Positions 1-64,000 of a stretch of 64,000 bases of DNA are shown here, in pieces. The first letter of the stretch is position 1, and each line of letters opens with the position of its first letter. Where the stretch lies: the NCBI GenBank assembly GCA_947476695.1, contig CANJRD010000003.1:186001-250000 (forward strand), in the 5' to 3' direction. A program made the position numbers and the translations under genes. The stretch comes from Rhodospirillaceae bacterium. Its GTDB lineage: Bacteria > Pseudomonadota > Alphaproteobacteria > Rhodospirillales > Rhodospirillaceae. The notes below the pieces were generated by a model. That model did not search any database and had not been told where the DNA came from. It saw only the letters and a list, made by a program, of their open reading frames with translations.

Positions 1-75
1 GAATTAGCGCGGGGTGGACGTGAGTTATTTACATCCCTACCTTGCCGGTGCGGACGGCCTCTCCACAAGAGGCGC

Positions 76-84
76 TGATATAAT
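76..84 (+). promoter_or_regulatory. Extended -10 promoter for dadA
   Basis: The string TGATATAAT is a consensus -10 hexamer preceded by the TG of an extended -10 element, which can compensate for a poor -35. No good -35 lies 16-18 bases upstream. It lies 47 bases before the dadA start codon. A small GCCTCT/AGAGGC hairpin (57-73) precedes it. Confidence 0.5.
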
Positions 85-131
85 TCGACCGCGCGGCGTG
101 GACGATCGCACGCGCGTTTAGGAGTTCTTAC

Positions 132-1394
132 GTGCAGGTTCTTGTGCTTGGCGCCGGCGTTGTCGGCACCACCACGGCCTACTTCCTGGCCGAGGCGGGA
201 CATCGGGTCACGGTCATCGACCGCGAACCCGCCCCTGCGCGCGAGACCAGCTTCGCCAACGGCGGCCAGATCTCGGCCTGCCACGCCAAACCGTGGGCCG
301 GCCCGGGCGTGCCGTGGCAAGCCTTCAAGTGGATGTTCGCACCGGATGCACCGTTGCTGATGAAGCCGCTGCGCTGGGACCCTTCGCTGTGGCGCTGGGG
401 ACTTCAGTTCCTCGCCAACTGCACGACCGAGCGCGCACGCGTGAACATGGATCGCACGTTGCGCGTGGCGCTCTACAGCCGCGCCGTGCTCAAGGCGCTG
501 CGCCAGCACACCAACATTCAGTACGCGCAGGAGCTGCGCGGCATCCTGCACATCTATCGTACGACTGAGTCTTTCGCCGAGGGTCGCGCCACCGGCGCAA
601 TGCTGGCGCAACTTGGTTTGCCGCAGGACGTGATGACGCGGGCCGAATGCATCGCGGTCGAGCCGGCCTTGCGCGATGCGCCACATCTCGCCGGCGGCTT
701 GATGAGCCCCGACGATGAAAGCGGCGACGCGCACCTCTTCACCGAACAACTGGCGGGTCTCGCGCGCAAGCTCGGCGTCAATTTCCATTTCGGCGAGACC
801 GTGCAGACGCTCGAGCGCGAACGCGGCTGCATCTCCGGTGTCGTCACCGACCGCACGCGTTACACGCCCGATGCGGTGGTCCTATGCCTCGGCACTCACA
901 GCCCCACGTTCGTGAAGCCGCTGGGCATCACTTTGCCGATCTATCCCGCCAAAGGCTATTCGATCAGCATCGAGATCGAGCAGCCCGATGCTGCGCCGCA
1001 CGTCAGCATTACTGACGAGACGAAGTATCTCGTGTTCACGCGACTGGGAAATCGCTTGCGCGTCGCGGGCACGGCTGAACTTGCGGGTTGGGATATGCGC
1101 CTCGATCCACGCCGCGTCGCGCCGCTGGTGGCAAGCGCGCAGGAACTGTTCCCGCGCGCATCCTCCTATCGCGATTTGAACGCCTGGTCGGGCCTGCGGC
1201 CGACGACACCGGACTCCGTGCCCGTTCTCGGCGCGACGCCCTACGACAACCTGTTCCTGAACACAGGTCACGGCACTCTGGGTTGGACGATGGCCTGCGG
1301 CTCGGGCAAGGCGATTGCCGATCTGATTTCCGGGCGTACGCCGGAGATCGATCTCAACGGATTGGGGTTGGATCGGTTCGGCGGCGGACGTTAA
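132..1394 (+). CDS. dadA: D-amino acid dehydrogenase, FAD-dependent (DadA-like)
   Basis: A 420-residue FAD oxidoreductase of the DadA/DAO family that oxidises D-amino acids, typically D-alanine, to 2-oxo acids and passes electrons to the respiratory chain at the inner face of the membrane. The N-terminus carries a dinucleotide fold with GAGVVG at residues 7-12 and the acidic end of beta-2 in VTVID. The family-typical SFANGGQIS stretch follows near residue 40. A C-terminal segment with GLRPTTPDSVPVLG and the GHGTLGWTMACGSGK stretch closes the FAD site. The start is GTG at 132 with AGGAG seven bases upstream. The length matches the family. There is no adjacent alanine racemase or Lrp regulator, so substrate preference is inferred. 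Confidence 0.88.
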   Translation: MQVLVLGAGVVGTTTAYFLAEAGHRVTVIDREPAPARETSFANGGQISACHAKPWAGPGVPWQAFKWMFAPDAPLLMKPLRWDPSLWRWGLQFLANCTTERARVNMDRTLRVALYSRAVLKALRQHTNIQYAQELRGILHIYRTTESFAEGRATGAMLAQLGLPQDVMTRAECIAVEPALRDAPHLAGGLMSPDDESGDAHLFTEQLAGLARKLGVNFHFGETVQTLERERGCISGVVTDRTRYTPDAVVLCLGTHSPTFVKPLGITLPIYPAKGYSISIEIEQPDAAPHVSITDETKYLVFTRLGNRLRVAGTAELAGWDMRLDPRRVAPLVASAQELFPRASSYRDLNAWSGLRPTTPDSVPVLGATPYDNLFLNTGHGTLGWTMACGSGKAIADLISGRTPEIDLNGLGLDRFGGGR

Positions 1395-1400
1395 GACCGC

Positions 1401-1598
1401 TTACTGCTCGAATAACGGCGCTCGTGCGCCGTAGCCGCAATCGCATTTGTCGCTGGGCTTGGCGAGCGTCGCCGCCAAAGGGGCGTTCTTCACGCCGGGC
1501 TCGCTCGGTTCCCAACGGAACACCGCGCCGCATCGGTCGCAGGTTTGCGCCGGCGGCAAAGACGGCAGCTTGGAAGCATCAGGCTTTCGCGTACTCAT
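1401..1598 (-). CDS. Small zinc-ribbon-like hypothetical protein
   Basis: A 65-residue protein with a CDRCG knuckle near residue 20 and a second CDCG knuckle near residue 53, consistent with a treble-clef or zinc-ribbon metal site (inference). The start ATG has a very strong ribosome binding site (AGGAGGAGGGG) just upstream, which argues for a real gene despite its size. It lies 20 bases downstream of the histidine kinase gene on the same strand and converges on dadA. I do not recognise a named family. It may be co-transcribed with the kinase. Confidence 0.65.
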   Translation of the reverse strand: MSTRKPDASKLPSLPPAQTCDRCGAVFRWEPSEPGVKNAPLAATLAKPSDKCDCGYGARAPLFEQ

Positions 1599-1618
1599 AT
1601 TTCCCCTCCTCCTGCGGA

Positions 1619-4468
1619 CTACGCGACCGGTGCAACGGCCTCCCCCAGCACTTCGCGCAGCTTCACGGCAATGTCCTGACGGCGGAACGGCTTCGAGATG
1701 AAATGGATACCCGCGTCGAGCTTGCCGTCGTGAATGATCGCCTCTTCACTATAGCCGGACATGTACAGCACCGGCATTTCCGGCCGCAGCTGCTTGACCC
1801 GCTGCGCCACGCCGCGACCATTGATGCCGCCAGCGAGCATGATGTCGGTCAGCAAAAGATCGGCCTGCACGCCGTCATCCACCATCTTGATCGCCTCGGG
1901 TCCGGTGCTGCAGGGAATAATACCATAGCCGAGGCTCTTGAGCGTCTCCGACAGATGCTCGCGCACCAGTTCGTCGTCCTCGACCAGAAGGATGGTTTCG
2001 CGACCGGTCGGGATGACGCCGGGGCCGGCGATCACCGCCTGGGGAAGCGAATCTTCCTGCGCACGCGGCAGATACATACGCACTGTCGTGCCCTGCCCGA
2101 CTTCGGTATCGATGCGGACGTAACCGCCCGATTGGCGCACGAAGCCGTAGACCATGCTCAGGCCGAGACCTGAGCCAGCGCCCACCGCTTTGGTGGTGAA
2201 GAATGGATCGAAGGCGCGGCTGCGCACTTCGTTCGTCATCCCCGTCCCGGTATCGCCGACGGCTACCATCACGTAGTCGCCCGCGACGATCGGCGTATCG
2301 TCGATCTGGCCGCCGTCGAGATGGGCGTTGCTGGTTTCGATCGTCAGCATGCCGCCATTCGGCATCGCATCGCGTGCATTGAGCGCAAGATTGAGCAACG
2401 CGTTCTCCATCTGCGTCGGATCGATACTCGCCCGCCACAGACTGCTGCTGCGTTGCAACTTAATGCTTACGGCCTCGCCGATCGTCCGGTGCAGTAAGTC
2501 CTCGACGCTCCGGGTCAACACATTGACGTCGACCGGTCGCGGCGCCAGCGCCTGACGACGCGCGAAGGCCAACAAACGCGCAACTAGGGTCGCACCCCGT
2601 ACGGCGGCGTCGCGCGCCACTTCGGCGATGCGCTTAAGACGCGGCTGAGGGTCGAGCGCGTCGACCAGCAGGTCGACATTGCCCAGCACGACGGTCAGCA
2701 GGTTGTTGAAGTCGTGCGCGATCCCGCCCGTTAGCTGACCGATGGCTTGCATTTTCTGCGCCTGGCGCAGCTTGCTTTCGGTCTCGACGCGTTGCGTGAT
2801 GTCGCGGATGTAGACGCTGATTCCATCGATGGTCGGGAATGCACGCACGTCGGCCCAGCGCGTGCCGGTCCCGGTTTCATACTCGTATTCGAATTCGACC
2901 GGGACTTGCTCTTTGGCCACGCGTTCAAATCGTTTTTGTATGGGCGACGCCGTCGGCACCACGTCCCAAATGACCCGGCCGATAAGGTCCTCACGCGGGC
3001 GCGCAATCAACGCAAGTGCATTGTCGTTGAGGAATGTGAACCGCCAGGAATGATCGAGGGTGTACACGCCTTCCGACATGGTCGCGAAGACGTCTTCGAT
3101 CTGATGTCGCGCTTCCGCTTCTTCGGCGCGCGCACGTTCGGCCTGGACGGCAAGCCGGTGGCTTTCCGCCAGCAACTCGACGTTCTCCAGCGCGACCGTC
3201 CCGATAAGCGCGATCTGGGACAACACCGCCGTATCTTGCGACGACAAGAGCGGTCCCTCGGCGCGCGTCACATCCAGTGTGCCCAGAACGCGCCCGCCTT
3301 TGGCTTGCAGCGGCAGCGTGATGCGGCGTGCTTCAATCACCGGCTCACGCTGCGCGCCCGTGCGTTCCAGGGCGAACCGAACCTCTGCGACAGCGCCAGG
3401 TACAAGTTCCTGCACGGTGCGCCGCAAGCCGGCAACAAGCCCCGCCCCGGTATGGATAGAAGCAATCTCGCTCGAGGCCGTCGCCAGGCGATTGAGGCGT
3501 ACCGCAAAGCGCTCGCGCTCGCGCTCGCGCCCCGACAAGTAGCGGTTCGCCAACAGCATCAATAGAATGAGGACCATGATGACGACCGCAGCCGCGGCGG
3601 CCTCGGTGAAGGCCGTGCGTTTCCAGCCGGCCAGTAAATCGTCCAACGACAAGCCGACCGAGACGACAAGGTCGATTTCCGGCACGTCCCTGAAAGCGGT
3701 GAGCCGCACAATGTTGTCGGTGACATAGGTCGAGAAAACCTCGCCGCTGCCTTGGCCGCTCAGGTAAGCCCGGAATACCGGATTGCTCACCGAACGCCCG
3801 AGAAGGTTTTCCTCCAGCGGGTAGCGCAACAGCACCGTGCCGTCATGGCGCAGCACGGAGATGATGCCCTGTGCGCCCATGTCCAGGCTGCGGTAGAAGT
3901 TCACGAAGCTGTCGACCGAGAGACTTCCTTCGACCGTTCCCAGGAACTGACCGTCGCGGGATTCGATACGACGGGTGATAATCATCACCAATTTTCCGGC
4001 AGCGGGGCCGATTTGCGACCGATGCGGCGGCGCGACGGTGAACTCCCGCCCCTCTCGCGCCGCAATGAAGGCAGGTCGGTCGGATAGATCCCGCGGCTCG
4101 GGATCATCCTCGAAAGAAGACGAGACGATCCGGCCGTTCTTATCGAACACGATAATGGCGAACACGCCTTCGGCTGACGCCGCGCGATTGCGTAAAACTT
4201 GATGTGACTGCGCCTTGCGGCTTGGGTCGAGCAGTGGCGGCACCACATCCGGCCCGCTGAGCACCTGAAGGATCAAATCGACGGCGCGGAGGGATTGCCG
4301 CGTATGCTGCGCCAGCGTGCTGGCCAGGTTGCGCGCAGAGCGCGTCCCCGTCTGGATCGTCTCCTGCCGCGCGACCTGGATCTGCAGCCCGATAAGCACG
4401 GCGATGACGATACCGACCAAAGCCGCCAGCGTCAGAAGCACGTAACGCGCGTTAATCAACTTGCTCAT
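1619..4468 (-). CDS. Membrane hybrid sensor histidine kinase with receiver domain
   Basis: A 949-residue hybrid kinase. Order of parts: TM1 (about 10-30); a periplasmic PDC/Cache-like sensor (about 40-280); TM2 (about 288-308); a GAF-like segment (about 325-430); a PAS domain (about 450-560); the dimerisation/phosphoacceptor domain with His585 in GGIAHDFNN; the ATPase domain with N-box Asn697, GDTGTGM and GSGLGLSMVYG; and a C-terminal receiver with acidic pocket VEDDE near 829-833, phospho-acceptor Asp875 and Lys926. Its partner regulator is not adjacent and the ligand is unknown. It is divergent from the gene at 4563, with about 94 bases between the start codons. All catalytic residues are present, so it should be active. 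Confidence 0.9.
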   Translation of the reverse strand: MSKLINARYVLLTLAALVGIVIAVLIGLQIQVARQETIQTGTRSARNLASTLAQHTRQSLRAVDLILQVLSGPDVVPPLLDPSRKAQSHQVLRNRAASAEGVFAIIVFDKNGRIVSSSFEDDPEPRDLSDRPAFIAAREGREFTVAPPHRSQIGPAAGKLVMIITRRIESRDGQFLGTVEGSLSVDSFVNFYRSLDMGAQGIISVLRHDGTVLLRYPLEENLLGRSVSNPVFRAYLSGQGSGEVFSTYVTDNIVRLTAFRDVPEIDLVVSVGLSLDDLLAGWKRTAFTEAAAAAVVIMVLILLMLLANRYLSGRERERERFAVRLNRLATASSEIASIHTGAGLVAGLRRTVQELVPGAVAEVRFALERTGAQREPVIEARRITLPLQAKGGRVLGTLDVTRAEGPLLSSQDTAVLSQIALIGTVALENVELLAESHRLAVQAERARAEEAEARHQIEDVFATMSEGVYTLDHSWRFTFLNDNALALIARPREDLIGRVIWDVVPTASPIQKRFERVAKEQVPVEFEYEYETGTGTRWADVRAFPTIDGISVYIRDITQRVETESKLRQAQKMQAIGQLTGGIAHDFNNLLTVVLGNVDLLVDALDPQPRLKRIAEVARDAAVRGATLVARLLAFARRQALAPRPVDVNVLTRSVEDLLHRTIGEAVSIKLQRSSSLWRASIDPTQMENALLNLALNARDAMPNGGMLTIETSNAHLDGGQIDDTPIVAGDYVMVAVGDTGTGMTNEVRSRAFDPFFTTKAVGAGSGLGLSMVYGFVRQSGGYVRIDTEVGQGTTVRMYLPRAQEDSLPQAVIAGPGVIPTGRETILLVEDDELVREHLSETLKSLGYGIIPCSTGPEAIKMVDDGVQADLLLTDIMLAGGINGRGVAQRVKQLRPEMPVLYMSGYSEEAIIHDGKLDAGIHFISKPFRRQDIAVKLREVLGEAVAPVA

Positions 4469-4562
4469 CGCGAAGCTATTGCCTTGCCTGCCGGCCGATC
4501 GCGTTGCGGACTTTAGCCAACCCTGTGCGATAATCCCACGCGTTTCCGGAGATAACGCTCAG

Positions 4563-4988
4563 ATGTCGCTTCTTGATTTCCTCGGCCTTGGCAGCCGCCG
4601 GCGCACCGCTTTGAGAGGCTTCGATGCCGCCCTGGTGGCCGGCGAGGTCAATCCTGCCTACGTCGACGATGGCATGCGCTACATCATCTACAAATGGGCC
4701 ACCGAGGAAGAAGCCGCGTTCGGGCTCGATCCCAGCCACCTGGATCGCCGCATGATCGAGGCGGCCGGTGTGCTGTCGTACTGCGTTCTGGGACCGACCG
4801 AGATGGAAAGCATCTTCGGGCCCGAGGCGCGGAAACGCGGCGAGGACGTCATGGCGCGCGCCCTCGCCCCCGACGGGGACGAGACGTTTGAAGCCCGCAT
4901 CGTGAAACTTGCGCTGGCCCGTGGCATCGCCGCCGCCGAGATCGCCGAACAGGTTGAACTCGCCGAAACTAACGACGCGGTTTCGTGA
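4563..4988 (+). CDS. Hypothetical protein, 141 aa
   Basis: An acidic, largely alpha-helical soluble protein (141 residues) beginning MSLLDFLGLGSRRR. An ATG further upstream at 4461 is open, but 4563 is preferred because GGAGAT lies nine bases before it and the upstream extension overlaps the divergent kinase start. No signal peptide, membrane segment or motif was recognised. Its last 20 bases overlap the tail of the convergent gene 4969-5673. Function unknown. Confidence 0.6.
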   Translation: MSLLDFLGLGSRRRTALRGFDAALVAGEVNPAYVDDGMRYIIYKWATEEEAAFGLDPSHLDRRMIEAAGVLSYCVLGPTEMESIFGPEARKRGEDVMARALAPDGDETFEARIVKLALARGIAAAEIAEQVELAETNDAVS

Positions 4989-5673
4989 TCGGAACTTTGC
5001 GCTCATGCAGGCGTGCGCGCATGCCGAACGACAGCGCCTGACATTCGACGCCAAGTTCCTGGCCCTTGCCTGGCTTCGGCATACCAAGCACGACCGAGGG
5101 CGTCTCTTCATAAAGCCGGTAAACGATCTGCGGCAGCCAGACGTCCTGTGTCGGCGCCTTCTGCCCGGCCTTCTCGAATTCCGCGGCGGAATCGAAGAAG
5201 TGGGCCGCGCCGCCGCCGTAGATGTGCTTGCCGACGATCACGGCGCGCGGATAGCCCGGATGATCGAGATATTCCGCTGCGGCGCGGATGATGATGCCGT
5301 CGTCGTTGTTGCGGCGCTCGATAACGATCACGCGCGGCACGGTGCCGAACTCAGCTTCCTGATGGAACTTCTCGCGCGCAGCGGCCGCGGCGATCCACCG
5401 GATGTTCTCCCGGAAGAATTCACGGCCGTGCGGCTTGGCGAAATAACGCCACAAGAAGTCGTACGCGAGGGTCCGGCGCTGCTCGACGTCGTTCACGTCG
5501 GTTTTCGCGTAAGCCAAAGCGGGCAGCAGGAAGTGATCGGCAGCGCGGTGATAGTCGCCCTCAGATAGGTACGTGAACCCGAACCCCGAGCTCTCTTTCA
5601 CGCGCACCAGAATTACGTCGGGATGATTTCTCTTACGTTCCGGCACCTTAGAGGACCCCCGTTGCAGCGACAT
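4969..5673 (-). CDS. Hypothetical protein, about 234 aa
   Basis: A soluble protein of about 234 residues with no recognised family. Features include a well-formed hydrophobic core pattern, conserved-looking aromatic clusters (residues around YDFLWRYF and GREFF) and a basic C-terminus. The open frame extends to an ATG at 5709, but 5673 (MSLQRGSS) is preferred because the longer form runs into the start of the divergent gene. No clear Shine-Dalgarno precedes either start. It is tail-to-tail with the gene at 4563. Function unknown. Confidence 0.55.
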   Translation of the reverse strand: MSLQRGSSKVPERKRNHPDVILVRVKESSGFGFTYLSEGDYHRAADHFLLPALAYAKTDVNDVEQRRTLAYDFLWRYFAKPHGREFFRENIRWIAAAAAREKFHQEAEFGTVPRVIVIERRNNDDGIIIRAAAEYLDHPGYPRAVIVGKHIYGGGAAHFFDSAAEFEKAGQKAPTQDVWLPQIVYRLYEETPSVVLGMPKPGKGQELGVECQALSFGMRARLHERKVPITKPRR

Positions 5674-5702
5674 GCAACCATATAGCTTGACGCGGCGTAT
5701 GT

Positions 5703-6371
5703 ATGGCAAGCCTCGCCACTATATACGGTAACGCAATGAATGCGTTGAGCCAAACTTCATCGCTTAAATCGTGTGAGCCGGCGACTGCAGCGCGGCATTT
5801 CCTGACCGCGATGGTCAGAGCCGCCGCCAACACCTTCCCAGCCTGGCAAAACACGCTCAAGACAGCCGTCGATGAACGTCGGGTTCCCTATGAGGCACGG
5901 CGTGCCGCCGTCGATATCCAGCCGCTGCTGGACTATCACTTCGCCGGCGTCGTCGGCATGGATGCGGCCAATATCCGCGCCCTTTTCCCGGCCGATATGG
6001 CGCACGAACTTCTGGCGCAGATTGCCGAACAAGTGGACGCCTTCACCGAACGCCGCGACCGTCTGGTCTCCGCCGTCGTGTTCGACATCGTCGGCGAGGT
6101 AAGCCTGCTGCAATCGTGGCAACACCGGCTGCCGCACGATGAGGTCGTGCGGATCGTTCTGGAACGCATCGGCTGGAACACGACCCCGGAAATGAAGCCG
6201 CTGTTCGACGATATCCTTTTCCGCCACCAGCTGGCGGAACCCCTCGCCTGCGGCGTGCCGCAGTGGTGGGCCGCCTTCCAGCGGAAATTCGTGGTCGCCA
6301 AGGTCGGCGCACCGCCGGTGCAGCAAGCCATGACCGCGGTGCAGGCCCGCGCTGCGCGCCGCCTGATCTAA
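5703..6371 (+). CDS. Hypothetical protein, about 211-222 aa
   Basis: An all-alpha-looking soluble protein of up to 222 residues, rich in Ala, Arg and acidic residues. I do not recognise a family. The start could be ATG 5703 or ATG 5736 (MNALSQTS); neither has a good ribosome binding site. A TATATA at 5720-5725 lies just before the second start, which would fit transcription with a very short leader if 5736 is correct. It is divergent from the gene at 4969-5673 and convergent with the racemase-fold gene. Function unknown. Confidence 0.55.
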   Translation: MASLATIYGNAMNALSQTSSLKSCEPATAARHFLTAMVRAAANTFPAWQNTLKTAVDERRVPYEARRAAVDIQPLLDYHFAGVVGMDAANIRALFPADMAHELLAQIAEQVDAFTERRDRLVSAVVFDIVGEVSLLQSWQHRLPHDEVVRIVLERIGWNTTPEMKPLFDDILFRHQLAEPLACGVPQWWAAFQRKFVVAKVGAPPVQQAMTAVQARAARRLI

Positions 6372-6400
6372 GGGATCGCCTGATCTGAGCTCGGCGAAGT

Positions 6401-7237
6401 CTACTCCGCCGCCACGACGCAGACCTCACACTCCTCCGTGGTCGGCGGAGTAGACAACGTCAATCCACCACTCACGAGATCGCCAATCGCCGCCAGACGG
6501 TCCGCGGGCACACGCGGATAGGCAACCGCGCTCTGCGCCAGGCCAAGCGAGACCAGCGTTTCGCTCGCCTTGTAACCGGCGGTCATCGGGTCGACGACCG
6601 GCGCCGCAACACGCGCGGCGATCTGCGCAGCGATGGGCGCCATGCAGGTGCAGCCCAAAACGATCGTGTCCGCGCCCCGCGCCAGCGCACCTTCCGCGCT
6701 CGCAACAATGCGATCGATCACGGCGGCGTTGCCGTTTCGCATGTGCGCCACGGGATCGTCAGTCGCCCCGCGGGCTTTCATTTCATCCTGCGCCAGCACA
6801 AAAACAACCTCGGCACAGCGATCGCGTAGACCCGTCGCCGTCAGCCGTTCGTCGAAGATGAATTTCATCGACTCCGGCCAGATAGTGACGATGGCGAACC
6901 GCCGGCCCAGAGTGCTCGCGAGCGACATCGCCGCCTCGCCCGCGCCGACCACCGGGATCGACAGCGCCGAACGCATCTCCGCGATGCCATAGTCACCGAA
7001 CGTATTGATGAACACCGCGTCAAAGCCGGCCTTCGCCGCGCTGACGGCCGTATCGAGATAGCCGACCGCCGCGAGGCCGCGGTCATAGGGCGTTGCCGGG
7101 AAGACGCTGTAGCGTGTTTCAACCAATTCGGGCGCGAAGTCTGGCCCGGCTACCGCCGCAATCTGTGCCGGCGGGGTCGCGGTCCCGGTCTTGGTAAAGC
7201 CGGTTCCCAGGACAGCGACGCGGCGGCGTGCAGTCAT
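6401..7237 (-). CDS. Asp/Glu/hydantoin racemase-superfamily protein with one catalytic Cys missing
   Basis: A 278-residue member of the two-domain aspartate/glutamate/hydantoin racemase superfamily. These enzymes normally use two cysteines for 1,1-proton transfer. The second Cys motif is intact (VLGCTCMAP, Cys196). At the first site the expected Cys is Thr79 (INTFGDYG where hydantoin racemases have a Cys-Phe-x-Asp pattern). One-cysteine members such as arylmalonate decarboxylase exist, so it may be a decarboxylase or isomerase rather than a racemase (inference). No transporter or hydantoinase sits beside it to suggest a substrate. It is convergent with 5703-6371. Confidence 0.72.
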   Translation of the reverse strand: MTARRRVAVLGTGFTKTGTATPPAQIAAVAGPDFAPELVETRYSVFPATPYDRGLAAVGYLDTAVSAAKAGFDAVFINTFGDYGIAEMRSALSIPVVGAGEAAMSLASTLGRRFAIVTIWPESMKFIFDERLTATGLRDRCAEVVFVLAQDEMKARGATDDPVAHMRNGNAAVIDRIVASAEGALARGADTIVLGCTCMAPIAAQIAARVAAPVVDPMTAGYKASETLVSLGLAQSAVAYPRVPADRLAAIGDLVSGGLTLSTPPTTEECEVCVVAAE

Positions 7238-7279
7238 GCGAGTCTCCTCTGGCGGCCGGGAGTTTACCGCAGCGGCTTG

Positions 7280-7705
7280 TTACGGGGATACCTCGATGAT
7301 ACCGATGGGCTCGGCCCGCTCTGGCGTCGGGCAGACGTAGGCGCGCGGTGCGCCTGCTTCGCTCGCGCGGACCGGAACCAGAAGCCAGACCGCCGCCGGA
7401 TCATTGGCCATCGCCAGATCCTGCCGCGACAGTTCGGCGACACCGTTAGGATGAGAATGATAATGGCCGACAATGCGCAGACCGGAACCGCGCAGGCGGC
7501 GCAGGAGATCGAATTGCGCCTGCGGGTCGACCTCGAACCGCGCCTCAGACTGCGCTGCGACGTTCGCGACCGGCACAAGCTCTTGGATAGTGATGGTAGG
7601 CGCGCCGCTGCCGACCAACAGGCCACAGCACTCGTTGGGGAACGCGTCCTCCGCCACGCGTCGCAGCGTCGCAAGGTGTTCGAGCGTCAGCGCGATCTCG
7701 GTCAT
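7280..7705 (-). CDS. JAMM/MPN-domain metalloprotease-like protein
   Basis: A compact protein of about 141 residues consisting of a single JAB1/MPN (JAMM) domain. The zinc motif is complete: Glu in NECCGLL near the N-terminus, then HSHPNGVAELSRQD carrying both His residues, the Ser and the Asp. Bacterial stand-alone JAMM proteins cleave after ubiquitin-like sulfur carriers (for example CysO, ThiS or MoaD-like) in cysteine, thiamine or molybdopterin chemistry. No such carrier or E1-like gene is adjacent, so the substrate is unknown. MTEIALT (7705) is taken as the start; MLPMTE (7714) is also possible. It diverges from rluD with about 40 bases between them. Confidence 0.78.
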   Translation of the reverse strand: MTEIALTLEHLATLRRVAEDAFPNECCGLLVGSGAPTITIQELVPVANVAAQSEARFEVDPQAQFDLLRRLRGSGLRIVGHYHSHPNGVAELSRQDLAMANDPAAVWLLVPVRASEAGAPRAYVCPTPERAEPIGIIEVSP

Positions 7706-7746
7706 GGGCAGCATGTTCAACGGCCCCGGCCGCAACGGCAAGCGTC

Positions 7747-8712
7747 ATGACTGACCACGCCCTCACCGTGCCGGATGACGCGCACGGCATCCGGCTGGAC
7801 AAATGGCTGGCGGACAATGTGCCGGAACTCTCGCGCGCCCGCGCGCAAAGCCTGATCGATGGAGGTGCCGTCGCCATTGCGGGCCATGTCGTTGACGATT
7901 CCGCGCGCAAGGTGAAAGCCGGTGAAAAGATCACGATTGCGGTGCCGGCGCCGATAGCCCTGGACCTTCCCGCGCAACCGATGGACCTCGACGTCGTCTT
8001 TGAGGACGAAGACCTCATCGTGGTCAACAAGCCGGCCGGATTGGTCGTGCATCCCGCGGTCGGAAACTACGACGGCACTTTGGTGAACGCCTTGCTTGCC
8101 CATTGCGGCGACAGCTTGCGCGGAATCGGTGGCGTCCTCCGACCCGGCATCGTCCACCGGATCGACAAGGACACCAGCGGCCTTCTGGTCGTCGCCAAGA
8201 CCGCCGCAGCCCACGCCGGCCTTGCTGAACAATTCGCCGCGCATGACATCGAACGGCGATACGATGCTTTGGTGTGGGGCGTGCCGACACCGCTACGTGG
8301 CGTCATCAATGCGGCCATCGGCCGCAGCCCGCACGACCGGCAGAAGATGGCCGTCCTGAAACGCGGCGGCAAAGAGGCCGAAACCGGCTACGCTGTCGTC
8401 GCGGCTTACGGCGTACTCGCCGCGCAGGTGCAGTGCGCCTTGAAGACGGGCCGCACCCACCAAATCCGCGTCCACATGTCGTCTCGCGGTCATCCGCTGA
8501 TCGGCGACCAGATATATGGCCGCAATCGCAAGCTGCCCAAGAGCACGCCGCCGGATGTCGTCGACGCCGTCATGGGTTTCGAACGTCAGGCGCTGCACGC
8601 CGCGACGCTCGGGTTCATTCACCCGACAACAGGCAAGTCCTTACGCTTCGCGCGTCCCGCACCGGACGATTTCAAAAAGCTGGAAAACGCGCTCGCAAAA
8701 CTCGCGGTCTAG
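7747..8712 (+). CDS. rluD: RluD-family 23S rRNA pseudouridine synthase
   Basis: A 321-residue pseudouridine synthase of the RluA/RluD family that isomerises uridines in 23S rRNA helix 69 during ribosome assembly. An N-terminal S4 RNA-binding domain (about 13-75) precedes the catalytic domain. The signature HRIDKDTSG (137-145) contains the catalytic Asp140, and the KTGRTHQIRVH motif lies near residue 237. The length is typical. The stop codon overlaps the stop of the convergent membrane-protein gene. RluC or RluA specificity cannot be excluded from sequence alone. Confidence 0.88.
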   Translation: MTDHALTVPDDAHGIRLDKWLADNVPELSRARAQSLIDGGAVAIAGHVVDDSARKVKAGEKITIAVPAPIALDLPAQPMDLDVVFEDEDLIVVNKPAGLVVHPAVGNYDGTLVNALLAHCGDSLRGIGGVLRPGIVHRIDKDTSGLLVVAKTAAAHAGLAEQFAAHDIERRYDALVWGVPTPLRGVINAAIGRSPHDRQKMAVLKRGGKEAETGYAVVAAYGVLAAQVQCALKTGRTHQIRVHMSSRGHPLIGDQIYGRNRKLPKSTPPDVVDAVMGFERQALHAATLGFIHPTTGKSLRFARPAPDDFKKLENALAKLAV

Positions 8713-9233
8713 CCAAGGCTTGCAGGCGCCGCGACCGAGGTCCGCATCGGCGCCGACGTGGCGGCCTTCTCCGCCGCCGCCGCTGCTTTCAGGTGCTCGG
8801 GTTCGTAGATCACTTCCACGTCCGGACCCCAGGTCTGCACCAGTTCGCGCTGCTTCGCGCGCAATGAGGTGATCTGCCGTCCCGCAGTCATCGCCATGAA
8901 CGAACTGACTACGTTGGGCGTTACGGCGTAGATCGCCCAGCCGATCGCCGCGCAGCCGTAGAACATGAACCACGCCAGCACGCTGGTGATGATGTTGACG
9001 GCTGCTTCGATGGTATGCGCCTTGAACCAAAGGTCGGTCAGATAGGGCAGCGTACCGGCCAAGTTCATGGAGCCGACGGTGACCCCGCCGTACCAACCCT
9101 TCTTACGTTCCATGATCAACGCCACCGCCGTCGGCACCAGCGCGACGCTGAGCACAATTACGGTGGGGATCATCATCGCGCCGATCGCCACGGCGATGAT
9201 CGCGTAAAGCAGGAACGGTGTTTTCTTGGTCAT
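8709..9233 (-). CDS. Membrane protein paired with pseudokinase
   Basis: A protein of about 174 residues. An N-terminal hydrophobic hairpin (two TM helices within residues 5-45), a Gly-rich amphipathic stretch and another membrane pair around residues 75-110 precede a cytosolic Ala-rich tail. Start ATG 9233 is chosen because GAGGGG lies just upstream. It follows the pseudokinase gene by seven bases on the same strand, so the two are almost certainly co-transcribed and may form a membrane complex (inference). I recognise no named family. Confidence 0.7.
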   Translation of the reverse strand: MTKKTPFLLYAIIAVAIGAMMIPTVIVLSVALVPTAVALIMERKKGWYGGVTVGSMNLAGTLPYLTDLWFKAHTIEAAVNIITSVLAWFMFYGCAAIGWAIYAVTPNVVSSFMAMTAGRQITSLRAKQRELVQTWGPDVEVIYEPEHLKAAAAAEKAATSAPMRTSVAAPASLG

Positions 9234-9240
9234 TGTCCCC

Positions 9241-11346
9241 TCAAAACAGCTTGGAGAGGACGCAGCCAACCAGCGTCAGGAACGCGATACCACCCGCACA
9301 GACCGCACCCGCCTGACGCCCGAGCCTGAGCGCCGATTCCTGACGGTCGAACTGACCGTGTTCGAGATCGTAAATCTGTTTGTCGGCCGCATTGAACTCA
9401 GTGCGTGACCAGGAAAATCCCTCGGCGTCCTTCTGACGCTCTTCGGGATTGTCGAGATAGTTGTACAACTCGGCGAGGTTGCCTTTGCGCACGAACTTCG
9501 GGATTTCGCGCTCCAACTCGCGGCGCTTGTTGCGGTTCTGATAGCTGCTGATCACAGGCCCCATCAGGCCGCCGACCCAGCTGGTCAGGCCGTAGAGGGC
9601 CTCAGGCCCCAAACGCCACTGCACGATGGCCAACACGCTGAGCATACCGATGGTGGAACGATCGGCGCGCGCATCGTTCATGGAATCGAGCTGCATCGAG
9701 GTTCCCTTGGCATACCGAGCGCGCAGGAACGCCGCGATGTGGCGATCGACCGGCCACATCTTGGTGTTGACCGACTTGGACGCCGCATCGAGGGCGGGCA
9801 GGATCGCTTTGACCTCCATCACGTACTGATCGGCGACCATCGGGCTCATGCAGAACTGCCACTCGTTCAGTTCGTAGACGCAACGCTCGATGCCGGCGCC
9901 GGTCGACTGATCCTTCATGTAGTTCTTCAGGTCGCGGAACGTCTGTTCGTACTGCTGGTGTTCCGGCCCCGGCTTAGTTTGCGCGTTGATGAAATAACGC
10001 CACAGTTCCTTGGTGATGAAGTCGCTGAATGGCTTAAGCTTATCTTTCCGCATCATGGCGATGGCCAATGCCGGCCCGAAGCCGTCGACGTTGACGCGGA
10101 AGTTGCGCAAGCGTACCGGCGCGCGTGGATCGAGGATCATCAAGATCCGACTGATGATCAGATCATCGGCCTCGCCCTTCTGGGCCCCAGGCAAATCGTA
10201 GGAGGTCTTGATCGCCGAGGAGATCGCGTTCGCCATTTCGTTGAAGTCGAACTGACGGCGCAGCCATATCTCCAACGTGCCGTCGGCGATGATGCTCATC
10301 GCCTTGTCCCAATTGGTATAGAGCGCGTAGCTGAGCGGTCGCAGCGAATTGAATTCCTGGTCCCCGATGCGCAAGGCGCGACGGGCCTGCTTTTCCGCCT
10401 TCGCTTGAATCGGCGTCAGGCGTTTACCGGCGAGCCATAGATCGACGTTCTCGGTCTTCCAGCGCTGCTCGGGATCGTCCGCGAGTAGACCGCGCAAACA
10501 CTCCAGCACCGTCATCGGCGGACGTTCGTCGTCGACAAGCGTGGCGTAGGAACCCTGCCCGACTTTCCGGCGCAAGATTTCGTCGTCGGGCACACCCTGG
10601 AGGGTGTCGCGCCCAATCGACAGCATGAGCAGCGTCGCGCCGAAGGCATACAGATCGTCGTAGACGTTGCCCGCACCGCGCCCAGACGGCATCGACATAC
10701 CGGACTCGATTGGCTCGATCGCGACTGGCTGATCGTGCGCCGGCGAGGACGTGAGGCAGTCGCCCAGCACGATGTTGGTGCGCGCTTCGTCCATGTAATA
10801 AAGGTTGTCCGGCCGGATCGCGCGATGGGTGATGCCCCTCAACGCAAGTTCGTTCAACGCATCGGTCAGCGGCTTGATGATATTCTTCGCGAACAGATGG
10901 TCGGGCACACGCCGGAACACGCCGCCCTTCAAATCCATCACGCGTCCGCCCATGGGGCGGTGATAGATGACGATCACGCACTTGCGCTCGGCCGGCGGCC
11001 ATTCGGCCACGCCCCAGTCGACGAGGTGCAAAACGTGAGCGATCTCGAGGCCTTTAAGCACGCGCATCACGCTAATGCGCGGCGTCATGTCCGGACGCAC
11101 GACGAGCGCGTACATCGCGCGCCCTTCCTGCTTACGGTCAGTCACTTCGTATGCCGTAGCGTTCGGCATATCGAGCGACGGGATCGGGCGGTCGCAGTAA
11201 ATGGTGTAACGGTCGCGGACGACGATAAAGCTACCGCTCGGCCGCGGCGCAGCGGCCGGGCCCGGAGGCGGTGTCGTTGCCTGCGCGGGTTGCGGCGCCG
11301 GCAGGTCTCGCAACTGCGTAGCCGGTTCGGCCATCGCGTTGGTCAC
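9241..11346 (-). CDS. Membrane-anchored protein-kinase-like protein (predicted pseudokinase)
   Basis: A 701-residue protein with a Pro/Ala-rich N-terminus (1-40), a Ser/Thr-kinase-like domain (about 45-315) and a long helical region of unknown type. It ends in a C-terminal TM helix (about 678-698). The catalytic loop reads HRAIRPDN (174-181): the base Asp of HRD is Ala176, while the downstream Asn is kept. The VAIK-type Lys is not evident in ALVVRPD, and DFG is replaced by GDC (195-197). The structural Asp of helix F (Asp231 in DLYAFG) is intact, so the fold is probably preserved. It is likely a binding or scaffold module. It precedes the membrane gene 8709-9233 by seven bases. Confidence 0.72.
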   Translation of the reverse strand: MTNAMAEPATQLRDLPAPQPAQATTPPPGPAAAPRPSGSFIVVRDRYTIYCDRPIPSLDMPNATAYEVTDRKQEGRAMYALVVRPDMTPRISVMRVLKGLEIAHVLHLVDWGVAEWPPAERKCVIVIYHRPMGGRVMDLKGGVFRRVPDHLFAKNIIKPLTDALNELALRGITHRAIRPDNLYYMDEARTNIVLGDCLTSSPAHDQPVAIEPIESGMSMPSGRGAGNVYDDLYAFGATLLMLSIGRDTLQGVPDDEILRRKVGQGSYATLVDDERPPMTVLECLRGLLADDPEQRWKTENVDLWLAGKRLTPIQAKAEKQARRALRIGDQEFNSLRPLSYALYTNWDKAMSIIADGTLEIWLRRQFDFNEMANAISSAIKTSYDLPGAQKGEADDLIISRILMILDPRAPVRLRNFRVNVDGFGPALAIAMMRKDKLKPFSDFITKELWRYFINAQTKPGPEHQQYEQTFRDLKNYMKDQSTGAGIERCVYELNEWQFCMSPMVADQYVMEVKAILPALDAASKSVNTKMWPVDRHIAAFLRARYAKGTSMQLDSMNDARADRSTIGMLSVLAIVQWRLGPEALYGLTSWVGGLMGPVISSYQNRNKRRELEREIPKFVRKGNLAELYNYLDNPEERQKDAEGFSWSRTEFNAADKQIYDLEHGQFDRQESALRLGRQAGAVCAGGIAFLTLVGCVLSKLF

Positions 11347-11480
11347 TTTCCTGTGCAGTGTTCACCGCCATTCTGGCGGCTCTCGCGGCTGCATCCTACG
11401 CGACAGCCCCGCGAAGGACAATCGCCCTTAGGGGATTATTAACCTTTTTAAACTGGGGATTTTGACGCGAAACCGACGAT

Positions 11481-12770
11481 TTAATCCAGGAACGGGTCGC
11501 GCACCAGGATCGTATCTTCGCGTTCGGGGCTGGTCGAGCACAGGGCCACGGGCGCTTCGATCAGTTCCTCGATGCGGCGGATGTACTTGATCGCCTCGGC
11601 CGGCAGCTGGGCCCAGCTGCGGGCGCCCCGGGTCGAGCAGTTCCAGCCGGTCATGGTTTCGTAGACCGGTTTAACGGCGGCCTGCTCGCTCATGCCAGCG
11701 GGGAAGCGCTGGAGGCTCTTTCCGTTCAGGTCATAGCCGACGCAAACGCTGATCTTGTCGAGGGTATCGAGCACGTCGAGCTTGGTCAGCGCGATGCCCG
11801 TGATGCCGCCGGTCTTGATAGCCTGGCGCACCATGATGGCGTCGAACCAACCGCAGCGACGGCGGCGACCGGTGACGGTGCCGAACTCATGGCCCCGCTC
11901 GCCTAGCAATTGGCCGACGGAGTCGGTTAGTTCGGTCGGGAACGGCCCTGAGCCGACGCGGGTGGTGTAGGCCTTGGTGATGCCGAGGACGTAACCGACC
12001 GCGCCCGGGCCCATGCCCGAGCCCACGGCGGCTTGGCCGGACATGGTGTTGGACGACGTGACGTAAGGATACGTGCCGTGATCGACGTCGAGCATCGCGC
12101 CCTGCGCACCCTCGAACAGGATGCGGCGACCGCGACGCTTGGCTTCGTCCAGGATTTCCCAGACCGGCGCCGCATACGGCAGGATTTTCGGCGCCACCTC
12201 TTTCAGCGCGGCAATCAGCTCGGCGGCATTCACTTCCGCCTGCCCAAGGCCGCGCAGCAGCGCATTGTGATGTGCCAGCAGTCGCTCGACCTTGTAGGCG
12301 ATGACTTTGTCGTCGGCGAGATCGCAAACGCGGATGGCGCGCCGCGCGACTTTGTCTTCGTAGGCCGGGCCGATGCCGCGTCCGGTGGTGCCGATCTGCG
12401 CGGAACCGGCGGCGGCTTCGCGCGCGCGATCCAAGTTGCCGTGCAGCGGCAGGATCAGCGACGCGTTGTCGGCAAGCTTCAGCAGGTCCGGCGTGATCTT
12501 CACGCCCTGCGCGACGATCTTGTCGATCTCCGACAGCAGCGCCCAGGGATCGACCACGACACCGTTGCCGATGAACGACGGCTTGCCACGCACCACGCCC
12601 GAAGGCAGCAACGAAAGCTTGTAGGTGTTCTCGCCGATCACGAGCGTATGGCCCGCGTTATGGCCACCCTGGAAGCGCACGACCATATCGGCGCGTTCCG
12701 AGAGCCAATCGACGATCTTTCCTTTGCCCTCGTCGCCCCACTGGGATCCGACGACCGCGACGTTGCCCAT
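11481..12770 (-). CDS. purA: Adenylosuccinate synthase
   Basis: A 429-residue adenylosuccinate synthetase converting IMP, aspartate and GTP to adenylosuccinate, the first committed step to AMP. The N-terminal [12 protein letters not shown] loop (12-23) includes the catalytic Asp13, and GGHNAGHT (35-42) carries the catalytic His41. The [13 protein letters not shown] region and the C-terminal GTP-binding segment are intact. The length is standard. It follows hisZ with a one-base gap, an arrangement common in Alphaproteobacteria, so the two share a transcript from the promoter upstream of hisZ. Confidence 0.96.
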
Positions 12771-12771
12771 G

Positions 12772-13917
12772 TTAGTTCCTTACCTGCACGGCTTCGCCGC
12801 GCTCCAGATAGTGCGTGCAATCAAGACGACGCGCTTCGTTCGCGGCCGTCTCGCCGGCTTTAAGTCCTGCAACGAGCGTCCAGCCGTCTGCCTGCCACTT
12901 GCGAACGGTCGCGCGCGGTGTGTCACTTGGCACCCACAGACGCTTGAGCTCTTTCGCCGCCGGAACGGCGCTCAGCAGATTGTCGACCACAAGGGTCGCG
13001 CCGGTCGCGTGCTCGAAGCGGTCTTCGCTGTGCTGCAAACGATAGCGTCCGCCGCGCCCGATCTCGCGCTGAATACCCTTGGCGAAGATCGAGAACGTGA
13101 TGCCGGTGTGATACTCGAAGCCACGGCTTTCGACGGCGTCCACGGTCAGCCCCAGATTCGGCGCAGCAGCGCGCACGGCGTCGCCGACCGCGCTCAACGC
13201 GTCCCATTCCGCCTTCGCGTCCGCGGGCAAGTTGAGTTTGCCGATCCGCTCGCGCGCCGTGGCGAATTCGCCCGACGCCGCGACCAGCGCGCAAAGCAAT
13301 TCGCCCGCTGCACCCCCGGCCGCTTTGAGTTCCGCGACATCCTTGTGCGCGAGCGCCGTGCGGAGACGATCATTGGCGTCGACGCCGTGACCTTTCAGGA
13401 TCGCCGGCACGAGTGTCGGCAACGCCAGATCGACGGTCAGGTTTTTTACGCCAACAGCCTCGAGCGCTTCGGTGGTCGCAAGGATCACTTCCGCGTCAGC
13501 CGCGCCGGTCTCGGCGCCGATCAACTCGATGCCGGCCTGCGTGAACTGGCGCTCGGGCTCCAGCTGGTCGCCGCGCACGCGCAGGACCTGACCGGCGTAC
13601 ATCAAGCGCAGCGGCCGGGGCTGCGAAGCCAGGCGCGTGGTCGCGATGCGGGCCACCTGGGTGGTGACATCGGCGCGGAAGCCTAAGCTCCGGTGCGACA
13701 CGGGGTCCGGCATCCGGAAGATGCGATCCCGCAGCACCTGGCCGACACCGGCCAGAAGCGTGTCCTCGAACTCGGCGAGCGGCGGCTTCACCAGGGCATA
13801 GCCGTTGGCGCCAAAGCTCTGCGTGAGGGTGTGGATAACCTCCGCCTCGACCGCCGCTTCGGGCGGCAGGAGATCGCGCAGACCTTCAGGCAGCAAGGTC
13901 TTGGAGGTATCGCTCAT
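12772..13917 (-). CDS. hisZ: ATP phosphoribosyltransferase regulatory subunit
   Basis: A 381-residue class II aminoacyl-tRNA synthetase-like paralogue of HisRS that acts as the regulatory subunit of short-form HisG, the first enzyme of histidine synthesis. Class II motifs are visible: [10 protein letters not shown], then [12 protein letters not shown] (motif-2-like) and RGGRYR near residue 290. It lacks a HisRS anticodon-binding domain, as expected. Its presence implies a short HisG elsewhere. It is the first gene of the hisZ-purA transcript. Confidence 0.9.
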
Positions 13918-13947
13918 GGGTCCAATCGGGGTCAGGAGGCGCGCGGT

Positions 13948-13975
13948 TATATACGCTCCCGGACCCCGTTGTCAT
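13948..13975 (-). promoter_or_regulatory. Sigma-70-like promoter for hisZ-purA
   Basis: On the minus strand ATGACA (13975-13970) and TATATA (13953-13948) are separated by 16 bases, 31 bases before the hisZ start codon. This is a near-consensus housekeeping promoter in the short serA-hisZ gap. No operator was recognised. Confidence 0.55.
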
Positions 13976-14004
13976 TGGCCGGATTTAGCCCGTTTCCGGA
14001 CGGC

Positions 14005-15588
14005 TCAGAACGCCAGCGCCTGGACCTTCTTAACGTGCGGCAGGGCCTTAACCTTGGCCTGCAGCGCCTCATCCACAGGCTGATCGAGGCTGATCAGCAG
14101 CTGGGCCTCGCCGCCGGCACTGGCCCGGCCGAGATGGAACGAGGCGATGTTCACCCCCGCCTGCCCCAACAGACTGCCCAACGCGCCGATGAAGCCCGGC
14201 TTGTCGTCGTTGATAACGTAGAGCATGTGCGGGGCCACCTCGGCCTCGATATGGACCTCGTTGACGTCCACCAGACGCGGCAGGCTGCCGCCGAACAGCG
14301 TGCCGGAGATGCTGTGGGTTCCCTTATCGGTCGCGACCGTCAGGGTCATCAGCGTCTGATAGAGCGCATGCTGCTCGCGCTTCACCTCGGTGACCTTGAT
14401 GTCGCGCTCCCGCGCGATGGTCGGAGCGTTGACCATGTTCACGCTTTCCATGATCTGCCCGAGCAGACCCTTCAGCGCGATAGCGGTCAGCGGCCGCGTG
14501 TTCAGCTCCGCGACATGGCCTTCATAAGTGACGGTGATGGACTTCACGCCGGCGTCGGTCGTCTGACCGGCGAAGCTGCCGAGCTGTTCGGCGAGGCCCA
14601 TGTAGGGCTTCAGCTTCGGCGCATCTTCCGCCGAGACAGAGGGCATATTGAGCGCGTTGGTGACCGCACCGGTCAGCAGGTAATCGGAAATCTGCTCCGC
14701 GACCTGCAACGCTACGTTCTCCTGTGCCTCGTCGGTCGACGCGCCGAGGTGCGGCGTGGCGACGACCTTCTCCAGGCCAAACAGGATATTCGTCTTGGCG
14801 GGTTCTTCCTCGAACACGTCGAACGCCGCGCCGGCGACCTGACCGCTTTCGATGGCGGCCTTGAGGTCGGCTTCGTTGACGAGACCGCCGCGCGCGCAGT
14901 TGATGATGCGCACGCCTTTCTTCATCTTCGCGATGCTCTTCGCGTCGATGATGCCGCGCGTGTGTTCGTTCAGCGGCGTGTGCAGAGTGATGAAATCCGC
15001 GCGCGTGAAGATCGCTTCCAGATCACCCTTCTCCACGCCGAGATCGTCGGCGCGTTGCTGCGACAGGAAGGGATCGTAGGCAATGACCTTCATCTTGAGT
15101 CCCAGGGCGCGGTCGCAAACAATAGAACCGATGTTGCCGCAGCCTATGACACCCAGGGTCTTGCCGTACAACTCGACGCCCATGAACTTCGACTTTTCCC
15201 ACTTACCGGCGTGGGTCGAAGCGTTCGCCGCCGGGATATCGCGCGCGCAGGACATCATCATGGCGATGGCGTGTTCTGCCGTCGTGATGGCATTGCCAAA
15301 CGGGGTGTTCATCACCACGACGCCGCGCGCGGTGGCGGCGGGTACGTCGACGTTATCGACGCCGATGCCGGCCCGCCCGACGACCTTCAGGCGGGTCGCC
15401 GCCGCCAGAACCGCGGGAGTCACTTTGGTGTTCGAGCGGATGGCAAGGCCATCATAGTCCGCGATGATCGCGAGAAGTTCTTCCGGCTTCAAACCGGTCT
15501 TGATGTCGACATCAATGCCGCGGTTCTTGAAAATCTCAACCGCCGCCGCGCTCAACTTATCGCTGATCAGTACTTTCGGCTTCGCCAC
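14005..15588 (-). CDS. serA: D-3-phosphoglycerate dehydrogenase
   Basis: A 527-residue NAD-dependent phosphoglycerate dehydrogenase, first enzyme of phosphorylated serine biosynthesis. It has the long three-part form. The substrate and nucleotide-binding domains carry GVIGCGNIGS near 152 and the catalytic Arg-Glu-His set (NCARGGLVNE; THPLNEH-like and PHLGASTDEAQ segments). An intervening ASB domain (about 315-450) is followed by a C-terminal ACT domain (about 455-527) that usually binds serine for feedback control. It follows serC on the same strand after an 80-base gap and shares the serC leader transcript. Confidence 0.95.
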   Translation of the reverse strand: MAKPKVLISDKLSAAAVEIFKNRGIDVDIKTGLKPEELLAIIADYDGLAIRSNTKVTPAVLAAATRLKVVGRAGIGVDNVDVPAATARGVVVMNTPFGNAITTAEHAIAMMMSCARDIPAANASTHAGKWEKSKFMGVELYGKTLGVIGCGNIGSIVCDRALGLKMKVIAYDPFLSQQRADDLGVEKGDLEAIFTRADFITLHTPLNEHTRGIIDAKSIAKMKKGVRIINCARGGLVNEADLKAAIESGQVAGAAFDVFEEEPAKTNILFGLEKVVATPHLGASTDEAQENVALQVAEQISDYLLTGAVTNALNMPSVSAEDAPKLKPYMGLAEQLGSFAGQTTDAGVKSITVTYEGHVAELNTRPLTAIALKGLLGQIMESVNMVNAPTIARERDIKVTEVKREQHALYQTLMTLTVATDKGTHSISGTLFGGSLPRLVDVNEVHIEAEVAPHMLYVINDDKPGFIGALGSLLGQAGVNIASFHLGRASAGGEAQLLISLDQPVDEALQAKVKALPHVKKVQALAF

Positions 15589-15615
15589 GTGAAAGGTCCT
15601 CCCAGAACTTCACCT

Positions 15616-15639
15616 CCCCTCACCCGAATGGATGAGGGG
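15616..15639. repeat. Intergenic stem-loop between serC and serA
   Basis: CCCCTCA (15616-15622) and TGAGGGG (15633-15639) form a seven-base stem around a ten-base loop. No T-tract follows, so it is more likely a processing or attenuation hairpin, or a small dispersed repeat, than a terminator. Confidence 0.4.
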
Positions 15640-15668
15640 TCCCCGCCTCGAACGATCTCTTTAGGTCT

Positions 15669-16829
15669 TTAGGCCTTCGGCTGAACCTCGCCGTTCGCCC
15701 ACTCCAGCCACGGCAGCAAGGCCGCGATGTCGGCTGTGTCGACGGTCGCGCCGCCCCAGATGCGCAGGCCCGCCGGCGCATCGCGATAGGCGCCGATATC
15801 GAGCGCGACGCCTTCCTTTTCCAGCAGCGAGACGAAGCTCTTCGCCGCAGCGGCCTGGTCGTCCTTCGACAGCTTGGTGAACCAGTCGGCGGTGATCTTC
15901 AGGCACATCGACGTGCAGGAGCGCGTCTCCGGCTTCTCGGCGAGCAGCTTGCACCACGTCTGTTTATCCGCCCATGCGGCCAGCGTCTTGAGGTTGGCTT
16001 CCGAGCGCGCGATCAGGCCCTTGAGGCCGCCGACGCTCTCGGCCCACTTCAAGCCATCGACCGCGTCTTCGACGCAAAGCATCGAGACGGTGTTGATGGT
16101 GTCGCCCTCGAACACCGGCTCCTGGAGCTTGCCGCCCTTGGTCAGGCGGAAAATTTTCGGCATCGGCCACGGTGGCGAATAGCTCTCCAGGCGCTCGACG
16201 GCGCGCGGGCTCAACACCAGCATGCCGTGTTGGGCTTCGCCGCCCAGCACCTTCTGCCAAGACCACGTGGTGATATCGAGCTTGTCCCAGGGCATATCCA
16301 TCGCGAACACCGCCGAGGTGGCGTCGCAGATGGTCAGGCCCTTGCGGTCGCTTTTGATCCAGTCGCCGTTCGGCACGCGCACGCCCGACGTCGTGCCGTT
16401 CCAGGTGAAGACAACGTCGCTGTCGAAGTTGACGCTCGACAGGTCAGGCAGCTGGCCGTAGTCGGCCTTGAGGATGCGCGCGTCCTTCAGCTTCAGCTGC
16501 TTCACGACGTCGGTGACCCAGCCTTCGCCGAAGCTTTCCCACGCCAGCATGTCGACCGGGCGCGCGCCCAACACGTGCCACAGCATCATTTCAACGGCGC
16601 CTGTATCCGACGCCGGCACGATGGCAATGCGGTAGTCCGCCGGCAGGCCGAGGATCTTGCGGCTGAGGTCGAGCACTTCCTTGATGCGCGCCTTCGCGGG
16701 TTTGGCGCGGTGCGAGCGGCCGACCAGCGCGTTCTTCAAGGCGTCCAGCGACCAGCCGGGACGCTTGGCGCAAGGACCGGACGAAAACTGCGTGCGCGCC
16801 GGCTTCACCGACGGCTTCTGAGTGCTCAT
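15669..16829 (-). CDS. serC: Phosphoserine aminotransferase
   Basis: A 386-residue PLP-dependent aminotransferase converting 3-phosphohydroxypyruvate and glutamate to phosphoserine. It is the alphaproteobacterial type (about 380 residues with an N-terminal [14 protein letters not shown] stretch). The PLP Lys lies in [10 protein letters not shown] near residue 195, and ATSAVFAMD precedes it. Its start is 12 bases from a structured leader that resembles the serC RNA motif. serA lies downstream on the same strand, giving two of the three steps of serine synthesis in one unit. Confidence 0.94.
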
Positions 16830-16840
16830 AGCCCTGAAGA

Positions 16841-16912
16841 CCCCTACCTAGATTGAAAACGCCCCCACTGCTCGTCCTTGGGGGCGTCGAGAACGGTCAG
16901 TCTAGGAAGGGG
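16841..16912 (-). ncRNA. Candidate serC leader RNA motif
   Basis: A two-tier structured leader immediately upstream of serC. The outer helix pairs 16901-16912 with 16841-16852 (12 positions, one mismatch). The inner hairpin pairs ACGCCCCC (16859-16866) with GGGGGCGT (16880-16887) over a 13-base loop. The serC RNA motif is a known cis-regulatory candidate found before serC in Alphaproteobacteria; location, strand and strong pairing agree. The ligand or mechanism is not established. A covariance search would settle membership. Confidence 0.6.
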
Positions 16913-16948
16913 GTATGGGGCCGTCAATGTGGCGGAAAAGGCCGACTT

Positions 16949-17755
16949 TTACGGCGCGTCGAAGGCCCGCACCGTGTGCCCATGGTTGAGGGGACCATGG
17001 CCCTTCCCCAAGCCAGGCGCGCTCAGGATGGCCGCGCGGACATAGGCCCGCGCCCGCGCCACGGCACGCGGCAAAGCCATGCCCTGCGCCAAGCTGACGG
17101 CAATCGCGGAGGCCAGCGTGCAGCCGGTGCCATGGGTGGCGCGGCTGGCAATGCGATTATCCTCAAAGGCGACAACGTCGTCCGAAGTTATCAACAGGTC
17201 GCGGATCAGTTCGCCTTCGACATGGCCGCCCTTGAGCACGACGGCCTTCGCGCCGAGCTTACGTAAGCTGGGCACTGCGGCCTCCATATCGCCAAGCGTC
17301 CTGATCGTACGGCCGGTCAGCACTTCGGCTTCCGGCAGGTTGGGCGTCAAGACGGCGGCTTCTTGAATGAACCGGCGTAGCAGGGCTTCGACCGCGCCAC
17401 TATCAAGCAGCCGGCTTCCGGAGGTCGCCACCATCACCGGATCGATGACACGCGGCTGGGTCGCATTCGCGGCGATCAGCGCGTCGTACGCCGCCTCGAT
17501 CACGGCTGTCGTGGCCAGCATGCCGGTCTTGATGACGTCGGCGCCGATGTCTTCGAGCACCCGTGTGATTTGACCTGAGATGATGTCGCGCGGCATCTCC
17601 TGCACGCCGGTCACGCCCAGGGTGTTCTGCACGGTCACGGCCGTGATCGCGGTCGCGGCATAGCCACCGAGCGCCATTACAGTTTTGAGATCGGCTTGAA
17701 TTCCGGCACCGCCACCGGAATCCGATCCGGCGATGATAAGCACGCGTGCGATCAC
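16949..17755 (-). CDS. thiD: Hydroxymethylpyrimidine/phosphomethylpyrimidine kinase
   Basis: A 268-residue ribokinase-fold kinase that phosphorylates HMP and HMP-P for thiamine synthesis. Signature segments are AGSDSGGGAGIQADLK at the N-terminus, DPVMVATSG near 105, and the anion hole/catalytic base region HGTGCTLASAIA near 212 (Cys in GTGCT). The GTG at 17755 is the start. It lies between glmM and the serC leader. thiE is on the other strand about 19 kb away, so thiamine genes are scattered. Confidence 0.93.
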   Translation of the reverse strand: MIARVLIIAGSDSGGGAGIQADLKTVMALGGYAATAITAVTVQNTLGVTGVQEMPRDIISGQITRVLEDIGADVIKTGMLATTAVIEAAYDALIAANATQPRVIDPVMVATSGSRLLDSGAVEALLRRFIQEAAVLTPNLPEAEVLTGRTIRTLGDMEAAVPSLRKLGAKAVVLKGGHVEGELIRDLLITSDDVVAFEDNRIASRATHGTGCTLASAIAVSLAQGMALPRAVARARAYVRAAILSAPGLGKGHGPLNHGHTVRAFDAP

Positions 17756-17843
17756 GATAGGCCTTTCACCCGCAAACTTCGTCGTTCTGGCTATAGTGCC
17801 GAGGACCCAGAGGTATATCGCTTTCTGTTTTGGCGATGTGGGG

Positions 17844-19205
17844 TTAAGCCGCCGCTTGCGCGATGACGTCGGCCAGGCCGGCGACGACCGCGTTCACTTC
17901 GCCCGAGTCATCGCCTTCAGCCATGATGCGGATGAGCGACTCAGTGCCGGACTTGCGGATGACAAGACGACCGCGCCCGCTCAAACGTTGCTCCACATCG
18001 GCGATCGCCGACTTCACCGGCGCTTTGGCCAGGATCAAGTCAGCATTGGTGCCTTGGGCGAGCCTTACATTGCGCAACAACTGCGGCACCGGGTCGAACA
18101 GGCGCAGGGCTTCGCTCGCGGGCTTGCCGGATTCCACGAGCGCGGCGAGCACCTGCAAGCCGGCGGTGATCCCATCGCCGGTCGTGGCGTGATGGCCGAG
18201 GATGATGTGGCCGGACTGCTCGCCGCCGACATTGAATCCGCCTTCGCGCATTTTCTCGACGACGTAACGGTCGCCAACTTTCGTGCGGACCAGGTCGATG
18301 CCGCGACCGCTGAGATAGCGCTCAAGGCCGAGATTGCTCATGACCGTCGCAACAACCGTGTTGCCGGTGAGTTGGCCCGCGTCCATGCAATGTCCGCCGA
18401 TCAACGCCAGCACTTGGTCGCCATCGATCAGGTTGCCCTTCTCGTCGCAGACGATGACGCGGTCCGCATCACCGTCGAGCGCCAGCCCCAGGTGCGCGCC
18501 GTTGGCGAGTACAAGTTCGCGCATCTTGGCGGGATACAGCGAGCCCGCTTCGCGGTTGATATTGAAGCCGTCCGGATTGACCCCGACTTTGATGACTTCC
18601 GCGCCCAGCTCCCAGAACACGGTCGGCGCGACTTTGTAGGCAGCGCCGTGGGCGCAATCGACGACGATCTTCAGACCGTCGAGACGCAGGTGTCGCGGGA
18701 ACGTGGTCTTGGCGTATTCGATATAGCGGCCGCCGGCATCTTCGAGACGAGTCGCACGACCGAGCTTGTCGGGCGCGGCACGACCGCCGCTGAGATCGCC
18801 GAACATCAGCCCCTCGATCTCGGCCTCAATGGCGTCCGACAGCTTGAAGCCGTCCGGGCCGAACAGCTTGATGCCGTTGTCCTCGTACGGGTTATGCGAG
18901 GCGGAAATCATGACTCCCAGGTCGCAGCGCATGGCGCGCGTCAGCATGGCGACGGCGGGCGTTGGGATCGGACCGACAATGATCACGTCCATGCCGACCG
19001 AAATGAAGCCGGCGGTCAGCGCCGGCTCAAGCATGTAGCCGGACAGGCGGGTGTCCTTGCCGACCAGCACCGTGTGACGATGACTGCCGCGAATGAAACG
19101 CTGACCTGCGGCCTTGCCGAGACGCATGGCGCTGGTGGCGGTCATCGGCTCGGTATTGGTCAGCCCACGGATGCCGTCGGTGCCGAAAAGTTTTCTCTCA
19201 GTCAT
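17844..19205 (-). CDS. glmM: Phosphoglucosamine mutase
   Basis: A 453-residue alpha-D-phosphohexomutase interconverting GlcN-6-P and GlcN-1-P for UDP-GlcNAc, hence peptidoglycan and LPS. The active-site serine loop is SASHNP (101-106, phospho-Ser103). The metal loop DGDADR (near 242-247), the sugar-binding GEQSGH and the C-terminal phosphate-binding [12 protein letters not shown] are all present. The gene order ftsH-folP-glmM on this strand is a classic bacterial arrangement. Confidence 0.95.
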
Positions 19206-19223
19206 TGAGTAACCCGCTCGCTA

Positions 19224-19237
19224 ATTCCCGCGGGAAT
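19224..19237. promoter_or_regulatory. 14-base perfect palindrome upstream of glmM
   Basis: ATTCCCGCGGGAAT is a perfect inverted repeat 18 bases before the glmM start codon in the folP-glmM gap. It could be an operator or a short RNA hairpin. No binding protein can be named. Confidence 0.3.
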
Positions 19238-19282
19238 AATGCGTGAAATGGTAGAAAGTTCTGAGCCCATCCGCACCCGAAA

Positions 19283-20353
19283 TCAAGCGAAGCCAAGGTG
19301 TTGCTGCACCGCCAGGGCCTGACGCGTGGCCGCCACATCGTGCACGCGTACGATCTGCGCTCCGCTGCGAACCGCCGCCAGGGCAGCTGCCAACGATCCC
19401 GGCAGACGGTCGGTTACGGCCTCGTTCCGGCTAAGGCCCGCGATGAAGCGCTTGCGCGAAGCCCCGATCACGACCGGGCAACCGAGTCCGTGGAAAAGCG
19501 CCACGTGTTCAAGGATTTGGGCCGAGTGCGCGGCGGTCTTGCCGAAGCCGACGCCGGGATCGACGGCAATCCGGGGGCGGTCGATGCCGGCGGCGATGCA
19601 GGCTTTCACCCGTGCCCCCAGCATGTCGAAGACATCGCCTGGCGCCCAGGCATAGCGCGGATCGTCCTGCATCGTCTGGGGCTCGCCCTGCATGTGCATT
19701 AGCACGACATTCGCGTTGCTGCGCGCGATCAGGGGCAGCGCATCGGGATGCGCCAGCGCGGTGACGTCGTTGACGATGCGCGCGCCGGCTTGGATCGCCG
19801 CCGCCATCGTGGTGGGGTGACGGGTATCGATGGACACGCAGAGCCCGCGATTGGCGAGTTCCCGCACCACCGGGATCGCACGGCGTTGTTCGTCGTCCGG
19901 CGCGACAGGCGCCGCGCCCGGCCGCGTGGATTCACCCCCGACATCGAGAATGTCGGCGCCCTCCTCCGCAAGCTTGAGCGCATGCGCCAGCGCAGTATGG
20001 GCTGTGGGATGCGCGCCGCCGTCGGAGAAACTGTCGGGCGTCACGTTGACGATGCCCATGATGCGCGGCTGCGTGAGATCGAGGCCTGCAAATGGCGGCG
20101 GCGCCACACCCAGCGTCTTAAGCGTTTGGTCCATCGCCGAGCCGGTCAGCGGTGACGCGCAGATCAGCGCAGTGTCATAAGCGGGGCGCGTCATCAAAGC
20201 GGTGACCACCGCGCCCTGCACCGTCGTCACGTCGATGGCCGCGAACGCACGCGCGGTCCCGAGCAACGGCCAGGCCTGTCCAGCTGCGACTGCATTCGCA
20301 GCGCCGGGACCGGCCATCAAGGCACGTGGTGTGATGTAAGGACCGCCGGGCAT
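19283..20353 (-). CDS. folP: Dihydropteroate synthase
   Basis: A 356-residue DHPS joining 6-hydroxymethyl-7,8-dihydropterin-PP to p-aminobenzoate in folate synthesis (the sulfonamide target). A TIM barrel starts near residue 92 with GIVNVTPDSFSDGG, followed by GGESTRPGA, DTRHP, IVNDVTAL, DPGVGFGKT and the GASRKRFI phosphate site. An N-terminal extension of about 85 residues precedes the barrel; such extensions are seen in Alphaproteobacteria. The open frame extends to 20803 but crosses an intergenic repeat and the ftsH 3' end. ATG 20353 with GAAGG upstream is preferred. Confidence 0.93.
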   Translation of the reverse strand: MPGGPYITPRALMAGPGAANAVAAGQAWPLLGTARAFAAIDVTTVQGAVVTALMTRPAYDTALICASPLTGSAMDQTLKTLGVAPPPFAGLDLTQPRIMGIVNVTPDSFSDGGAHPTAHTALAHALKLAEEGADILDVGGESTRPGAAPVAPDDEQRRAIPVVRELANRGLCVSIDTRHPTTMAAAIQAGARIVNDVTALAHPDALPLIARSNANVVLMHMQGEPQTMQDDPRYAWAPGDVFDMLGARVKACIAAGIDRPRIAVDPGVGFGKTAAHSAQILEHVALFHGLGCPVVIGASRKRFIAGLSRNEAVTDRLPGSLAAALAAVRSGAQIVRVHDVAATRQALAVQQHLGFA

Positions 20354-20370
20354 GTTGCCTTCACTTTGGT

Positions 20371-20470
20371 CGTCATCCCGATCAAGCGAAGCGCGATCCT
20401 GGATCCAGGGTGCAATATGCACGGACTGTGTACTTTGAGAAATGGACCCCGGATCAAGTCCGGGGTGACA
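20371..20470. repeat. Dispersed intergenic palindromic repeat
   Basis: The folP-ftsH gap contains imperfectly mirrored units: CGTCATCCCGATCAAGCGAA with GATCCTGGATCCAGG, then GGACCCCGGATCAAGTCCGG with GGGTGACA. On the minus strand it reads as the CHPGLDPGSI peptide pattern, familiar from a high-copy intergenic repeat family in many Proteobacteria. It is probably non-coding; copy number cannot be judged from one window. Confidence 0.55.
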
Positions 20471-20502
20471 GTCGGTGGGCGGCCAGCCCTTCGTCCCATA
20501 AC

Positions 20503-20530
20503 AAAAGACCCCGCCTTTGGGGCGGGGTCT
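20503..20530 (-). terminator. Rho-independent terminator of ftsH
   Basis: A ten-base perfect stem (AGACCCCGCC with GGCGGGGTCT) around a five-base loop, followed on the minus strand by TTTT, begins 11 bases after the ftsH stop codon. Confidence 0.75.
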
Positions 20531-20540
20531 GATGGTTGGC

Positions 20541-22460
<1,920 letters not shown>

Positions 22461-22661
22461 CTGGGCCTCTGTTCAGTTGGGGGGCCTCTGTGCAGATGGG
22501 CCTCGCCCGTCATCGGTCTTTCGGCTGCGTGGCGCGAACCCCTGGGCTAAACGCCCCAAAATCCTTTGCCAGCACGGCTTTACAATGCCTGGAATGCTAA
22601 TTAGTGCGCCAAACGCCGTAAGCAAGCAAAACGTTTGTGCCTGGAACCGGTTACAAGCGCG

Positions 22662-24014
22662 TCACATCTCAGGGAACGGTTGCAATTCAACCACATGAGA
22701 TGCGGCATGAAAGCGGCACACGATCTTGTGGTCCCAAGCGCCTTTTGCGTCTTCCCGCAGGGAGTCGGGGAATGGCGCGAGACACAAGGGCCCGGCCCCA
22801 TCAATCACTAGCGGAAGACTTCCGCGGGCGGCGCGCGCAACCTGTGGCGCACGTGCCGCAGTCGCCCAGTCCCCCGCGGCGACAATCCGCACAGGAGTCG
22901 GCGCTGCGGGGCTGAGCGCGATCTCGAAGCGCCCGTCCCAAACTGCCTCCGTGCCGGGCACGATCTCGGTCTCGGTCTCCGCGACGATCGCCGCGGTCTC
23001 GCGGCAGATCAGAATGTCCCCCCCGACGCGGAAAATTCCGCAGCCGTGCAGCGTGGCATCGCGCCACGGGCCATTGCGCAACGCCCGATAAACGCGTTCG
23101 AGACGCTCGAAACGCGGTGCATAGACCGCTCCACTCGCGGTGCAGAGGACCGACGCCAGCGCACGCAGTCCAACGTCGTCGGCCGCCTGCACCAAGCCCG
23201 CAAGTTCAATCCGCGCGACGCCGTAATCATCCCAATGGCAGATGCGTAAGAGAAGCGCTTCCACGGCCCGACGCAGCGCTTCGCGCGCGCGCTGCATGTG
23301 CGAAACCGTCCGCAGCAGACGCGTATCGTCCAGCCCTTCGGCGGCCAGCAGCGCACGCGCCTGCCGGAAGCGCACCCGCGTCGCCGCCGTATTCTGATTG
23401 GAGGGATCTTCGATCCAAGCCTGGCCCAGGGCGGTGCAGGTGGCCCGCAAGGCGTCCTTGGACACCTGCAGCAGCGGCCGCAGCAGGCGCACGCCGTGAC
23501 GCGTGGTCTCTGGCAGCATGGCCGCCAGGCCGTCGACGCCGCTTCCTCGTGCAAGCCGCATCAGAAAGGTTTCGACCTGATCGTCGGCATGATGGGCAAG
23601 GCAAAGCACCGCTACGCCTTCCGCGCGGCACCACGCCCCCATCAGCCGATAACGCGCATCCCGGGCTTCGGCCTGCGGACTGCGCCCCACACCAATCAGT
23701 GCAGCCCCCTCATCCCAACGCAACGCGGCGTGTGCGATACCGAGGTCCGCGCACCACTGCGCGACTTGGCGCACTTCATCCGCTGCCGCGGCGCGTAAAC
23801 GGTGATCGACGGTCAGCGCGGTCAGACGAATCCCGCGCGGCACGGCCCAAACCTGCAACAGACGCAGTAAGGCAATGCTGTCGGGCCCGCCAGAAACCGC
23901 GACGGCGATATGGGCGTGATCGGAGATCGCGAATGGCGCCATCGCCGCCGCGAACGCGGAGTCCGTGAGGCGAGCGACCGCCGCTTCAGCGCGATCGCTT
24001 TGCGTCATCGCCAT
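22662..24014 (-). CDS. tilS: tRNA(Ile)-lysidine synthetase
   Basis: A 450-residue N-type ATP pyrophosphatase that attaches lysine to C34 of the CAU-anticodon tRNA(Ile), allowing AUA decoding. The PP-loop SGGPDS is at 41-46, with LTVDHRLR and the HHADDQVETFLMRLARGSG segment downstream. The C-terminal region is divergent, as usual for alphaproteobacterial TilS. Its end is 201 bases upstream of ftsH, and it directly follows cpoB on the same strand (13-base gap). Confidence 0.93.
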   Translation of the reverse strand: MAMTQSDRAEAAVARLTDSAFAAAMAPFAISDHAHIAVAVSGGPDSIALLRLLQVWAVPRGIRLTALTVDHRLRAAAADEVRQVAQWCADLGIAHAALRWDEGAALIGVGRSPQAEARDARYRLMGAWCRAEGVAVLCLAHHADDQVETFLMRLARGSGVDGLAAMLPETTRHGVRLLRPLLQVSKDALRATCTALGQAWIEDPSNQNTAATRVRFRQARALLAAEGLDDTRLLRTVSHMQRAREALRRAVEALLLRICHWDDYGVARIELAGLVQAADDVGLRALASVLCTASGAVYAPRFERLERVYRALRNGPWRDATLHGCGIFRVGGDILICRETAAIVAETETEIVPGTEAVWDGRFEIALSPAAPTPVRIVAAGDWATAARAPQVARAARGSLPLVIDGAGPLCLAPFPDSLREDAKGAWDHKIVCRFHAASHVVELQPFPEM

Positions 24015-24027
24015 CCGGCCCGGGGGA

Positions 24028-25137
24028 TCACGTGCACTTCAGCTTGGCGCGCTCGCTCTGCGCGGTTTTGCGAACGGTATCCGGCGCATCCGGATATTCC
24101 TTCGTGATGCGGCCGAGCGCGGTGCAAGCGCCTTGTGCTTGATTCAGCTTGGACATCGCCATGCCGAGCTTGAGCAGATTGTCCGGGCCTTTCGGACTTT
24201 TCGGATACTGTTGATAGCCGCTCATGAATTCAACAGCGGCGGCCTGATAGTCGCCGCGCACATACAAGGTCTCGCCGACCCAATACTGCGCATTGCCCGC
24301 GAGCGGATCCTTCGGATTGGCTTTGACGAAGGCGCGCAACGCGGCTTCGGCACGCGAATAGTCCTGGCGGCGCAGAATCTCGAACGCGAAATCGTATTGC
24401 TGCTTCGGCGTGCCCGCCGGCAACGCGACATTCGCCGGCGCGCTGTTGAGACCCGCCGCGGTCACGGGGGCCGGGCTCGGCGCCGCCCGGGGAGCCGGCG
24501 CGGGTGTCATCGGTGCTTCAGGTGGCGGAGCTTTCGGCGCATTCGGATCGGCCGGCAGCGCCTTGCCGAACGAGTCCGTGCGAATGTTGAATCCACCGTT
24601 ATCGGTCACAGCCTGCCCCGCAGCCCCAGCATTCGGCGCGGCAGCGGCCTGTGTCGGCGCTGCGGCCGGCGGCGGTGTCGCGCCGGGCTGACGCGAGACT
24701 GGCGCCGACATGGGCGCGTCTGCGTCGAACTTATCGCTCGGCGTGATGGCGGTGTTGTTGAACGGCAAGCGGCCGGACGATGCGGATGAACGCGCTGCCG
24801 GTACGGGCGCAGCGGCCATCGGCGCTCCGCCTTCGGCCGTCGCCGCGCCGGCCGCCCCGCCCTGCTCCAGCCGCATCACGCGCAGCGACAGGTCGTCTTG
24901 CAGACCTTCGACCTGCTTATGCAGCTGTTGATTTTGGAACCGCAGTTCTTCGATCTGGCCGGTGAGCTGCTCGATTGTCTGTTCAAGACGTTGCGTGCGG
25001 GTCTCGATCCCGCTGACGACTTCGGCGCTAGCCGGCAATGGCGGCGGCGGATTGCGCTGAGCGAAAGCCGCAGGCGAAGCGAGCATCAAAGTCGTGATCG
25101 CCGTGCCGTGGATGAGAATTCGGGTCAGACGCGTCAT
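24028..25137 (-). CDS. cpoB: Tol-Pal system protein CpoB (YbgF)
   Basis: A 369-residue periplasmic protein: signal peptide (about 1-25, ending SPAAFAQ), a trimerising coiled coil with leucine heptads (about 40-90), a long Ala/Pro linker (100-240) and C-terminal TPR repeats (about 250-369) beginning near QQYDFAFEILRRQDYSRAE. CpoB coordinates outer-membrane constriction with peptidoglycan synthesis. ATG 25137 is the start, since the upstream open frame is non-coding-like and the signal peptide fits. It completes the tol-pal unit after pal. Confidence 0.93.
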   Translation of the reverse strand: MTRLTRILIHGTAITTLMLASPAAFAQRNPPPPLPASAEVVSGIETRTQRLEQTIEQLTGQIEELRFQNQQLHKQVEGLQDDLSLRVMRLEQGGAAGAATAEGGAPMAAAPVPAARSSASSGRLPFNNTAITPSDKFDADAPMSAPVSRQPGATPPPAAAPTQAAAAPNAGAAGQAVTDNGGFNIRTDSFGKALPADPNAPKAPPPEAPMTPAPAPRAAPSPAPVTAAGLNSAPANVALPAGTPKQQYDFAFEILRRQDYSRAEAALRAFVKANPKDPLAGNAQYWVGETLYVRGDYQAAAVEFMSGYQQYPKSPKGPDNLLKLGMAMSKLNQAQGACTALGRITKEYPDAPDTVRKTAQSERAKLKCT

Positions 25138-25314
25138 CGTCGGTACCTGCTCATCTAGTTTTTGTTGTCGCCAGCCTAACGCCCAATTCCGGCGGAACGT
25201 GGGCGACAAACTCTGGCGAAGATCAAATTTGCGAAGATCAGAAACGGGACAGGGCGCGTGCGATAGAGACCCAATGAGGGATCCCCAGCGCGACGCGCCC
25301 TGCGCAACACCAGT

Positions 25315-25339
25315 CATTCCCGGCTAAGCGCCGGGAATG
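25315..25339. repeat. Stem-loop between pal and cpoB
   Basis: CATTCCCGGC (25315-25324) and GCCGGGAATG (25330-25339) form a perfect ten-base stem with loop TAAGC, in the 3' region of pal. No T-run follows on either strand, so it may stabilise or attenuate the pal message rather than terminate it. Confidence 0.5.
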
Positions 25340-25351
25340 GAAGAGTTGTTC

Positions 25352-25843
25352 TTACTGAACCGCCGAGACGCCGCGACGATTTTTGCCCCAGCAAGAGTCG
25401 TTCGATTCAACGCAAACCGGACGTTCTTTGCCGTACGAAATCGTCTTGATGCGGCCGGCGCTGACGCCGAGCGACTGCAGGTAGTTCTTCACCGAGTTAG
25501 AGCGACGATCGCCCAGGCCAAGGTTGTATTCGCGCGTACCGCGCTCATCGCAGTGACCTTCGATGGTCACGGTGCGAGACGGGTTCTGGTTCAGCCACGC
25601 AGCCTGACCGCGCAGGATGGCCTGAGCCGCCGGCTCGAGGTCAAACTTGTCGTAGCCGAAGTTGACGGTGTTACCGACAACCGTGTTGAAATATTCGATC
25701 GAAGCCGGATCCGGGCCCGAACGCGCCGGCGCCGGGGCGGCCGGCGTTGCGGCAGCGGTGCTGGCCTGGGTGGTTTCTTTCTTGGAAGCGCAAGCGGCGA
25801 GCATGACCGCTACGGCGACAACGCCCAAAAAGCGGAGGTTCAT
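25352..25843 (-). CDS. pal: Peptidoglycan-associated lipoprotein Pal
   Basis: A 163-residue outer-membrane lipoprotein. The signal peptide ends in lipobox LAAC (Cys18), followed by an Ala/Pro/Thr linker and an OmpA-type peptidoglycan-binding domain (about 55-163) with GHCDERGTREYNLGLGDRR, which includes the diaminopimelate-binding Asp and Arg. Pal binds TolB and peptidoglycan to maintain envelope integrity and constriction. The start is set by GGGGAAA upstream and the signal peptide. A 278-base gap upstream may hold its own promoter. Confidence 0.96.
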   Translation of the reverse strand: MNLRFLGVVAVAVMLAACASKKETTQASTAAATPAAPAPARSGPDPASIEYFNTVVGNTVNFGYDKFDLEPAAQAILRGQAAWLNQNPSRTVTIEGHCDERGTREYNLGLGDRRSNSVKNYLQSLGVSAGRIKTISYGKERPVCVESNDSCWGKNRRGVSAVQ

Positions 25844-25995
25844 TATTGTTTCCCCTAGATGAAGACTGGTGATGACTTGGCCGGGCAGGTTCGTTCTTAG
25901 GCGAACTCGCCCTCCCGTTGCGGGCACTCTTTTAGCAGCAAAACTTTTGGACGCAAGAGCTCCGGCCCACGTCCGCGGCCTGTATCCCCATCAAA

Positions 25996-26022
25996 TCTAT
26001 ATTGTTTTATGAACTGTGGCAA
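25996..26022 (-). promoter_or_regulatory. Possible promoter for pal
   Basis: On the minus strand TTGCCA (26022-26017) and TATAGA (26001-25996) are 15 bases apart in a locally A+T-rich patch of the tolB-pal gap. The spacing is short, so this is tentative. Confidence 0.3.
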
Positions 26023-26121
26023 AGAAATCAACGCCCCCAGGTAGGGCAACACTGCCCCCTGTTCGCCTTGCGCACATCGGTTCTTCGCTCGTTACGGGCG
26101 GTGCCCTGCCCGCTTCGCTAG

Positions 26122-27447
26122 CTAGGGGATCAAGGGCGACCACGCCGGATCCGAGGCATCGCCAGGCGTGACAATTTCTCTTTGATTATAACCAGTTAGG
26201 TCGATTGAGTAGAGGCGCGTCCGGCCCCCATTGGGGCTCTGTGCGAAATACTCCAGCACGCGCCCATTGGGTGACCAAGTCGGCGCTTCGACCAGGAAGC
26301 CTTGGGCCAAAAGCCGCTCGCCGGAGCCGTCCGGCTTCATCACGCCGATGTAGAAATTGCCTTCTGATTGTTTTGTGAAAGCGATGAGATCGCCGCGCGG
26401 CGACCACACCGGGGTGCCGTATTTGCCTTTGGCGAAGCTGATGCGAGTCTGATTCGAGCCATCGGCGTTCATCACGTAGATCTGCTGGCTGCCGCCGCGG
26501 TCGGATTCGAAGACCACCTGATCGGATTTCGGCGAGAAGGACGGCGAGGTGTCGATGGCCGGATGGTTCGTCATGCGCTTCGACGCGCGCGTACGTAAAT
26601 CCATCTCGTAGATGTCGGAGTTTCCGTCAGCCGCCATCGCGAAAACAACCTTATTGCCGTCCGGCGAGAAGCGCGGCGCGTAGGTCATGCCTGGGAAATC
26701 GCCGAGCACTTCTTGCTTGCCGGTATCGATGTTGAACAGATAGACGCGCGGGACATTGCGGAAGTACGAGAGATACGTGATCTCCTGCAGCGTCGGCGAG
26801 AAGCGCGGCGTCAGCACGAGGTTGGCGCCGTCAGTCAGAAAGCGATGGTTCGCGCCGTCCTGATCCATGATCGCGAGACGCTTGATGCGCTTCAGCGCCG
26901 GACCACTTTCCGCGATGTAGACGATACGCGTGTCGAAATAGCCCGTTTCGCCAGTGACCGCGGTGTAGATCGCATCGGCGATGATATGCGCGACGCGACG
27001 CCAATTCTCAGGCTGCGTTACATAGGCCTGCCCCACCATCTGCTGCGCGCCGTACACGTCCCACAGACGGAAGGCGACACGCGGCTGACCGTTCGGCTGG
27101 ATGTCGACCATGCCCTGCACAAGGGCCTGCGCCGACAGCGTGCGCCAATCGGCGAAGCGCGGCTGCACCTCGAGCGACGTCAAATCCTGCAAGAATCCCT
27201 TCGGATCGAGCGGCTTGAACAGACCCGAGCGCTCAAGGTCGGCCGTGATGACCGCGCTGATGTCTTTGCCCATCTGCTTGGTCTGGTCGTTGTCACCGGG
27301 GAACAAGGTGACCGCGATCGGCATCGGCTCGACGCGGCCACGGGTGATGTCGAGGCGAACCTCGGCGCGTGCGCCGACGGCGATCACGAGCACCAGCAGG
27401 AACGACAGGATACCGGCACCAACGTGCGCGCGGCGGAGTGAGGCCAT
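26122..27447 (-). CDS. tolB: Tol-Pal system translocation protein TolB
   Basis: A 441-residue periplasmic protein with a signal peptide (about 1-28, ending GARA), an N-terminal alpha/beta domain and a six-bladed WD40-like beta-propeller. The propeller carries repeated SPD/SPK-type blades such as [12 protein letters not shown] and [12 protein letters not shown]. It links Pal to TolA/OmpF-type partners. ATG 27447 gives the expected signal sequence with a purine-rich RBS; the open frame upstream extends into the tolA-tolB gap and is ignored. Confidence 0.96.
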
Positions 27448-27590
27448 GGAGCTTCCTATTCCTTCGGAGGACGACGCCAACCCGGGGGATTGCGTCAGCG
27501 TCGGTTGAAATTGCGTCGGGATTGTGGCGACGACGGGTCCGGTTTTCAAGGAACCGTCGTCGCCACAAACCTTCATCACGTAAAACGGCT

Positions 27591-28421
27591 TTAGTTCAGG
27601 CGGCCTTGGGGAGAGAAGTTCAGCGTCATCTCCTTCAGCTCGTTGTAGTGCGCCGGCGAAATGGGAATCCCCTTACACGCCAGCACGGCAATGCGGGCGC
27701 TATTGGCAAAAGTGCGGAACTGCGTATCAGCGAAGTACCGGGTCATATTGACGATATCGGCGCGTTGCACCGACCCGTCTTGGTTGATGAAAACGCGGAT
27801 CTCGGCCGAAAGGTTCTCGATGCCTTCCTTGCCGGGATCGATACGCCAGCACCCTTCGATGTGACTGCGGATAGCATCCAGTTCGGTCATGGTGGCGCGT
27901 TCGCTCACCGCGGCGACCTGATTGTTGGTCTGCGCGGCAGGGATCGCCGGATTCTGTTCCTGCGGCTTCGGCGGCTGCTTTTTCGACATGTCTTTGAGCA
28001 GCTGTTCGAGCTGCTTCATGTCGTCCTTCTTCTTGGGCGGCTGCGGCTTGGGCGGCGGCGGCGGAACCTTTGGCGGCGGCGGTGGCGGCGGTTCGGCCTT
28101 CGGCGGCTCGGGCGGCGGCGGCTCATCCGGCTTAGGTGCGGCCTCTTCCGTTGGTTTGGGCGGTTCCGGATCGGGTTTGGGCGGCTCTTCCTCGATCTTC
28201 GGCGTCGGCTTGGGAGGCGCGGCCGTCACGTCCGATATCTCCACCAGATCGACGATGATCGGCGTCTCCTCGATGGGCGGCTTCTTCAGGTACGGCAACG
28301 ACACGAAGAACGCGCCAATGAGGGTCGCGTGCATGAGCACCGACAAGGCAATGCCCAGCGCCGATTCATCGCGTCGAACCGGGGCAACGGCGGGCTCAGC
28401 AAAACTTGGGGCTTTCGCCAC
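27591..28421 (-). CDS. tolA: TolA, Pro-rich energy transducer of the Tol system
   Basis: A 276-residue inner-membrane protein. One TM helix near residues 22-44 with the family SxLxH-like feature (SVLMHATL) precedes a Pro/Lys/Glu-rich spacer (about 65-140) and a C-terminal TolA/TonB-like domain (about 180-276). That domain includes [11 protein letters not shown] and [13 protein letters not shown]. The spacer resembles TonB more than the long helical TolA-II of Enterobacteria. Position between tolR and tolB fixes the assignment. TolQR energise it with the proton motive force. Confidence 0.9.
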
Positions 28422-28438
28422 CGTCGATCCTCGTAAAA

Positions 28439-28894
<456 letters not shown>

Positions 28895-28899
28895 GCCGG

Positions 28900-29640
28900 C
28901 TACTCCGCCGCCGGCTTGGTGAGCTCGAGCTGACGCGACAGGATTGCGCCGAATTCACCGGCGAAGTTCTCGAGACGCAGCGCGTAGCGGCCGAGATCGC
29001 TGGAGATCTTGTTGTACGCCACCACGGCGGGAATCGCGGCCACCAGGCCGAGGGCCGTGGCGAACAGCGCTTCCGAGAGGCCCGGCGCGACGGTGCCCAG
29101 GCTGGTGTCGGACGACGCACCGATGGCCGAGAACGTGTTCATGATACCCCACACCGTGCCGAACAGGCCGATGAACGGCGCGACCGAACCGGTGGAGGCC
29201 AGGAAGATCATGCGGCGATTGAGATGATCCATCTCACGCTCCAGGCTGATTTTCATGACGCGGTCGATGCGGTCGGCGATCAACGCGCCGTGGGCACCCG
29301 ACTGCGGCTGACCGCCCTTCCCCGACGACCGACGCCATTCGCGCATGGCGGCGACGAAGATGGACGACATCGGTTCGCGCGGGCGGGCGCCGATGCGCTC
29401 GAAAAGGTCCTCAAGCGAAATTCCCGACCAGAACTTCTCTTCGAACAACTCGGCCTGTTTGAACAACGAGCGCAGGCGGATGACCTTGTCGAAGATGATC
29501 GACCAGCTCCACAACGAAGCCAGCGCCAGTGCGGTCAGCACCAGCTTCACGACCATGTCGGCCTGCAAGAAGATGCCGAGCGGCGACAAATGGCCGAGCG
29601 ACTGCGCGGCAAGACCCGTGGCGGCTACTGTTGGTTCCAT
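28900..29640 (-). CDS. tolQ: TolQ proton channel subunit
   Basis: A 246-residue MotA/TolQ/ExbB protein with three TM helices: about 24-46, 150-170 (SVAPFIGLFGTVWGIMNTF) and 185-208 (SEALFATALGLVAAIPAVVAYN). The pore-lining Thr/Gly-rich helices face TolR Asp32. It is four bases after ybgC and six before tolR, in the conserved order ybgC-tolQ-tolR-tolA-tolB-pal-cpoB. Confidence 0.95.
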   Translation of the reverse strand: MEPTVAATGLAAQSLGHLSPLGIFLQADMVVKLVLTALALASLWSWSIIFDKVIRLRSLFKQAELFEEKFWSGISLEDLFERIGARPREPMSSIFVAAMREWRRSSGKGGQPQSGAHGALIADRIDRVMKISLEREMDHLNRRMIFLASTGSVAPFIGLFGTVWGIMNTFSAIGASSDTSLGTVAPGLSEALFATALGLVAAIPAVVAYNKISSDLGRYALRLENFAGEFGAILSRQLELTKPAAE

Positions 29641-29644
29641 CTCG

Positions 29645-30153
29645 CTATCCTATCCGTGTCGCGTGGGAGGGGCCGGTCGCGGTCGGCGCAACGGGCTGTC
29701 TGATGAGTGATTCCATGCGGGCGCGCAAGTCCTTTGGGAAACGCCCCGCGCGGCCGGACTCCTGCATGCAGGCCACATGCGCGGTGAACTTGGCCGCCTG
29801 ATAATCGCGCGCGCCGTTGTCATCCATCCGCCATATGGCCTGATCGATGACAACCGTCGCACCGCTGAGTTCAGTCATTTCCGACACAACCAACAGCCGG
29901 TCGTTGAAGCGCGCCGGACGGTGATAGAGCACTTCGCCCTTATACAGAACGAAGATCAGCCCGTGCTCGTCGCGCAACTGGTTCATGTCGATGCCGGCCA
30001 TGCGTAACATTTCTGTCCGCGCGCGCTCGGCGTAGCGCAGGTAGTTGGCATGGTAAACGATCCCGCCGGCGTCGGTGTCTTCATAGTAGACGCGCACCGG
30101 CAACAGGTGCGCGGCGGCGTTCATCTCGCCGTTGGTGGGGGCCGGATCGACGC

Positions 30154-30157
<4 letters not shown>
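29645..30157 (-). CDS. ybgC: Tol-Pal-associated acyl-CoA thioesterase YbgC
   Basis: A 170-residue hotdog-fold thioesterase. The catalytic motif [20 protein letters not shown] (about 25-44) contains the nucleophilic or base Asp. YbgC hydrolyses acyl-CoA or acyl-ACP thioesters and is linked to phospholipid metabolism at the Tol complex. Its start codon overlaps the ruvB stop by four bases (ATGA), indicating translational coupling between the ruv and tol groups. Confidence 0.92.
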
Positions 30158-31189
<1,032 letters not shown>

Positions 31190-31218
<29 letters not shown>

Positions 31219-31804
31219 GCAGCGCGTCCTTGATCACGGTGCCAACCGGCGTGCTCGCACCCAGACGGTGAACGCAGCGCGAGACGACTGTGAAGGCTTC
31301 GGTGCGGCCATAGCCGAGATTGACCAGCGCGGAGACGGCATCCTCGACGACGCCACCCTTCGGCATCGCGCCCGCGACCGGCGCGACAACCTCGGTGACG
31401 GCGAAGGCGCCCAGCTTGTCCTTCAACTCCGCCACGATACGTGTCGCGAGTTTCGGACCCACGCCCGACACGCGGCGGAACGGCGCGGTATCTTGAGCCG
31501 CAATGGCGCGGGCGATCTCGTCGCCCGACAATACCGACAGGATGGCCAGGCCGACCTTCGCGCCGACGCCCTGTACGGTCATCAGCGTACGGAAGCTTTC
31601 GCGGTCGGCGGTATTGGTGAATCCGTAAAGATGGATGTGGTCCTCGCGCACGTGGGTGTCGATGGTGAGCGTCGCCGCCTCGCCCACCGTGAGATTGGAC
31701 AACGTGCGGGTCGGTGCGAACACGAGATACCCGACGCCGTTGACGTCGATCACGACCTCGCCGTCGCCGAGGCTGTCCACGCGCCCTTTGAGTTTCGCGA
31801 TCAT
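31190..31804 (-). CDS. ruvA: Holliday junction DNA helicase RuvA
   Basis: A 204-residue junction-binding tetramer subunit. It starts [20 protein letters not shown], has the OB-fold N-domain, tandem HhH motifs ([14 protein letters not shown] and [13 protein letters not shown]) and a flexible C-domain that contacts RuvB. The start codon overlaps the ruvC stop (ATGA at 31801-31804). The order ruvC-ruvA-ruvB is the common one. Confidence 0.96.
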
Positions 31805-32352
31805 GCGCCGACCGCCTTGGCGAGCGCAGCGGCCTGACGCAGCGCCGTTTCGCGTAAGTGCGCATGACAGATTGCGACAGCCAGAGCATCGGCGGCGTCG
31901 TGCGAGCCCGGCGTACAGCCCGGCAGCAGGATCTTCACCATCGCCGCGACCTGCTGCTTTTCCGCATGGCCCGCGCCGACGACGGATTTCTTGATCAGGT
32001 TCGGCTTGTATTCGGCGACGAGAATCTCGGCCATCGCCGGCGCCAGCATCGCGGCGGCGCGCGCATGACCAAGCTTGAGCGTCGAAGTCGGGTTCTGATT
32101 GACGAAGGTTTCTTCGATCGCGCACTCATGCGGGGCGAAGCGTACGATCAACGCCTGCACCTCGATGAACAGCACGCGCAAGCGTTCGGCCAACGGTAGA
32201 TCTGCTTTGGGCGCAATCGCGCCGTCGGCGACGAAGCTCAAGCGATTGTCGACCGCGTCGATCACACCCCAACCGGTGTGACGCAAGCCTGGATCGAGCC
32301 CCAGGATGCGTATCGTGCGCGCATCAGCCCGCAAGTTTGGCCATGACCTCAT
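31801..32352 (-). CDS. ruvC: Crossover junction endodeoxyribonuclease RuvC
   Basis: A Holliday-junction resolvase of about 183 residues with an RNase H-like fold. Catalytic acids are visible in [13 protein letters not shown], in [11 protein letters not shown], and in the C-terminal [13 protein letters not shown] pair. ATG 32352 (MRSWPNLR) is taken as the start, which overlaps the end of the YebC-family gene by 29 bases; upstream in-frame ATGs exist. A start nearer the first beta strand cannot be excluded. Confidence 0.94.
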
Positions 32353-33064
32353 CAGGAATTTCATAATTGCCCGCGACGCGCTGGACATCGTCGTTGTCGT
32401 CGAGCGCCTCGAGCAGTTCCATCAGCGTTTCGGCATTGTCGCCGTTCAGTGTCACCGTCACGTTCGGGCGCCAGTCGAGACGCGCGGTCTCCGGCTCGCC
32501 GAGCGCTTCTTCAAGCGCCTTCTGCACCGCATGCAGGCTATCGGGCGCGCAGGAGATATCGTGACCGCTGTCGCTGGACTGCACATCGTCCGCGCCGGCG
32601 TTGATCGCGGCTTCCATCACTTTGTCTTCGCTGCCGGCGCTGGCCGGATAGTGGATCAGGCCAAGGCGCTGGAAATTGAAGGTCACCGTCTCGCCCAGAC
32701 TGCCGCCGTTCTTCTGGAAGATCGTACGCAGTTCGGAGGCGGTGCGGTTACGGTTGTCGGTCAGCGCCTCGACGATCAGCGAACATTTACCTGGGCCGTA
32801 ACCCTCGTAACGAACTTCGTCGAAATTCTCCATGTCGGTTCCGGACGCCTTCTTGATCGCACGCTCGATGTTGTCCTTCGGCATGCTCTCGGCCTTGGCG
32901 GCGATGATCGCGGCGCGCAGGCGGGCGTTGTAGACCGGGTCCGGCAAGCCCAGCTTCGCCGCAACCGTGATTTCGCGGGCGAGCTTGGTGAAGACACGGG
33001 CGCGCTTCGCGTCCTTCGCGCCCTTGCGGTGCATGATGTTCTTAAACTGTGAATGGCCGGCCAT
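32324..33064 (-). CDS. yebC: YebC/PmpR-family transcriptional regulator or translation factor
   Basis: A 246-residue YebC family protein starting [22 protein letters not shown], a diagnostic N-terminus. Family members are described as DNA-binding regulators and, more recently, as factors that relieve ribosome stalling at proline-rich sequences. The three-domain layout is complete. Location just upstream of ruvC is the classical one. ATG 33064 is chosen by homology. Confidence 0.94.
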
Positions 33065-33231
33065 GTCCGTCCTGAAGTCCCTGGTTTTGCGGCCAAAATC
33101 CTGGCCCGATCGGCACAAGCCACAGCGGCGCCAGCCGAAGGCTTATACCAAATGTTGTGGAAAACGCCTAGAAGCCATTGAAATCAGGGGTTTGCCGCCG
33201 TGCCATCGCCAAGTCAACAGCGATTGAACGG

Positions 33232-34041
33232 TTAAGGCCCCGCCGGGGCCAAGTGCCCGCCCACGCGGACGGGGGCGATCTTCGTCGCCAGGCCCGTGCG
33301 GTCGTCGGTTTCGACATAGACGCCGCAGAGGGTCGCTTCGCCCTCGGCCGGTTCCAGCCGTTCACCGCGCATCTTGGTCACGAACCGGTCGGTGGCGATG
33401 TGCTTGTTCATGCCGATCACGGAATCATAGACCCCGCACATCCCCGCGTCCGACTGGAACGCCGTGCCGCCCGGCATCAAGCGACCATCGGCTGTCGGGA
33501 TGTGGGTGTGACTGCCGACCGCCATCGAGGCCCGGCCATCGGCGAGATGGGCGAGCGCACCCTTCTCGCTTGAGGCTTCCGCGTGCAGATCGATCAGGAT
33601 CGCATCGGCGGCATCGCGCAGCGGATGCAGCTTCAGGGCTTCATCCAGCGCGCGGAAGGGATCGTCGAGGGGGTCCATATAAAGGCGGCCCATGACCTGG
33701 ATCACGATAACCCGACGACCCTCGGCGGTCTTATAGAAGCCCATGCCCTGCCCCGGCGTCTCGGGCGGGTAATTCAGCGGGCGCAGCAAGCGTGGCTCGG
33801 CCTCGATGTAGGTGACGATCTCGCGCTGATCCCAGGCGTGATTGCCGGTGGTGACGACATCGACCCCGGCGGCGAACAGTTGCTGGCAGATCATCGCCGT
33901 GATGCCGAAGCCATGGGCGGCGTTCTCGCCGCAGGCCACCACGAAGTCGAGGCGAAGTTCTTTCCGGAGCCGGGGGATCTCGGACACGACCACGTCGCGT
34001 CCCGGTTTACCCATGATATCGCCGCAGTACAGAAGCCGCAT
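33232..34041 (-). CDS. YmdB-like metallophosphoesterase
   Basis: A 269-residue calcineurin-like phosphoesterase of the TIGR00282/YmdB family (2',3'-cyclic nucleotide phosphodiesterase in Bacillus). Metal ligands are visible: GDIMGKPGRD at the N-terminus, GENAAHGFG, the TTGNHAWDQ block, DLHAEASSEK and VGSHTHIPTADGR near residue 175. The length fits. It is transcribed in the same direction as the flanking yebC and 5-FCL genes, but with gaps above 100 bases. Confidence 0.88.
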   Translation of the reverse strand: MRLLYCGDIMGKPGRDVVVSEIPRLRKELRLDFVVACGENAAHGFGITAMICQQLFAAGVDVVTTGNHAWDQREIVTYIEAEPRLLRPLNYPPETPGQGMGFYKTAEGRRVIVIQVMGRLYMDPLDDPFRALDEALKLHPLRDAADAILIDLHAEASSEKGALAHLADGRASMAVGSHTHIPTADGRLMPGGTAFQSDAGMCGVYDSVIGMNKHIATDRFVTKMRGERLEPAEGEATLCGVYVETDDRTGLATKIAPVRVGGHLAPAGP

Positions 34042-34171
34042 TCAGTGCTCGCTCACGCTCAGTGCCGAAATGTGAAGGCGCGACACTAGATCAAGCGGCA
34101 CAAAATAGTAATCGCGCTGCGTGGCTGGGTGACAAGCGTTCTGAATCAACATCTGAAGTTCGAATCGCAAG

Positions 34172-34738
34172 TCACTGATCGAATGCGATAACGCGACTCT
34201 CGGTGACAACCGCGTTCAGCCGCTGATCGCTTTCGTCGGCCGTGATTACCGGGACCTCTTGGCCATCGTAAGCAAGGCCAATAGCGAGCACATCGCGACG
34301 CCCCCGCAAGGCCGCCAAAGTGCGGTCGTAAAACCCCGCGCCGTATCCCAGGCGATGGCCCGTCGCGTCGAAGGCCACGAGCGGAACGAGCAGGATGTCC
34401 GGCTCCACCAGCGGCGCGCTCGACAAGGGGTGCTGCGTCCCGAATAGGCCACCCTCGAGCGCCGTCCCGGGCTCCCATGTACGGAAGTGCAACTCGTGTT
34501 CCGGCGCGATCGCGACCGGCAGCGAGAGCTGCGCGCCCAGAGCATGAAGCGCGCTCAAGGTGGGGCCGCAGTCGAGCTCATCGCCCAAAGTCATATAGCC
34601 AGCTATTTTAATGCCTCGCACGGGCATTAGGATTTCCAACAGCCGCTGGACCAATTCCGCCCCGGCTTGCGGCTGAGCGGCGTGGAGTTCGGCGCGGCGC
34701 GCAATCGCCTGACGGCGCAATTCGTCTTTGGCCGTCAC
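34172..34738 (-). CDS. ygfA: 5-formyltetrahydrofolate cyclo-ligase
   Basis: A 188-residue 5-FCL that converts 5-formyl-THF to 5,10-methenyl-THF using ATP. The C-terminal signature LGYGAGFYDRTLAAL and the GLAYDGQEVP segment mark the ATP/folate site. GTG 34738 with AGAGG upstream is chosen over ATG 34753 or 34810, which would run into the RNA gene. It sits directly after the 6S RNA candidate, the conserved zapA-ssrS-ygfA order of Proteobacteria. Confidence 0.88.
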   Translation of the reverse strand: MTAKDELRRQAIARRAELHAAQPQAGAELVQRLLEILMPVRGIKIAGYMTLGDELDCGPTLSALHALGAQLSLPVAIAPEHELHFRTWEPGTALEGGLFGTQHPLSSAPLVEPDILLVPLVAFDATGHRLGYGAGFYDRTLAALRGRRDVLAIGLAYDGQEVPVITADESDQRLNAVVTESRVIAFDQ

Positions 34739-34765
34739 GAAGAACCTCTGCATGCGAAGGAAAGT

Positions 34766-34919
34766 GGAGCCGCCATGACCGTTGACCGTGTGGACCTCCC
34801 TAGGAGCCACAGGTACAAGTGGGCGCCGTGTTCACCGGACCAAGATCCGGCGAGGGACAGCTCCCGTTTTATAAGAATCGCCCTGGGGGTTGTATTGGTC
34901 TGACGCGCCCAGCAGCTCC
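34766..34919 (-). ncRNA. ssrS: 6S RNA candidate
   Basis: A non-coding stretch of about 154 bases lies between zapA and 5-FCL on the same strand, the usual site of 6S RNA. Its ends can pair (GGAGCTG at 34919-34913 with CGGCTCC at 34772-34766). The interior has further stems such as CCGGA/TCCGG and CCAC/GTGG. A CCCCCAGGGCGATTCTTATA segment resembles the 5' side of the E. coli 6S central bubble (from memory). 6S RNA mimics an open promoter and sequesters the housekeeping RNA polymerase. Exact ends are estimates; a shorter 100-base form starting near 34865 is possible. Confidence 0.6.
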
Positions 34920-34928
34920 GCATTGAAT

Positions 34929-35264
34929 CTAGGTGTCCTCGAGCCGCGCGGCAACCTTTTCCACACGAGAAGCGAGATTACCGATCGCTTCGGCAAGGGC
35001 AGCGTCCGCTTCGGCGAGCGACTGTCCGGCGGAGTTCGCCCCGCTCAGGCTCTCGATCTCGGCTGCGGCGTCCGTGAGTTCGTCGGCAACAACCAGCCCG
35101 ATCATCACCAGCAGAAGTTGCTCGTTGATGCTGCCGGTTGATTCGACCAGCTGACTGGCGCGCTCATCGAGATAGCGCCCGAGACGCGCCAAGTGCGCCT
35201 CCTGCCCATGGTCGCAGGCGACTTGGTACGCACGGCCGCGGATGTTGATGGTGACGTGTCCCAT
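34929..35264 (-). CDS. zapA: Cell division protein ZapA
   Basis: A 111-residue FtsZ-ring stabiliser. The N-terminal beta-alpha part MGHVTINIRGRAYQVACDHG matches the family, followed by a long coiled coil. Its start codon overlaps the stop of the upstream coiled-coil gene (ATG within the last codons), implying coupled translation. The 6S RNA candidate follows. Confidence 0.9.
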   Translation of the reverse strand: MGHVTINIRGRAYQVACDHGQEAHLARLGRYLDERASQLVESTGSINEQLLLVMIGLVVADELTDAAAEIESLSGANSAGQSLAEADAALAEAIGNLASRVEKVAARLEDT

Positions 35265-35500
35265 CAGCCCCCGCTCTCGTCTGAGTCCGCGATGCTTTCC
35301 GCAAGCTTGGCGATGGTGCCGTCAAGACGATTGGCGACGCGCGTCGCCGCGTCCTTCAGGGCCGCATGCTCGCCGCGCACACGCGCCAGTTCATTTTCCA
35401 ACGCCGATGAATCGGCGGTTGCGGGCTGACGGACCGCCACAGCATCGAGGCGCGCCAACGCACGCTCGAGCCGCGCCAGCGACGCAGCCGACTGCGGCAT
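35264..35500 (-). CDS. DUF4164-type coiled-coil protein
   Basis: A small coiled-coil protein of about 78 residues, conserved next to zapA in Alphaproteobacteria (DUF4164 type). It is predicted to be helical throughout, with Ala/Leu heptads. ATG 35500 is taken as the start; TTG starts at 35521 or 35545 are possible, with a purine-rich tract (GGGAGGAAGGGG) upstream of them. Overlap with zapA suggests a shared division role (inference). Confidence 0.7.
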   Translation of the reverse strand: MPQSAASLARLERALARLDAVAVRQPATADSSALENELARVRGEHAALKDAATRVANRLDGTIAKLAESIADSDESGG

Positions 35501-35689
35501 GGAGTTCTCGATATCTTTCAAGGAAATACCGCCCCTTCCTCCCAAGCCGCCTGAAGCATAAGAAGGCCCGAAGCGGGCGTCAACGCCTGCGGACTATTCA
35601 ACCGCAATTCAGGGGCTTATATACGCGTGCCATTTTACGCCGCGCCGTACCGGCGCACCGACCATCCTCCCTTGAAAGGATTCCGCGAG

Positions 35690-36622
35690 ATGAAGCTGAC
35701 CCCCCGGGTGAAGAAGATCCTGGCCTGCTACGAGAGCGACAATCCGGGCACCAAAGCCAACCTCGCCCGCATCCTGATGCAGGGCCGCCTGGGCGGCACC
35801 GGCAAGCTGGTGATCCTCCCCGTCGACCAGGGCTTCGAGCACGGCCCGGCCCGCAGCTTCGCGCCAAACCCGGCCGGCTATGAGCCGCACTATCATTGGC
35901 AGCTGGCCATCGACGCCGGCCTCTCCGCCTTCGCCGCCCCGCTCGGCATGATCGAAGATGGCGCCGCCACGTTCGCCGGTTCGATCCCGACCATCCTGAA
36001 AGTTAACAGCGCCAACTCGCTCAACGGCGAGAAGGACGCGCCGACCCAGGCGATCACCGCCGGCGTGCAGGACGCGCTGCGTCTCGGCTGCTCGGCCATC
36101 GGCTACACCATGTATCCGGGCTCGGCCGCCGCTTACGATATGATGAATGACCTGCGCGAACTGACCGCGGAAGCCAAGGACGCCGGCCTGGCCGTCGTCG
36201 TGTGGTCCTATCCGCGCGGCCAGTACGTCTCCAAGGAAGGCGAACTCGGCTTCGACGTGATCGCCTATGCCGCCCACATGGCGGCGTTGATGGGCGCGCA
36301 CGTGATCAAGGTGAAGCTGCCGACCGACCACCTCGACCTGCCGGAAGCCAAGAAGGTTTACGAGGCCTCCAACATTCCGCGCGCCACCCTTACCGAGCGC
36401 GTTGCCCACATCGTGCAGAGCTGCTTCGGCGGTCGCCGCATCGTGGTCTTCTCCGGCGGCGGCAAGAAGGGCGAGGAAAGCCTGTACGACGATGCCAAGG
36501 CGATCCGCGACGGCGGCGGCAATGGCTCGATCATCGGCCGCAACTCGTTCCAGCGCCCGCATGCCGATGCGCTGAACCTGCTCGGCAAGCTGATCGACAT
36601 CTACAAAGGCAAGGAAGAGTAG
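35690..36622 (+). CDS. Fructose-bisphosphate aldolase class I (DhnA/FbaB type)
   Basis: A 310-residue class I (Schiff-base) aldolase of the archaeal/DhnA type, acting in glycolysis and gluconeogenesis. Diagnostic segments are [14 protein letters not shown] near residue 40, the [10 protein letters not shown] stretch containing the Schiff-base Lys region, and C-terminal phosphate-binding FSGGGKKG and [18 protein letters not shown] 35690 has AAAGGA upstream; an upstream ATG at 35627 lacks an RBS. A TATATA at 35618-35623 could be its -10. It overlaps the thiE start by one base. Confidence 0.92.
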
Positions 36623-37266
36623 TGGCGGACGACGACCGCGAACCCTGCCGTCTCTACCTGATCACGCCGGATAAGCTGCCGGACCTGGACGGGTTCGCGA
36701 CTGCCTTGGATGCTGCGCTGAGCGCGGGCGACGTCGCCTGCGTTCAGCTGCGCCTCAAGGGCGTGAGCGACGACGAGATCACCCAAACCGCGCGCAAGCT
36801 GATGCCGGTCTGCGATCGGCATGATGTGGCGTTCATCCTCAACGACCGCCCCGACCTCGCCGCCGCGCTCGACTGCGACGGCGTGCACATCGGGCCGGAT
36901 GACATGTCCTACGACGCGGCGCGCAAGCTGGTCGGGCCCGACAAAACTGTCGGCGTGACCTGCAAGAACTCGCGCCACGTCGCGATGGACTTCGCCGAGG
37001 CCGGCGCCGATTACGTCGCCTTCGGTGCGTTTTTCCCGACCACCACGAAGGCCGACACGACGCAGGCCGACATCGAAGACATCGCGATTTGGGCCGAGAC
37101 GACCAACGTGCCCTGTGTCGCCATCGGCGGTATCACCGTCGAGAACTGCCGCGAACTGGCGGATGCCGGTGCCGACTTCATCGCCGTGAGCAGCGGGGTC
37201 TGGAACTACAAGGATGGTCCGGCGGCAGCAGTGAAGGCGTTCAACGCGGTATTCGCGGGCGCCTAG
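36622..37266 (+). CDS. thiE: Thiamine-phosphate synthase
   Basis: A 214-residue TIM-barrel enzyme coupling HMP-PP and THZ-P to thiamine monophosphate. Visible motifs are VQLRLKG (pyrophosphate contact), [19 protein letters not shown], and C-terminal [15 protein letters not shown]. The segment [12 protein letters not shown] matches the G-x-FxT-TK loop. The GTG start at 36622 shares a base with the aldolase stop (TAGTG) and has AAGGAAGAG upstream. The family is often fused or placed with aldolase in Alphaproteobacteria. Confidence 0.9.
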
Positions 37267-37307
37267 CGGCGGAGTCCACGGGGCGCGCCCGCCGAGATCA
37301 CAGTCTT

Positions 37308-37940
37308 GTGACAGCTCCGAGACAGGCGTACGTAAGGGCGGTGAGCGAACAAGCCCTCAACACGCCCCTGCGCCTCAACATTGGGTGCGGTCGGGACATC
37401 AGACCTGGCTGGGTCAACGTGGATTCAGCAAGGCTGCCCGGCGTGGATATTGTCCAAGACCTCGAGACGCTGCGCGATACGCCGCTGCCCATCGCCGACA
37501 ACAGCGTGGACGAATTCCTGCTCTGCCACGTCATTGAGCATATCCGGGACCCGCTCGGAATGATGCAGGAACTGTACCGAGTGGCTAAACCCGACGCCAA
37601 ACTCGTCGCCCAATGCCCCTATGGATCGAGCGATGATGCGTGGGAAGACCCCACGCATGTGCGCGCTTACTTCATCGGCAGCTGGGGGTTCTTCTCGCAA
37701 CCATTCTATTGGCGCGCGGATTACGGCTATCGCGGCGACTGGCAGCCGATGAAGATCGACCTCCTCATGCACGCCAAAGACGACGAGGGCCTTTCGGCGG
37801 AGGCCTTGATGGCGCGCCTGCAACGCGAGCGCAACATCGTGCGCGAATGCGTCGTGACGATGACCGCGATCAAGCCGCACCGCGCCGCCAAGCGCGAGCT
37901 GCAAACGCCGCCCAAGCTCCAGTTACATTGGTCGCCCTAA
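37308..37940 (+). CDS. SAM-dependent methyltransferase
   Basis: A class I methyltransferase of about 210 residues. Motif I is LRLNIGCGRDIRPGW, with the acidic end of beta-2 in NVDSA; NSVDEFLLCHVIEHI is motif post-II. The substrate is unknown. Similar proteins modify sugars or small metabolites. GTG at 37308 or 37341 may be the start; neither has a textbook RBS. It follows thiE by 41 bases and may be co-transcribed. Confidence 0.75.
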   Translation: MTAPRQAYVRAVSEQALNTPLRLNIGCGRDIRPGWVNVDSARLPGVDIVQDLETLRDTPLPIADNSVDEFLLCHVIEHIRDPLGMMQELYRVAKPDAKLVAQCPYGSSDDAWEDPTHVRAYFIGSWGFFSQPFYWRADYGYRGDWQPMKIDLLMHAKDDEGLSAEALMARLQRERNIVRECVVTMTAIKPHRAAKRELQTPPKLQLHWSP

Positions 37941-37973
37941 CACCGGCCGTCGCGAAAAATAGCCGAGAGGCCC

Positions 37974-38375
37974 TTAAGCCCGCGCGCCAGTGGTCTGCAG
38001 CGCCAGGCGCATGGCCTTCTCGAGGTCATCTGGCATGAACGGTTTGCAGAGCCTCGGGCTGCGGCTCATGCGTTCCGGCAGTCCGTCCGTGCCGTAACCG
38101 GTCGCAATGACGAACGGCTTGCCGCGTTCCGCGAGCGCGTCGACGACCGCATGCGTCTGTTCTCCGCGCAGGTTCACGTCGACGATGGCGATATCGAAGG
38201 ACTCAACTTTCGCCTTCTCCAGGGCCGGTTCGATGCGATCCGCCGTGGCGACGACTTCGCAGCCGATGTCTTGAAGCGCCTCAGTGATGAACATCGAGAT
38301 CATGTACTCGTCCTCGATCACCAAGACGCGGCGACCGGCGAGGTCCGATTGATGAGGCATGTCGACGGCTGTCAT
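37974..38375 (-). CDS. Single-domain response regulator
   Basis: A 133-residue stand-alone receiver domain. The acidic pocket is in VIEDE, the phospho-acceptor Asp in IAIVDVNLRGE (near residue 66), and the Lys in LCKPF. There is no output domain. It resembles receivers fused to or paired with HWE/HisKA2 kinases in Alphaproteobacteria. It diverges from the FecR/beta-barrel gene, with about 190 bases between starts, and may relay signals from a kinase encoded elsewhere. Confidence 0.88.
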   Translation of the reverse strand: MTAVDMPHQSDLAGRRVLVIEDEYMISMFITEALQDIGCEVVATADRIEPALEKAKVESFDIAIVDVNLRGEQTHAVVDALAERGKPFVIATGYGTDGLPERMSRSPRLCKPFMPDDLEKAMRLALQTTGARA

Positions 38376-38567
38376 TGCGGAGCCTCCAGAACGTCAACCT
38401 GGAGTATGCAATGCCCTCGTTTTAGATGGACAGCCCAAAGCTGCACCCTTCCCGGTTTTTCCACGTCAAATCCACTTCGGTGCGCGTAACCAGCGAAACC
38501 AGCCGTGCTCTCCGTCAATCTTGCGTGGTAACCTTCGCTCTCTGCAATGCGGGCACTTGGGGGGCGC

Positions 38568-40376
38568 GTGAAACGGTCGGCGATTGCTTGTCTATTCGCA
38601 TTGCTCGTGTGGCTGCCGGATGCCTTCGCGCAAACCACGCCTGTCGGCACCGTGAAGACGGTGGCCGGAGGCGCTCAGGCGACACGCGGCGGTAATGTCG
38701 TGCCACTGCGACTCAACGACGGCGTTTTCCGCAACGACGTTCTCGAAACCTCTGCCGGAGCGAAATTAGATATCGTCTTCCGCGACGGCACCAACATGTC
38801 GCTCGGCCCTGATGCCGAGGTCGTCATCGACGATTTCGTGTTCCAGGAGGCCGGCGCGCAGGACAACGTCGCCCTGCGCCTCGCCTCGGGCGCGGCCCGC
38901 TTCATCTCCGGTCAGATCGCCCACGCCGCGCAAGCCAACATGAGCGTGCGCACGCCGGTGGCCACCATCGGCATCCGCGGCACCGATTTCTTCACCGAAA
39001 TGGATGGCCGCCACCTCTCCGCCGCGCTGTTCTCCGGCTATGAGATCACGGTCTCCAACGCGTCGGGCACTACCGTGCTGCGGCCCGGCGAAGGCGCGGA
39101 CGTATGGGGCGATGAAGCCCCGACGCATCGCCAGAACTGGGGTCCCGCGCGCATCAATCGCGCGCTCGCGCTCGTAAACACCGGCGCGCCGTATCTCTAC
39201 AGCCGGCCGCTCGCCGTTGCGTCGACGCTGGGCGAAGCGCTCACCGCCGGACACATCAAGGCGAATGCCCGATATCGCTATGAGTATGCCGACCAAGCCA
39301 ACCGCCCGCAGACGGCCTATGCGCATACTTTGCGCGCGCGGCTCGGGTACGAGACGTTGGCGTGGAACGGATTCTTCGCCGGCGTCGAAGGCCAGATCGT
39401 GCGCGATGTCGGCGCGCGCCGCGGCGACGGGCTCGTCAATCCGCCCTCGCTGCCTGTCATTCCCGATCCCGACACGTCGCGCCTCAATCAGGCCTATGGC
39501 GGCTGGACGACAACCGGAAGCGATGGATCGGCGGGAACGCGCGTGGTCATCGGCCGTCAACGCCTCTCGTACGACAACGAACGCTGGGTCGGCTCCATCG
39601 AGTTCCGGCAGACCGATCAAGTCTTCGACGCGGCGAGTTTCGAGACCCGCGCCCTGCCCGGCTTTGCCGTCCGTTATGCCTACACAAGCCGCGTCAACCG
39701 CGTGCTCGGCGACAATCCGAACGGCGTCTGGTCCAGCAAGACGCACCTCGTCAATGTCGGTACGACGCTGGTGCCATTCGGCGTGACCACGGCATACGCC
39801 TATCTGCTCGACTTGCGCCCCGTGCCGACGTTGTCCTCGGCGACGACCGGCATCCGTTACGACGGCGGCATCGATGCGGGGGCATTGCGGATTGGACTCG
39901 AAGCCGAGATCGCAAGACAACGCGACTATGGCCGCAACCCAAATGCCTTCGGCCTGACCTATGCGCTCATCCGGCCTTCGCTGAAGTTCAGCCGCACGAC
40001 GCTGTATGCAGGCTGGGAAAGCCTCGGCAGCGACGGGCGTATCTCGCTGCAAACACCGCTATCGACGCTGCACGCGCAGAACGGCTGGGCCGACATCTTC
40101 AATACGACGCCGGTGAACGGCTTGCACGACACCAAGCTGCGGATCGTGCAGGACCTACCCGACGTCGGCCCGCTCAAAAACGGCAAACTCGATCTGCGCT
40201 GGCATGACTTCAAAGCCGCCCGTGGCGGCGTCCACTACGGCCACGAGTGGGACGCCGACATCAACGCCAGCGTGAACGGCTGGATCACCGCCGGCGTCCA
40301 GTTCGCACGCTACGAGGCCGATCGCTTCGCGTCCGACACAACTAAGGTCTTCGCCTACATCGAGTTTCAGTACTAG
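38568..40376 (+). CDS. FecR-domain outer-membrane beta-barrel protein
   Basis: A secreted protein of about 602 residues: signal peptide ending DAFAQ, a FecR-type domain (about 20-160) with VATIGIRGTDF, then a beta-barrel-like region rich in alternating hydrophobic and polar strands. It ends with a C-terminal aromatic (YIEFQY), as expected for BAM-inserted barrels. The barrel segment resembles alginate-export or porin-like proteins. GTG 38568 is tentative; ATG 38547 would add seven residues. FecR domains usually belong to anti-sigma regulators, so the direct fusion to a barrel is unusual. It is convergent with the DUF6600 gene. Confidence 0.7.
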   Translation: MKRSAIACLFALLVWLPDAFAQTTPVGTVKTVAGGAQATRGGNVVPLRLNDGVFRNDVLETSAGAKLDIVFRDGTNMSLGPDAEVVIDDFVFQEAGAQDNVALRLASGAARFISGQIAHAAQANMSVRTPVATIGIRGTDFFTEMDGRHLSAALFSGYEITVSNASGTTVLRPGEGADVWGDEAPTHRQNWGPARINRALALVNTGAPYLYSRPLAVASTLGEALTAGHIKANARYRYEYADQANRPQTAYAHTLRARLGYETLAWNGFFAGVEGQIVRDVGARRGDGLVNPPSLPVIPDPDTSRLNQAYGGWTTTGSDGSAGTRVVIGRQRLSYDNERWVGSIEFRQTDQVFDAASFETRALPGFAVRYAYTSRVNRVLGDNPNGVWSSKTHLVNVGTTLVPFGVTTAYAYLLDLRPVPTLSSATTGIRYDGGIDAGALRIGLEAEIARQRDYGRNPNAFGLTYALIRPSLKFSRTTLYAGWESLGSDGRISLQTPLSTLHAQNGWADIFNTTPVNGLHDTKLRIVQDLPDVGPLKNGKLDLRWHDFKAARGGVHYGHEWDADINASVNGWITAGVQFARYEADRFASDTTKVFAYIEFQY

Positions 40377-40381
40377 GCCGT

Positions 40382-42013
40382 TTACTCGTCGCGATCTCGC
40401 CCACGGCCGCGGCCGCGCGGTTCGGGATCTGATCCCGGCGCTTGCTGTGCCCGCTGTTGCTGGCGCGCCTGCTGTTCCTGTTGGCGCTGCTGCTGTTGCT
40501 GAGCACCGGCCTGTTCCTGCTGCGCGCGCGCCTGCTCTTGCTGTTGGCGCTGCTGCTGCATCTGCTGGTTACGTGCTTGCTCACGCTGCTGGTCTTGCTG
40601 CGCTCGCGCCTGCTCCTGCTGCTGGCGCTCCTGTTGCATTTGCTGGTTGCGCGCCTGCTCTTGTTGTTGACGTTGTTGGCTCTGTTGCGCCTGTGCCTGA
40701 TCTTGCTGCTGTCCCGCGCGCTGCCGCGCGAAGCGACCCTGCTCCTGACGCATCTTCGGGCTACGATCCCAACCGGAACGTCCGCGATCATTATCACTAA
40801 GGTCGGCGTCCTTACGATCACCGGGTGTGCGTTCCTGTTGCTGACGCTGCTGATCCGCGACGCGCTCTTGTTCCTGACGTTGCTGCGCCTGACGCTGCAG
40901 ACCTTGTCGATCCTGAGCCTCGCGCTGGTCGCGCACGCGCCCTTCCTGACGCTGCGGATCGCGCGCCTTGCGCTCGTCACCACCGACCTGACCGCGGCGA
41001 TCATCCGGCAGGCCGCCCTGCTGATTGCCGAAGGATGCCCGCTCGACATCCTGACGGGTCTGCAAGCGACCCGGTCCGCCGCCACCGCGATCCGGGCGAC
41101 GGTCGGACAGCGCATTGGCGACCATCTCGTTCGGTCGCGGCGCGCTGCGGAGGCGGCCATTACCTTGCGGCATCCGATCCCGCATTTGCCGCTCCACGCG
41201 GCGACCTTCCTCAACGTTTGTCACGCGGCCGGGATTCCGCAGCACGCGATCCGCGCGCTGGGGCTCGAAGCGACGTCCGCCCGCACGATCGAAGCGCCGG
41301 GGATCGATGCTGCGATTGACGATGATGTTGTTCACAACCGTGTAGTTGGTGATGTTGGTCGTGCTGCGGATGAAATTGTAGTTCGTGGGACGCGCATACC
41401 GGCGGAAGTCGCGATCACCGAAACGGTTGACGTCTACGAACGCCCACATGCCTGCGAACTGGTCGGGGCCGAAGTCGGACCCGTACCAGGTGCGATAGCC
41501 GTAGTAGTCATCGGCGTTGTTGAAGTTGACGGCGAACCCTAGACCACCGCCGCTGATGTTCACCGACCCGCCCAGGAAGTCGCGATCCGGCGGCATCGGC
41601 ATCCAGCCCATCATGTCGTCGTTCGAGCGCCAGACCACCCACGCCGGGCTCCAAACGTAGCCCGGGATCCACATCCAGCCGTCATACGGATCGTCAACCC
41701 AACGGCCATAGTGGAAGGTGATGTCACCCCACGGCTGATCGGAGATCCAGGTCCAGCCGTAGTCGATGGTGTTGGCCCAGTAGCCGTCCGAGTAATACGG
41801 CCGGAAGTCGGGGCCGGCGTCCGGCACCCAGACCGATCCCCAGCGGTCGCTGTATACCCACTGGCCAAACTGAGAGAGTTCGTCGTGGAAGCTGTCGAAG
41901 CTCACGCGCGCATACTGTGCCTGCGCGGGCGCGGAGATCGCGAGCGTGATCGCCGGAACACCGGCGCAGAACAGCGCGACCGCACAGACCGCACTCGACA
42001 ATGATCGCTTCAT
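40382..42013 (-). CDS. Secreted DUF6600-type protein with Gln/Arg-rich tail
   Basis: A 543-residue exported protein. A signal peptide (1-33, ending APAQAQ) is followed by an aromatic, Trp/Tyr/Gly-rich DUF6600-like domain (about 34-150) with repeated GYWANTIDYGWTW and PWGDITFHYGRWV patterns. A linker (150-330) leads to a long Gln/Arg/Glu-rich low-complexity tail (about 370-530). The tail contains imperfect 26-residue repeats (ARNQQMQQ...RQQQEQARAQQ). Its role is unknown; DUF6600 proteins are often envelope-associated. A 12-base palindrome lies about 100 bases upstream. Confidence 0.75.
   Translation of the reverse strand: MKRSLSSAVCAVALFCAGVPAITLAISAPAQAQYARVSFDSFHDELSQFGQWVYSDRWGSVWVPDAGPDFRPYYSDGYWANTIDYGWTWISDQPWGDITFHYGRWVDDPYDGWMWIPGYVWSPAWVVWRSNDDMMGWMPMPPDRDFLGGSVNISGGGLGFAVNFNNADDYYGYRTWYGSDFGPDQFAGMWAFVDVNRFGDRDFRRYARPTNYNFIRSTTNITNYTVVNNIIVNRSIDPRRFDRAGGRRFEPQRADRVLRNPGRVTNVEEGRRVERQMRDRMPQGNGRLRSAPRPNEMVANALSDRRPDRGGGGPGRLQTRQDVERASFGNQQGGLPDDRRGQVGGDERKARDPQRQEGRVRDQREAQDRQGLQRQAQQRQEQERVADQQRQQQERTPGDRKDADLSDNDRGRSGWDRSPKMRQEQGRFARQRAGQQQDQAQAQQSQQRQQQEQARNQQMQQERQQQEQARAQQDQQREQARNQQMQQQRQQQEQARAQQEQAGAQQQQQRQQEQQARQQQRAQQAPGSDPEPRGRGRGRDRDE
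40520..40700. repeat. Imperfect tandem repeat encoding the Gln-rich tail
   Basis: CTG/TTG-rich units beginning CGCCTGCTC recur at about 40529, 40607 and 40652 (spacings 78 and 45 bases, multiples of three). They encode Gln/Arg/Glu repeats on the minus strand, so length variation by slippage would stay in frame. Confidence 0.65.
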
Positions 42014-42109
42014 AGCGCTCTCCGCGTTGATCGTCTTCGGGCGACGCGATGGATCGCGCCTGCAACCCGCATAAGATCTATGCAGAGAACGTGGCGAATC
42101 TGCGGAGTG

Positions 42110-42121
42110 TTACGTACGTAA
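42110..42121. promoter_or_regulatory. 12-base palindrome upstream of the DUF6600 gene
   Basis: TTACGTACGTAA is a perfect inverted repeat 97 bases before the DUF6600 gene start and just after the epmA stop. It is a possible operator; no cognate regulator is identified. Confidence 0.3.
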
Positions 42122-42141
42122 ATGCGGCGGCGCGTGACAAT

Positions 42142-43203
42142 TCATGTCGATACAGGCGCCCAAAGCACATCCTCGATGCGTTCTGCGCCTATCGCGAGCA
42201 TCACGATGCGGTCGAAGCCTAGCGCCCCGCCCGCACAGGGCGGCAGGAAGTCGAGACAAGCGAGGAAGTCGTCGTCCAGCGGCGGCGCTTCACCGTACAG
42301 GCGCTCAAACATCGCACGATCATGCGCGAAGCGGGCGCGCTGCTCGGCGGCGTCGGTGAGTTCGGAGAACGCATTGCCGAGTTCGACACCGCAAGCGTAG
42401 AGCTCGAAGCGTTCGGCGACGCGACTGTCGGTCGGCTTCTTGCGGGCGAGCGCGCCCAGACAGGCGGGATAATCGTAGAGCACCGTGGGCCGGCCAGCGC
42501 CCAGGTACGGCTCGATCTTCTCCAGCATCACGCGGAAGAAGATGTCCTCCCATGAATCCGTCTCCGTCGACGTGACCCCGATCGCGCGCGCCGCCGTGCG
42601 CAGCTTGTCCGGCTCAGGCATCGACGCCGCGTGATCCGTGATCGTGGCCAGCAAATCGATCCCGATACGCCCGAAGGCCTCCTGCACCGTCAGCCGCTCC
42701 GCCGCCGCCGTCGGGTCGCAGACACGACCCTTCCAGCGCAATTGACCATCGGTCTCCAGCGACCGGTGCGCGGCCTTGGCCACCTGCTGCAGGACCCGCA
42801 AGCTGTCATCCATGATCGCGGTGTAGTCGGCCTGGGCGCGGTACCACTCCAGCATGGTGAAAGCCGGGTGATGGAGCGCGGTCCATTCGCCGTCGCGATA
42901 TACCGGGCACAGTTGGACGATCTTCTCCAGGCCGCCGGCGAGCAGCTTCTTCATCGCGAACTCGGGCGACGTATGCAGATACCGGACTTTCGGGGGTTCG
43001 AGGCCCTCCTGTGCGACCAACGTGGTCTTAAAGGCATGGATATGCCGCTCGATCCCCGGCGAAACCTGCAAGGCGGGCGTCTCCACCTCCAGGAACCCTT
43101 CGGCCTGGAAGTAGGCGCGTACCGCCTTCACCGCGGCGCGGCGCGCCTCAAGTGCCGGGCGGCGCTTAGCCATTTGCTCGGGGTGCCACCAGGGGGTGGG
43201 CAT
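42142..43203 (-). CDS. epmA: Elongation factor P--lysine ligase (EpmA/GenX)
   Basis: A 353-residue class II LysRS-like enzyme lacking the anticodon-binding domain, which attaches (R)-beta-lysine or lysine to EF-P. Motif 2 (FRxxE-like, around LCPVYRDGEW) and motif 3 (GGALGFDRIVML) are present. It is divergent from efp, its substrate gene, about 230 bases away. No epmB (lysine 2,3-aminomutase) is in view, so the exact modification is uncertain. Confidence 0.92.
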   Translation of the reverse strand: MPTPWWHPEQMAKRRPALEARRAAVKAVRAYFQAEGFLEVETPALQVSPGIERHIHAFKTTLVAQEGLEPPKVRYLHTSPEFAMKKLLAGGLEKIVQLCPVYRDGEWTALHHPAFTMLEWYRAQADYTAIMDDSLRVLQQVAKAAHRSLETDGQLRWKGRVCDPTAAAERLTVQEAFGRIGIDLLATITDHAASMPEPDKLRTAARAIGVTSTETDSWEDIFFRVMLEKIEPYLGAGRPTVLYDYPACLGALARKKPTDSRVAERFELYACGVELGNAFSELTDAAEQRARFAHDRAMFERLYGEAPPLDDDFLACLDFLPPCAGGALGFDRIVMLAIGAERIEDVLWAPVST

Positions 43204-43312
43204 GCCTTCGACCTCGGATTGCCGGCGGATAATGTCCCTCGCTGTACCCCGCCAAATGGCCGGATCGCCAGGGATTTCGGCACGTTATCCGCCCACGGGC
43301 CGCCTGCGCCGG

Positions 43313-43340
43313 TTGCCCCACCCCCGGAAGCCTGTTAAAA
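43313..43340 (+). promoter_or_regulatory. Possible efp promoter
   Basis: TTGCCC and TTAAAA are 16 bases apart, about 90 bases before the efp start and in the epmA-efp divergent region. The -10 is weak. Confidence 0.3.
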
Positions 43341-43429
43341 GCCGCGCGACTTTTTTCGCTGGGCCCGGCCTTTTCCGTGGCTCGCGTGCGGCTCATCCAA
43401 CTCAGCTTTTCCAACCCAACGGACGTCAT

Positions 43430-43993
43430 ATGAAGATTCAGGCGAACACCATCCGCGGCGGGATGGTCATCGAGCACGAAGGCAAGCAGTGGTCGGTGAT
43501 CAAGACCTCGATCGAACGCCCCGGTAAGGGCGGCGCCTTCATTCAGGTGGAAATGCGCAATGTCGCAAACGGCGTGAAGAGCGAAGGCCGCTGGCGTACG
43601 CAGGACTCCGTCGAGCGCCTGGAAGTGCGCGAGATGGAGTGCACCTTCCTGTTCAAGGAAGGCGACCAGCTGACGTTCATGGACAAGGAATCCTTCGACC
43701 AGTTCGCGGTTCCGGCCGATATCCTCGCCGAACGCCAGGCGTTCCTGCAGGACAACATGGAAGTCACTGTCGACTTCATCGAAGGCAAGCCGGTGTCGAT
43801 CGTGCTGCCGAAGTCGGTGGTCCTGGAGGTCGTCCAGGCCGATCCGGTTGTGAAGGGCCAGACGGCCGCTTCCTCTTATAAGCCGGGCATCCTCGAGAAC
43901 GGCCTGAAGGTCATGATCCCGCCCTTCATCGAAACCGGCACAAAGATCGTCGTGAATACCGAAGACGTGTCCTACGTCGAACGCGCGAAGTAA
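43430..43993 (+). CDS. efp: Elongation factor P
   Basis: A 187-residue EF-P that rescues ribosomes stalled at polyproline. The KOW-like N-domain carries the modification loop IERPGKGGAF with Lys33 at the tip, the EpmA target. Two OB domains follow. Proline-rich proteins in this window (TolA, the OmpA protein, the cyclases) would depend on it. suhB follows six bases after the stop. Confidence 0.95.
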   Translation: MKIQANTIRGGMVIEHEGKQWSVIKTSIERPGKGGAFIQVEMRNVANGVKSEGRWRTQDSVERLEVREMECTFLFKEGDQLTFMDKESFDQFAVPADILAERQAFLQDNMEVTVDFIEGKPVSIVLPKSVVLEVVQADPVVKGQTAASSYKPGILENGLKVMIPPFIETGTKIVVNTEDVSYVERAK

Positions 43994-43999
43994 TTCATT

Positions 44000-44791
44000 A
44001 TGGCTCTGCGCTCGGCCCTCATGAACGTCATGACGGCCGCTGCCGAGAAAGCAGCGCGTGGGCTGAAGCGCGATTTCGGCGAAGTCGAACAGCTTCAGGT
44101 CAGCCGCAAGGGTCCCTCGGACTTCGTTTCCGCCGCAGATTTGCGCGCCGAAAAAGTCCTGATGACCGAGCTTTCCAAGGCGCGGCCCAAGTTCGGCTTC
44201 CTCAACGAGGAAGGCGGCGAGATCAAAGGCGAAGACGATCGCTATCGCTGGATCATCGATCCGATCGACGGCACCACCAATTTCCTGCACGGCATCCCGC
44301 ACTTCGCGATCTCCATCGCGCTTGAGTACGAGGACGAGATCGTCGCGGGCCTGATCTACAACCCGATCACCGACGAGATGTTCTCGGCGGAAAAGGGCAA
44401 AGGTGGATCGTTCAATTCCCACCGTCTGCGCGTGTCGTCGCGCGGCGATCTACGGGACTCCGTGATCGCCACGGGTATTCCGCACCGGGGTCGCGGCCAC
44501 CACGGGCCGTACCTCAAGACCCTCGGGCGGGTGATGGAGAACGTCGCCGGTATCCGCCGCATGGGCACCGCGTCGCTCGACCTGGCCTACGTGGCCGCCG
44601 GGCGCTGCGACGGCTATTGGGAAACGGGGCTGTCGCCCTGGGACGTGGCGGCCGGTGTGCTGCTGGTCAGGGAAGCCGGCGGCTTCGCGACCGAAGTCGC
44701 GGGCGGCAAGGACCCGGTCTATACCGGCAGCGTCTTGGCGACCAACGCCAAACTGCATAAGCCGCTGCAGGAACTGCTAATTCCAAGCTGA
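44000..44791 (+). CDS. suhB: Inositol-1-monophosphatase family protein SuhB
   Basis: A 263-residue Mg-dependent phosphatase. Metal ligands are in LNEEGGE and in WIIDPIDGTTNFLHG (near 88-102), and SPWDVAAGVLLVREAGG near 212 completes the site. SuhB has both inositol monophosphatase activity and a role in rRNA antitermination in enterics. It is six bases after efp, so they are probably co-transcribed. Confidence 0.92.
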   Translation: MALRSALMNVMTAAAEKAARGLKRDFGEVEQLQVSRKGPSDFVSAADLRAEKVLMTELSKARPKFGFLNEEGGEIKGEDDRYRWIIDPIDGTTNFLHGIPHFAISIALEYEDEIVAGLIYNPITDEMFSAEKGKGGSFNSHRLRVSSRGDLRDSVIATGIPHRGRGHHGPYLKTLGRVMENVAGIRRMGTASLDLAYVAAGRCDGYWETGLSPWDVAAGVLLVREAGGFATEVAGGKDPVYTGSVLATNAKLHKPLQELLIPS

Positions 44792-44969
44792 CCGCTGGCC
44801 GTATCGGGGGCATTTTCACAAAGGCGTGCTCGCGTAAGCGGTTGTGCGCCCCGACTCCGATAAGGTAGGGTCTCCGCCTGGGGATAAGAAAAATAGGCGC
44901 GACCCAAAGCGTCGAGAATTCAGGGGTTTGGCGCGAGGCTCGTTAAGGCGGGCCACGTGGAGGGAGCCG

Positions 44970-46325
44970 GTGCGAAGCATCTCACTCGAGGGGTTGGAAG
45001 CCGCAACAGGGTCAAAAAACCCTGTGCGGAGCTCGTGGCGGCGCGGTGCGTTTGGCGCTGTGCTGACAAGTGTGCTTGCGCTCGCCGTTCCTGCCTTGGC
45101 CCAGACCAATAACGTGATTGTCGATTTCGGCGTACTCGATCCGCCGGCCAGTGCCACGTTGCTTGTGCCGCCAGCCGGCGTGCAGCCGCCGACCGCCAAC
45201 CGCGTCGTCCTGAAGCCGCCCAAGGGCACACCGCGCTATGTTCCGGGCAAAGTCCGCCCGATCAAATTGATGCTGAACACCGGCACCACGGTGAATGGCG
45301 AAGCCTGCACCTGCCCGCCGAAAACGGTGCGTCGCAGCGTGCGCCGTCCGGCCGCGAAGCCGAAAGTGACGCAGGCGAAGGCCGTTGCGCCGGCCGCGAC
45401 CACAGCACCGAACACGGCGCCGACCATCGCACCGACACCGGCCCCCGCTCCCACGCCGGCCCCGCCGGCTGCCGCGAAGACCGCGCCCACCCCGGCGCCG
45501 CCCGCAAAGCCCGCACCTGCCGCGAAGCCGACGCCGGCCGTAACACCCGCACCGGCACCTGCACCTATTCAAAAGGCCGAAGCGCCGAACGCTGAAGCGC
45601 AGAAGGCTGAAGCGCAGAAGGCTCAAACGCCGCCGCCAGCACCGCCGAAGGCCGCGACTGCGCCTGCAGCACCTGCTCCGACGCCTGCTCCGGCACCCGT
45701 TGCGGCCGCTGCGAAGCCGACGACACCGCCAGTCGCTGCGACGCCTGCGGCTCCGCCCGCGCCGAAGCCACCACAACAGACCGCCAACGCGACGCCGACG
45801 CCAGCCGTCCCGCCGCCGCAAGCCTTGACGCCGCCGGCGCGCACCGCACCGTCTCCCGTTGCGCCGCCCGCGCCCGCACCGCAAGCGGCCGCACCGGCCC
45901 CAAAACCAGCAGCGCCCGCAACCGCACCGGCCGTCGTGCCGCCGCCGGCGACACCGTCCGAACAGCAGGTCGCCGCCGTGCCGCCCGCGCCGCAGCCTCC
46001 CGCCGCGAAGAACGATCCGCTCAGCATCGTCTACACCGCCGCCGGCAGTCAGATTCCGGTCGAAGCCGGCCCAAGCATCAAAGACCTGACGCAAAAGCTG
46101 GCAAGCGATGCCTCCTTACGGGTGCAGTTGCTCTCGTACGCGTCCGATCCTGAAAAGAATGTAAGCCGCGCACGCCGCCTTTCACTCGAACGCGCTGTGG
46201 CCGTCCGTAAAATGCTGATCGATAATGGGCTCGACTCAACGCGTATCGAAGTACGCGCCCTCGGCGATCAGAATCCCGGCGGCGCCCCGGATCGGGTGGA
46301 TGTTGTTCTCTCGGCGCGACGCTAA
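44970..46325 (+). CDS. OmpA-family protein with long Pro/Ala-rich linker
   Basis: A 451-residue exported protein. A GTG start at 44970 with GGAGGG upstream gives a somewhat long N-terminus and signal peptide (hydrophobic stretch about 26-45, ending PALAQ). A folded region (about 46-115, with CTCPPK) precedes an extreme Pro/Ala/Lys linker (about 125-345). A C-terminal OmpA-like domain (about 350-451) contains SLERAVAVRKMLIDNGL and RIEVRALGDQ. The first gene of a three-gene group with the MotA- and MotB-like genes; it may span the periplasm to peptidoglycan. Confidence 0.8.
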   Translation: MRSISLEGLEAATGSKNPVRSSWRRGAFGAVLTSVLALAVPALAQTNNVIVDFGVLDPPASATLLVPPAGVQPPTANRVVLKPPKGTPRYVPGKVRPIKLMLNTGTTVNGEACTCPPKTVRRSVRRPAAKPKVTQAKAVAPAATTAPNTAPTIAPTPAPAPTPAPPAAAKTAPTPAPPAKPAPAAKPTPAVTPAPAPAPIQKAEAPNAEAQKAEAQKAQTPPPAPPKAATAPAAPAPTPAPAPVAAAAKPTTPPVAATPAAPPAPKPPQQTANATPTPAVPPPQALTPPARTAPSPVAPPAPAPQAAAPAPKPAAPATAPAVVPPPATPSEQQVAAVPPAPQPPAAKNDPLSIVYTAAGSQIPVEAGPSIKDLTQKLASDASLRVQLLSYASDPEKNVSRARRLSLERAVAVRKMLIDNGLDSTRIEVRALGDQNPGGAPDRVDVVLSARR

Positions 46326-46346
46326 CTCAGCTGATTTCTGCAACAG

Positions 46347-47555
46347 GTGCGCAAGGTGAGCGATACCTCTCGCTACATCACGCGTATGGTGTTGTTCCTG
46401 GTGGTCGTCGGCGCCTGCTGCGCCTTCTTGATCAACACGCTCCTTCCGATCTTCCTGGTCAATCCGGCCGTGAACGGCGTGATCTTCGCCGTCATCCTGT
46501 TCGGCACGATCCTTAACTTCCGCCAGGTGATCCTGCTCGCCCCCGAAGCACGCTGGGTCGAGCGCCTGCGCGAAAGTGCGAGCGAGACCGCCGCCGCCCT
46601 TACTGAATTGCGCGCCGAAGCCGTGCAGCCGGAGCTGCGCCTGCTGTCATCGATGGCGCGGATGCTGGGCGAGAAGCGCGGACGTCTCATGTTGAGCGCG
46701 CCGGCGATGCGCACCATCCTCGACGGTATCGCCGCACGCCTCGAAGAAAGCCGCGATCTCGCGCGCTATCTCACCGGCCTTTGCATTTTCCTCGGCCTGC
46801 TCGGCACGTTCTGGGGCCTGCTCGGCACCGTGCGCGCCATCGCCGACGTCATCAACAACATGACGATGAACACGGACGATCTGTCCGTGATGTTCAACAC
46901 CCTCAAGAAAGGCCTTGAGTCGCCGCTGTCGGGCATGGGCACGGCATTCGCGTCCTCGCTGTTCGGTCTGGGCGGATCGCTGCTGCTCGGCTTCCTCGAC
47001 CTGCAAGCGTCGCAAGCGCAGAACGCTTTCTTCAACGAACTGGAAGAATGGCTGTCGAGCATCACCCGTCTGTCGTCGGGCTCGAACGAAGGCGATCAAA
47101 GTGTTTCGGTCTACACCGAAGCCCTGCTCGAACAGACCGCCGAGCGCCTGCAGGATCTGGTCACCATCATCGCGCGCAGCGAGCAGGCGCGCACCGACGC
47201 GAACCAGCAGTTCGCGGAAATGAATGGTAAGCTCGCGATCCTGGCGGACCAGATGCGCGCGGAACAGCATATATTGCTGCGCCTCGCCGAGAACCAGCGC
47301 GAGCTGACGCCGATCATTCGTCATCTGGGCGATGTGGTCGCCAAACTCGGCAATTTCGAAGGCCCGCAAAGCGGCGCGCTCGACGACGCGACGCGGGGCC
47401 ACATTCGCAGCATCGACAATCTGCTGGGCCGCCTCACGACATCCGTCGAGACCGGGCGTGACGAAACCATCCGTGACATCCGCGCCGAGATCAAACTGCT
47501 TGCGCGTACCATAGCCGGCCTTGGCGGCAACACCGGCCGCGACAGCGCGGCATAG
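46347..47555 (+). CDS. MotA/ExbB-like ion channel subunit
   Basis: A 402-residue MotA/TolQ/ExbB-family membrane protein. TM helices lie at about 13-33, 39-58, 140-165 (FLGLLGTFWGLLGTVRAIAD) and 196-221 (GMGTAFASSLFGLGGSLLLG). A cytoplasmic or helical C-terminal tail of about 170 residues follows. The pore helices match the ion-channel pattern of TolQ. It is followed after two bases by a MotB-like gene, so together they should form a proton-driven envelope motor. Not flagellar: no flagellar genes are nearby. The GTG start at 46347 is tentative. Confidence 0.82.
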   Translation: MRKVSDTSRYITRMVLFLVVVGACCAFLINTLLPIFLVNPAVNGVIFAVILFGTILNFRQVILLAPEARWVERLRESASETAAALTELRAEAVQPELRLLSSMARMLGEKRGRLMLSAPAMRTILDGIAARLEESRDLARYLTGLCIFLGLLGTFWGLLGTVRAIADVINNMTMNTDDLSVMFNTLKKGLESPLSGMGTAFASSLFGLGGSLLLGFLDLQASQAQNAFFNELEEWLSSITRLSSGSNEGDQSVSVYTEALLEQTAERLQDLVTIIARSEQARTDANQQFAEMNGKLAILADQMRAEQHILLRLAENQRELTPIIRHLGDVVAKLGNFEGPQSGALDDATRGHIRSIDNLLGRLTTSVETGRDETIRDIRAEIKLLARTIAGLGGNTGRDSAA

Positions 47556-47557
47556 CC

Positions 47558-48751
47558 ATGCCCGCATACGCCCGCCGCGCAAAGCGCACGGTAGACATCT
47601 GGCCAGGGTGGGTCGATGCGCTGTCGACGCTGCTCATCATTGTCATGTTCGTGCTGCTGGTATTTGTGCTGGGCCAGGTGTTCCTGAGCACGGCCCTCTC
47701 CGGCCGCGACAAGCAACTTGGCCAGCTGACGGGACAGCTTTCGGAACTCGCCAGCCAGTTGGCGCTTGAGAAGCAAGCGCATACGGAGCTGGAAGCGAAC
47801 ATCGCGAAGCTGACAACGGAACTCGTCGACACCAAGACGAATCTCGACGCGCTGTCGCTGCTGCAGGTCGAGACCAGCACCAAGCTCGCCGAGAAGACCG
47901 CCGAGGCCGATGCGCGCGCGGCTGAGAATGCGAAGCTTAGCCAGAACCTGACCGCAGCGACGGAATCCAACACACTCAATCAGGCGACCATCGCCAAGCA
48001 AGTGCAGGAACTCGCCCTGCTGCAGGAAAAGATCAAAGCGCTGGAAGCATTCCGTTCGCAGCTGGACAAGGAACTGGCAGAACGCACCGCCGACGTCAGC
48101 AAGGAGAAGCAGGCGTCCGTGCAGGCAGAGGCGCAAGCGGCCCTGATGAGTCAGCAGTTGCGGGACCTGCAGCAGGAACTCGACCGCCTAGCCACCAGCC
48201 TCGATGCCTCCGACAAGTTGTCGGCCGAACAGAAAGCACAAATCTCGGATCTGGGCCGCCGCATGAACCGCGCGCTGGCCGGCCGCGTGCAGGAACTTCA
48301 ACGCTACCGTTCCGAATTCTTCGGCCGGTTGCGCGATATCCTGCAGACGCGCCCCGGTGTGTCGATCGTCGGCGACCGCTTTGTGTTCCAGTCGGAAGTG
48401 CTGTTCACACCAGCATCGGCTGAACTTGGCCCCAACGGCAAAGCGCAGCTCGCCGCGTTCGCCAAAACGCTGCTCGATATCGCCAAGCAGATCCCGCCCG
48501 AGGTGAACTGGATGCTGCGCGTCGACGGTCACACCGACAACGTGCCGATCACGGGCGGCGTCTTTGCGTCCAACTGGGAGCTTTCCACCGCCCGGGCCGT
48601 CGCCGTGGTGAAGTACCTGACCACCCAGGGCGTCCCGGCAGAGCGCCTGGCGGCAGCCGGTTTTGGCGAATTCCAGCCGATCGATCCCGCAAATTCCGTC
48701 GGCGCGCGGGCCCGGAACCGCCGTATCGAACTCAAACTCGACCAGCGCTAA
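47558..48751 (+). CDS. MotB-like peptidoglycan-binding protein
   Basis: A 397-residue MotB/ZorB/OmpA-type protein. A single TM helix near 22-44 is preceded by GWVDALSTLLII with Asp20, equivalent to the proton-carrying Asp of MotB. A long coiled coil (about 50-245) and a C-terminal OmpA domain follow (about 260-397, with VDGHTDNVPITGG and NRRIELKLDQR). The coiled coil is much longer than in flagellar MotB. It is co-transcribed with the MotA-like gene. Confidence 0.85.
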   Translation: MPAYARRAKRTVDIWPGWVDALSTLLIIVMFVLLVFVLGQVFLSTALSGRDKQLGQLTGQLSELASQLALEKQAHTELEANIAKLTTELVDTKTNLDALSLLQVETSTKLAEKTAEADARAAENAKLSQNLTAATESNTLNQATIAKQVQELALLQEKIKALEAFRSQLDKELAERTADVSKEKQASVQAEAQAALMSQQLRDLQQELDRLATSLDASDKLSAEQKAQISDLGRRMNRALAGRVQELQRYRSEFFGRLRDILQTRPGVSIVGDRFVFQSEVLFTPASAELGPNGKAQLAAFAKTLLDIAKQIPPEVNWMLRVDGHTDNVPITGGVFASNWELSTARAVAVVKYLTTQGVPAERLAAAGFGEFQPIDPANSVGARARNRRIELKLDQR

Positions 48752-48797
48752 GCTAAAATCCAGCAGCGCCCGCAGGTTAAGCCCCGTTTCGGCACTC

Positions 48798-48825
48798 TTG
48801 CCCCTGGCCCGCCAAGCCGTTATAA
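48798..48825 (+). promoter_or_regulatory. Promoter of rpmE
   Basis: TTGCCC and TTATAA are 16 bases apart, about 67 bases upstream of the rpmE start. Confidence 0.45.
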
Positions 48826-48848
48826 GCGCCGCCTGCTGCCCGCCCGAA

Positions 48849-48869
48849 GATGCCGCAAAACCCGGCATC
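48849..48869 (+). promoter_or_regulatory. Leader hairpin of rpmE
   Basis: GATGCCG and CGGCATC form a seven-base stem with a seven-base loop between the predicted promoter and the GAGGTG ribosome binding site. It may be a binding target for L31 autoregulation (inference, by analogy with other ribosomal-protein leaders). Confidence 0.35.
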
Positions 48870-48892
48870 GCTGCGGAGCACCGAGGTGTGAG

Positions 48893-49126
48893 ATGAAGAA
48901 AGAAGGCCATCCCGACTACCACGAGATCACGGTCCAGATGACCGATGGTACCGAGTACAAGACCCGCAGCACGTACGGTAAAGCGGGGGATGTCCTGCGC
49001 CTCGAAATCGACCCGAAGGTCCACCCAGCCTGGACGGGCGTCCAGCGCATCAGCGACAGCGGTGGTCAGGTTGCGAAATTCAACAAGCGCTTCAAGGGCT
49101 TGCTGGGTACGCAGAAGCAGAAGTAG
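48893..49126 (+). CDS. rpmE: 50S ribosomal protein L31
   Basis: A 77-residue bL31 with the [17 protein letters not shown] and [10 protein letters not shown] signatures. No CxxC zinc pair is present, so it is the zinc-independent (C-minus) form, as in most Alphaproteobacteria. The start is supported by GAGGTG upstream. Confidence 0.96.
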
Positions 49127-49141
49127 GCCTTCTGCCGAATT

Positions 49142-49163
49142 GGATGCTGCGTACGCGGCATCC
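49142..49163. terminator. Hairpin downstream of rpmE
   Basis: GGATGCTGCG and CGCGGCATCC pair in a near-perfect stem 16 bases after the rpmE stop. There is no clear T-tract, so termination is uncertain. Confidence 0.35.
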
Positions 49164-49302
49164 AAGTCCCTACTATCAATAGAAAATCGCGACGGCCGCG
49201 CATCCTTTTGGGTCGGCCGCGCGTTCCTATGTGGTAGGATCGCCGCCTAGGCGTGTCTAGATGTAGCGGTTCCCGCTGACGACTACACTCGCGACGGGCA
49301 TC

Positions 49303-51156
49303 ATGCGCGGCATCGTTCAATACGTGGTCTATGTGCTAACCCAAGGGCAGTGGTACCTCCACGCCCGGTATCGCGGCGCTCAGCGCGTGGATGCGATCAA
49401 CGACGCCTCCAGCACCGAGAGTGACACCGGCCGCGCCACCAAGGTGGTGCGCGATACCTATTGGCCAGACGTCAACGAGAACGAAGAAGTCACCACCTAT
49501 CTCAGCCCGAAGGCACGTGCCCTTCAGGCCATGAACTCCCGACGGAAACAGACATCCCCGGTCGTCGTACAGGCCGGTCGCCCGGCCGCGCCGCTGGCGG
49601 AACGTCGGCGCGCGCAGAAGATGGTGCCGGTGCTCCGCAATGTGCGCCTGATCGTCGCGCTCGGCGTTGGTCTGTTCGTTGCTTCGGCGCTCACCGCAGC
49701 GTTGTCCGTGGCGATGCATCGCGCCGCGCTTCAGCTTGAGATCGAGCCGAGCAACAGCACGATCATTTTGACGATCGCGTACCTACTGATCTTCTCATAC
49801 GTCTTCCGCCGTACATCGCGCGCGCACTGGCGTCTGCATCAGATGGTCGCCGAGATGTGGGAGAATGCAGACAAGCCGGCGGCGCCGAAGTTCCCGCCCC
49901 GTCGCGCCATGGCGCGGGGCATGCGTCCCTCTCCGTCGGGTGCACCGTGGCAGGTGGTCGCCGAACGCAGGCCCGCACGTCGCGAAGCCGAGCCGAAGCC
50001 CGCTGCCGATCTGCTCAAGCCCTCGCAGCTGCAACCGCCGCCGTCGTTCGAGGACGAAGAGCCCGATCCGATGCCGATCCCCTCGTGGGAAAAGGCAAAG
50101 CTCGCCGAGGAACAAGCGGCCAAAGAAGCGAAAGAGGCCAAGGCCGCGAAGAAGAAGGCCGCTGCCGAGGCCGAAGCCGCAGCGGCAAAGAAAGCCGCGG
50201 ACGTCGAAAGCCGGCCGCCGGAACTTGACGACTCAGACGTTTCCTTTACGCCCGCAAATATCGCGGATGTGCCTGCGGGACTGGCGCTGGAACGCATTAT
50301 CCTCCGCCGCTTCGCGGTCGATGTCGTGATCCCCACCATCATGCGCTCGCATCGCGACGATCCGGTGACACGCCGTGGCATAGCGCTGCTTTTGTCGGGC
50401 GCCGTGCGCGGTCTTGTCGAAACCAGCCCCGTGAGCGAGGCCGGCGCGATGGCTCTACTCGCGGAAGTCTTGCGCGAGTCCGGCAGCAAGCCGGCTGTAA
50501 TCGAATCCTTCCTGGGCAACTACGAAGCCAGCATGTCGGCCGAGAACGCACAGCCTCTCCTTGAGTCCGGCCGCGCGGCCATCAAGCACTATGTCGACGG
50601 CGGCCGAGACGTTGACCGCATGATCCAACAGGCGATCTCCTTGTGGCGCTTCCCGAGCACGGCGCGCGTCCTCGCGCCGCCACCGGAATTTTATCTGTTC
50701 TCGATCGCGCGCGATGAAAGCCTGACCGACGGTGAGCCCACGGCCGGGTTGCTGCTGCAGCAGGCGATCGTTCGTGCCGCTGTTCAAGAACAGCACGGCG
50801 ACCTGGTCCCGCACGACGGTGCCGGCAGTCTGGCCCGATTCAATAATGTGAAATCCGCGTTCACTGCTGCCCGGGCTGTCCAGACACGTGTCGCCGCGGC
50901 GGCAGGACCGGGCACGGCCACGGTGGTGGTTGAAGGTCCGGTCACGGAGCCTGGGGTGCCGCGCGATACCGCCAGCGTGCTTGAGCGCGTCCGGACGCTG
51001 CTCGCGGTTACGCTCGATGGCGAAATCGTCGGCGATGCCTCGGCTCAGCGCTTACTCGGCGACGCCATGCTGCCGGCTGAAGCCATCCCCAATCGCGACG
51101 ATGCGGTGCGGATTCCGAATGCCACCGAAGCGCCCACATCAACAACCTTAAGTTGA
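49303..51156 (+). CDS. Membrane protein with predicted pseudo-cyclase domain
   Basis: A 617-residue protein. Parts in order: an N-terminal module (about 7-75) shared with the next gene; two TM helices (about 112-138 and 153-169); an acidic and Lys/Ala-rich linker (about 180-305); a helical domain (about 325-445); and a C-terminal region (about 460-595). The helical domain and C-terminal region align by eye with residues 340-445 and 470-608 of the cyclase at 51359. At the metal positions the residues are Ile468 and Ala507 rather than Asp. It is probably non-catalytic and may bind or regulate the cyclase. No named family recognised. Confidence 0.6.
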   Translation: MRGIVQYVVYVLTQGQWYLHARYRGAQRVDAINDASSTESDTGRATKVVRDTYWPDVNENEEVTTYLSPKARALQAMNSRRKQTSPVVVQAGRPAAPLAERRRAQKMVPVLRNVRLIVALGVGLFVASALTAALSVAMHRAALQLEIEPSNSTIILTIAYLLIFSYVFRRTSRAHWRLHQMVAEMWENADKPAAPKFPPRRAMARGMRPSPSGAPWQVVAERRPARREAEPKPAADLLKPSQLQPPPSFEDEEPDPMPIPSWEKAKLAEEQAAKEAKEAKAAKKKAAAEAEAAAAKKAADVESRPPELDDSDVSFTPANIADVPAGLALERIILRRFAVDVVIPTIMRSHRDDPVTRRGIALLLSGAVRGLVETSPVSEAGAMALLAEVLRESGSKPAVIESFLGNYEASMSAENAQPLLESGRAAIKHYVDGGRDVDRMIQQAISLWRFPSTARVLAPPPEFYLFSIARDESLTDGEPTAGLLLQQAIVRAAVQEQHGDLVPHDGAGSLARFNNVKSAFTAARAVQTRVAAAAGPGTATVVVEGPVTEPGVPRDTASVLERVRTLLAVTLDGEIVGDASAQRLLGDAMLPAEAIPNRDDAVRIPNATEAPTSTTLS

Positions 51157-51358
51157 TTTGTTTTGCCTCGCGGGCGACTTTATCCCCGCGCACTTAAGGC
51201 ATATTTAGCGAAAATCGGTGGAATATTAGAACGGGACCGCGGCTCCCGTGGAGCTGGCGTTTCCCAAAAACTGATCGTCGTAACGTCCGCGCAGGGGTGT
51301 GCAGATGGCAGGCGATCTCTAGAAATGTCTGGCGCGGAGCGCCGGGTCCGATCGGGTC

Positions 51359-53296
51359 ATGGCGCGCGATACCTTCGAAATCTACTACTTCCAAAACGGA
51401 CGCTGGTCGGTTCATGCAAGTTTTGAATCCGGCGAGCGCGACCTCGCGTTGGCGGAAGCGCAGAAGGTCGACAAAACGCTCGGCTACCCCGTGCGTCTCG
51501 TGCGTGAGACGCTCTATCCGGAGACGAATACTTCGGAAGAAGTCGTCTCTTGGCAAAGCCCAAAGGCCAAGCAACTCGGCGACCCGGAAAACATGTTCGG
51601 CGGCGGCCAGGGCAAAGGTCCCGCAAAGCCGCAGCAGAAGAAAAAATCCCCGCCGAAGCCGACGGCCCCCGTCGCGCCACGCCGGGCTGAGAAACCCGAG
51701 CCTAGTGCCCCCACTCCATCCGCGCCGCGGACGGCGAAGAAGCCGCCGCCGAAGCGCAAGGCGAAGGGCAAGTCCAAAGGCCTGACGCGCAAGGTTGTCA
51801 AAGTGGTCGGTGCAAGCTTGGCGATCTCGCTTGTGATCGTCATCACAGCCGGCACTCTCATCAGCCAGTTGCAGTTGGTTCCGCAGGAAGATTCCGCCGC
51901 CATCGGCGCGGGCATCTTCGTCGTGTCCTACGTCCTCAACTCGCTATACTTCCTTGGCAAAGAGTTCGACATCAAGTTTGGCTTCCGCCGCCGTCGCAAG
52001 TCCGAACAGGCTGCGGCACCACGCGCTTCCGACATGATCCGCAAGATGCAGGTCGCGTCGATTGAGGCCGCCAGCAATCAACCCGACATCGATGTGAGCG
52101 CAATGGCGCAAGCCAACATCGACGATCTGCGCGAGAACATCGAGCAAGCGGACGCCGAGGAAATCGCCGATCGCACCGGCGGGGACGAGTTCGCGACGGC
52201 CGTTCACGATCAGCCGCAAGAGCCGCCTGCCCTTGAACCCGAACCGGCAGCCGCAGCGGCGCCGGAACCTCCTAATGCCGAACGCGCGCCGCAGCCGACG
52301 GTGACTGCGCCACCGCCGCCGCCACCTCCACCGAAGCCGGCGGAAAAGAAACCCGAACCGCCGCAGGCCGACAACGAAGCCCGGCAGGGCATGATAGCCT
52401 TCGCGCGCGATGCGCTTAGCGCGGCGACACGCGAGCAGCCGCAGCTTAACGCGTTCTCGCGCTTCGGCTTGAATCTGTACGTCGCAGGCGCTTGCAATGC
52501 GATCGGTCAGGCCAAGAAGCTGCCGAAAGCCTCGCAGATCGCGATCTTGCGCGAAGGTCTGCAAGCCGCCGGCAACACGCCCGACCGCGCGGACAGCTTC
52601 ATCGGCGAGCTGGCGAGTCACGGCAAGAATCCGCGCTATGCGGCGATGATCCAAGCGGGCGGCGGCGCAATGCAGCGTCAGCTTGCGGGTCAACGTGGCG
52701 GCAGCGAAGAACTGACTGCCCTGCTCGCCGATTGGTCAAAACCGGAGAAGCGTCCGAGCGTGCCATCGGCATACACGTTCATGTTCACCGATATCGTGAA
52801 CTCGACTGCGCTCACCAGCCAACTGGGGAATGCCGGCGCGCAGCGCGTTGTGCGCGCGCATAACACCGCGGTGCGCGGCGCGATCCAGGCCTATCAGGGC
52901 CGCGAGGTAAAACACACCGGCGACGGCATCATGGCGACGTTCCCCTCGCCTATCGCTGCGGTGCAGGCATCGATCCGCGCGCAGAAGGAACTCGCCGCGC
53001 ATAACGCAGCCAATCCGGCGACCGCGTTCACCATCCGCATTGGCATCAATATCGGCGAAGCGGTCGAAGAGGATAACGATTTCTTTGGCGCCGCGGTGCA
53101 AATGACCGCGCGTGTGTGCAGCGTCTGCACACCAGCCAATGCCTGGGTCACGCGCGCGATTGTCGATGCGTGCAAAGGACAGCGGGTCGGATTCATCCCG
53201 CGTGGTGCGTTCCAGATGAAGGGCATCCAGCAGGCACGGCCGCTGTATGAAATCGCATACACCGATGCCCATAAGAACGAGATCGCGAACCTTTAA
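51359..53296 (+). CDS. Membrane class III adenylate/guanylate cyclase
   Basis: A 645-residue protein. It has the shared N-terminal module (about 6-74), a basic Lys/Pro linker, two TM helices (about 147-170 and 180-199), an acidic and Pro-rich linker (280-340), a helical domain (about 340-445) and a C-terminal class III cyclase domain (about 470-608). Metal Asp478 (FTDIVNST) and Asp522 (HTGDGIM), Lys518 and Arg585 are present. The usual Asn before this Arg is Gln581. ATG 51359 starts within a poor RBS context. The 201-base gap to the previous gene may contain its own promoter. It should make cAMP or cGMP; specificity is not determined. Confidence 0.85.
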   Translation: MARDTFEIYYFQNGRWSVHASFESGERDLALAEAQKVDKTLGYPVRLVRETLYPETNTSEEVVSWQSPKAKQLGDPENMFGGGQGKGPAKPQQKKKSPPKPTAPVAPRRAEKPEPSAPTPSAPRTAKKPPPKRKAKGKSKGLTRKVVKVVGASLAISLVIVITAGTLISQLQLVPQEDSAAIGAGIFVVSYVLNSLYFLGKEFDIKFGFRRRRKSEQAAAPRASDMIRKMQVASIEAASNQPDIDVSAMAQANIDDLRENIEQADAEEIADRTGGDEFATAVHDQPQEPPALEPEPAAAAAPEPPNAERAPQPTVTAPPPPPPPPKPAEKKPEPPQADNEARQGMIAFARDALSAATREQPQLNAFSRFGLNLYVAGACNAIGQAKKLPKASQIAILREGLQAAGNTPDRADSFIGELASHGKNPRYAAMIQAGGGAMQRQLAGQRGGSEELTALLADWSKPEKRPSVPSAYTFMFTDIVNSTALTSQLGNAGAQRVVRAHNTAVRGAIQAYQGREVKHTGDGIMATFPSPIAAVQASIRAQKELAAHNAANPATAFTIRIGINIGEAVEEDNDFFGAAVQMTARVCSVCTPANAWVTRAIVDACKGQRVGFIPRGAFQMKGIQQARPLYEIAYTDAHKNEIANL

Positions 53297-53345
53297 TCTC
53301 GCGCGTTAGCGCATGTAATGAAGCGCGGCCGTCACCGCACAGCAA

Positions 53346-53600
53346 TTATCGGCGGTCTTGCGCCCACCGGTGCATCATCCGATAGGCGGTAAGGAACAGA
53401 ATCCCGCCCGCTCCCGCTATGCCCATGCTTCCAAGAGTACCGCCCGTGAGAACGGCCTGTGTGTAGGCCCACCCTCCCAGCACGGCGCCGGCGATCGCTA
53501 TCACCGGATTGAGAACGAGGGTTGTCCAATTCTCGCGATGACCATCGAGGGGAACGAGCCCCACAATGAGTCCGAGCACCATCCAGCCGGCCAGCGCCAT
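53346..53600 (-). CDS. Small membrane protein (GlsB/YeaQ-like)
   Basis: An 84-residue protein with three predicted TM helices, Gly-rich, similar in character to the GlsB/YeaQ/YmgE (transglycosylase-associated) family; the resemblance is weak. ATG 53600 is chosen because AGGGG lies nine bases upstream. It starts four bases after the stop of the small gene 53605-53814. Confidence 0.5.
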   Translation of the reverse strand: MALAGWMVLGLIVGLVPLDGHRENWTTLVLNPVIAIAGAVLGGWAYTQAVLTGGTLGSMGIAGAGGILFLTAYRMMHRWAQDRR

Positions 53601-53604
53601 TGAA

Positions 53605-53814
53605 TTAGCCCCTAGCACTGACGTCGCATTGCAAAAGGCGCAACGCATGTTGGGCTTTGCGCCTGTTGTTGATGAGGTGCGCGACAATCCAAATCCATAC
53701 GGCCGCCCCACCGATTAGCAGGGCTGTTCCGAGAATTTCAGAACCTTGGATGGACGAGGTCGGCACAATGGGCCTTAGGCCGGATCGAGGAATATTGGTC
53801 ACATCGCCAAGCAT
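53605..53814 (-). CDS. Possible small membrane peptide, 69 aa
   Basis: A 69-residue reading frame with one TM helix (GTALLIGGAAVWIWIVAHLI, about 29-48) and a basic tail. It ends four bases before the next small membrane gene, suggesting coupling. The RBS is weak. No family recognised; it could be spurious. Confidence 0.3.
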   Translation of the reverse strand: MLGDVTNIPRSGLRPIVPTSSIQGSEILGTALLIGGAAVWIWIVAHLINNRRKAQHALRLLQCDVSARG

Positions 53815-54328
53815 CAGCTCTGCGACTGAGAGGTGCGAGATTCGACGATGAGGGGAACGCCGCCTTGTATGGTGTCGCGACCGTTCGGATGCAACTGCGC
53901 GGCGTAAGTGGCCGGATAGTCTTGTAATTGGCCGCAAATGAGGCGAATGCCCTTGCGTTCCTGCCGCCCGGGCTCGATATTGGCCCGGCGCATCGACCCT
54001 TGGCGGCGCTAGCACTCGTTTCCCGCTGCACTCGTGCCGCTGAGAACTTCTCAGGTCGTCCGGCGGCCGACGTTTTGCCGGTGCAGCTTTCACTTCCGTT
54101 TGCCAGATTTCGGGGAAATCGCTGAAGGCTTGTTCGCCTTCGGCGCCGCTGGACGAACGTACGACAATTTCCATTGTCGCTTTCCGGCAGTGCCCTGAGC
54201 GACGGCCTGGTCTTCCTTGATCGGTCCGTCGTGCATTCGTCAGGACAAGTAGTCCACCACCCCGTAACGAACCGGCGAGCACGCCGCGGATTTGTCCTCA
54301 TGCCGAACGCGCCTCACAAGGAATTCTC
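53815..54328. other. 514-base stretch without a convincing gene
   Basis: Open frames on both strands are Arg/Ser-rich and lack ribosome binding sites. I see no RNA gene, repeat or mobile element. It may be a decayed gene or long regulatory region upstream of the OmpA-like lipoprotein. Confidence 0.5.
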
Positions 54329-54880
54329 ATGAGAGCAATTCAATCGGTCGCACTGCTCATCGCGGCCATGGCTGTCGCCGGATGCGGCACTGAAATCGCC
54401 GCACAACCTAACTCAATCAAACCTGCAGTGGTCGCGGCACCGGCGGCGCGTCCTGCGAACGATCGCGATGTCATGCGCGCGGCTCTTTCCCAGTACGATC
54501 TGCAAACCGGCCGCCTGAACGATCAGCATCGCGAGGAAGTCTCGGTCATCCGGGACATCGCGTTCGAGGTCGATGGCCTATTCCTCACAAGCGCCGACGT
54601 CGCGCGTCTCGTGATTCTGCAGAACTACCTACGTGCGCACCCAGCGGTGGCTGTGCGCGTCGAGGCGCAGGGCGATGGCCCCAAACGCACGCAAAGCAAT
54701 GCATCGCTTTCACTCGAGCGCGCGGAATCAGTAAAGCGCGCGCTTCAGACCGACACGAATGTGAAGAATACGATTGTCGCCACGGGACTCGCGCGCGCCG
54801 CCTCGGCAAGCCAGAGTCGGCAGGCGGAAATCATTTTGGTCATGCCTCGCGCCGTCGGCGACGACGTTCGTGCGAACTGA
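54329..54880 (+). CDS. OmpA-like lipoprotein
   Basis: A 183-residue lipoprotein with a signal peptide ending VAGC (Cys19) and an OmpA-like C-terminal domain (about 80-183) with SNASLSLERAESVKRAL and RQAEIILVMP. AAGGAA precedes the ATG. The peptidoglycan-binding Asp is not obvious. Small-protein gene 54924 follows in the same direction. Confidence 0.7.
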   Translation: MRAIQSVALLIAAMAVAGCGTEIAAQPNSIKPAVVAAPAARPANDRDVMRAALSQYDLQTGRLNDQHREEVSVIRDIAFEVDGLFLTSADVARLVILQNYLRAHPAVAVRVEAQGDGPKRTQSNASLSLERAESVKRALQTDTNVKNTIVATGLARAASASQSRQAEIILVMPRAVGDDVRAN

Positions 54881-54923
54881 TCCGGCGTAGGGCCCGGACG
54901 TCCAAGTCATAGGAGAATGCTTT

Positions 54924-55142
54924 ATGGAATATGTCGTTGATCTTATTCACCGCGGCCCCGGCGGCGTGATCAAAGCGGTTACGAGCAGCGAAGTGGACGT
55001 CGGCACGCCGGCCGTAGCCTTTACGGCGGGCCATCGCGTGTTCGCGACACGGGATGCGGACTGCGGCGCAAATGGTTTCCGGGTGACGGAGCGGCGTACC
55101 GGTAAAGTGGTCGTCACATGGATGAGCGACGGCACTTACTAA
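54924..55142 (+). CDS. Small hypothetical protein, 72 aa
   Basis: A 72-residue beta-rich soluble protein (MEYVVDLIHRGPGGV...) with two Cys/Trp features near the C-terminus. It has a strong RBS (AGGAGA). No family recognised. Confidence 0.6.
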   Translation: MEYVVDLIHRGPGGVIKAVTSSEVDVGTPAVAFTAGHRVFATRDADCGANGFRVTERRTGKVVVTWMSDGTY

Positions 55143-55169
55143 TTCCGGGGTCACGGCCGGCAGGCGCTC

Positions 55170-55352
55170 TCAGCTTTTGAAGAAGTTCTCGGCGCCTTTG
55201 CGGGCGGCCCCCTTCTTCGCAATGAACTCCTCGGCCCGCGCGATTTCGGCTTTCAGTTCGCTGATATATTCCTGCAGATCACCGACCGATAAGCGGCTCA
55301 GGTCCCTCTTGGGCTGAGCTTTGCGCGGCGCGTCGAGATCATCGGTGTCCAT
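55170..55352 (-). CDS. DUF1192 protein
   Basis: A 60-residue protein matching the alphaproteobacterial DUF1192 pattern (LSVGDLQEYISELKAEIARAEE...KGAARKGAENFFKS), helical, function unknown. AAGGATA precedes the start. It diverges from the quinone oxidoreductase gene, as commonly seen. Confidence 0.8.
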   Translation of the reverse strand: MDTDDLDAPRKAQPKRDLSRLSVGDLQEYISELKAEIARAEEFIAKKGAARKGAENFFKS

Positions 55353-55439
55353 GGCGCGTTATCCTTGGGTCCTGTGCTGGACGGCAACTCGATTCAAGCC
55401 CTATACACCAGCGCTGCGGTTTCGGAGAACCCCTTCAAG

Positions 55440-56435
55440 ATGACCATCCCGTCCCAGATGCGCTGCGTCGAGATCAGCAAGCCGGGTGGTCCCGAAGTCC
55501 TCGTTCCCGCGGAACGCCCAGTACCCTATCCCCAAGCCGGCGAAGTGCTGATCGCCGTGCGCGCCGCGGGCGTCAATCGGCCGGACGTGGTTCAGCGCCA
55601 GGGCCTTTACCCGGCGCCGCCGGGCGCCTCCGACATTCCGGGCCTCGAGGTCGCAGGCGATGTGGTGGCCGTGGGTGAAGGCGTCACCTCCCCAGCCATC
55701 GGCGAGCGCGTCTGCGCGCTGATCGCCGGCGGCGGTTATGCGGAATACGCGACTGCCCCTGCCAATTGCTGTCTCCCGATCCCGCAGAGCTTCGCTTACG
55801 TCGATGCGGCGGCGATACCCGAGACGTTCTTCACGGTCTGGCACAACGTCTTCGAGCGCGGCGCGCTCAAGTCCGGCGAGACCCTACTCGTGCACGGCGG
55901 CACCAGCGGCATCGGCACCACGGCCATCCAACTTGCCAAAGTCTTTGGCGCGAAAGTTATCGCCACCGCTGGCAGCGAGGAAAAGTGCGAAGCCTGCCGC
56001 GTGCTCGGCGCGGATCTCGCCATCGATTACAAGACCACGGACTTCGTGAATGCGATCAAGGACAGCCCCGCCAAGGGCGTCGATGTCGTGCTGGACATGG
56101 TCGGCGGCGAGTACACCGCCAAGAATATCGCCGTCCTGAAGGCCGACGGACGTTTGGTCAACATCGCTTTCCTCAATGGCTCGAAGGTCAACGTCGATCT
56201 GATGCCGGTCATGCTCAAGCGGCTGACCCTGACCGGATCGACCCTGCGGGCGCGCGACCTTTCTTTTAAGGGCGCGATTGCCGCCGCCTTGCGCGCCAAG
56301 GTCTGGCCGATGCTGTCCATGGGACTGATCGAGCCCGTGATCGATTCAACCTTCCCGCTCGCTTCGGCCGCGGAGGCCCATACCTTGATGGAAAGCAGCG
56401 GTCACATCGGCAAAATCGTCCTGACCACGCCCTAA
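55440..56435 (+). CDS. NAD(P)H quinone oxidoreductase (PIG3 type)
   Basis: A 331-residue zinc-independent MDR oxidoreductase. The Rossmann motif is HGGTSGIGTTAIQLAK near 152, preceded by AIPETFFTVWHNVF. It reduces quinones or enones with NADPH. ATG 55440 with GGAGA upstream is preferred over 55365, which would extend into the divergent gene's promoter. Confidence 0.9.
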   Translation: MTIPSQMRCVEISKPGGPEVLVPAERPVPYPQAGEVLIAVRAAGVNRPDVVQRQGLYPAPPGASDIPGLEVAGDVVAVGEGVTSPAIGERVCALIAGGGYAEYATAPANCCLPIPQSFAYVDAAAIPETFFTVWHNVFERGALKSGETLLVHGGTSGIGTTAIQLAKVFGAKVIATAGSEEKCEACRVLGADLAIDYKTTDFVNAIKDSPAKGVDVVLDMVGGEYTAKNIAVLKADGRLVNIAFLNGSKVNVDLMPVMLKRLTLTGSTLRARDLSFKGAIAAALRAKVWPMLSMGLIEPVIDSTFPLASAAEAHTLMESSGHIGKIVLTTP

Positions 56436-56480
56436 ACGTTATTTTAAATCAAATACTTGACGTTTTGAAGGCGGGAGCGT

Positions 56481-56510
56481 TTGACCCGCTCGCGCCAAAA
56501 CCGATATATA
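56481..56510 (+). promoter_or_regulatory. Promoter of trcR
   Basis: TTGACC and TATATA are 18 bases apart, about 120 bases before the trcR start codon. Confidence 0.5.
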
Positions 56511-56631
56511 CCGCAGTACTCACTCGCATGACCGACCCTGTTGGGTTGGCCGGTCCAGGACCGGACCTGCCGAAGGCTGCTTACGTTTTAGCCAAGGCAA
56601 GGGCAGTTCGTTGCTTTGAAAGGATAGTTCC

Positions 56632-57339
56632 ATGGCGTTGCCATTAATGCCCAAGGCGACAGCCGTTTGGCTGGTGGAGAACACCTCGTTGTCGTTCGAG
56701 CAGGTTGCGGCCTTCACAGGCATGCATGAACTCGAAATCCAGGCGATTGCCGACGGCGAAGTCGCGATCGGGATCGTCGGCGTCAATCCGATCACCAGCG
56801 GACAGCTGATGCAGGAAGACCTCGACCGCGCGCAGGCCAATCCGGCGGTCATGCTGAAGATGCACAAGTCCGACATCCCGCTGCCGAAGGCGCGGGCGAA
56901 AGGCGCGCGCTATACGCCGGTGTCGAAGCGTCAGGATCGCCCCGATGCGATCTCGTGGCTGATCAAGCATCACCCGGAACTGACTGATGCGCAGATCGCG
57001 CGTCTGATCGGCACCACGAAGCCGACGATCGCCAGCGTGCGCGACCGTACGCACTGGAATGCGACGAACATCAAGCCGCAGAACCCGGTGACATTGGGTC
57101 TCTGCTCCGAGCCCGATCTTGAGAAGGCCGTCATCATCGCGTCGCGCCGCGTGAAAGCGCGCGAAAAGGCAAAGGAACGTGCCGAACGCGCCGCTGCACG
57201 TGCAACTGCGGCTGCCAATGCGCCGACACCGACCGCGGACGATCCGATGATCGATGCGGCCGACGACGAAATGCCGGAAGACGCTGCGGCGCCCTCCGCG
57301 CCGTCGAACGAAAACGGTGGCGCACCGCCTGCCCCGTAG
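56632..57339 (+). CDS. trcR: Cell-cycle transcriptional regulator TrcR (DUF1013)
   Basis: A 235-residue DUF1013 protein starting MALPLMPKATAVWLVENTSL. Described in Alphaproteobacteria as a cell-cycle transcription factor (TrcR) associated with RNA polymerase at sigma-70 promoters. Helical N-domain with an HTH-like segment (TDAQIARLIGTTKPTIASV, about 103-121) and an Ala/Glu-rich tail. AAAGGA RBS. A strong terminator follows the stop. Confidence 0.9.
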   Translation: MALPLMPKATAVWLVENTSLSFEQVAAFTGMHELEIQAIADGEVAIGIVGVNPITSGQLMQEDLDRAQANPAVMLKMHKSDIPLPKARAKGARYTPVSKRQDRPDAISWLIKHHPELTDAQIARLIGTTKPTIASVRDRTHWNATNIKPQNPVTLGLCSEPDLEKAVIIASRRVKAREKAKERAERAAARATAAANAPTPTADDPMIDAADDEMPEDAAAPSAPSNENGGAPPAP

Positions 57340-57367
57340 TTTGTTCAAGCAACTCGCATGAGTAATA

Positions 57368-57403
57368 AAAACGCCGGCCCCCAAAAGGAGCCGGCGTTTT
57401 TTT
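57368..57403 (+). terminator. Terminator of trcR (possibly bidirectional)
   Basis: AAAACGCCGGC and GCCGGCGTTTT form an 11-base stem with seven T on the plus strand, 29 bases after the trcR stop. A-run on the left makes it usable from both sides. Confidence 0.85.
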
Positions 57404-57422
57404 AGTCCGCGACGGTCTGGAA

Positions 57423-57457
57423 AAATTAAGGCCCACCTACGGGCATGGTGGGCCTTA
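57423..57457 (-). terminator. Terminator of the minus-strand DUF465 gene
   Basis: TAAGGCCCACC and GGTGGGCCTTA form an 11-base stem followed on the minus strand by TTTTT, about 72 bases after the DUF465 stop codon. Confidence 0.75.
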
Positions 57458-57528
57458 AATCGTCTGGGGGATCCTACCCTTCCATTCCGGCGCGGCCGAG
57501 TGTCCGCGTTGTTCCGGTGGCTTGGCTA

Positions 57529-57717
57529 TTATTGTGGATGATGGGCGTCAGTCGGTGGCGCAAAACGCTGCAGCTCGTCCTTGACGCGTAATTTTCGCTT
57601 CTTGAGCTCTTGGACCATAGCGAAGTCTGGAATAGGTCGTCTTTCCTCATTGGTGAGGTCGACCTCGATTTCCGCATGTTTGGCTTTTAGGGCCTCGGTC
57701 CTCGCATCAATACGCAT
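57529..57717 (-). CDS. DUF465 (YdcH-like) protein
   Basis: A 62-residue helical-hairpin protein of the DUF465 family, with the basic LKKRKLRVKDELQRF C-terminal helix. GGAGGT lies upstream of the ATG. Function unknown. A second DUF465 gene lies about 350 bases away on the other strand. Confidence 0.85.
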   Translation of the reverse strand: MRIDARTEALKAKHAEIEVDLTNEERRPIPDFAMVQELKKRKLRVKDELQRFAPPTDAHHPQ

Positions 57718-58070
57718 CCACTTACCTCCGGGTTCGGTTTCAGTGAGATGACGATGCTACGCCCCTCGCCGAGGCAGTTCCAGGGCTTGGCGCTAAGCGG
57801 CGGATTTCCGCGCTTTCGGCAGGCGCAGCGGGCCGCTTGGCGGCACCTCTTTGCCCCCGGCGGCGGCGGCGTACGTCTCCGGAGTCGGGCCGCAGTTTCC
57901 GGGGCTTTCCTGGCCCTCAATATCGCCCGTCACGGCGACGTTATGGCGCCGGTGCATGGCGCGGTGTAACATACGACGCCCGTGCAAGTCCCGTACGTGC
58001 GCCTGCCGACCTAGCGGTGTGACGCCGCGCCTCATATCTTCCGGCGGTAGAAAGAGTTGAATGCCCCGCC
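57718..58070. other. 353-base divergent intergenic region
   Basis: Region between two divergent DUF465 genes. Several open frames exist but are Arg/Pro-rich without ribosome binding sites. It probably carries both promoters; none could be fixed. Confidence 0.5.
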
Positions 58071-58277
58071 ATGCCTGAGACGGATCAAGAACAGTTGAGA
58101 GCGAAGCTGACAGAGCTTGAGATCGAGCATCGCGATCTAGACGACGTGATCCAGGGCGTCAGTCAGCAAACCGACTTCGATCAGCTCAAGCTGGGACGAC
58201 TGAAACGCCGCAAGCTCGCGCTCAAGGATCAGATCGCGAAGCTGCGCAATTCGCTGATCCCCGACATCATCGCCTAA
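58071..58277 (+). CDS. DUF465 (YdcH-like) protein
   Basis: A 68-residue DUF465 protein with KLGRLKRRKLALKDQIAKL as the basic second helix, a helical hairpin. Convergent with the degenerate GGDEF gene (3-base gap). Paralogue of 57529-57717 by pattern. Confidence 0.85.
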   Translation: MPETDQEQLRAKLTELEIEHRDLDDVIQGVSQQTDFDQLKLGRLKRRKLALKDQIAKLRNSLIPDIIA

Positions 58278-58280
58278 CGA

Positions 58281-59051
58281 CTATCCGACGGCCTGCGGTC
58301 CCCGCGTCAGATGATCGACGCGCGCGATCGCCAGCAAGGGACTTTCCGCGCGGCTGATCGTCGCGCCCGCGACCTTCATCGCGAGCGCCATGCTGAGACC
58401 GGCGACATCGTAGCCCGTGGCGCTCAGTTGATCGCGGATCTGATGGCACAGCACAGGGAGTTCCGCGTCGAGCGGCGTCGAAGCCAGCGCGACGAGCGTC
58501 AAACCACCGATCGCGCCGAGGCATGCCATAGGCACTGTCGTCGCTGCCGGTCCTTCGACCGGCCATGTCAGGTGCACATCGCGTAACCGTTGGCCGACAT
58601 CCGCAAGCACCGTGTTGGCGGCCAACACGCCGCTGCTCCGGCGGATATCCTCGTACGTCTCCACGTGAATGAGGAACAGGCTCCACGCCAGTCCCGGCCC
58701 TGCCGGGGTCCCCGTCAACTCCGTGAAGCTCGCCAAGAATGGTTCACGGTCGAGCATCGCCGGCGCGGCACCGGCCGGCAGGCGGGTCTCGAGCCGGCGG
58801 ACTTGCGCGCGCAGGGTCGCGTTCTCGGCGACCAATCCCGCAAGCGCAGCGCGGGTCGAGTTCGTAATCTGCTCAATGGGAATGCCGATGATGGTGACGC
58901 TGTCATCGAACGGGCGCGCGCGGTCGGCTTCCTGATAGGTTTCAGCAGCACGACGCGCTGCGGGGCTACGCCCATCGCCGCCACCCTGTCTGCGACGGTC
59001 AGTTCGCGTATCGACCCCCGGCAAGCCGGTTGGCTGAGGAATGTCTGGCAT
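58281..59051 (-). CDS. Degenerate GGDEF-like protein
   Basis: A protein of about 256 residues. A Lys/Arg-rich N-terminus and short coiled coil (about 70-95) precede a GGDEF-like fold (about 100-255): FLASFTELTG, HVETYEDIRRSSG and ANTVLADVGQRLRD match diguanylate-cyclase helices. The active loop GGDEF is replaced by GGLTL, so it cannot make c-di-GMP and may be a binding domain. The start could be 59069 (six residues longer). Confidence 0.65.
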   Translation of the reverse strand: MPDIPQPTGLPGVDTRTDRRRQGGGDGRSPAARRAAETYQEADRARPFDDSVTIIGIPIEQITNSTRAALAGLVAENATLRAQVRRLETRLPAGAAPAMLDREPFLASFTELTGTPAGPGLAWSLFLIHVETYEDIRRSSGVLAANTVLADVGQRLRDVHLTWPVEGPAATTVPMACLGAIGGLTLVALASTPLDAELPVLCHQIRDQLSATGYDVAGLSMALAMKVAGATISRAESPLLAIARVDHLTRGPQAVG

Positions 59052-59146
59052 GGAATGCGCTGCCTGCATGGATCACGGACCTAGGTTTATTGGGCCGGGC
59101 CTCGCGGCTTGAAGCTGAACTCTATCGCCAGGGCGTTGTTAAAAAG

Positions 59147-59494
59147 TTACCGCCTGGGCGGCAGGTAGCCGGCCCTGTAAGGCTGGACTTTGGGGGGCTC
59201 GACTCTGGGCGGCGCGACTTTGGGCGGCGCGACTTTCGCCGCGTCGACCTTTGGAGCTTCAGCCTTGGGGGCCTCAACCTTCGGCGCCTCAACTTTGGGA
59301 GCTTCAGCTTCCGGCGGCGCCGCGGCGGCTTGCTGGGCCTCATAGGCCGCGCGCGTTATGAGCTGGTCGTACGGCGGCTTGTAGGCGCGCTGCTCATACT
59401 TGTACTTGGGGATTTCGATGGGGCCGGTCCCATAGTCGATCGCGGCATACTCTGTGCCGTCCCGGACCTTATTTTTGTAAACGCCCTTAGCCAC
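59147..59494 (-). CDS. Small protein with Pro/Lys/Ala repeats
   Basis: A 115-residue protein with a compact N-terminal part (MAKGVYKNKVRDGTEYAAID, about 1-50) and a tail of repeated APKVEAPK/APPKV units. GTG 59494 with GGAG upstream. No family recognised; the repeats resemble spacer regions of envelope proteins but no signal peptide is present. Confidence 0.6.
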   Translation of the reverse strand: MAKGVYKNKVRDGTEYAAIDYGTGPIEIPKYKYEQRAYKPPYDQLITRAAYEAQQAAAAPPEAEAPKVEAPKVEAPKAEAPKVDAAKVAPPKVAPPRVEPPKVQPYRAGYLPPRR

Positions 59495-59647
59495 CGATCT
59501 CGGCTCCTATGCCTACCGCTTAGTTATCGGCCGCCGCTTCCCAAAAGGTGGTTAACGGATTTCAGGAAGTGAGCCGTTACCCAGCGGACGGTCGCTTGCC
59601 GGAGCAGCTCAGGGTCGATAAAGTGCCGCGCTTTCGCGGGGGATGGC

Positions 59648-60178
59648 ATGGCCAAGGCGGCGAAAGCGACGGGCAAGAGCGCCCGAGCAGAACGGGGCAA
59701 AGCCCTGGTCGGTATCATCATGGGCTCCAAGTCGGATTGGGAGACCATGCGGCATGCGGCCGACATCCTGAAAGAACTCGGCGTCCCCTACGAAGCACGC
59801 GTGGTTTCAGCCCACCGCACGCCCGAACGTCTTTACGACTATGCGAAGTCCGCCGCCGATCGCGGCCTGAAAGTGATCGTCGCCGGCGCCGGTGGCGCGG
59901 CTCACCTTCCGGGCATGACGGCCGCGATGACATCCCTTCCCGTGCTCGGCGTGCCGGTCGAGAGCAAGGCGCTCAAGGGTATGGATAGTCTACTATCAAT
60001 TGTGCAGATGCCGGGCGGCATTCCGGTTGGCACCCTCGCCATCGGCAGCCCCGGCGCCAAGAACGCCGGTCTTCTCGCGACATCGATTGTGGCGCTGAAC
60101 GATCCCGCCCTCACCAAGCGGCTGAATGCCTGGCGCACCCGCCAGACCGCCGCCGTTTCCGAGGATCCAACTGCCTAA
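59648..60178 (+). CDS. purE: N5-carboxyaminoimidazole ribonucleotide mutase
   Basis: A 176-residue class I PurE, moving the carboxylate of N5-CAIR to CAIR in purine synthesis. Contains [13 protein letters not shown], the [13 protein letters not shown] catalytic segment with His, and [12 protein letters not shown]. The one-base overlap with purK (TAATG) indicates translational coupling. Confidence 0.95.
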
Positions 60179-61296
60179 TGACCGCCGCTCGCGGACTTTC
60201 CCCGCTCCCGCCGGGAGCGACCCTTGGCATTTTGGGAAACGGCCAACTAGGCCGGATGCTCGCCCTGGCCGCCAGCCGTCTGGGTTACCGGACACATGTC
60301 TACGGCCCCGAGGCCGATAGCCCGGCTGAACAGGTCGCGACCGCCTCGACCGTCGCCGCCTACGAGGACGAGACGGCTCTCGCCGCCTTTGCCGACGCAG
60401 TTGATGCGATCACCTTCGAGTTCGAGAACGTCCCCGCCCGTGCCGTGGCTTACCTGGCCGAGCACGGGCCCGTCCGTCCGTCCTGGCGCGCGCTCGACGT
60501 CGCCCAGGACCGGTCCAAGGAGAAGACCTTCTTCGCCGAGATCGGCGCCGCCACGCCGCCCTGGCGCCCCATCGACAGCCTGGCCGAACTCGAAGCCGCC
60601 CTGCGCGACATCCCGCCGATGGCGGTGCTGAAAACCGCGCGCTTTGGCTACGATGGCAAGGGTCAGGCGAAGATCAAACAGCCCTCAGACGCCGCGACCG
60701 CTTGGGCGCAGATTGGTGGCGATCAAAAATCCAATAACGTGAGCCCTTACGCAGTGTTGGAGGGTTTTGTCGACTTCATGTCTGAAGTCTCCGTGATCGC
60801 CGCGCGGGGCCTGGACGGCACCTGCGTGAGCTTCGCTGTCACGGAAAACGACCACGCCAACCACATCCTGGCCACCTCGACCGTGCCGGCAAAAATCCCA
60901 CCTGCCCTGGCGGCGCAAGCCACGGAGATCGCCCGCCGCGCGGCGACCGCGCTGGACCTCGTCGGCCTGCTGGCGGTGGAGATGTTCGTCACCCGCGACG
61001 GTCGCCTGCTCTGCAATGAGATGGCCCCGCGCCCGCACAACTCCGGTCACTGGACCATGGACGCCGGCGGCGCCGATCAGTTCGAGATGCTGGTGCGGGC
61101 AGCCGTTGGCCTGCCGCTGGTCGCCCCGGAGCCGGTCGCGGACGTAACGATGGTCAACCTGATCGGCGACGACGTGAACGACCTTGGCCGTTACTATGCC
61201 GACCCGCGCGCCCGGGTGCATCTGTACGGCAAGGCCGAGGCCCGCCCGGGTCGGAAGATGGGACACGTGAACATCGTCCGCCCGAAAGCCCACTAG
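60178..61296 (+). CDS. purK: N5-carboxyaminoimidazole ribonucleotide synthase
   Basis: A 372-residue ATP-grasp enzyme making N5-CAIR from AIR, bicarbonate and ATP. Includes LGILGNGQLGRMLALAAS, KTARFGYDGKGQ and the C-terminal ATP-grasp block VEMFVTRDGRLLCNEMAPRPHNSGHW. It forms purEK with its upstream neighbour; a CoA-transferase gene follows after one base. Confidence 0.95.
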   Translation: MTAARGLSPLPPGATLGILGNGQLGRMLALAASRLGYRTHVYGPEADSPAEQVATASTVAAYEDETALAAFADAVDAITFEFENVPARAVAYLAEHGPVRPSWRALDVAQDRSKEKTFFAEIGAATPPWRPIDSLAELEAALRDIPPMAVLKTARFGYDGKGQAKIKQPSDAATAWAQIGGDQKSNNVSPYAVLEGFVDFMSEVSVIAARGLDGTCVSFAVTENDHANHILATSTVPAKIPPALAAQATEIARRAATALDLVGLLAVEMFVTRDGRLLCNEMAPRPHNSGHWTMDAGGADQFEMLVRAAVGLPLVAPEPVADVTMVNLIGDDVNDLGRYYADPRARVHLYGKAEARPGRKMGHVNIVRPKAH

Positions 61297-61297
61297 T

Positions 61298-62494
61298 ATG
61301 CCAGGCCCCCTCGACGGCGTTCGCGTACTTGAATTAACAGCCGTGGTCTTAGGCCCCTGGGCCTGCCAAATGCTCGGCGACATGGGCGCCGAGGTCATCA
61401 AGGTCGAGGCCCCTTACGGCGACTCAAACCGCAAGCTCGGGGCCCACAGCGCGACCAAAAACATGCCCGCGCTGTACCTCACCTGCAATCGCAACAAGCG
61501 CAGCATTGTCCTTGATCTAAAAAAGAAATCAGCCGTCATGGCCGTGCTCGAATTGGCCAAGACCGTGGATGTCTTTGTCCACAACAACCGCCCCCAGGCG
61601 ATGGACAAACTGGGCCTCAATTACGCGGCCCTGAAGCAGGTCAATCCACGGATCATCTACTGCGGCACCTACGGCTTTGCGAAGGCTGGACCCTACGGCG
61701 ACAAGGGTGCGATGGATGACTCCATTCAGGGCGCCAGCGGTCTGGCTATGTTGAACAACGCCGTCCTCGGCGAGCCACGTTTCCTGCCGACCATCGTCTG
61801 CGACAAGACCACCGCCATGGCCGCCGTCCAGGGCGTGCTGGCCGCCCTGTTCCATCGTGAGCGCACCGGCCAGGGCCAAGAACTCGAGGTCCCCATGTTC
61901 GAGACCATGGTCAGCTGGGTCATGGCCGAGCACCTCTGGGGCCAGACCTTCGACCCGGCGATGGGGTCGGCGGGATACGGCCGCCTGCTCAGCAAGGAGC
62001 GTAAGGCCTACCCGACAAAGGACGGCTTTATCGCCATCCTTCCCTACCTCGACGCCCATTGGGACCTGTTCTGCAAACTGGCCGAACGGCCCGACCTGCT
62101 GGCCGATCCCCGGTTCGCCAACCTGGCGGCCCGGGTCGCCCATATCGACGACACCTACCGCGAGATCGCCCGGACCATGCCGGCCAAGACGACCGCCGAA
62201 TGGCTGGAGATTTTCGGTACGACCAGCATCCCGACCATCCGGGTGAACACCCCGGACGAACTGATCGACGACCCACACCTGGTCGCGACCGGGTTCTGGA
62301 AGACGATCGACCACCCGACCGAGGGCAAGCTGCGCAGTCCGGCCTTCCCGATCAACTTCTCGGAAACGCCCGCCGGCATCCAGCGCCACCAGCCCCGGCT
62401 GGGCGAGCACAGCGTCGAGATCCTGAAGGAAGGCGGCCTGGACCAGGCAACCATCGACGCCATGCTGGCTGAAGGCACGACGGTTCAAGCCTAG
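61298..62494 (+). CDS. Family III CoA-transferase (CaiB/BaiF/Frc)
   Basis: A 398-residue family III CoA-transferase. VLELTAVVLGPWACQMLGD and AEVIKVEAP at the N-terminus mark the CoA fold; the catalytic Asp is in GAMDDSIQGASGL (Asp141). Substrate unknown; related enzymes act on formyl-, carnitinyl- or dicarboxyl-CoA. One-base gap from purK suggests co-transcription, though the functional link is unclear. Overlaps the convergent SMR gene by four bases. Confidence 0.88.
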   Translation: MPGPLDGVRVLELTAVVLGPWACQMLGDMGAEVIKVEAPYGDSNRKLGAHSATKNMPALYLTCNRNKRSIVLDLKKKSAVMAVLELAKTVDVFVHNNRPQAMDKLGLNYAALKQVNPRIIYCGTYGFAKAGPYGDKGAMDDSIQGASGLAMLNNAVLGEPRFLPTIVCDKTTAMAAVQGVLAALFHRERTGQGQELEVPMFETMVSWVMAEHLWGQTFDPAMGSAGYGRLLSKERKAYPTKDGFIAILPYLDAHWDLFCKLAERPDLLADPRFANLAARVAHIDDTYREIARTMPAKTTAEWLEIFGTTSIPTIRVNTPDELIDDPHLVATGFWKTIDHPTEGKLRSPAFPINFSETPAGIQRHQPRLGEHSVEILKEGGLDQATIDAMLAEGTTVQA

Positions 62495-62811
62495 CTAGGC
62501 GTTGCGACTTTCATCAGGGCCAGACCCGAGACAATCAGCACGGCCGCCAGCGCACGATAGACGGTGAAGGCCTCGCCCAGGACGAGAACGCCGACCAGGA
62601 ACGCGCCGACCGCGCCGACGCCGGTCCAGATCATGTAGGACGTGCCCAGAGGCAGCGACCGCATGGCATAGGACAGCAGCCCGAAGCTGGCGATCATGGT
62701 CGCAATGGTGACTACGGTCGGTGCCGGCTTCGTGAAGCCGTCCGACAGCTTCATCGCATAAGCCCAGACGACTTCGAGCAGACCGGCGATGAGAAGAGCG
62801 ACCCAGGCCAT
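62491..62811 (-). CDS. sugE: SMR-family exporter, SugE/Gdx type (guanidinium)
   Basis: A 106-residue four-TM small multidrug resistance protein. Glu13 in GLLEVVWAYAMKLSDGF is the substrate/proton-binding residue; the W-A-Y-A-M-K signature matches the SugE/Gdx branch, which exports guanidinium, rather than EmrE. A leader with a guanidine-II-like hairpin precedes it, supporting that role. AAGGAGG precedes the ATG within a hairpin. Confidence 0.85.
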   Translation of the reverse strand: MAWVALLIAGLLEVVWAYAMKLSDGFTKPAPTVVTIATMIASFGLLSYAMRSLPLGTSYMIWTGVGAVGAFLVGVLVLGEAFTVYRALAAVLIVSGLALMKVATPS

Positions 62812-62813
62812 AA

Positions 62814-62884
62814 GCAGCCTCCTTTGGCTGCCGGGCCGTCCCGGTCTTGAACACCCGACAATCGGGGTGGGAACGTGGTCCCAC
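62814..62884 (-). promoter_or_regulatory. Candidate guanidine-II-like leader of sugE
   Basis: Upstream of sugE on the minus strand are three hairpins. The first is GTGGGA-CCACGT-TCCCAC (62884-62867). The second is CCGGG-ACGG-CCCGG (62844-62831), an ACGR tetraloop with flanking G/C, as in guanidine-II (mini-ykkC) riboswitches. The third is GCAGCC-AAAGGA-GGCTGC (62831-62814), which holds the Shine-Dalgarno in its loop. The first loop does not match ACGR exactly, so it is a partial match. Exporter context supports it. Confidence 0.5.
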
Positions 62885-62953
62885 GCCCCTCACATAACGC
62901 CCGCTTCCGGAGGCGACAAGATCAAGGTTTGAAGAACTGCTGCAGCCTAACGG

Positions 62954-63646
62954 TTAAGATTGACGCGGACCGCGCACAGACCAATTGCGCTCGACGCGCT
63001 CGAAAATGCGGCGGGCGATGCGGACGGGATTGGGGACCACCTTCAATGCCTCGGTCACCTCGCCGCGCAGCTTCGGGATGCGCATGACGTCGGCAATGCG
63101 ACGGTCGAGGAAGGCCCAACTGGCCGCGCTTTCATCGCTACGGTCCTCAAGCCAATATAGCAACGCCGACGCGTAAACTCCTGCAAGTAAAGCGCGTTTT
63201 GTGTAGAACGAAAAGTCGATCGACTTGTCGCCGATCGCGCGCCATATGGCATCGACTGTTTTGTACCAACCCGACAGCGCACGTGGGGCCAAGGGCGGGA
63301 ACGGCGCAATCGCCAGCGCCCGGCGCACCGCCTCGCGATGCGGCTGCCAGCGCGTCAGACGCACCTTGATCGCCGTCGCGATGCGCTCGCGGATCTTAAG
63401 CTTTGTGAGGTCCATCGGCGCGAGGTCTTCGACCATTAACCTATCGGCCATGGCCATAAAGTACGTCACCGCACCCGTCGCTCCGTCCGGGAACAGGCGC
63501 GGTACGACGTCGGCCGCGAGGCCGGCGCTCTCCGCCGCGCGCTTTAACGCGACCGGCCCCCAACCGTCGAACGGTACATGGGGCAGCACAGCCATGATCA
63601 GGGCGTCACGGGTGTCGTCATCCGGGCGGCGGTCGGGTTGAGTCAT
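62954..63646 (-). CDS. COQ9-family ubiquinone biosynthesis protein
   Basis: A 230-residue COQ9 protein, TetR-like fold with a lipid-binding C-domain, needed for ubiquinone hydroxylation with COQ7. Recognisable segments: MAVLPHVPFDGWG, LKIRERIATAIKVRL, SIDFSFYTKRALLAGVYASALLYWLEDRS. It overlaps the def stop by four bases (ATGA). Confidence 0.9.
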   Translation of the reverse strand: MTQPDRRPDDDTRDALIMAVLPHVPFDGWGPVALKRAAESAGLAADVVPRLFPDGATGAVTYFMAMADRLMVEDLAPMDLTKLKIRERIATAIKVRLTRWQPHREAVRRALAIAPFPPLAPRALSGWYKTVDAIWRAIGDKSIDFSFYTKRALLAGVYASALLYWLEDRSDESAASWAFLDRRIADVMRIPKLRGEVTEALKVVPNPVRIARRIFERVERNWSVRGPRQS

Positions 63647-64000
63647 TCCGGGACAATTCCTTCCTCGTCGAGTTCGATGACCTGCCCCCGCGCCTTGGCC
63701 TCAGCCTGGAGCACGTCACCAAAAGCGAGAGAGGCCATATTGGTCATACGCATCGGATAGAGCATTCCGTCGAGGTGGTCGAATTCATGCTGGACGACCC
63801 GGGCGTGGAAGCCCTGCGCTTCTCGGACATGGGTCTGTCCGTTCAGGTCCTGGAAGGTGTAGCGGATCGCGGTCCACCGCGGTACGCGGCCGGTCAGACC
63901 GGGGACCGACAGGCAGGCTTCCCAGTCCTCCGCCTGCTCGGAACCCAGCGGCTCGATCACCGGGTTCAGCATGGCCGTCACCGGAATATCGACACCATCG
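63643..64000 (-). CDS. def: Peptide deformylase, 5'-truncated by window edge
   Basis: C-terminal 118 or so residues of a peptide deformylase, which removes formyl from nascent chains. Metal motif 2 (EACLSVPG) and the catalytic QHEFDHLDG are present. The reading frame runs off the right edge; the start lies beyond 64000. Confidence 0.92.
   Translation of the reverse strand, partial: DGVDIPVTAMLNPVIEPLGSEQAEDWEACLSVPGLTGRVPRWTAIRYTFQDLNGQTHVREAQGFHARVVQHEFDHLDGMLYPMRMTNMASLAFGDVLQAEAKARGQVIELDEEGIVPE

Follow-up and report, generated by a model that had tools for sequence, protein, structure and literature searches.

The question raised by this locus is why a cyclase-like gene lacking catalytic residues should be kept directly in front of an intact one. 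In the window, meaning the whole stretch of 64,000 nucleotides that was analysed (all features given below are on its + strand), gene A (49303..51156, 617 aa) and gene B (51359..53296, 645 aa) are separated by a 202-base gap. The sequence-only reading had proposed that both carry the same four segments in the same order, and segment-by-segment profile matches bear this out. Each gene has an N-module (A aa 3-78, 49309..49536, with pLDDT blocks of 86-96; B aa 2-77, 51362..51589), a membrane hairpin of two TM helices (A aa 109-140 and 149-190 with an 8-residue turn, 49627..49872; B aa 139-171 and 176-203 with a 4-residue turn, 51773..51967), a helical domain (A aa 325-457, 50275..50673, preceded by a linker modelled with low confidence; B aa 336-462, 52364..52744) and a class III cyclase domain, degenerate in A and intact in B, the limits of these segments being taken from the structure models and the profile matches.

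The two genes are clearly homologous. BLASTP aligns A337-542 with B348-559 at E 2e-12, and hhalign comparison of the ortholog alignments (14/17 A, omitting the frameshifted L061, L068 cut by a contig end and the interrupted L069; 12/18 B, omitting six incomplete or interrupted sequences) gives a probability of 100 and E 4.7e-59. The C-terminal halves, for which a missing profile match had been named as one possible refutation, match at E 1.3e-31. Taken separately, the N-modules match at E 2.4e-29, the membrane hairpins at 4.4e-6, the helical domains at 7.2e-18 and the cyclase parts at 1.6e-18, with three column-shuffled controls per segment all at E 0.08 or worse. The N-module, scanned as part of A or B, has no Pfam match and no PDB sequence match.

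The cyclase domain of B (aa 466-645, 52754..53293) shows the class III fold by Pfam (Guanylate_cyc, E 1.6e-12), by its model and by structure match (Z 25.5 vs 4wp8_B, 165 aligned, rmsd 1.7). The metal-binding Asp residues previously noted at 478 (first site, 52790..52792) and 522 (second site, 52922..52924) are indeed there, both being Asp in 18/18 B sequences, as is the transition-state Arg585 (53111..53113; Arg in 18/18). Lys518 and Asp574 are also kept in all 18, presumably an indication of adenine as the base. The Asn of helix 4 is replaced in B by Gln in 17/18 and by Arg in the remaining one; however, in an alignment read by eye the solved members Rv1900c and Ma1120 have His and Ala at this position, so the absence of Asn in B is not decisive. 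From its sequence, B is predicted to be a membrane-anchored class III adenylate cyclase with cAMP-making activity. Ma1120 (4wp8) and Rv1900c (1ybt) are the best sequence matches and resemble the catalytic domain of B in fold (Z 25.5 and 23.4), but the matches cover B464-638 only, and the N-module, hairpin and helical domain take no part in them. Single-copy homologues in other genera have the same architecture and often the same neighbours (a MotB-like gene lies upstream in 17/24 loci), and D478, D522, K518, D574 and R585 are kept in 23/23, the FTD, GDG and AR motifs being present as well in L115 and L120, which are outside this count. These homologues consist of one gene, whereas the window holds an active/inactive pair, and since they retain the full residue set, B should not need A for activity.

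In A, the cyclase-like domain (aa 458-590, 50674..51072) retains the fold and has lost the catalytic residues. Structure prediction had been suggested for both proteins; modelled from 14 A sequences alone, A is predicted to adopt a cyclase fold in this domain (Z 15.0 vs 1ybt_A, 148 aligned, rmsd 3.6), as B does, although the model is two strands short at its end compared with that of B. A profile made from A only matches cyclases of known structure at the sequence level (3mr7, E 1.4e-11), while a Pfam scan of 14 A sequences with a limit of E 0.1 detects Guanylate_cyc in none. An origin of A as a protein unrelated to B is ruled out by the profile matches to B, the fold match and the A-only profile. 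When A is aligned with B, the two metal Asp positions are occupied by Ile468 (50704..50706) and Ala507 (50821..50823), as the sequence-only reading had stated; this holds for the A of the window, but these residues are not typical of A and are local to the window's genus (also L061). The first metal site is Glu in 18/25 A (10/17, 5/5 and 3/3 in three sequence sets) and the second is Lys, Arg or His in 17/25 readable A. The second-site Asp occurs in 0/25 readable sequences (16 + 5 + 3 + 1). The first-site Asp is kept in 1/15 readable sequences of one set, namely L071, and it would thus be wrong to say that all 17 A lack both. The transition-state Arg is found in 0/16 readable A, the alignment column being less secure in this helix 4, and the helix-4 Asn in 0/16 as well. 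The ARF motif is not invariant in A and differs in three further A sequences and in the G009 fragment. The proposal of an active/inactive pair is thus well supported: an active-looking enzyme next to a conserved dead paralogue.

In regards to the origin of the pair, a tree of 16 A, 14 B and 22 single-copy rows (columns filled in less than 60% of rows removed; second loci, interrupted sequences and certain close relatives such as L098 and L112 omitted) places A in one clade (100/99) that spans six genera and B in another (100/100), the two being sisters (83/86, a relation not starred in the tree). On this sequence comparison, a single tandem duplication, within one family of Rhodospirillaceae that are mostly uncultured, best explains A. 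In L100, of family f3, a tandem duplication at the same place has left both copies with all catalytic residues, so that duplication here does not by itself yield a dead partner. Conservation of the pair across genomes had been proposed as a check, with A lacking B in most genomes as a second possible refutation: B follows A at 26/26 A loci, and A without B was found at none of them. One genome survey took matches at E 1e-60 or better in 57 genomes, with G009, G034 and G056, where A is known, outside those 57; G300, in which only B is seen at a contig start, was excluded from judgement. Among six genomes without A in the pair-bearing genera, B is truncated, decayed or absent in five (G018, G025, G043, G047 and G048, three of which belong to one genus), the sixth being G026. 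In G043, the N-module of B is missing together with A and the cyclase part of B is intact.

Selection differs along the gene. The mean identity to the single-copy homologues of the family is 0.37 in A vs 0.36 in B for the N-module, 0.24 vs 0.20 for the hairpin, 0.24 vs 0.31 for the helical domain and 0.27 vs 0.49 for the cyclase part. The N-module of A is not better kept than that of B, any difference lying within error (-0.05 to +0.07 in 11 paired comparisons), and the membrane hairpin is the one segment that leans to A, in 10/11 pairs. The N-module and hairpin of A are thus as close to the single-copy homologues as those of B and its cyclase part less so, which fits the view that A, in the proposed pair of a sensing and a catalysing half, has kept the input side. 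In two pairs, dN/dS of the A cyclase part was 0.15/1.04 and 0.17/1.99, from a set of 13 A and 9 B limited to pairs above 55% identity, most of them with dS near or past saturation. By these sequence measures the cyclase half of A is relaxed yet still under purifying selection.

We give about even chances to the reading that B is a membrane cyclase and A a non-catalytic paralogue kept as its regulatory partner, lowering or gating its cAMP. A would be a tandem-duplicated paralogue of B that kept the cyclase fold as a whole along with the input half (N-module and membrane hairpin), lost catalysis and has been maintained by selection in this role; that the live copy follows wherever the dead one is found points to regulation of the live copy by the dead one. 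The most likely mechanism would involve an oligomerisation interface common to A and B. Class III sites take the metal Asp from one chain and Asn, Arg and Lys from the other (PMC2576301), and because an A-B pair would have no complete active site, A would lower or gate the cAMP output of B, as an engineered dominant-negative cyclase does. In the ESAG4 dominant-negatives of Trypanosoma (PMC6027212), a metal Asp was replaced together with the transition-state Arg, i.e. the same two residue kinds that are missing in A, also in a membrane cyclase chain; however, that variant is man-made and over-expressed, whereas A occurs naturally, as a gene of its own that is passed on vertically. As a regulatory partner, A would probably be a built-in dominant-negative brake on B. 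A more specific version, which we hold tentatively and at less than even chances, is that A represents a dominant-negative subunit that arose in nature and is inherited vertically, in which the sensor and dimerisation shell are kept and the residues often replacing the metal Asp, Glu and a basic residue, could stand in for the metals by forming a salt bridge; A-B dimers would then assemble but make no cAMP. The last strands missing from the model of A might weaken cyclase-domain pairing, which counts against the partner reading, as do the 202 bases between the two genes and the two intact copies of L100.

Other explanations of A have to be weighed. It could work on its own as a membrane sensor or scaffold, with a cyclase-like domain that now binds a protein or ligand, and act beside B, for example with MotA/MotB-like neighbours, while forming no cyclase-domain dimers with B; we consider this unlikely. 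The same missing strands would agree with it, as would a weak N-module match (E 0.0013) in a protein of the same genome without a Pfam cyclase match, and so would the neighbourhood. In the window, an OmpA-domain protein (44844..46325), a MotA/ExbB-like protein (46347..47555; 21.2 bits, just under the Pfam cut-off of 22.9) and an OmpA/MotB-like protein (47558..48751, immediately 5' of A) precede the pair, and at 15/21 A loci with upstream DNA the 4 kb before A contain MotA/ExbB-like and OmpA/MotB-like genes. They are not constant neighbours, being missing from the upstream DNA at 6/21 loci (L072, L076, L079, L121, L130 and L136), and the link to A is therefore not fixed. However, a sensor or scaffold of this kind sits poorly with the adjacency to B at every A locus, with the loss or decay of B in five of the six genomes without A, even though three share a genus, and with the constraint still seen on the cyclase fold of A.

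It is far less probable that the two proteins make up a catalytic heterodimer with one working site. Heterodimers are known in class III cyclases (PMC2576301, PMC6027212), and the K518 position is Lys or Arg in 13/16 readable A (9 K, 4 R), but the window's own A has Pro there and the final strands, which hold the triphosphate Lys, are absent from its model. A/B resembles mammalian C1/C2 and soluble guanylate cyclase in consisting of duplicated cyclase domains that differ in the catalytic residues kept; in those enzymes the halves jointly complete a site (PMC6027212), whereas A lacks both residue sets. With the second metal Asp, Arg and Asn all absent, A cannot make up either half of an active site, and both sites of an A-B dimer would stay incomplete, which also dismisses A as a C2-like half. 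The chance that A is a decaying duplicate without function seems slighter still. The loss of catalytic residues, the Ile/Ala state in the window's genus and the interrupted A frames of G001 (frameshift) and G035 (one stop) would favour it; however, B frames are broken too in draft genomes (G035, G039, G046 and G056), and sequencing errors may account for part of these interruptions. A decaying pseudogene was rejected in view of dN well below dS, cyclase part included, of a single clade across six genera and 26 loci, and of an input half as conserved as that of B.

Among kinases and phosphatases, pseudoenzyme partners are a familiar finding. In the titles and abstract openings of the open-access papers searched, we found no description of a conserved dead partner adjoining a bacterial class III cyclase, and nothing was found in the literature on this neighbourhood. 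The parts are ordinary and the pairing is unusual. If A is a regulatory partner of B, the pair would offer a simple natural system for how a dead chain controls its live twin in a bacterial class III cyclase, with a plain prediction in the comparison of cAMP from B alone and from A plus B. Should the dominant-negative reading be true, these bacteria would use the ratio of live to dead chains to adjust a cAMP signal whose genes often lie next to those for envelope MotA/MotB-like proteins. On the other side of the pair, the window carries genes for a zinc-type alcohol dehydrogenase family protein (55365..56435) and a TrcR family regulator (56632..57339).

Genes A (49303-51156, plus strand, 617 aa) and B (51359-53296, plus strand, 645 aa) are neighbours on one strand, and in the predicted models both open with an N-terminal alpha/beta module (N-module) followed by two long membrane helices, whose turn of 8 residues in A versus 4 in B is too short to accommodate an external sensor domain. 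After the hairpin, both models continue through a long linker predicted at low confidence into a helical domain and then a cyclase-like domain. The sequence-only reading that the two genes share their segments in order was borne out by segment-wise profile comparison, where A and B match segment for segment and shuffled controls are flat. Both membrane ends of the hairpins are flanked by basic residues and therefore, under the positive-inside rule for membrane proteins, the N-module and the cyclase part are expected to be cytosolic.

B looks like an ordinary class III cyclase, with a Pfam Guanylate_cyc match (E 1.6e-12) and Rv1900c and Ma1120 as its nearest solved relatives. The residues D478, D522, K518, D574 and R585 are present in 18/18 B sequences and in all 23 single-copy homologues (B-like genes of other genera) counted; the FTD, GDG and AR motifs were also found at two loci outside those 23, L115 and L120. 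The Asn position is Gln in 17 of the 18 B sequences, and in an alignment read by eye Rv1900c and Ma1120 likewise lack Asn there.

A, on the other hand, is a cyclase fold lacking the cyclase site. The best structural matches of its model, built from an alignment of 14 A-type sequences, are class III cyclases (1ybt_A, Z 15.0, 148 residues, rmsd 3.6), with a Foldseek TM to target of about 0.5-0.65 for single-domain cyclase entries; the last two strands of B have no counterpart in the predicted model of A. At the first metal site, 17 A sequences carry Glu (10), Asn (3), Ser (1), Asp (1) or a gap (2), and Glu reaches 18/25 once 5 + 3 further sequences are added. The second site holds Asp in none of 25 readable sequences (16+5+3+1) and is basic in 17 of them, and the transition-state Arg is found in 0/16 readable sequences. 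The Ile468 and Ala507 reported at these metal positions from the sequence alone are indeed there, but this state is local to the window's genus, being seen also at locus L061, and Glu and a basic residue are commoner. Read by eye, 11 A sequences have a Glu/basic pair replacing both metal Asp, which could, as a guess from sequence, form a metal-free salt bridge.

A search of 297 genomes from the order with the A profile gave matches of at least 348 bits in 20, all in family f1, the other matches listed reaching at most 340 bits; the lowest-scoring A is the frameshifted copy of genome G001, and the next lowest scores 525 bits. In genome G009 A is represented by a 3' fragment only (125.9 bits with the A profile vs 38.0 with that of B). 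There are 26 distinct A loci, 18 from a first survey of 98 genomes, 5 on named contigs and 3 from the 297-genome profile search. The pair stays together wherever A was found: B follows A at 26/26 loci (in genome G044 and at L136 the contig ends within B), and A without B was seen in no genome. The loci from genomes other than the named contigs belong to genera g1, g2, g6, g8, g17 and g19, all of family f1; the records are mostly titled Rhodospirillaceae or other uncultured bacteria, some being evidently mislabelled Marinimicrobia. The A frame is interrupted in G001 and G035 and the B frame in G035, G039, G046 and G056, which could be either sequencing error or real decay in draft genomes; stops or frameshifts were noted at L061, L069, L071, L076 and L080.

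The complete pair is missing from six genomes of pair-bearing genera. G043 kept the cyclase part of B and lost A and the N-module of B, G025 has a remnant of B with stops, B is reduced to its last 30 residues in G048, searches of the whole genomes of G047 and G018 found neither gene, and the locus is broken by contig ends in G026. Since G025, G043 and G047 are in one genus, the losses may represent about three events, not five. A small ORF (L073:7530-7760), presumably resembling ribosomal protein L31, takes the place of the missing part in G043. A cyclase fragment on another contig of G018 belongs to the second-locus kind described below and is not B.

In a tree built on the non-cyclase columns, A forms one clade (100/99) and B another (100/100), the two being sisters at 83/86 (not starred), and the g2 genomes split from the rest in both subtrees alike. 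MotA-like and OmpA/MotB-like genes lie within 4 kb upstream at 15 of the 21 A loci with upstream DNA and are absent there at 6. A MotB-like gene is also upstream at 17/24 loci of B-like genes outside the pair-bearing genera (L097-L120), some of the remainder beginning at a contig edge, and an alcohol-dehydrogenase family gene and TrcR are downstream at many of them (OmpA, MotA_ExbB and TrcR are Pfam names; other neighbours of A/B-type loci we take to be efp and inositol monophosphatase). Given these common neighbours, the most likely origin of A is a tandem duplication at the site where the single-copy relatives of B are also found. A tandem pair in family f3 (L100:5445-9513) has the same neighbourhood and a complete catalytic set in both copies.

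The cyclase part of A gave dN 0.15 / dS 1.04 (G038-G052) and 0.17 / 1.99 (G042-G046), its linker being looser (0.58 / 1.61, G038-G052) and the cyclase part of B tighter (0.02 / 1.79, G038-G052), ratios that are rough because the dS values are high or at saturation. In likeness to the single-copy homologues, A is on a par with B over the N-module and slightly closer over the hairpin (10/11 pairs), but further over the helical part and far further over the cyclase part (11/11 pairs). This segment-wise comparison thus indicates that A kept its input side and relaxed its output side.

According to PMC2576301, the two chains contribute differently to each class III site, one supplying the metal Asp and its partner the Asn, Arg and Lys. 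An A-B dimer, if formed, would be without any complete active site, and A may act as a brake on the predicted cyclase B. In PMC6027212, a dominant-negative ESAG4 was engineered by substituting the Arg together with one metal Asp, losses such as those in A. Given this precedent and the incomplete dimer sites, we favour, by analogy, a brake over the main rival, in which A would be a stand-alone scaffold.

Several genomes carry paralogues with a lost Arg at a second locus. In the group with an N-module the Arg is present in 0/9 readable sequences, the first metal Asp in 9/10 and the second in 8/10; without the module the values are 4/9 for Arg and 9/9 for both Asp. The former (L081-L084, L090-L096) thus mostly show a different kind of decay, with metal Asp kept and Arg lost. 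Among them is a third paralogue in the window's genome (L094:5036-6812, minus strand, contig G000:C2), with N-module and cyclase parts and a frame break near 5700, whose metal Asp motifs are kept and whose transition-state Arg is lost. A single genome can thus carry three grades of cyclase from this family: full, half and null. Ten cNMP-binding domain matches and two further cyclases make cAMP signalling plausible in the window's genome. A 573-aa protein there (L156:3276-4997, minus strand, contig G000:C1) matches the N-module weakly (E 0.0013) and contains no domain recognised by Pfam, so the module may serve outside cyclases.

Elsewhere in the window, a gene downstream of TrcR that is present in relatives too (58281-59069, minus strand) has a degenerate GGDEF look by eye and no Pfam match. 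The product of 9241-11346 (minus strand), with no kinase match in Pfam, is protein-kinase-like by eye, HRAIRPDN replacing the usual HRD motif, and is perhaps a pseudokinase.
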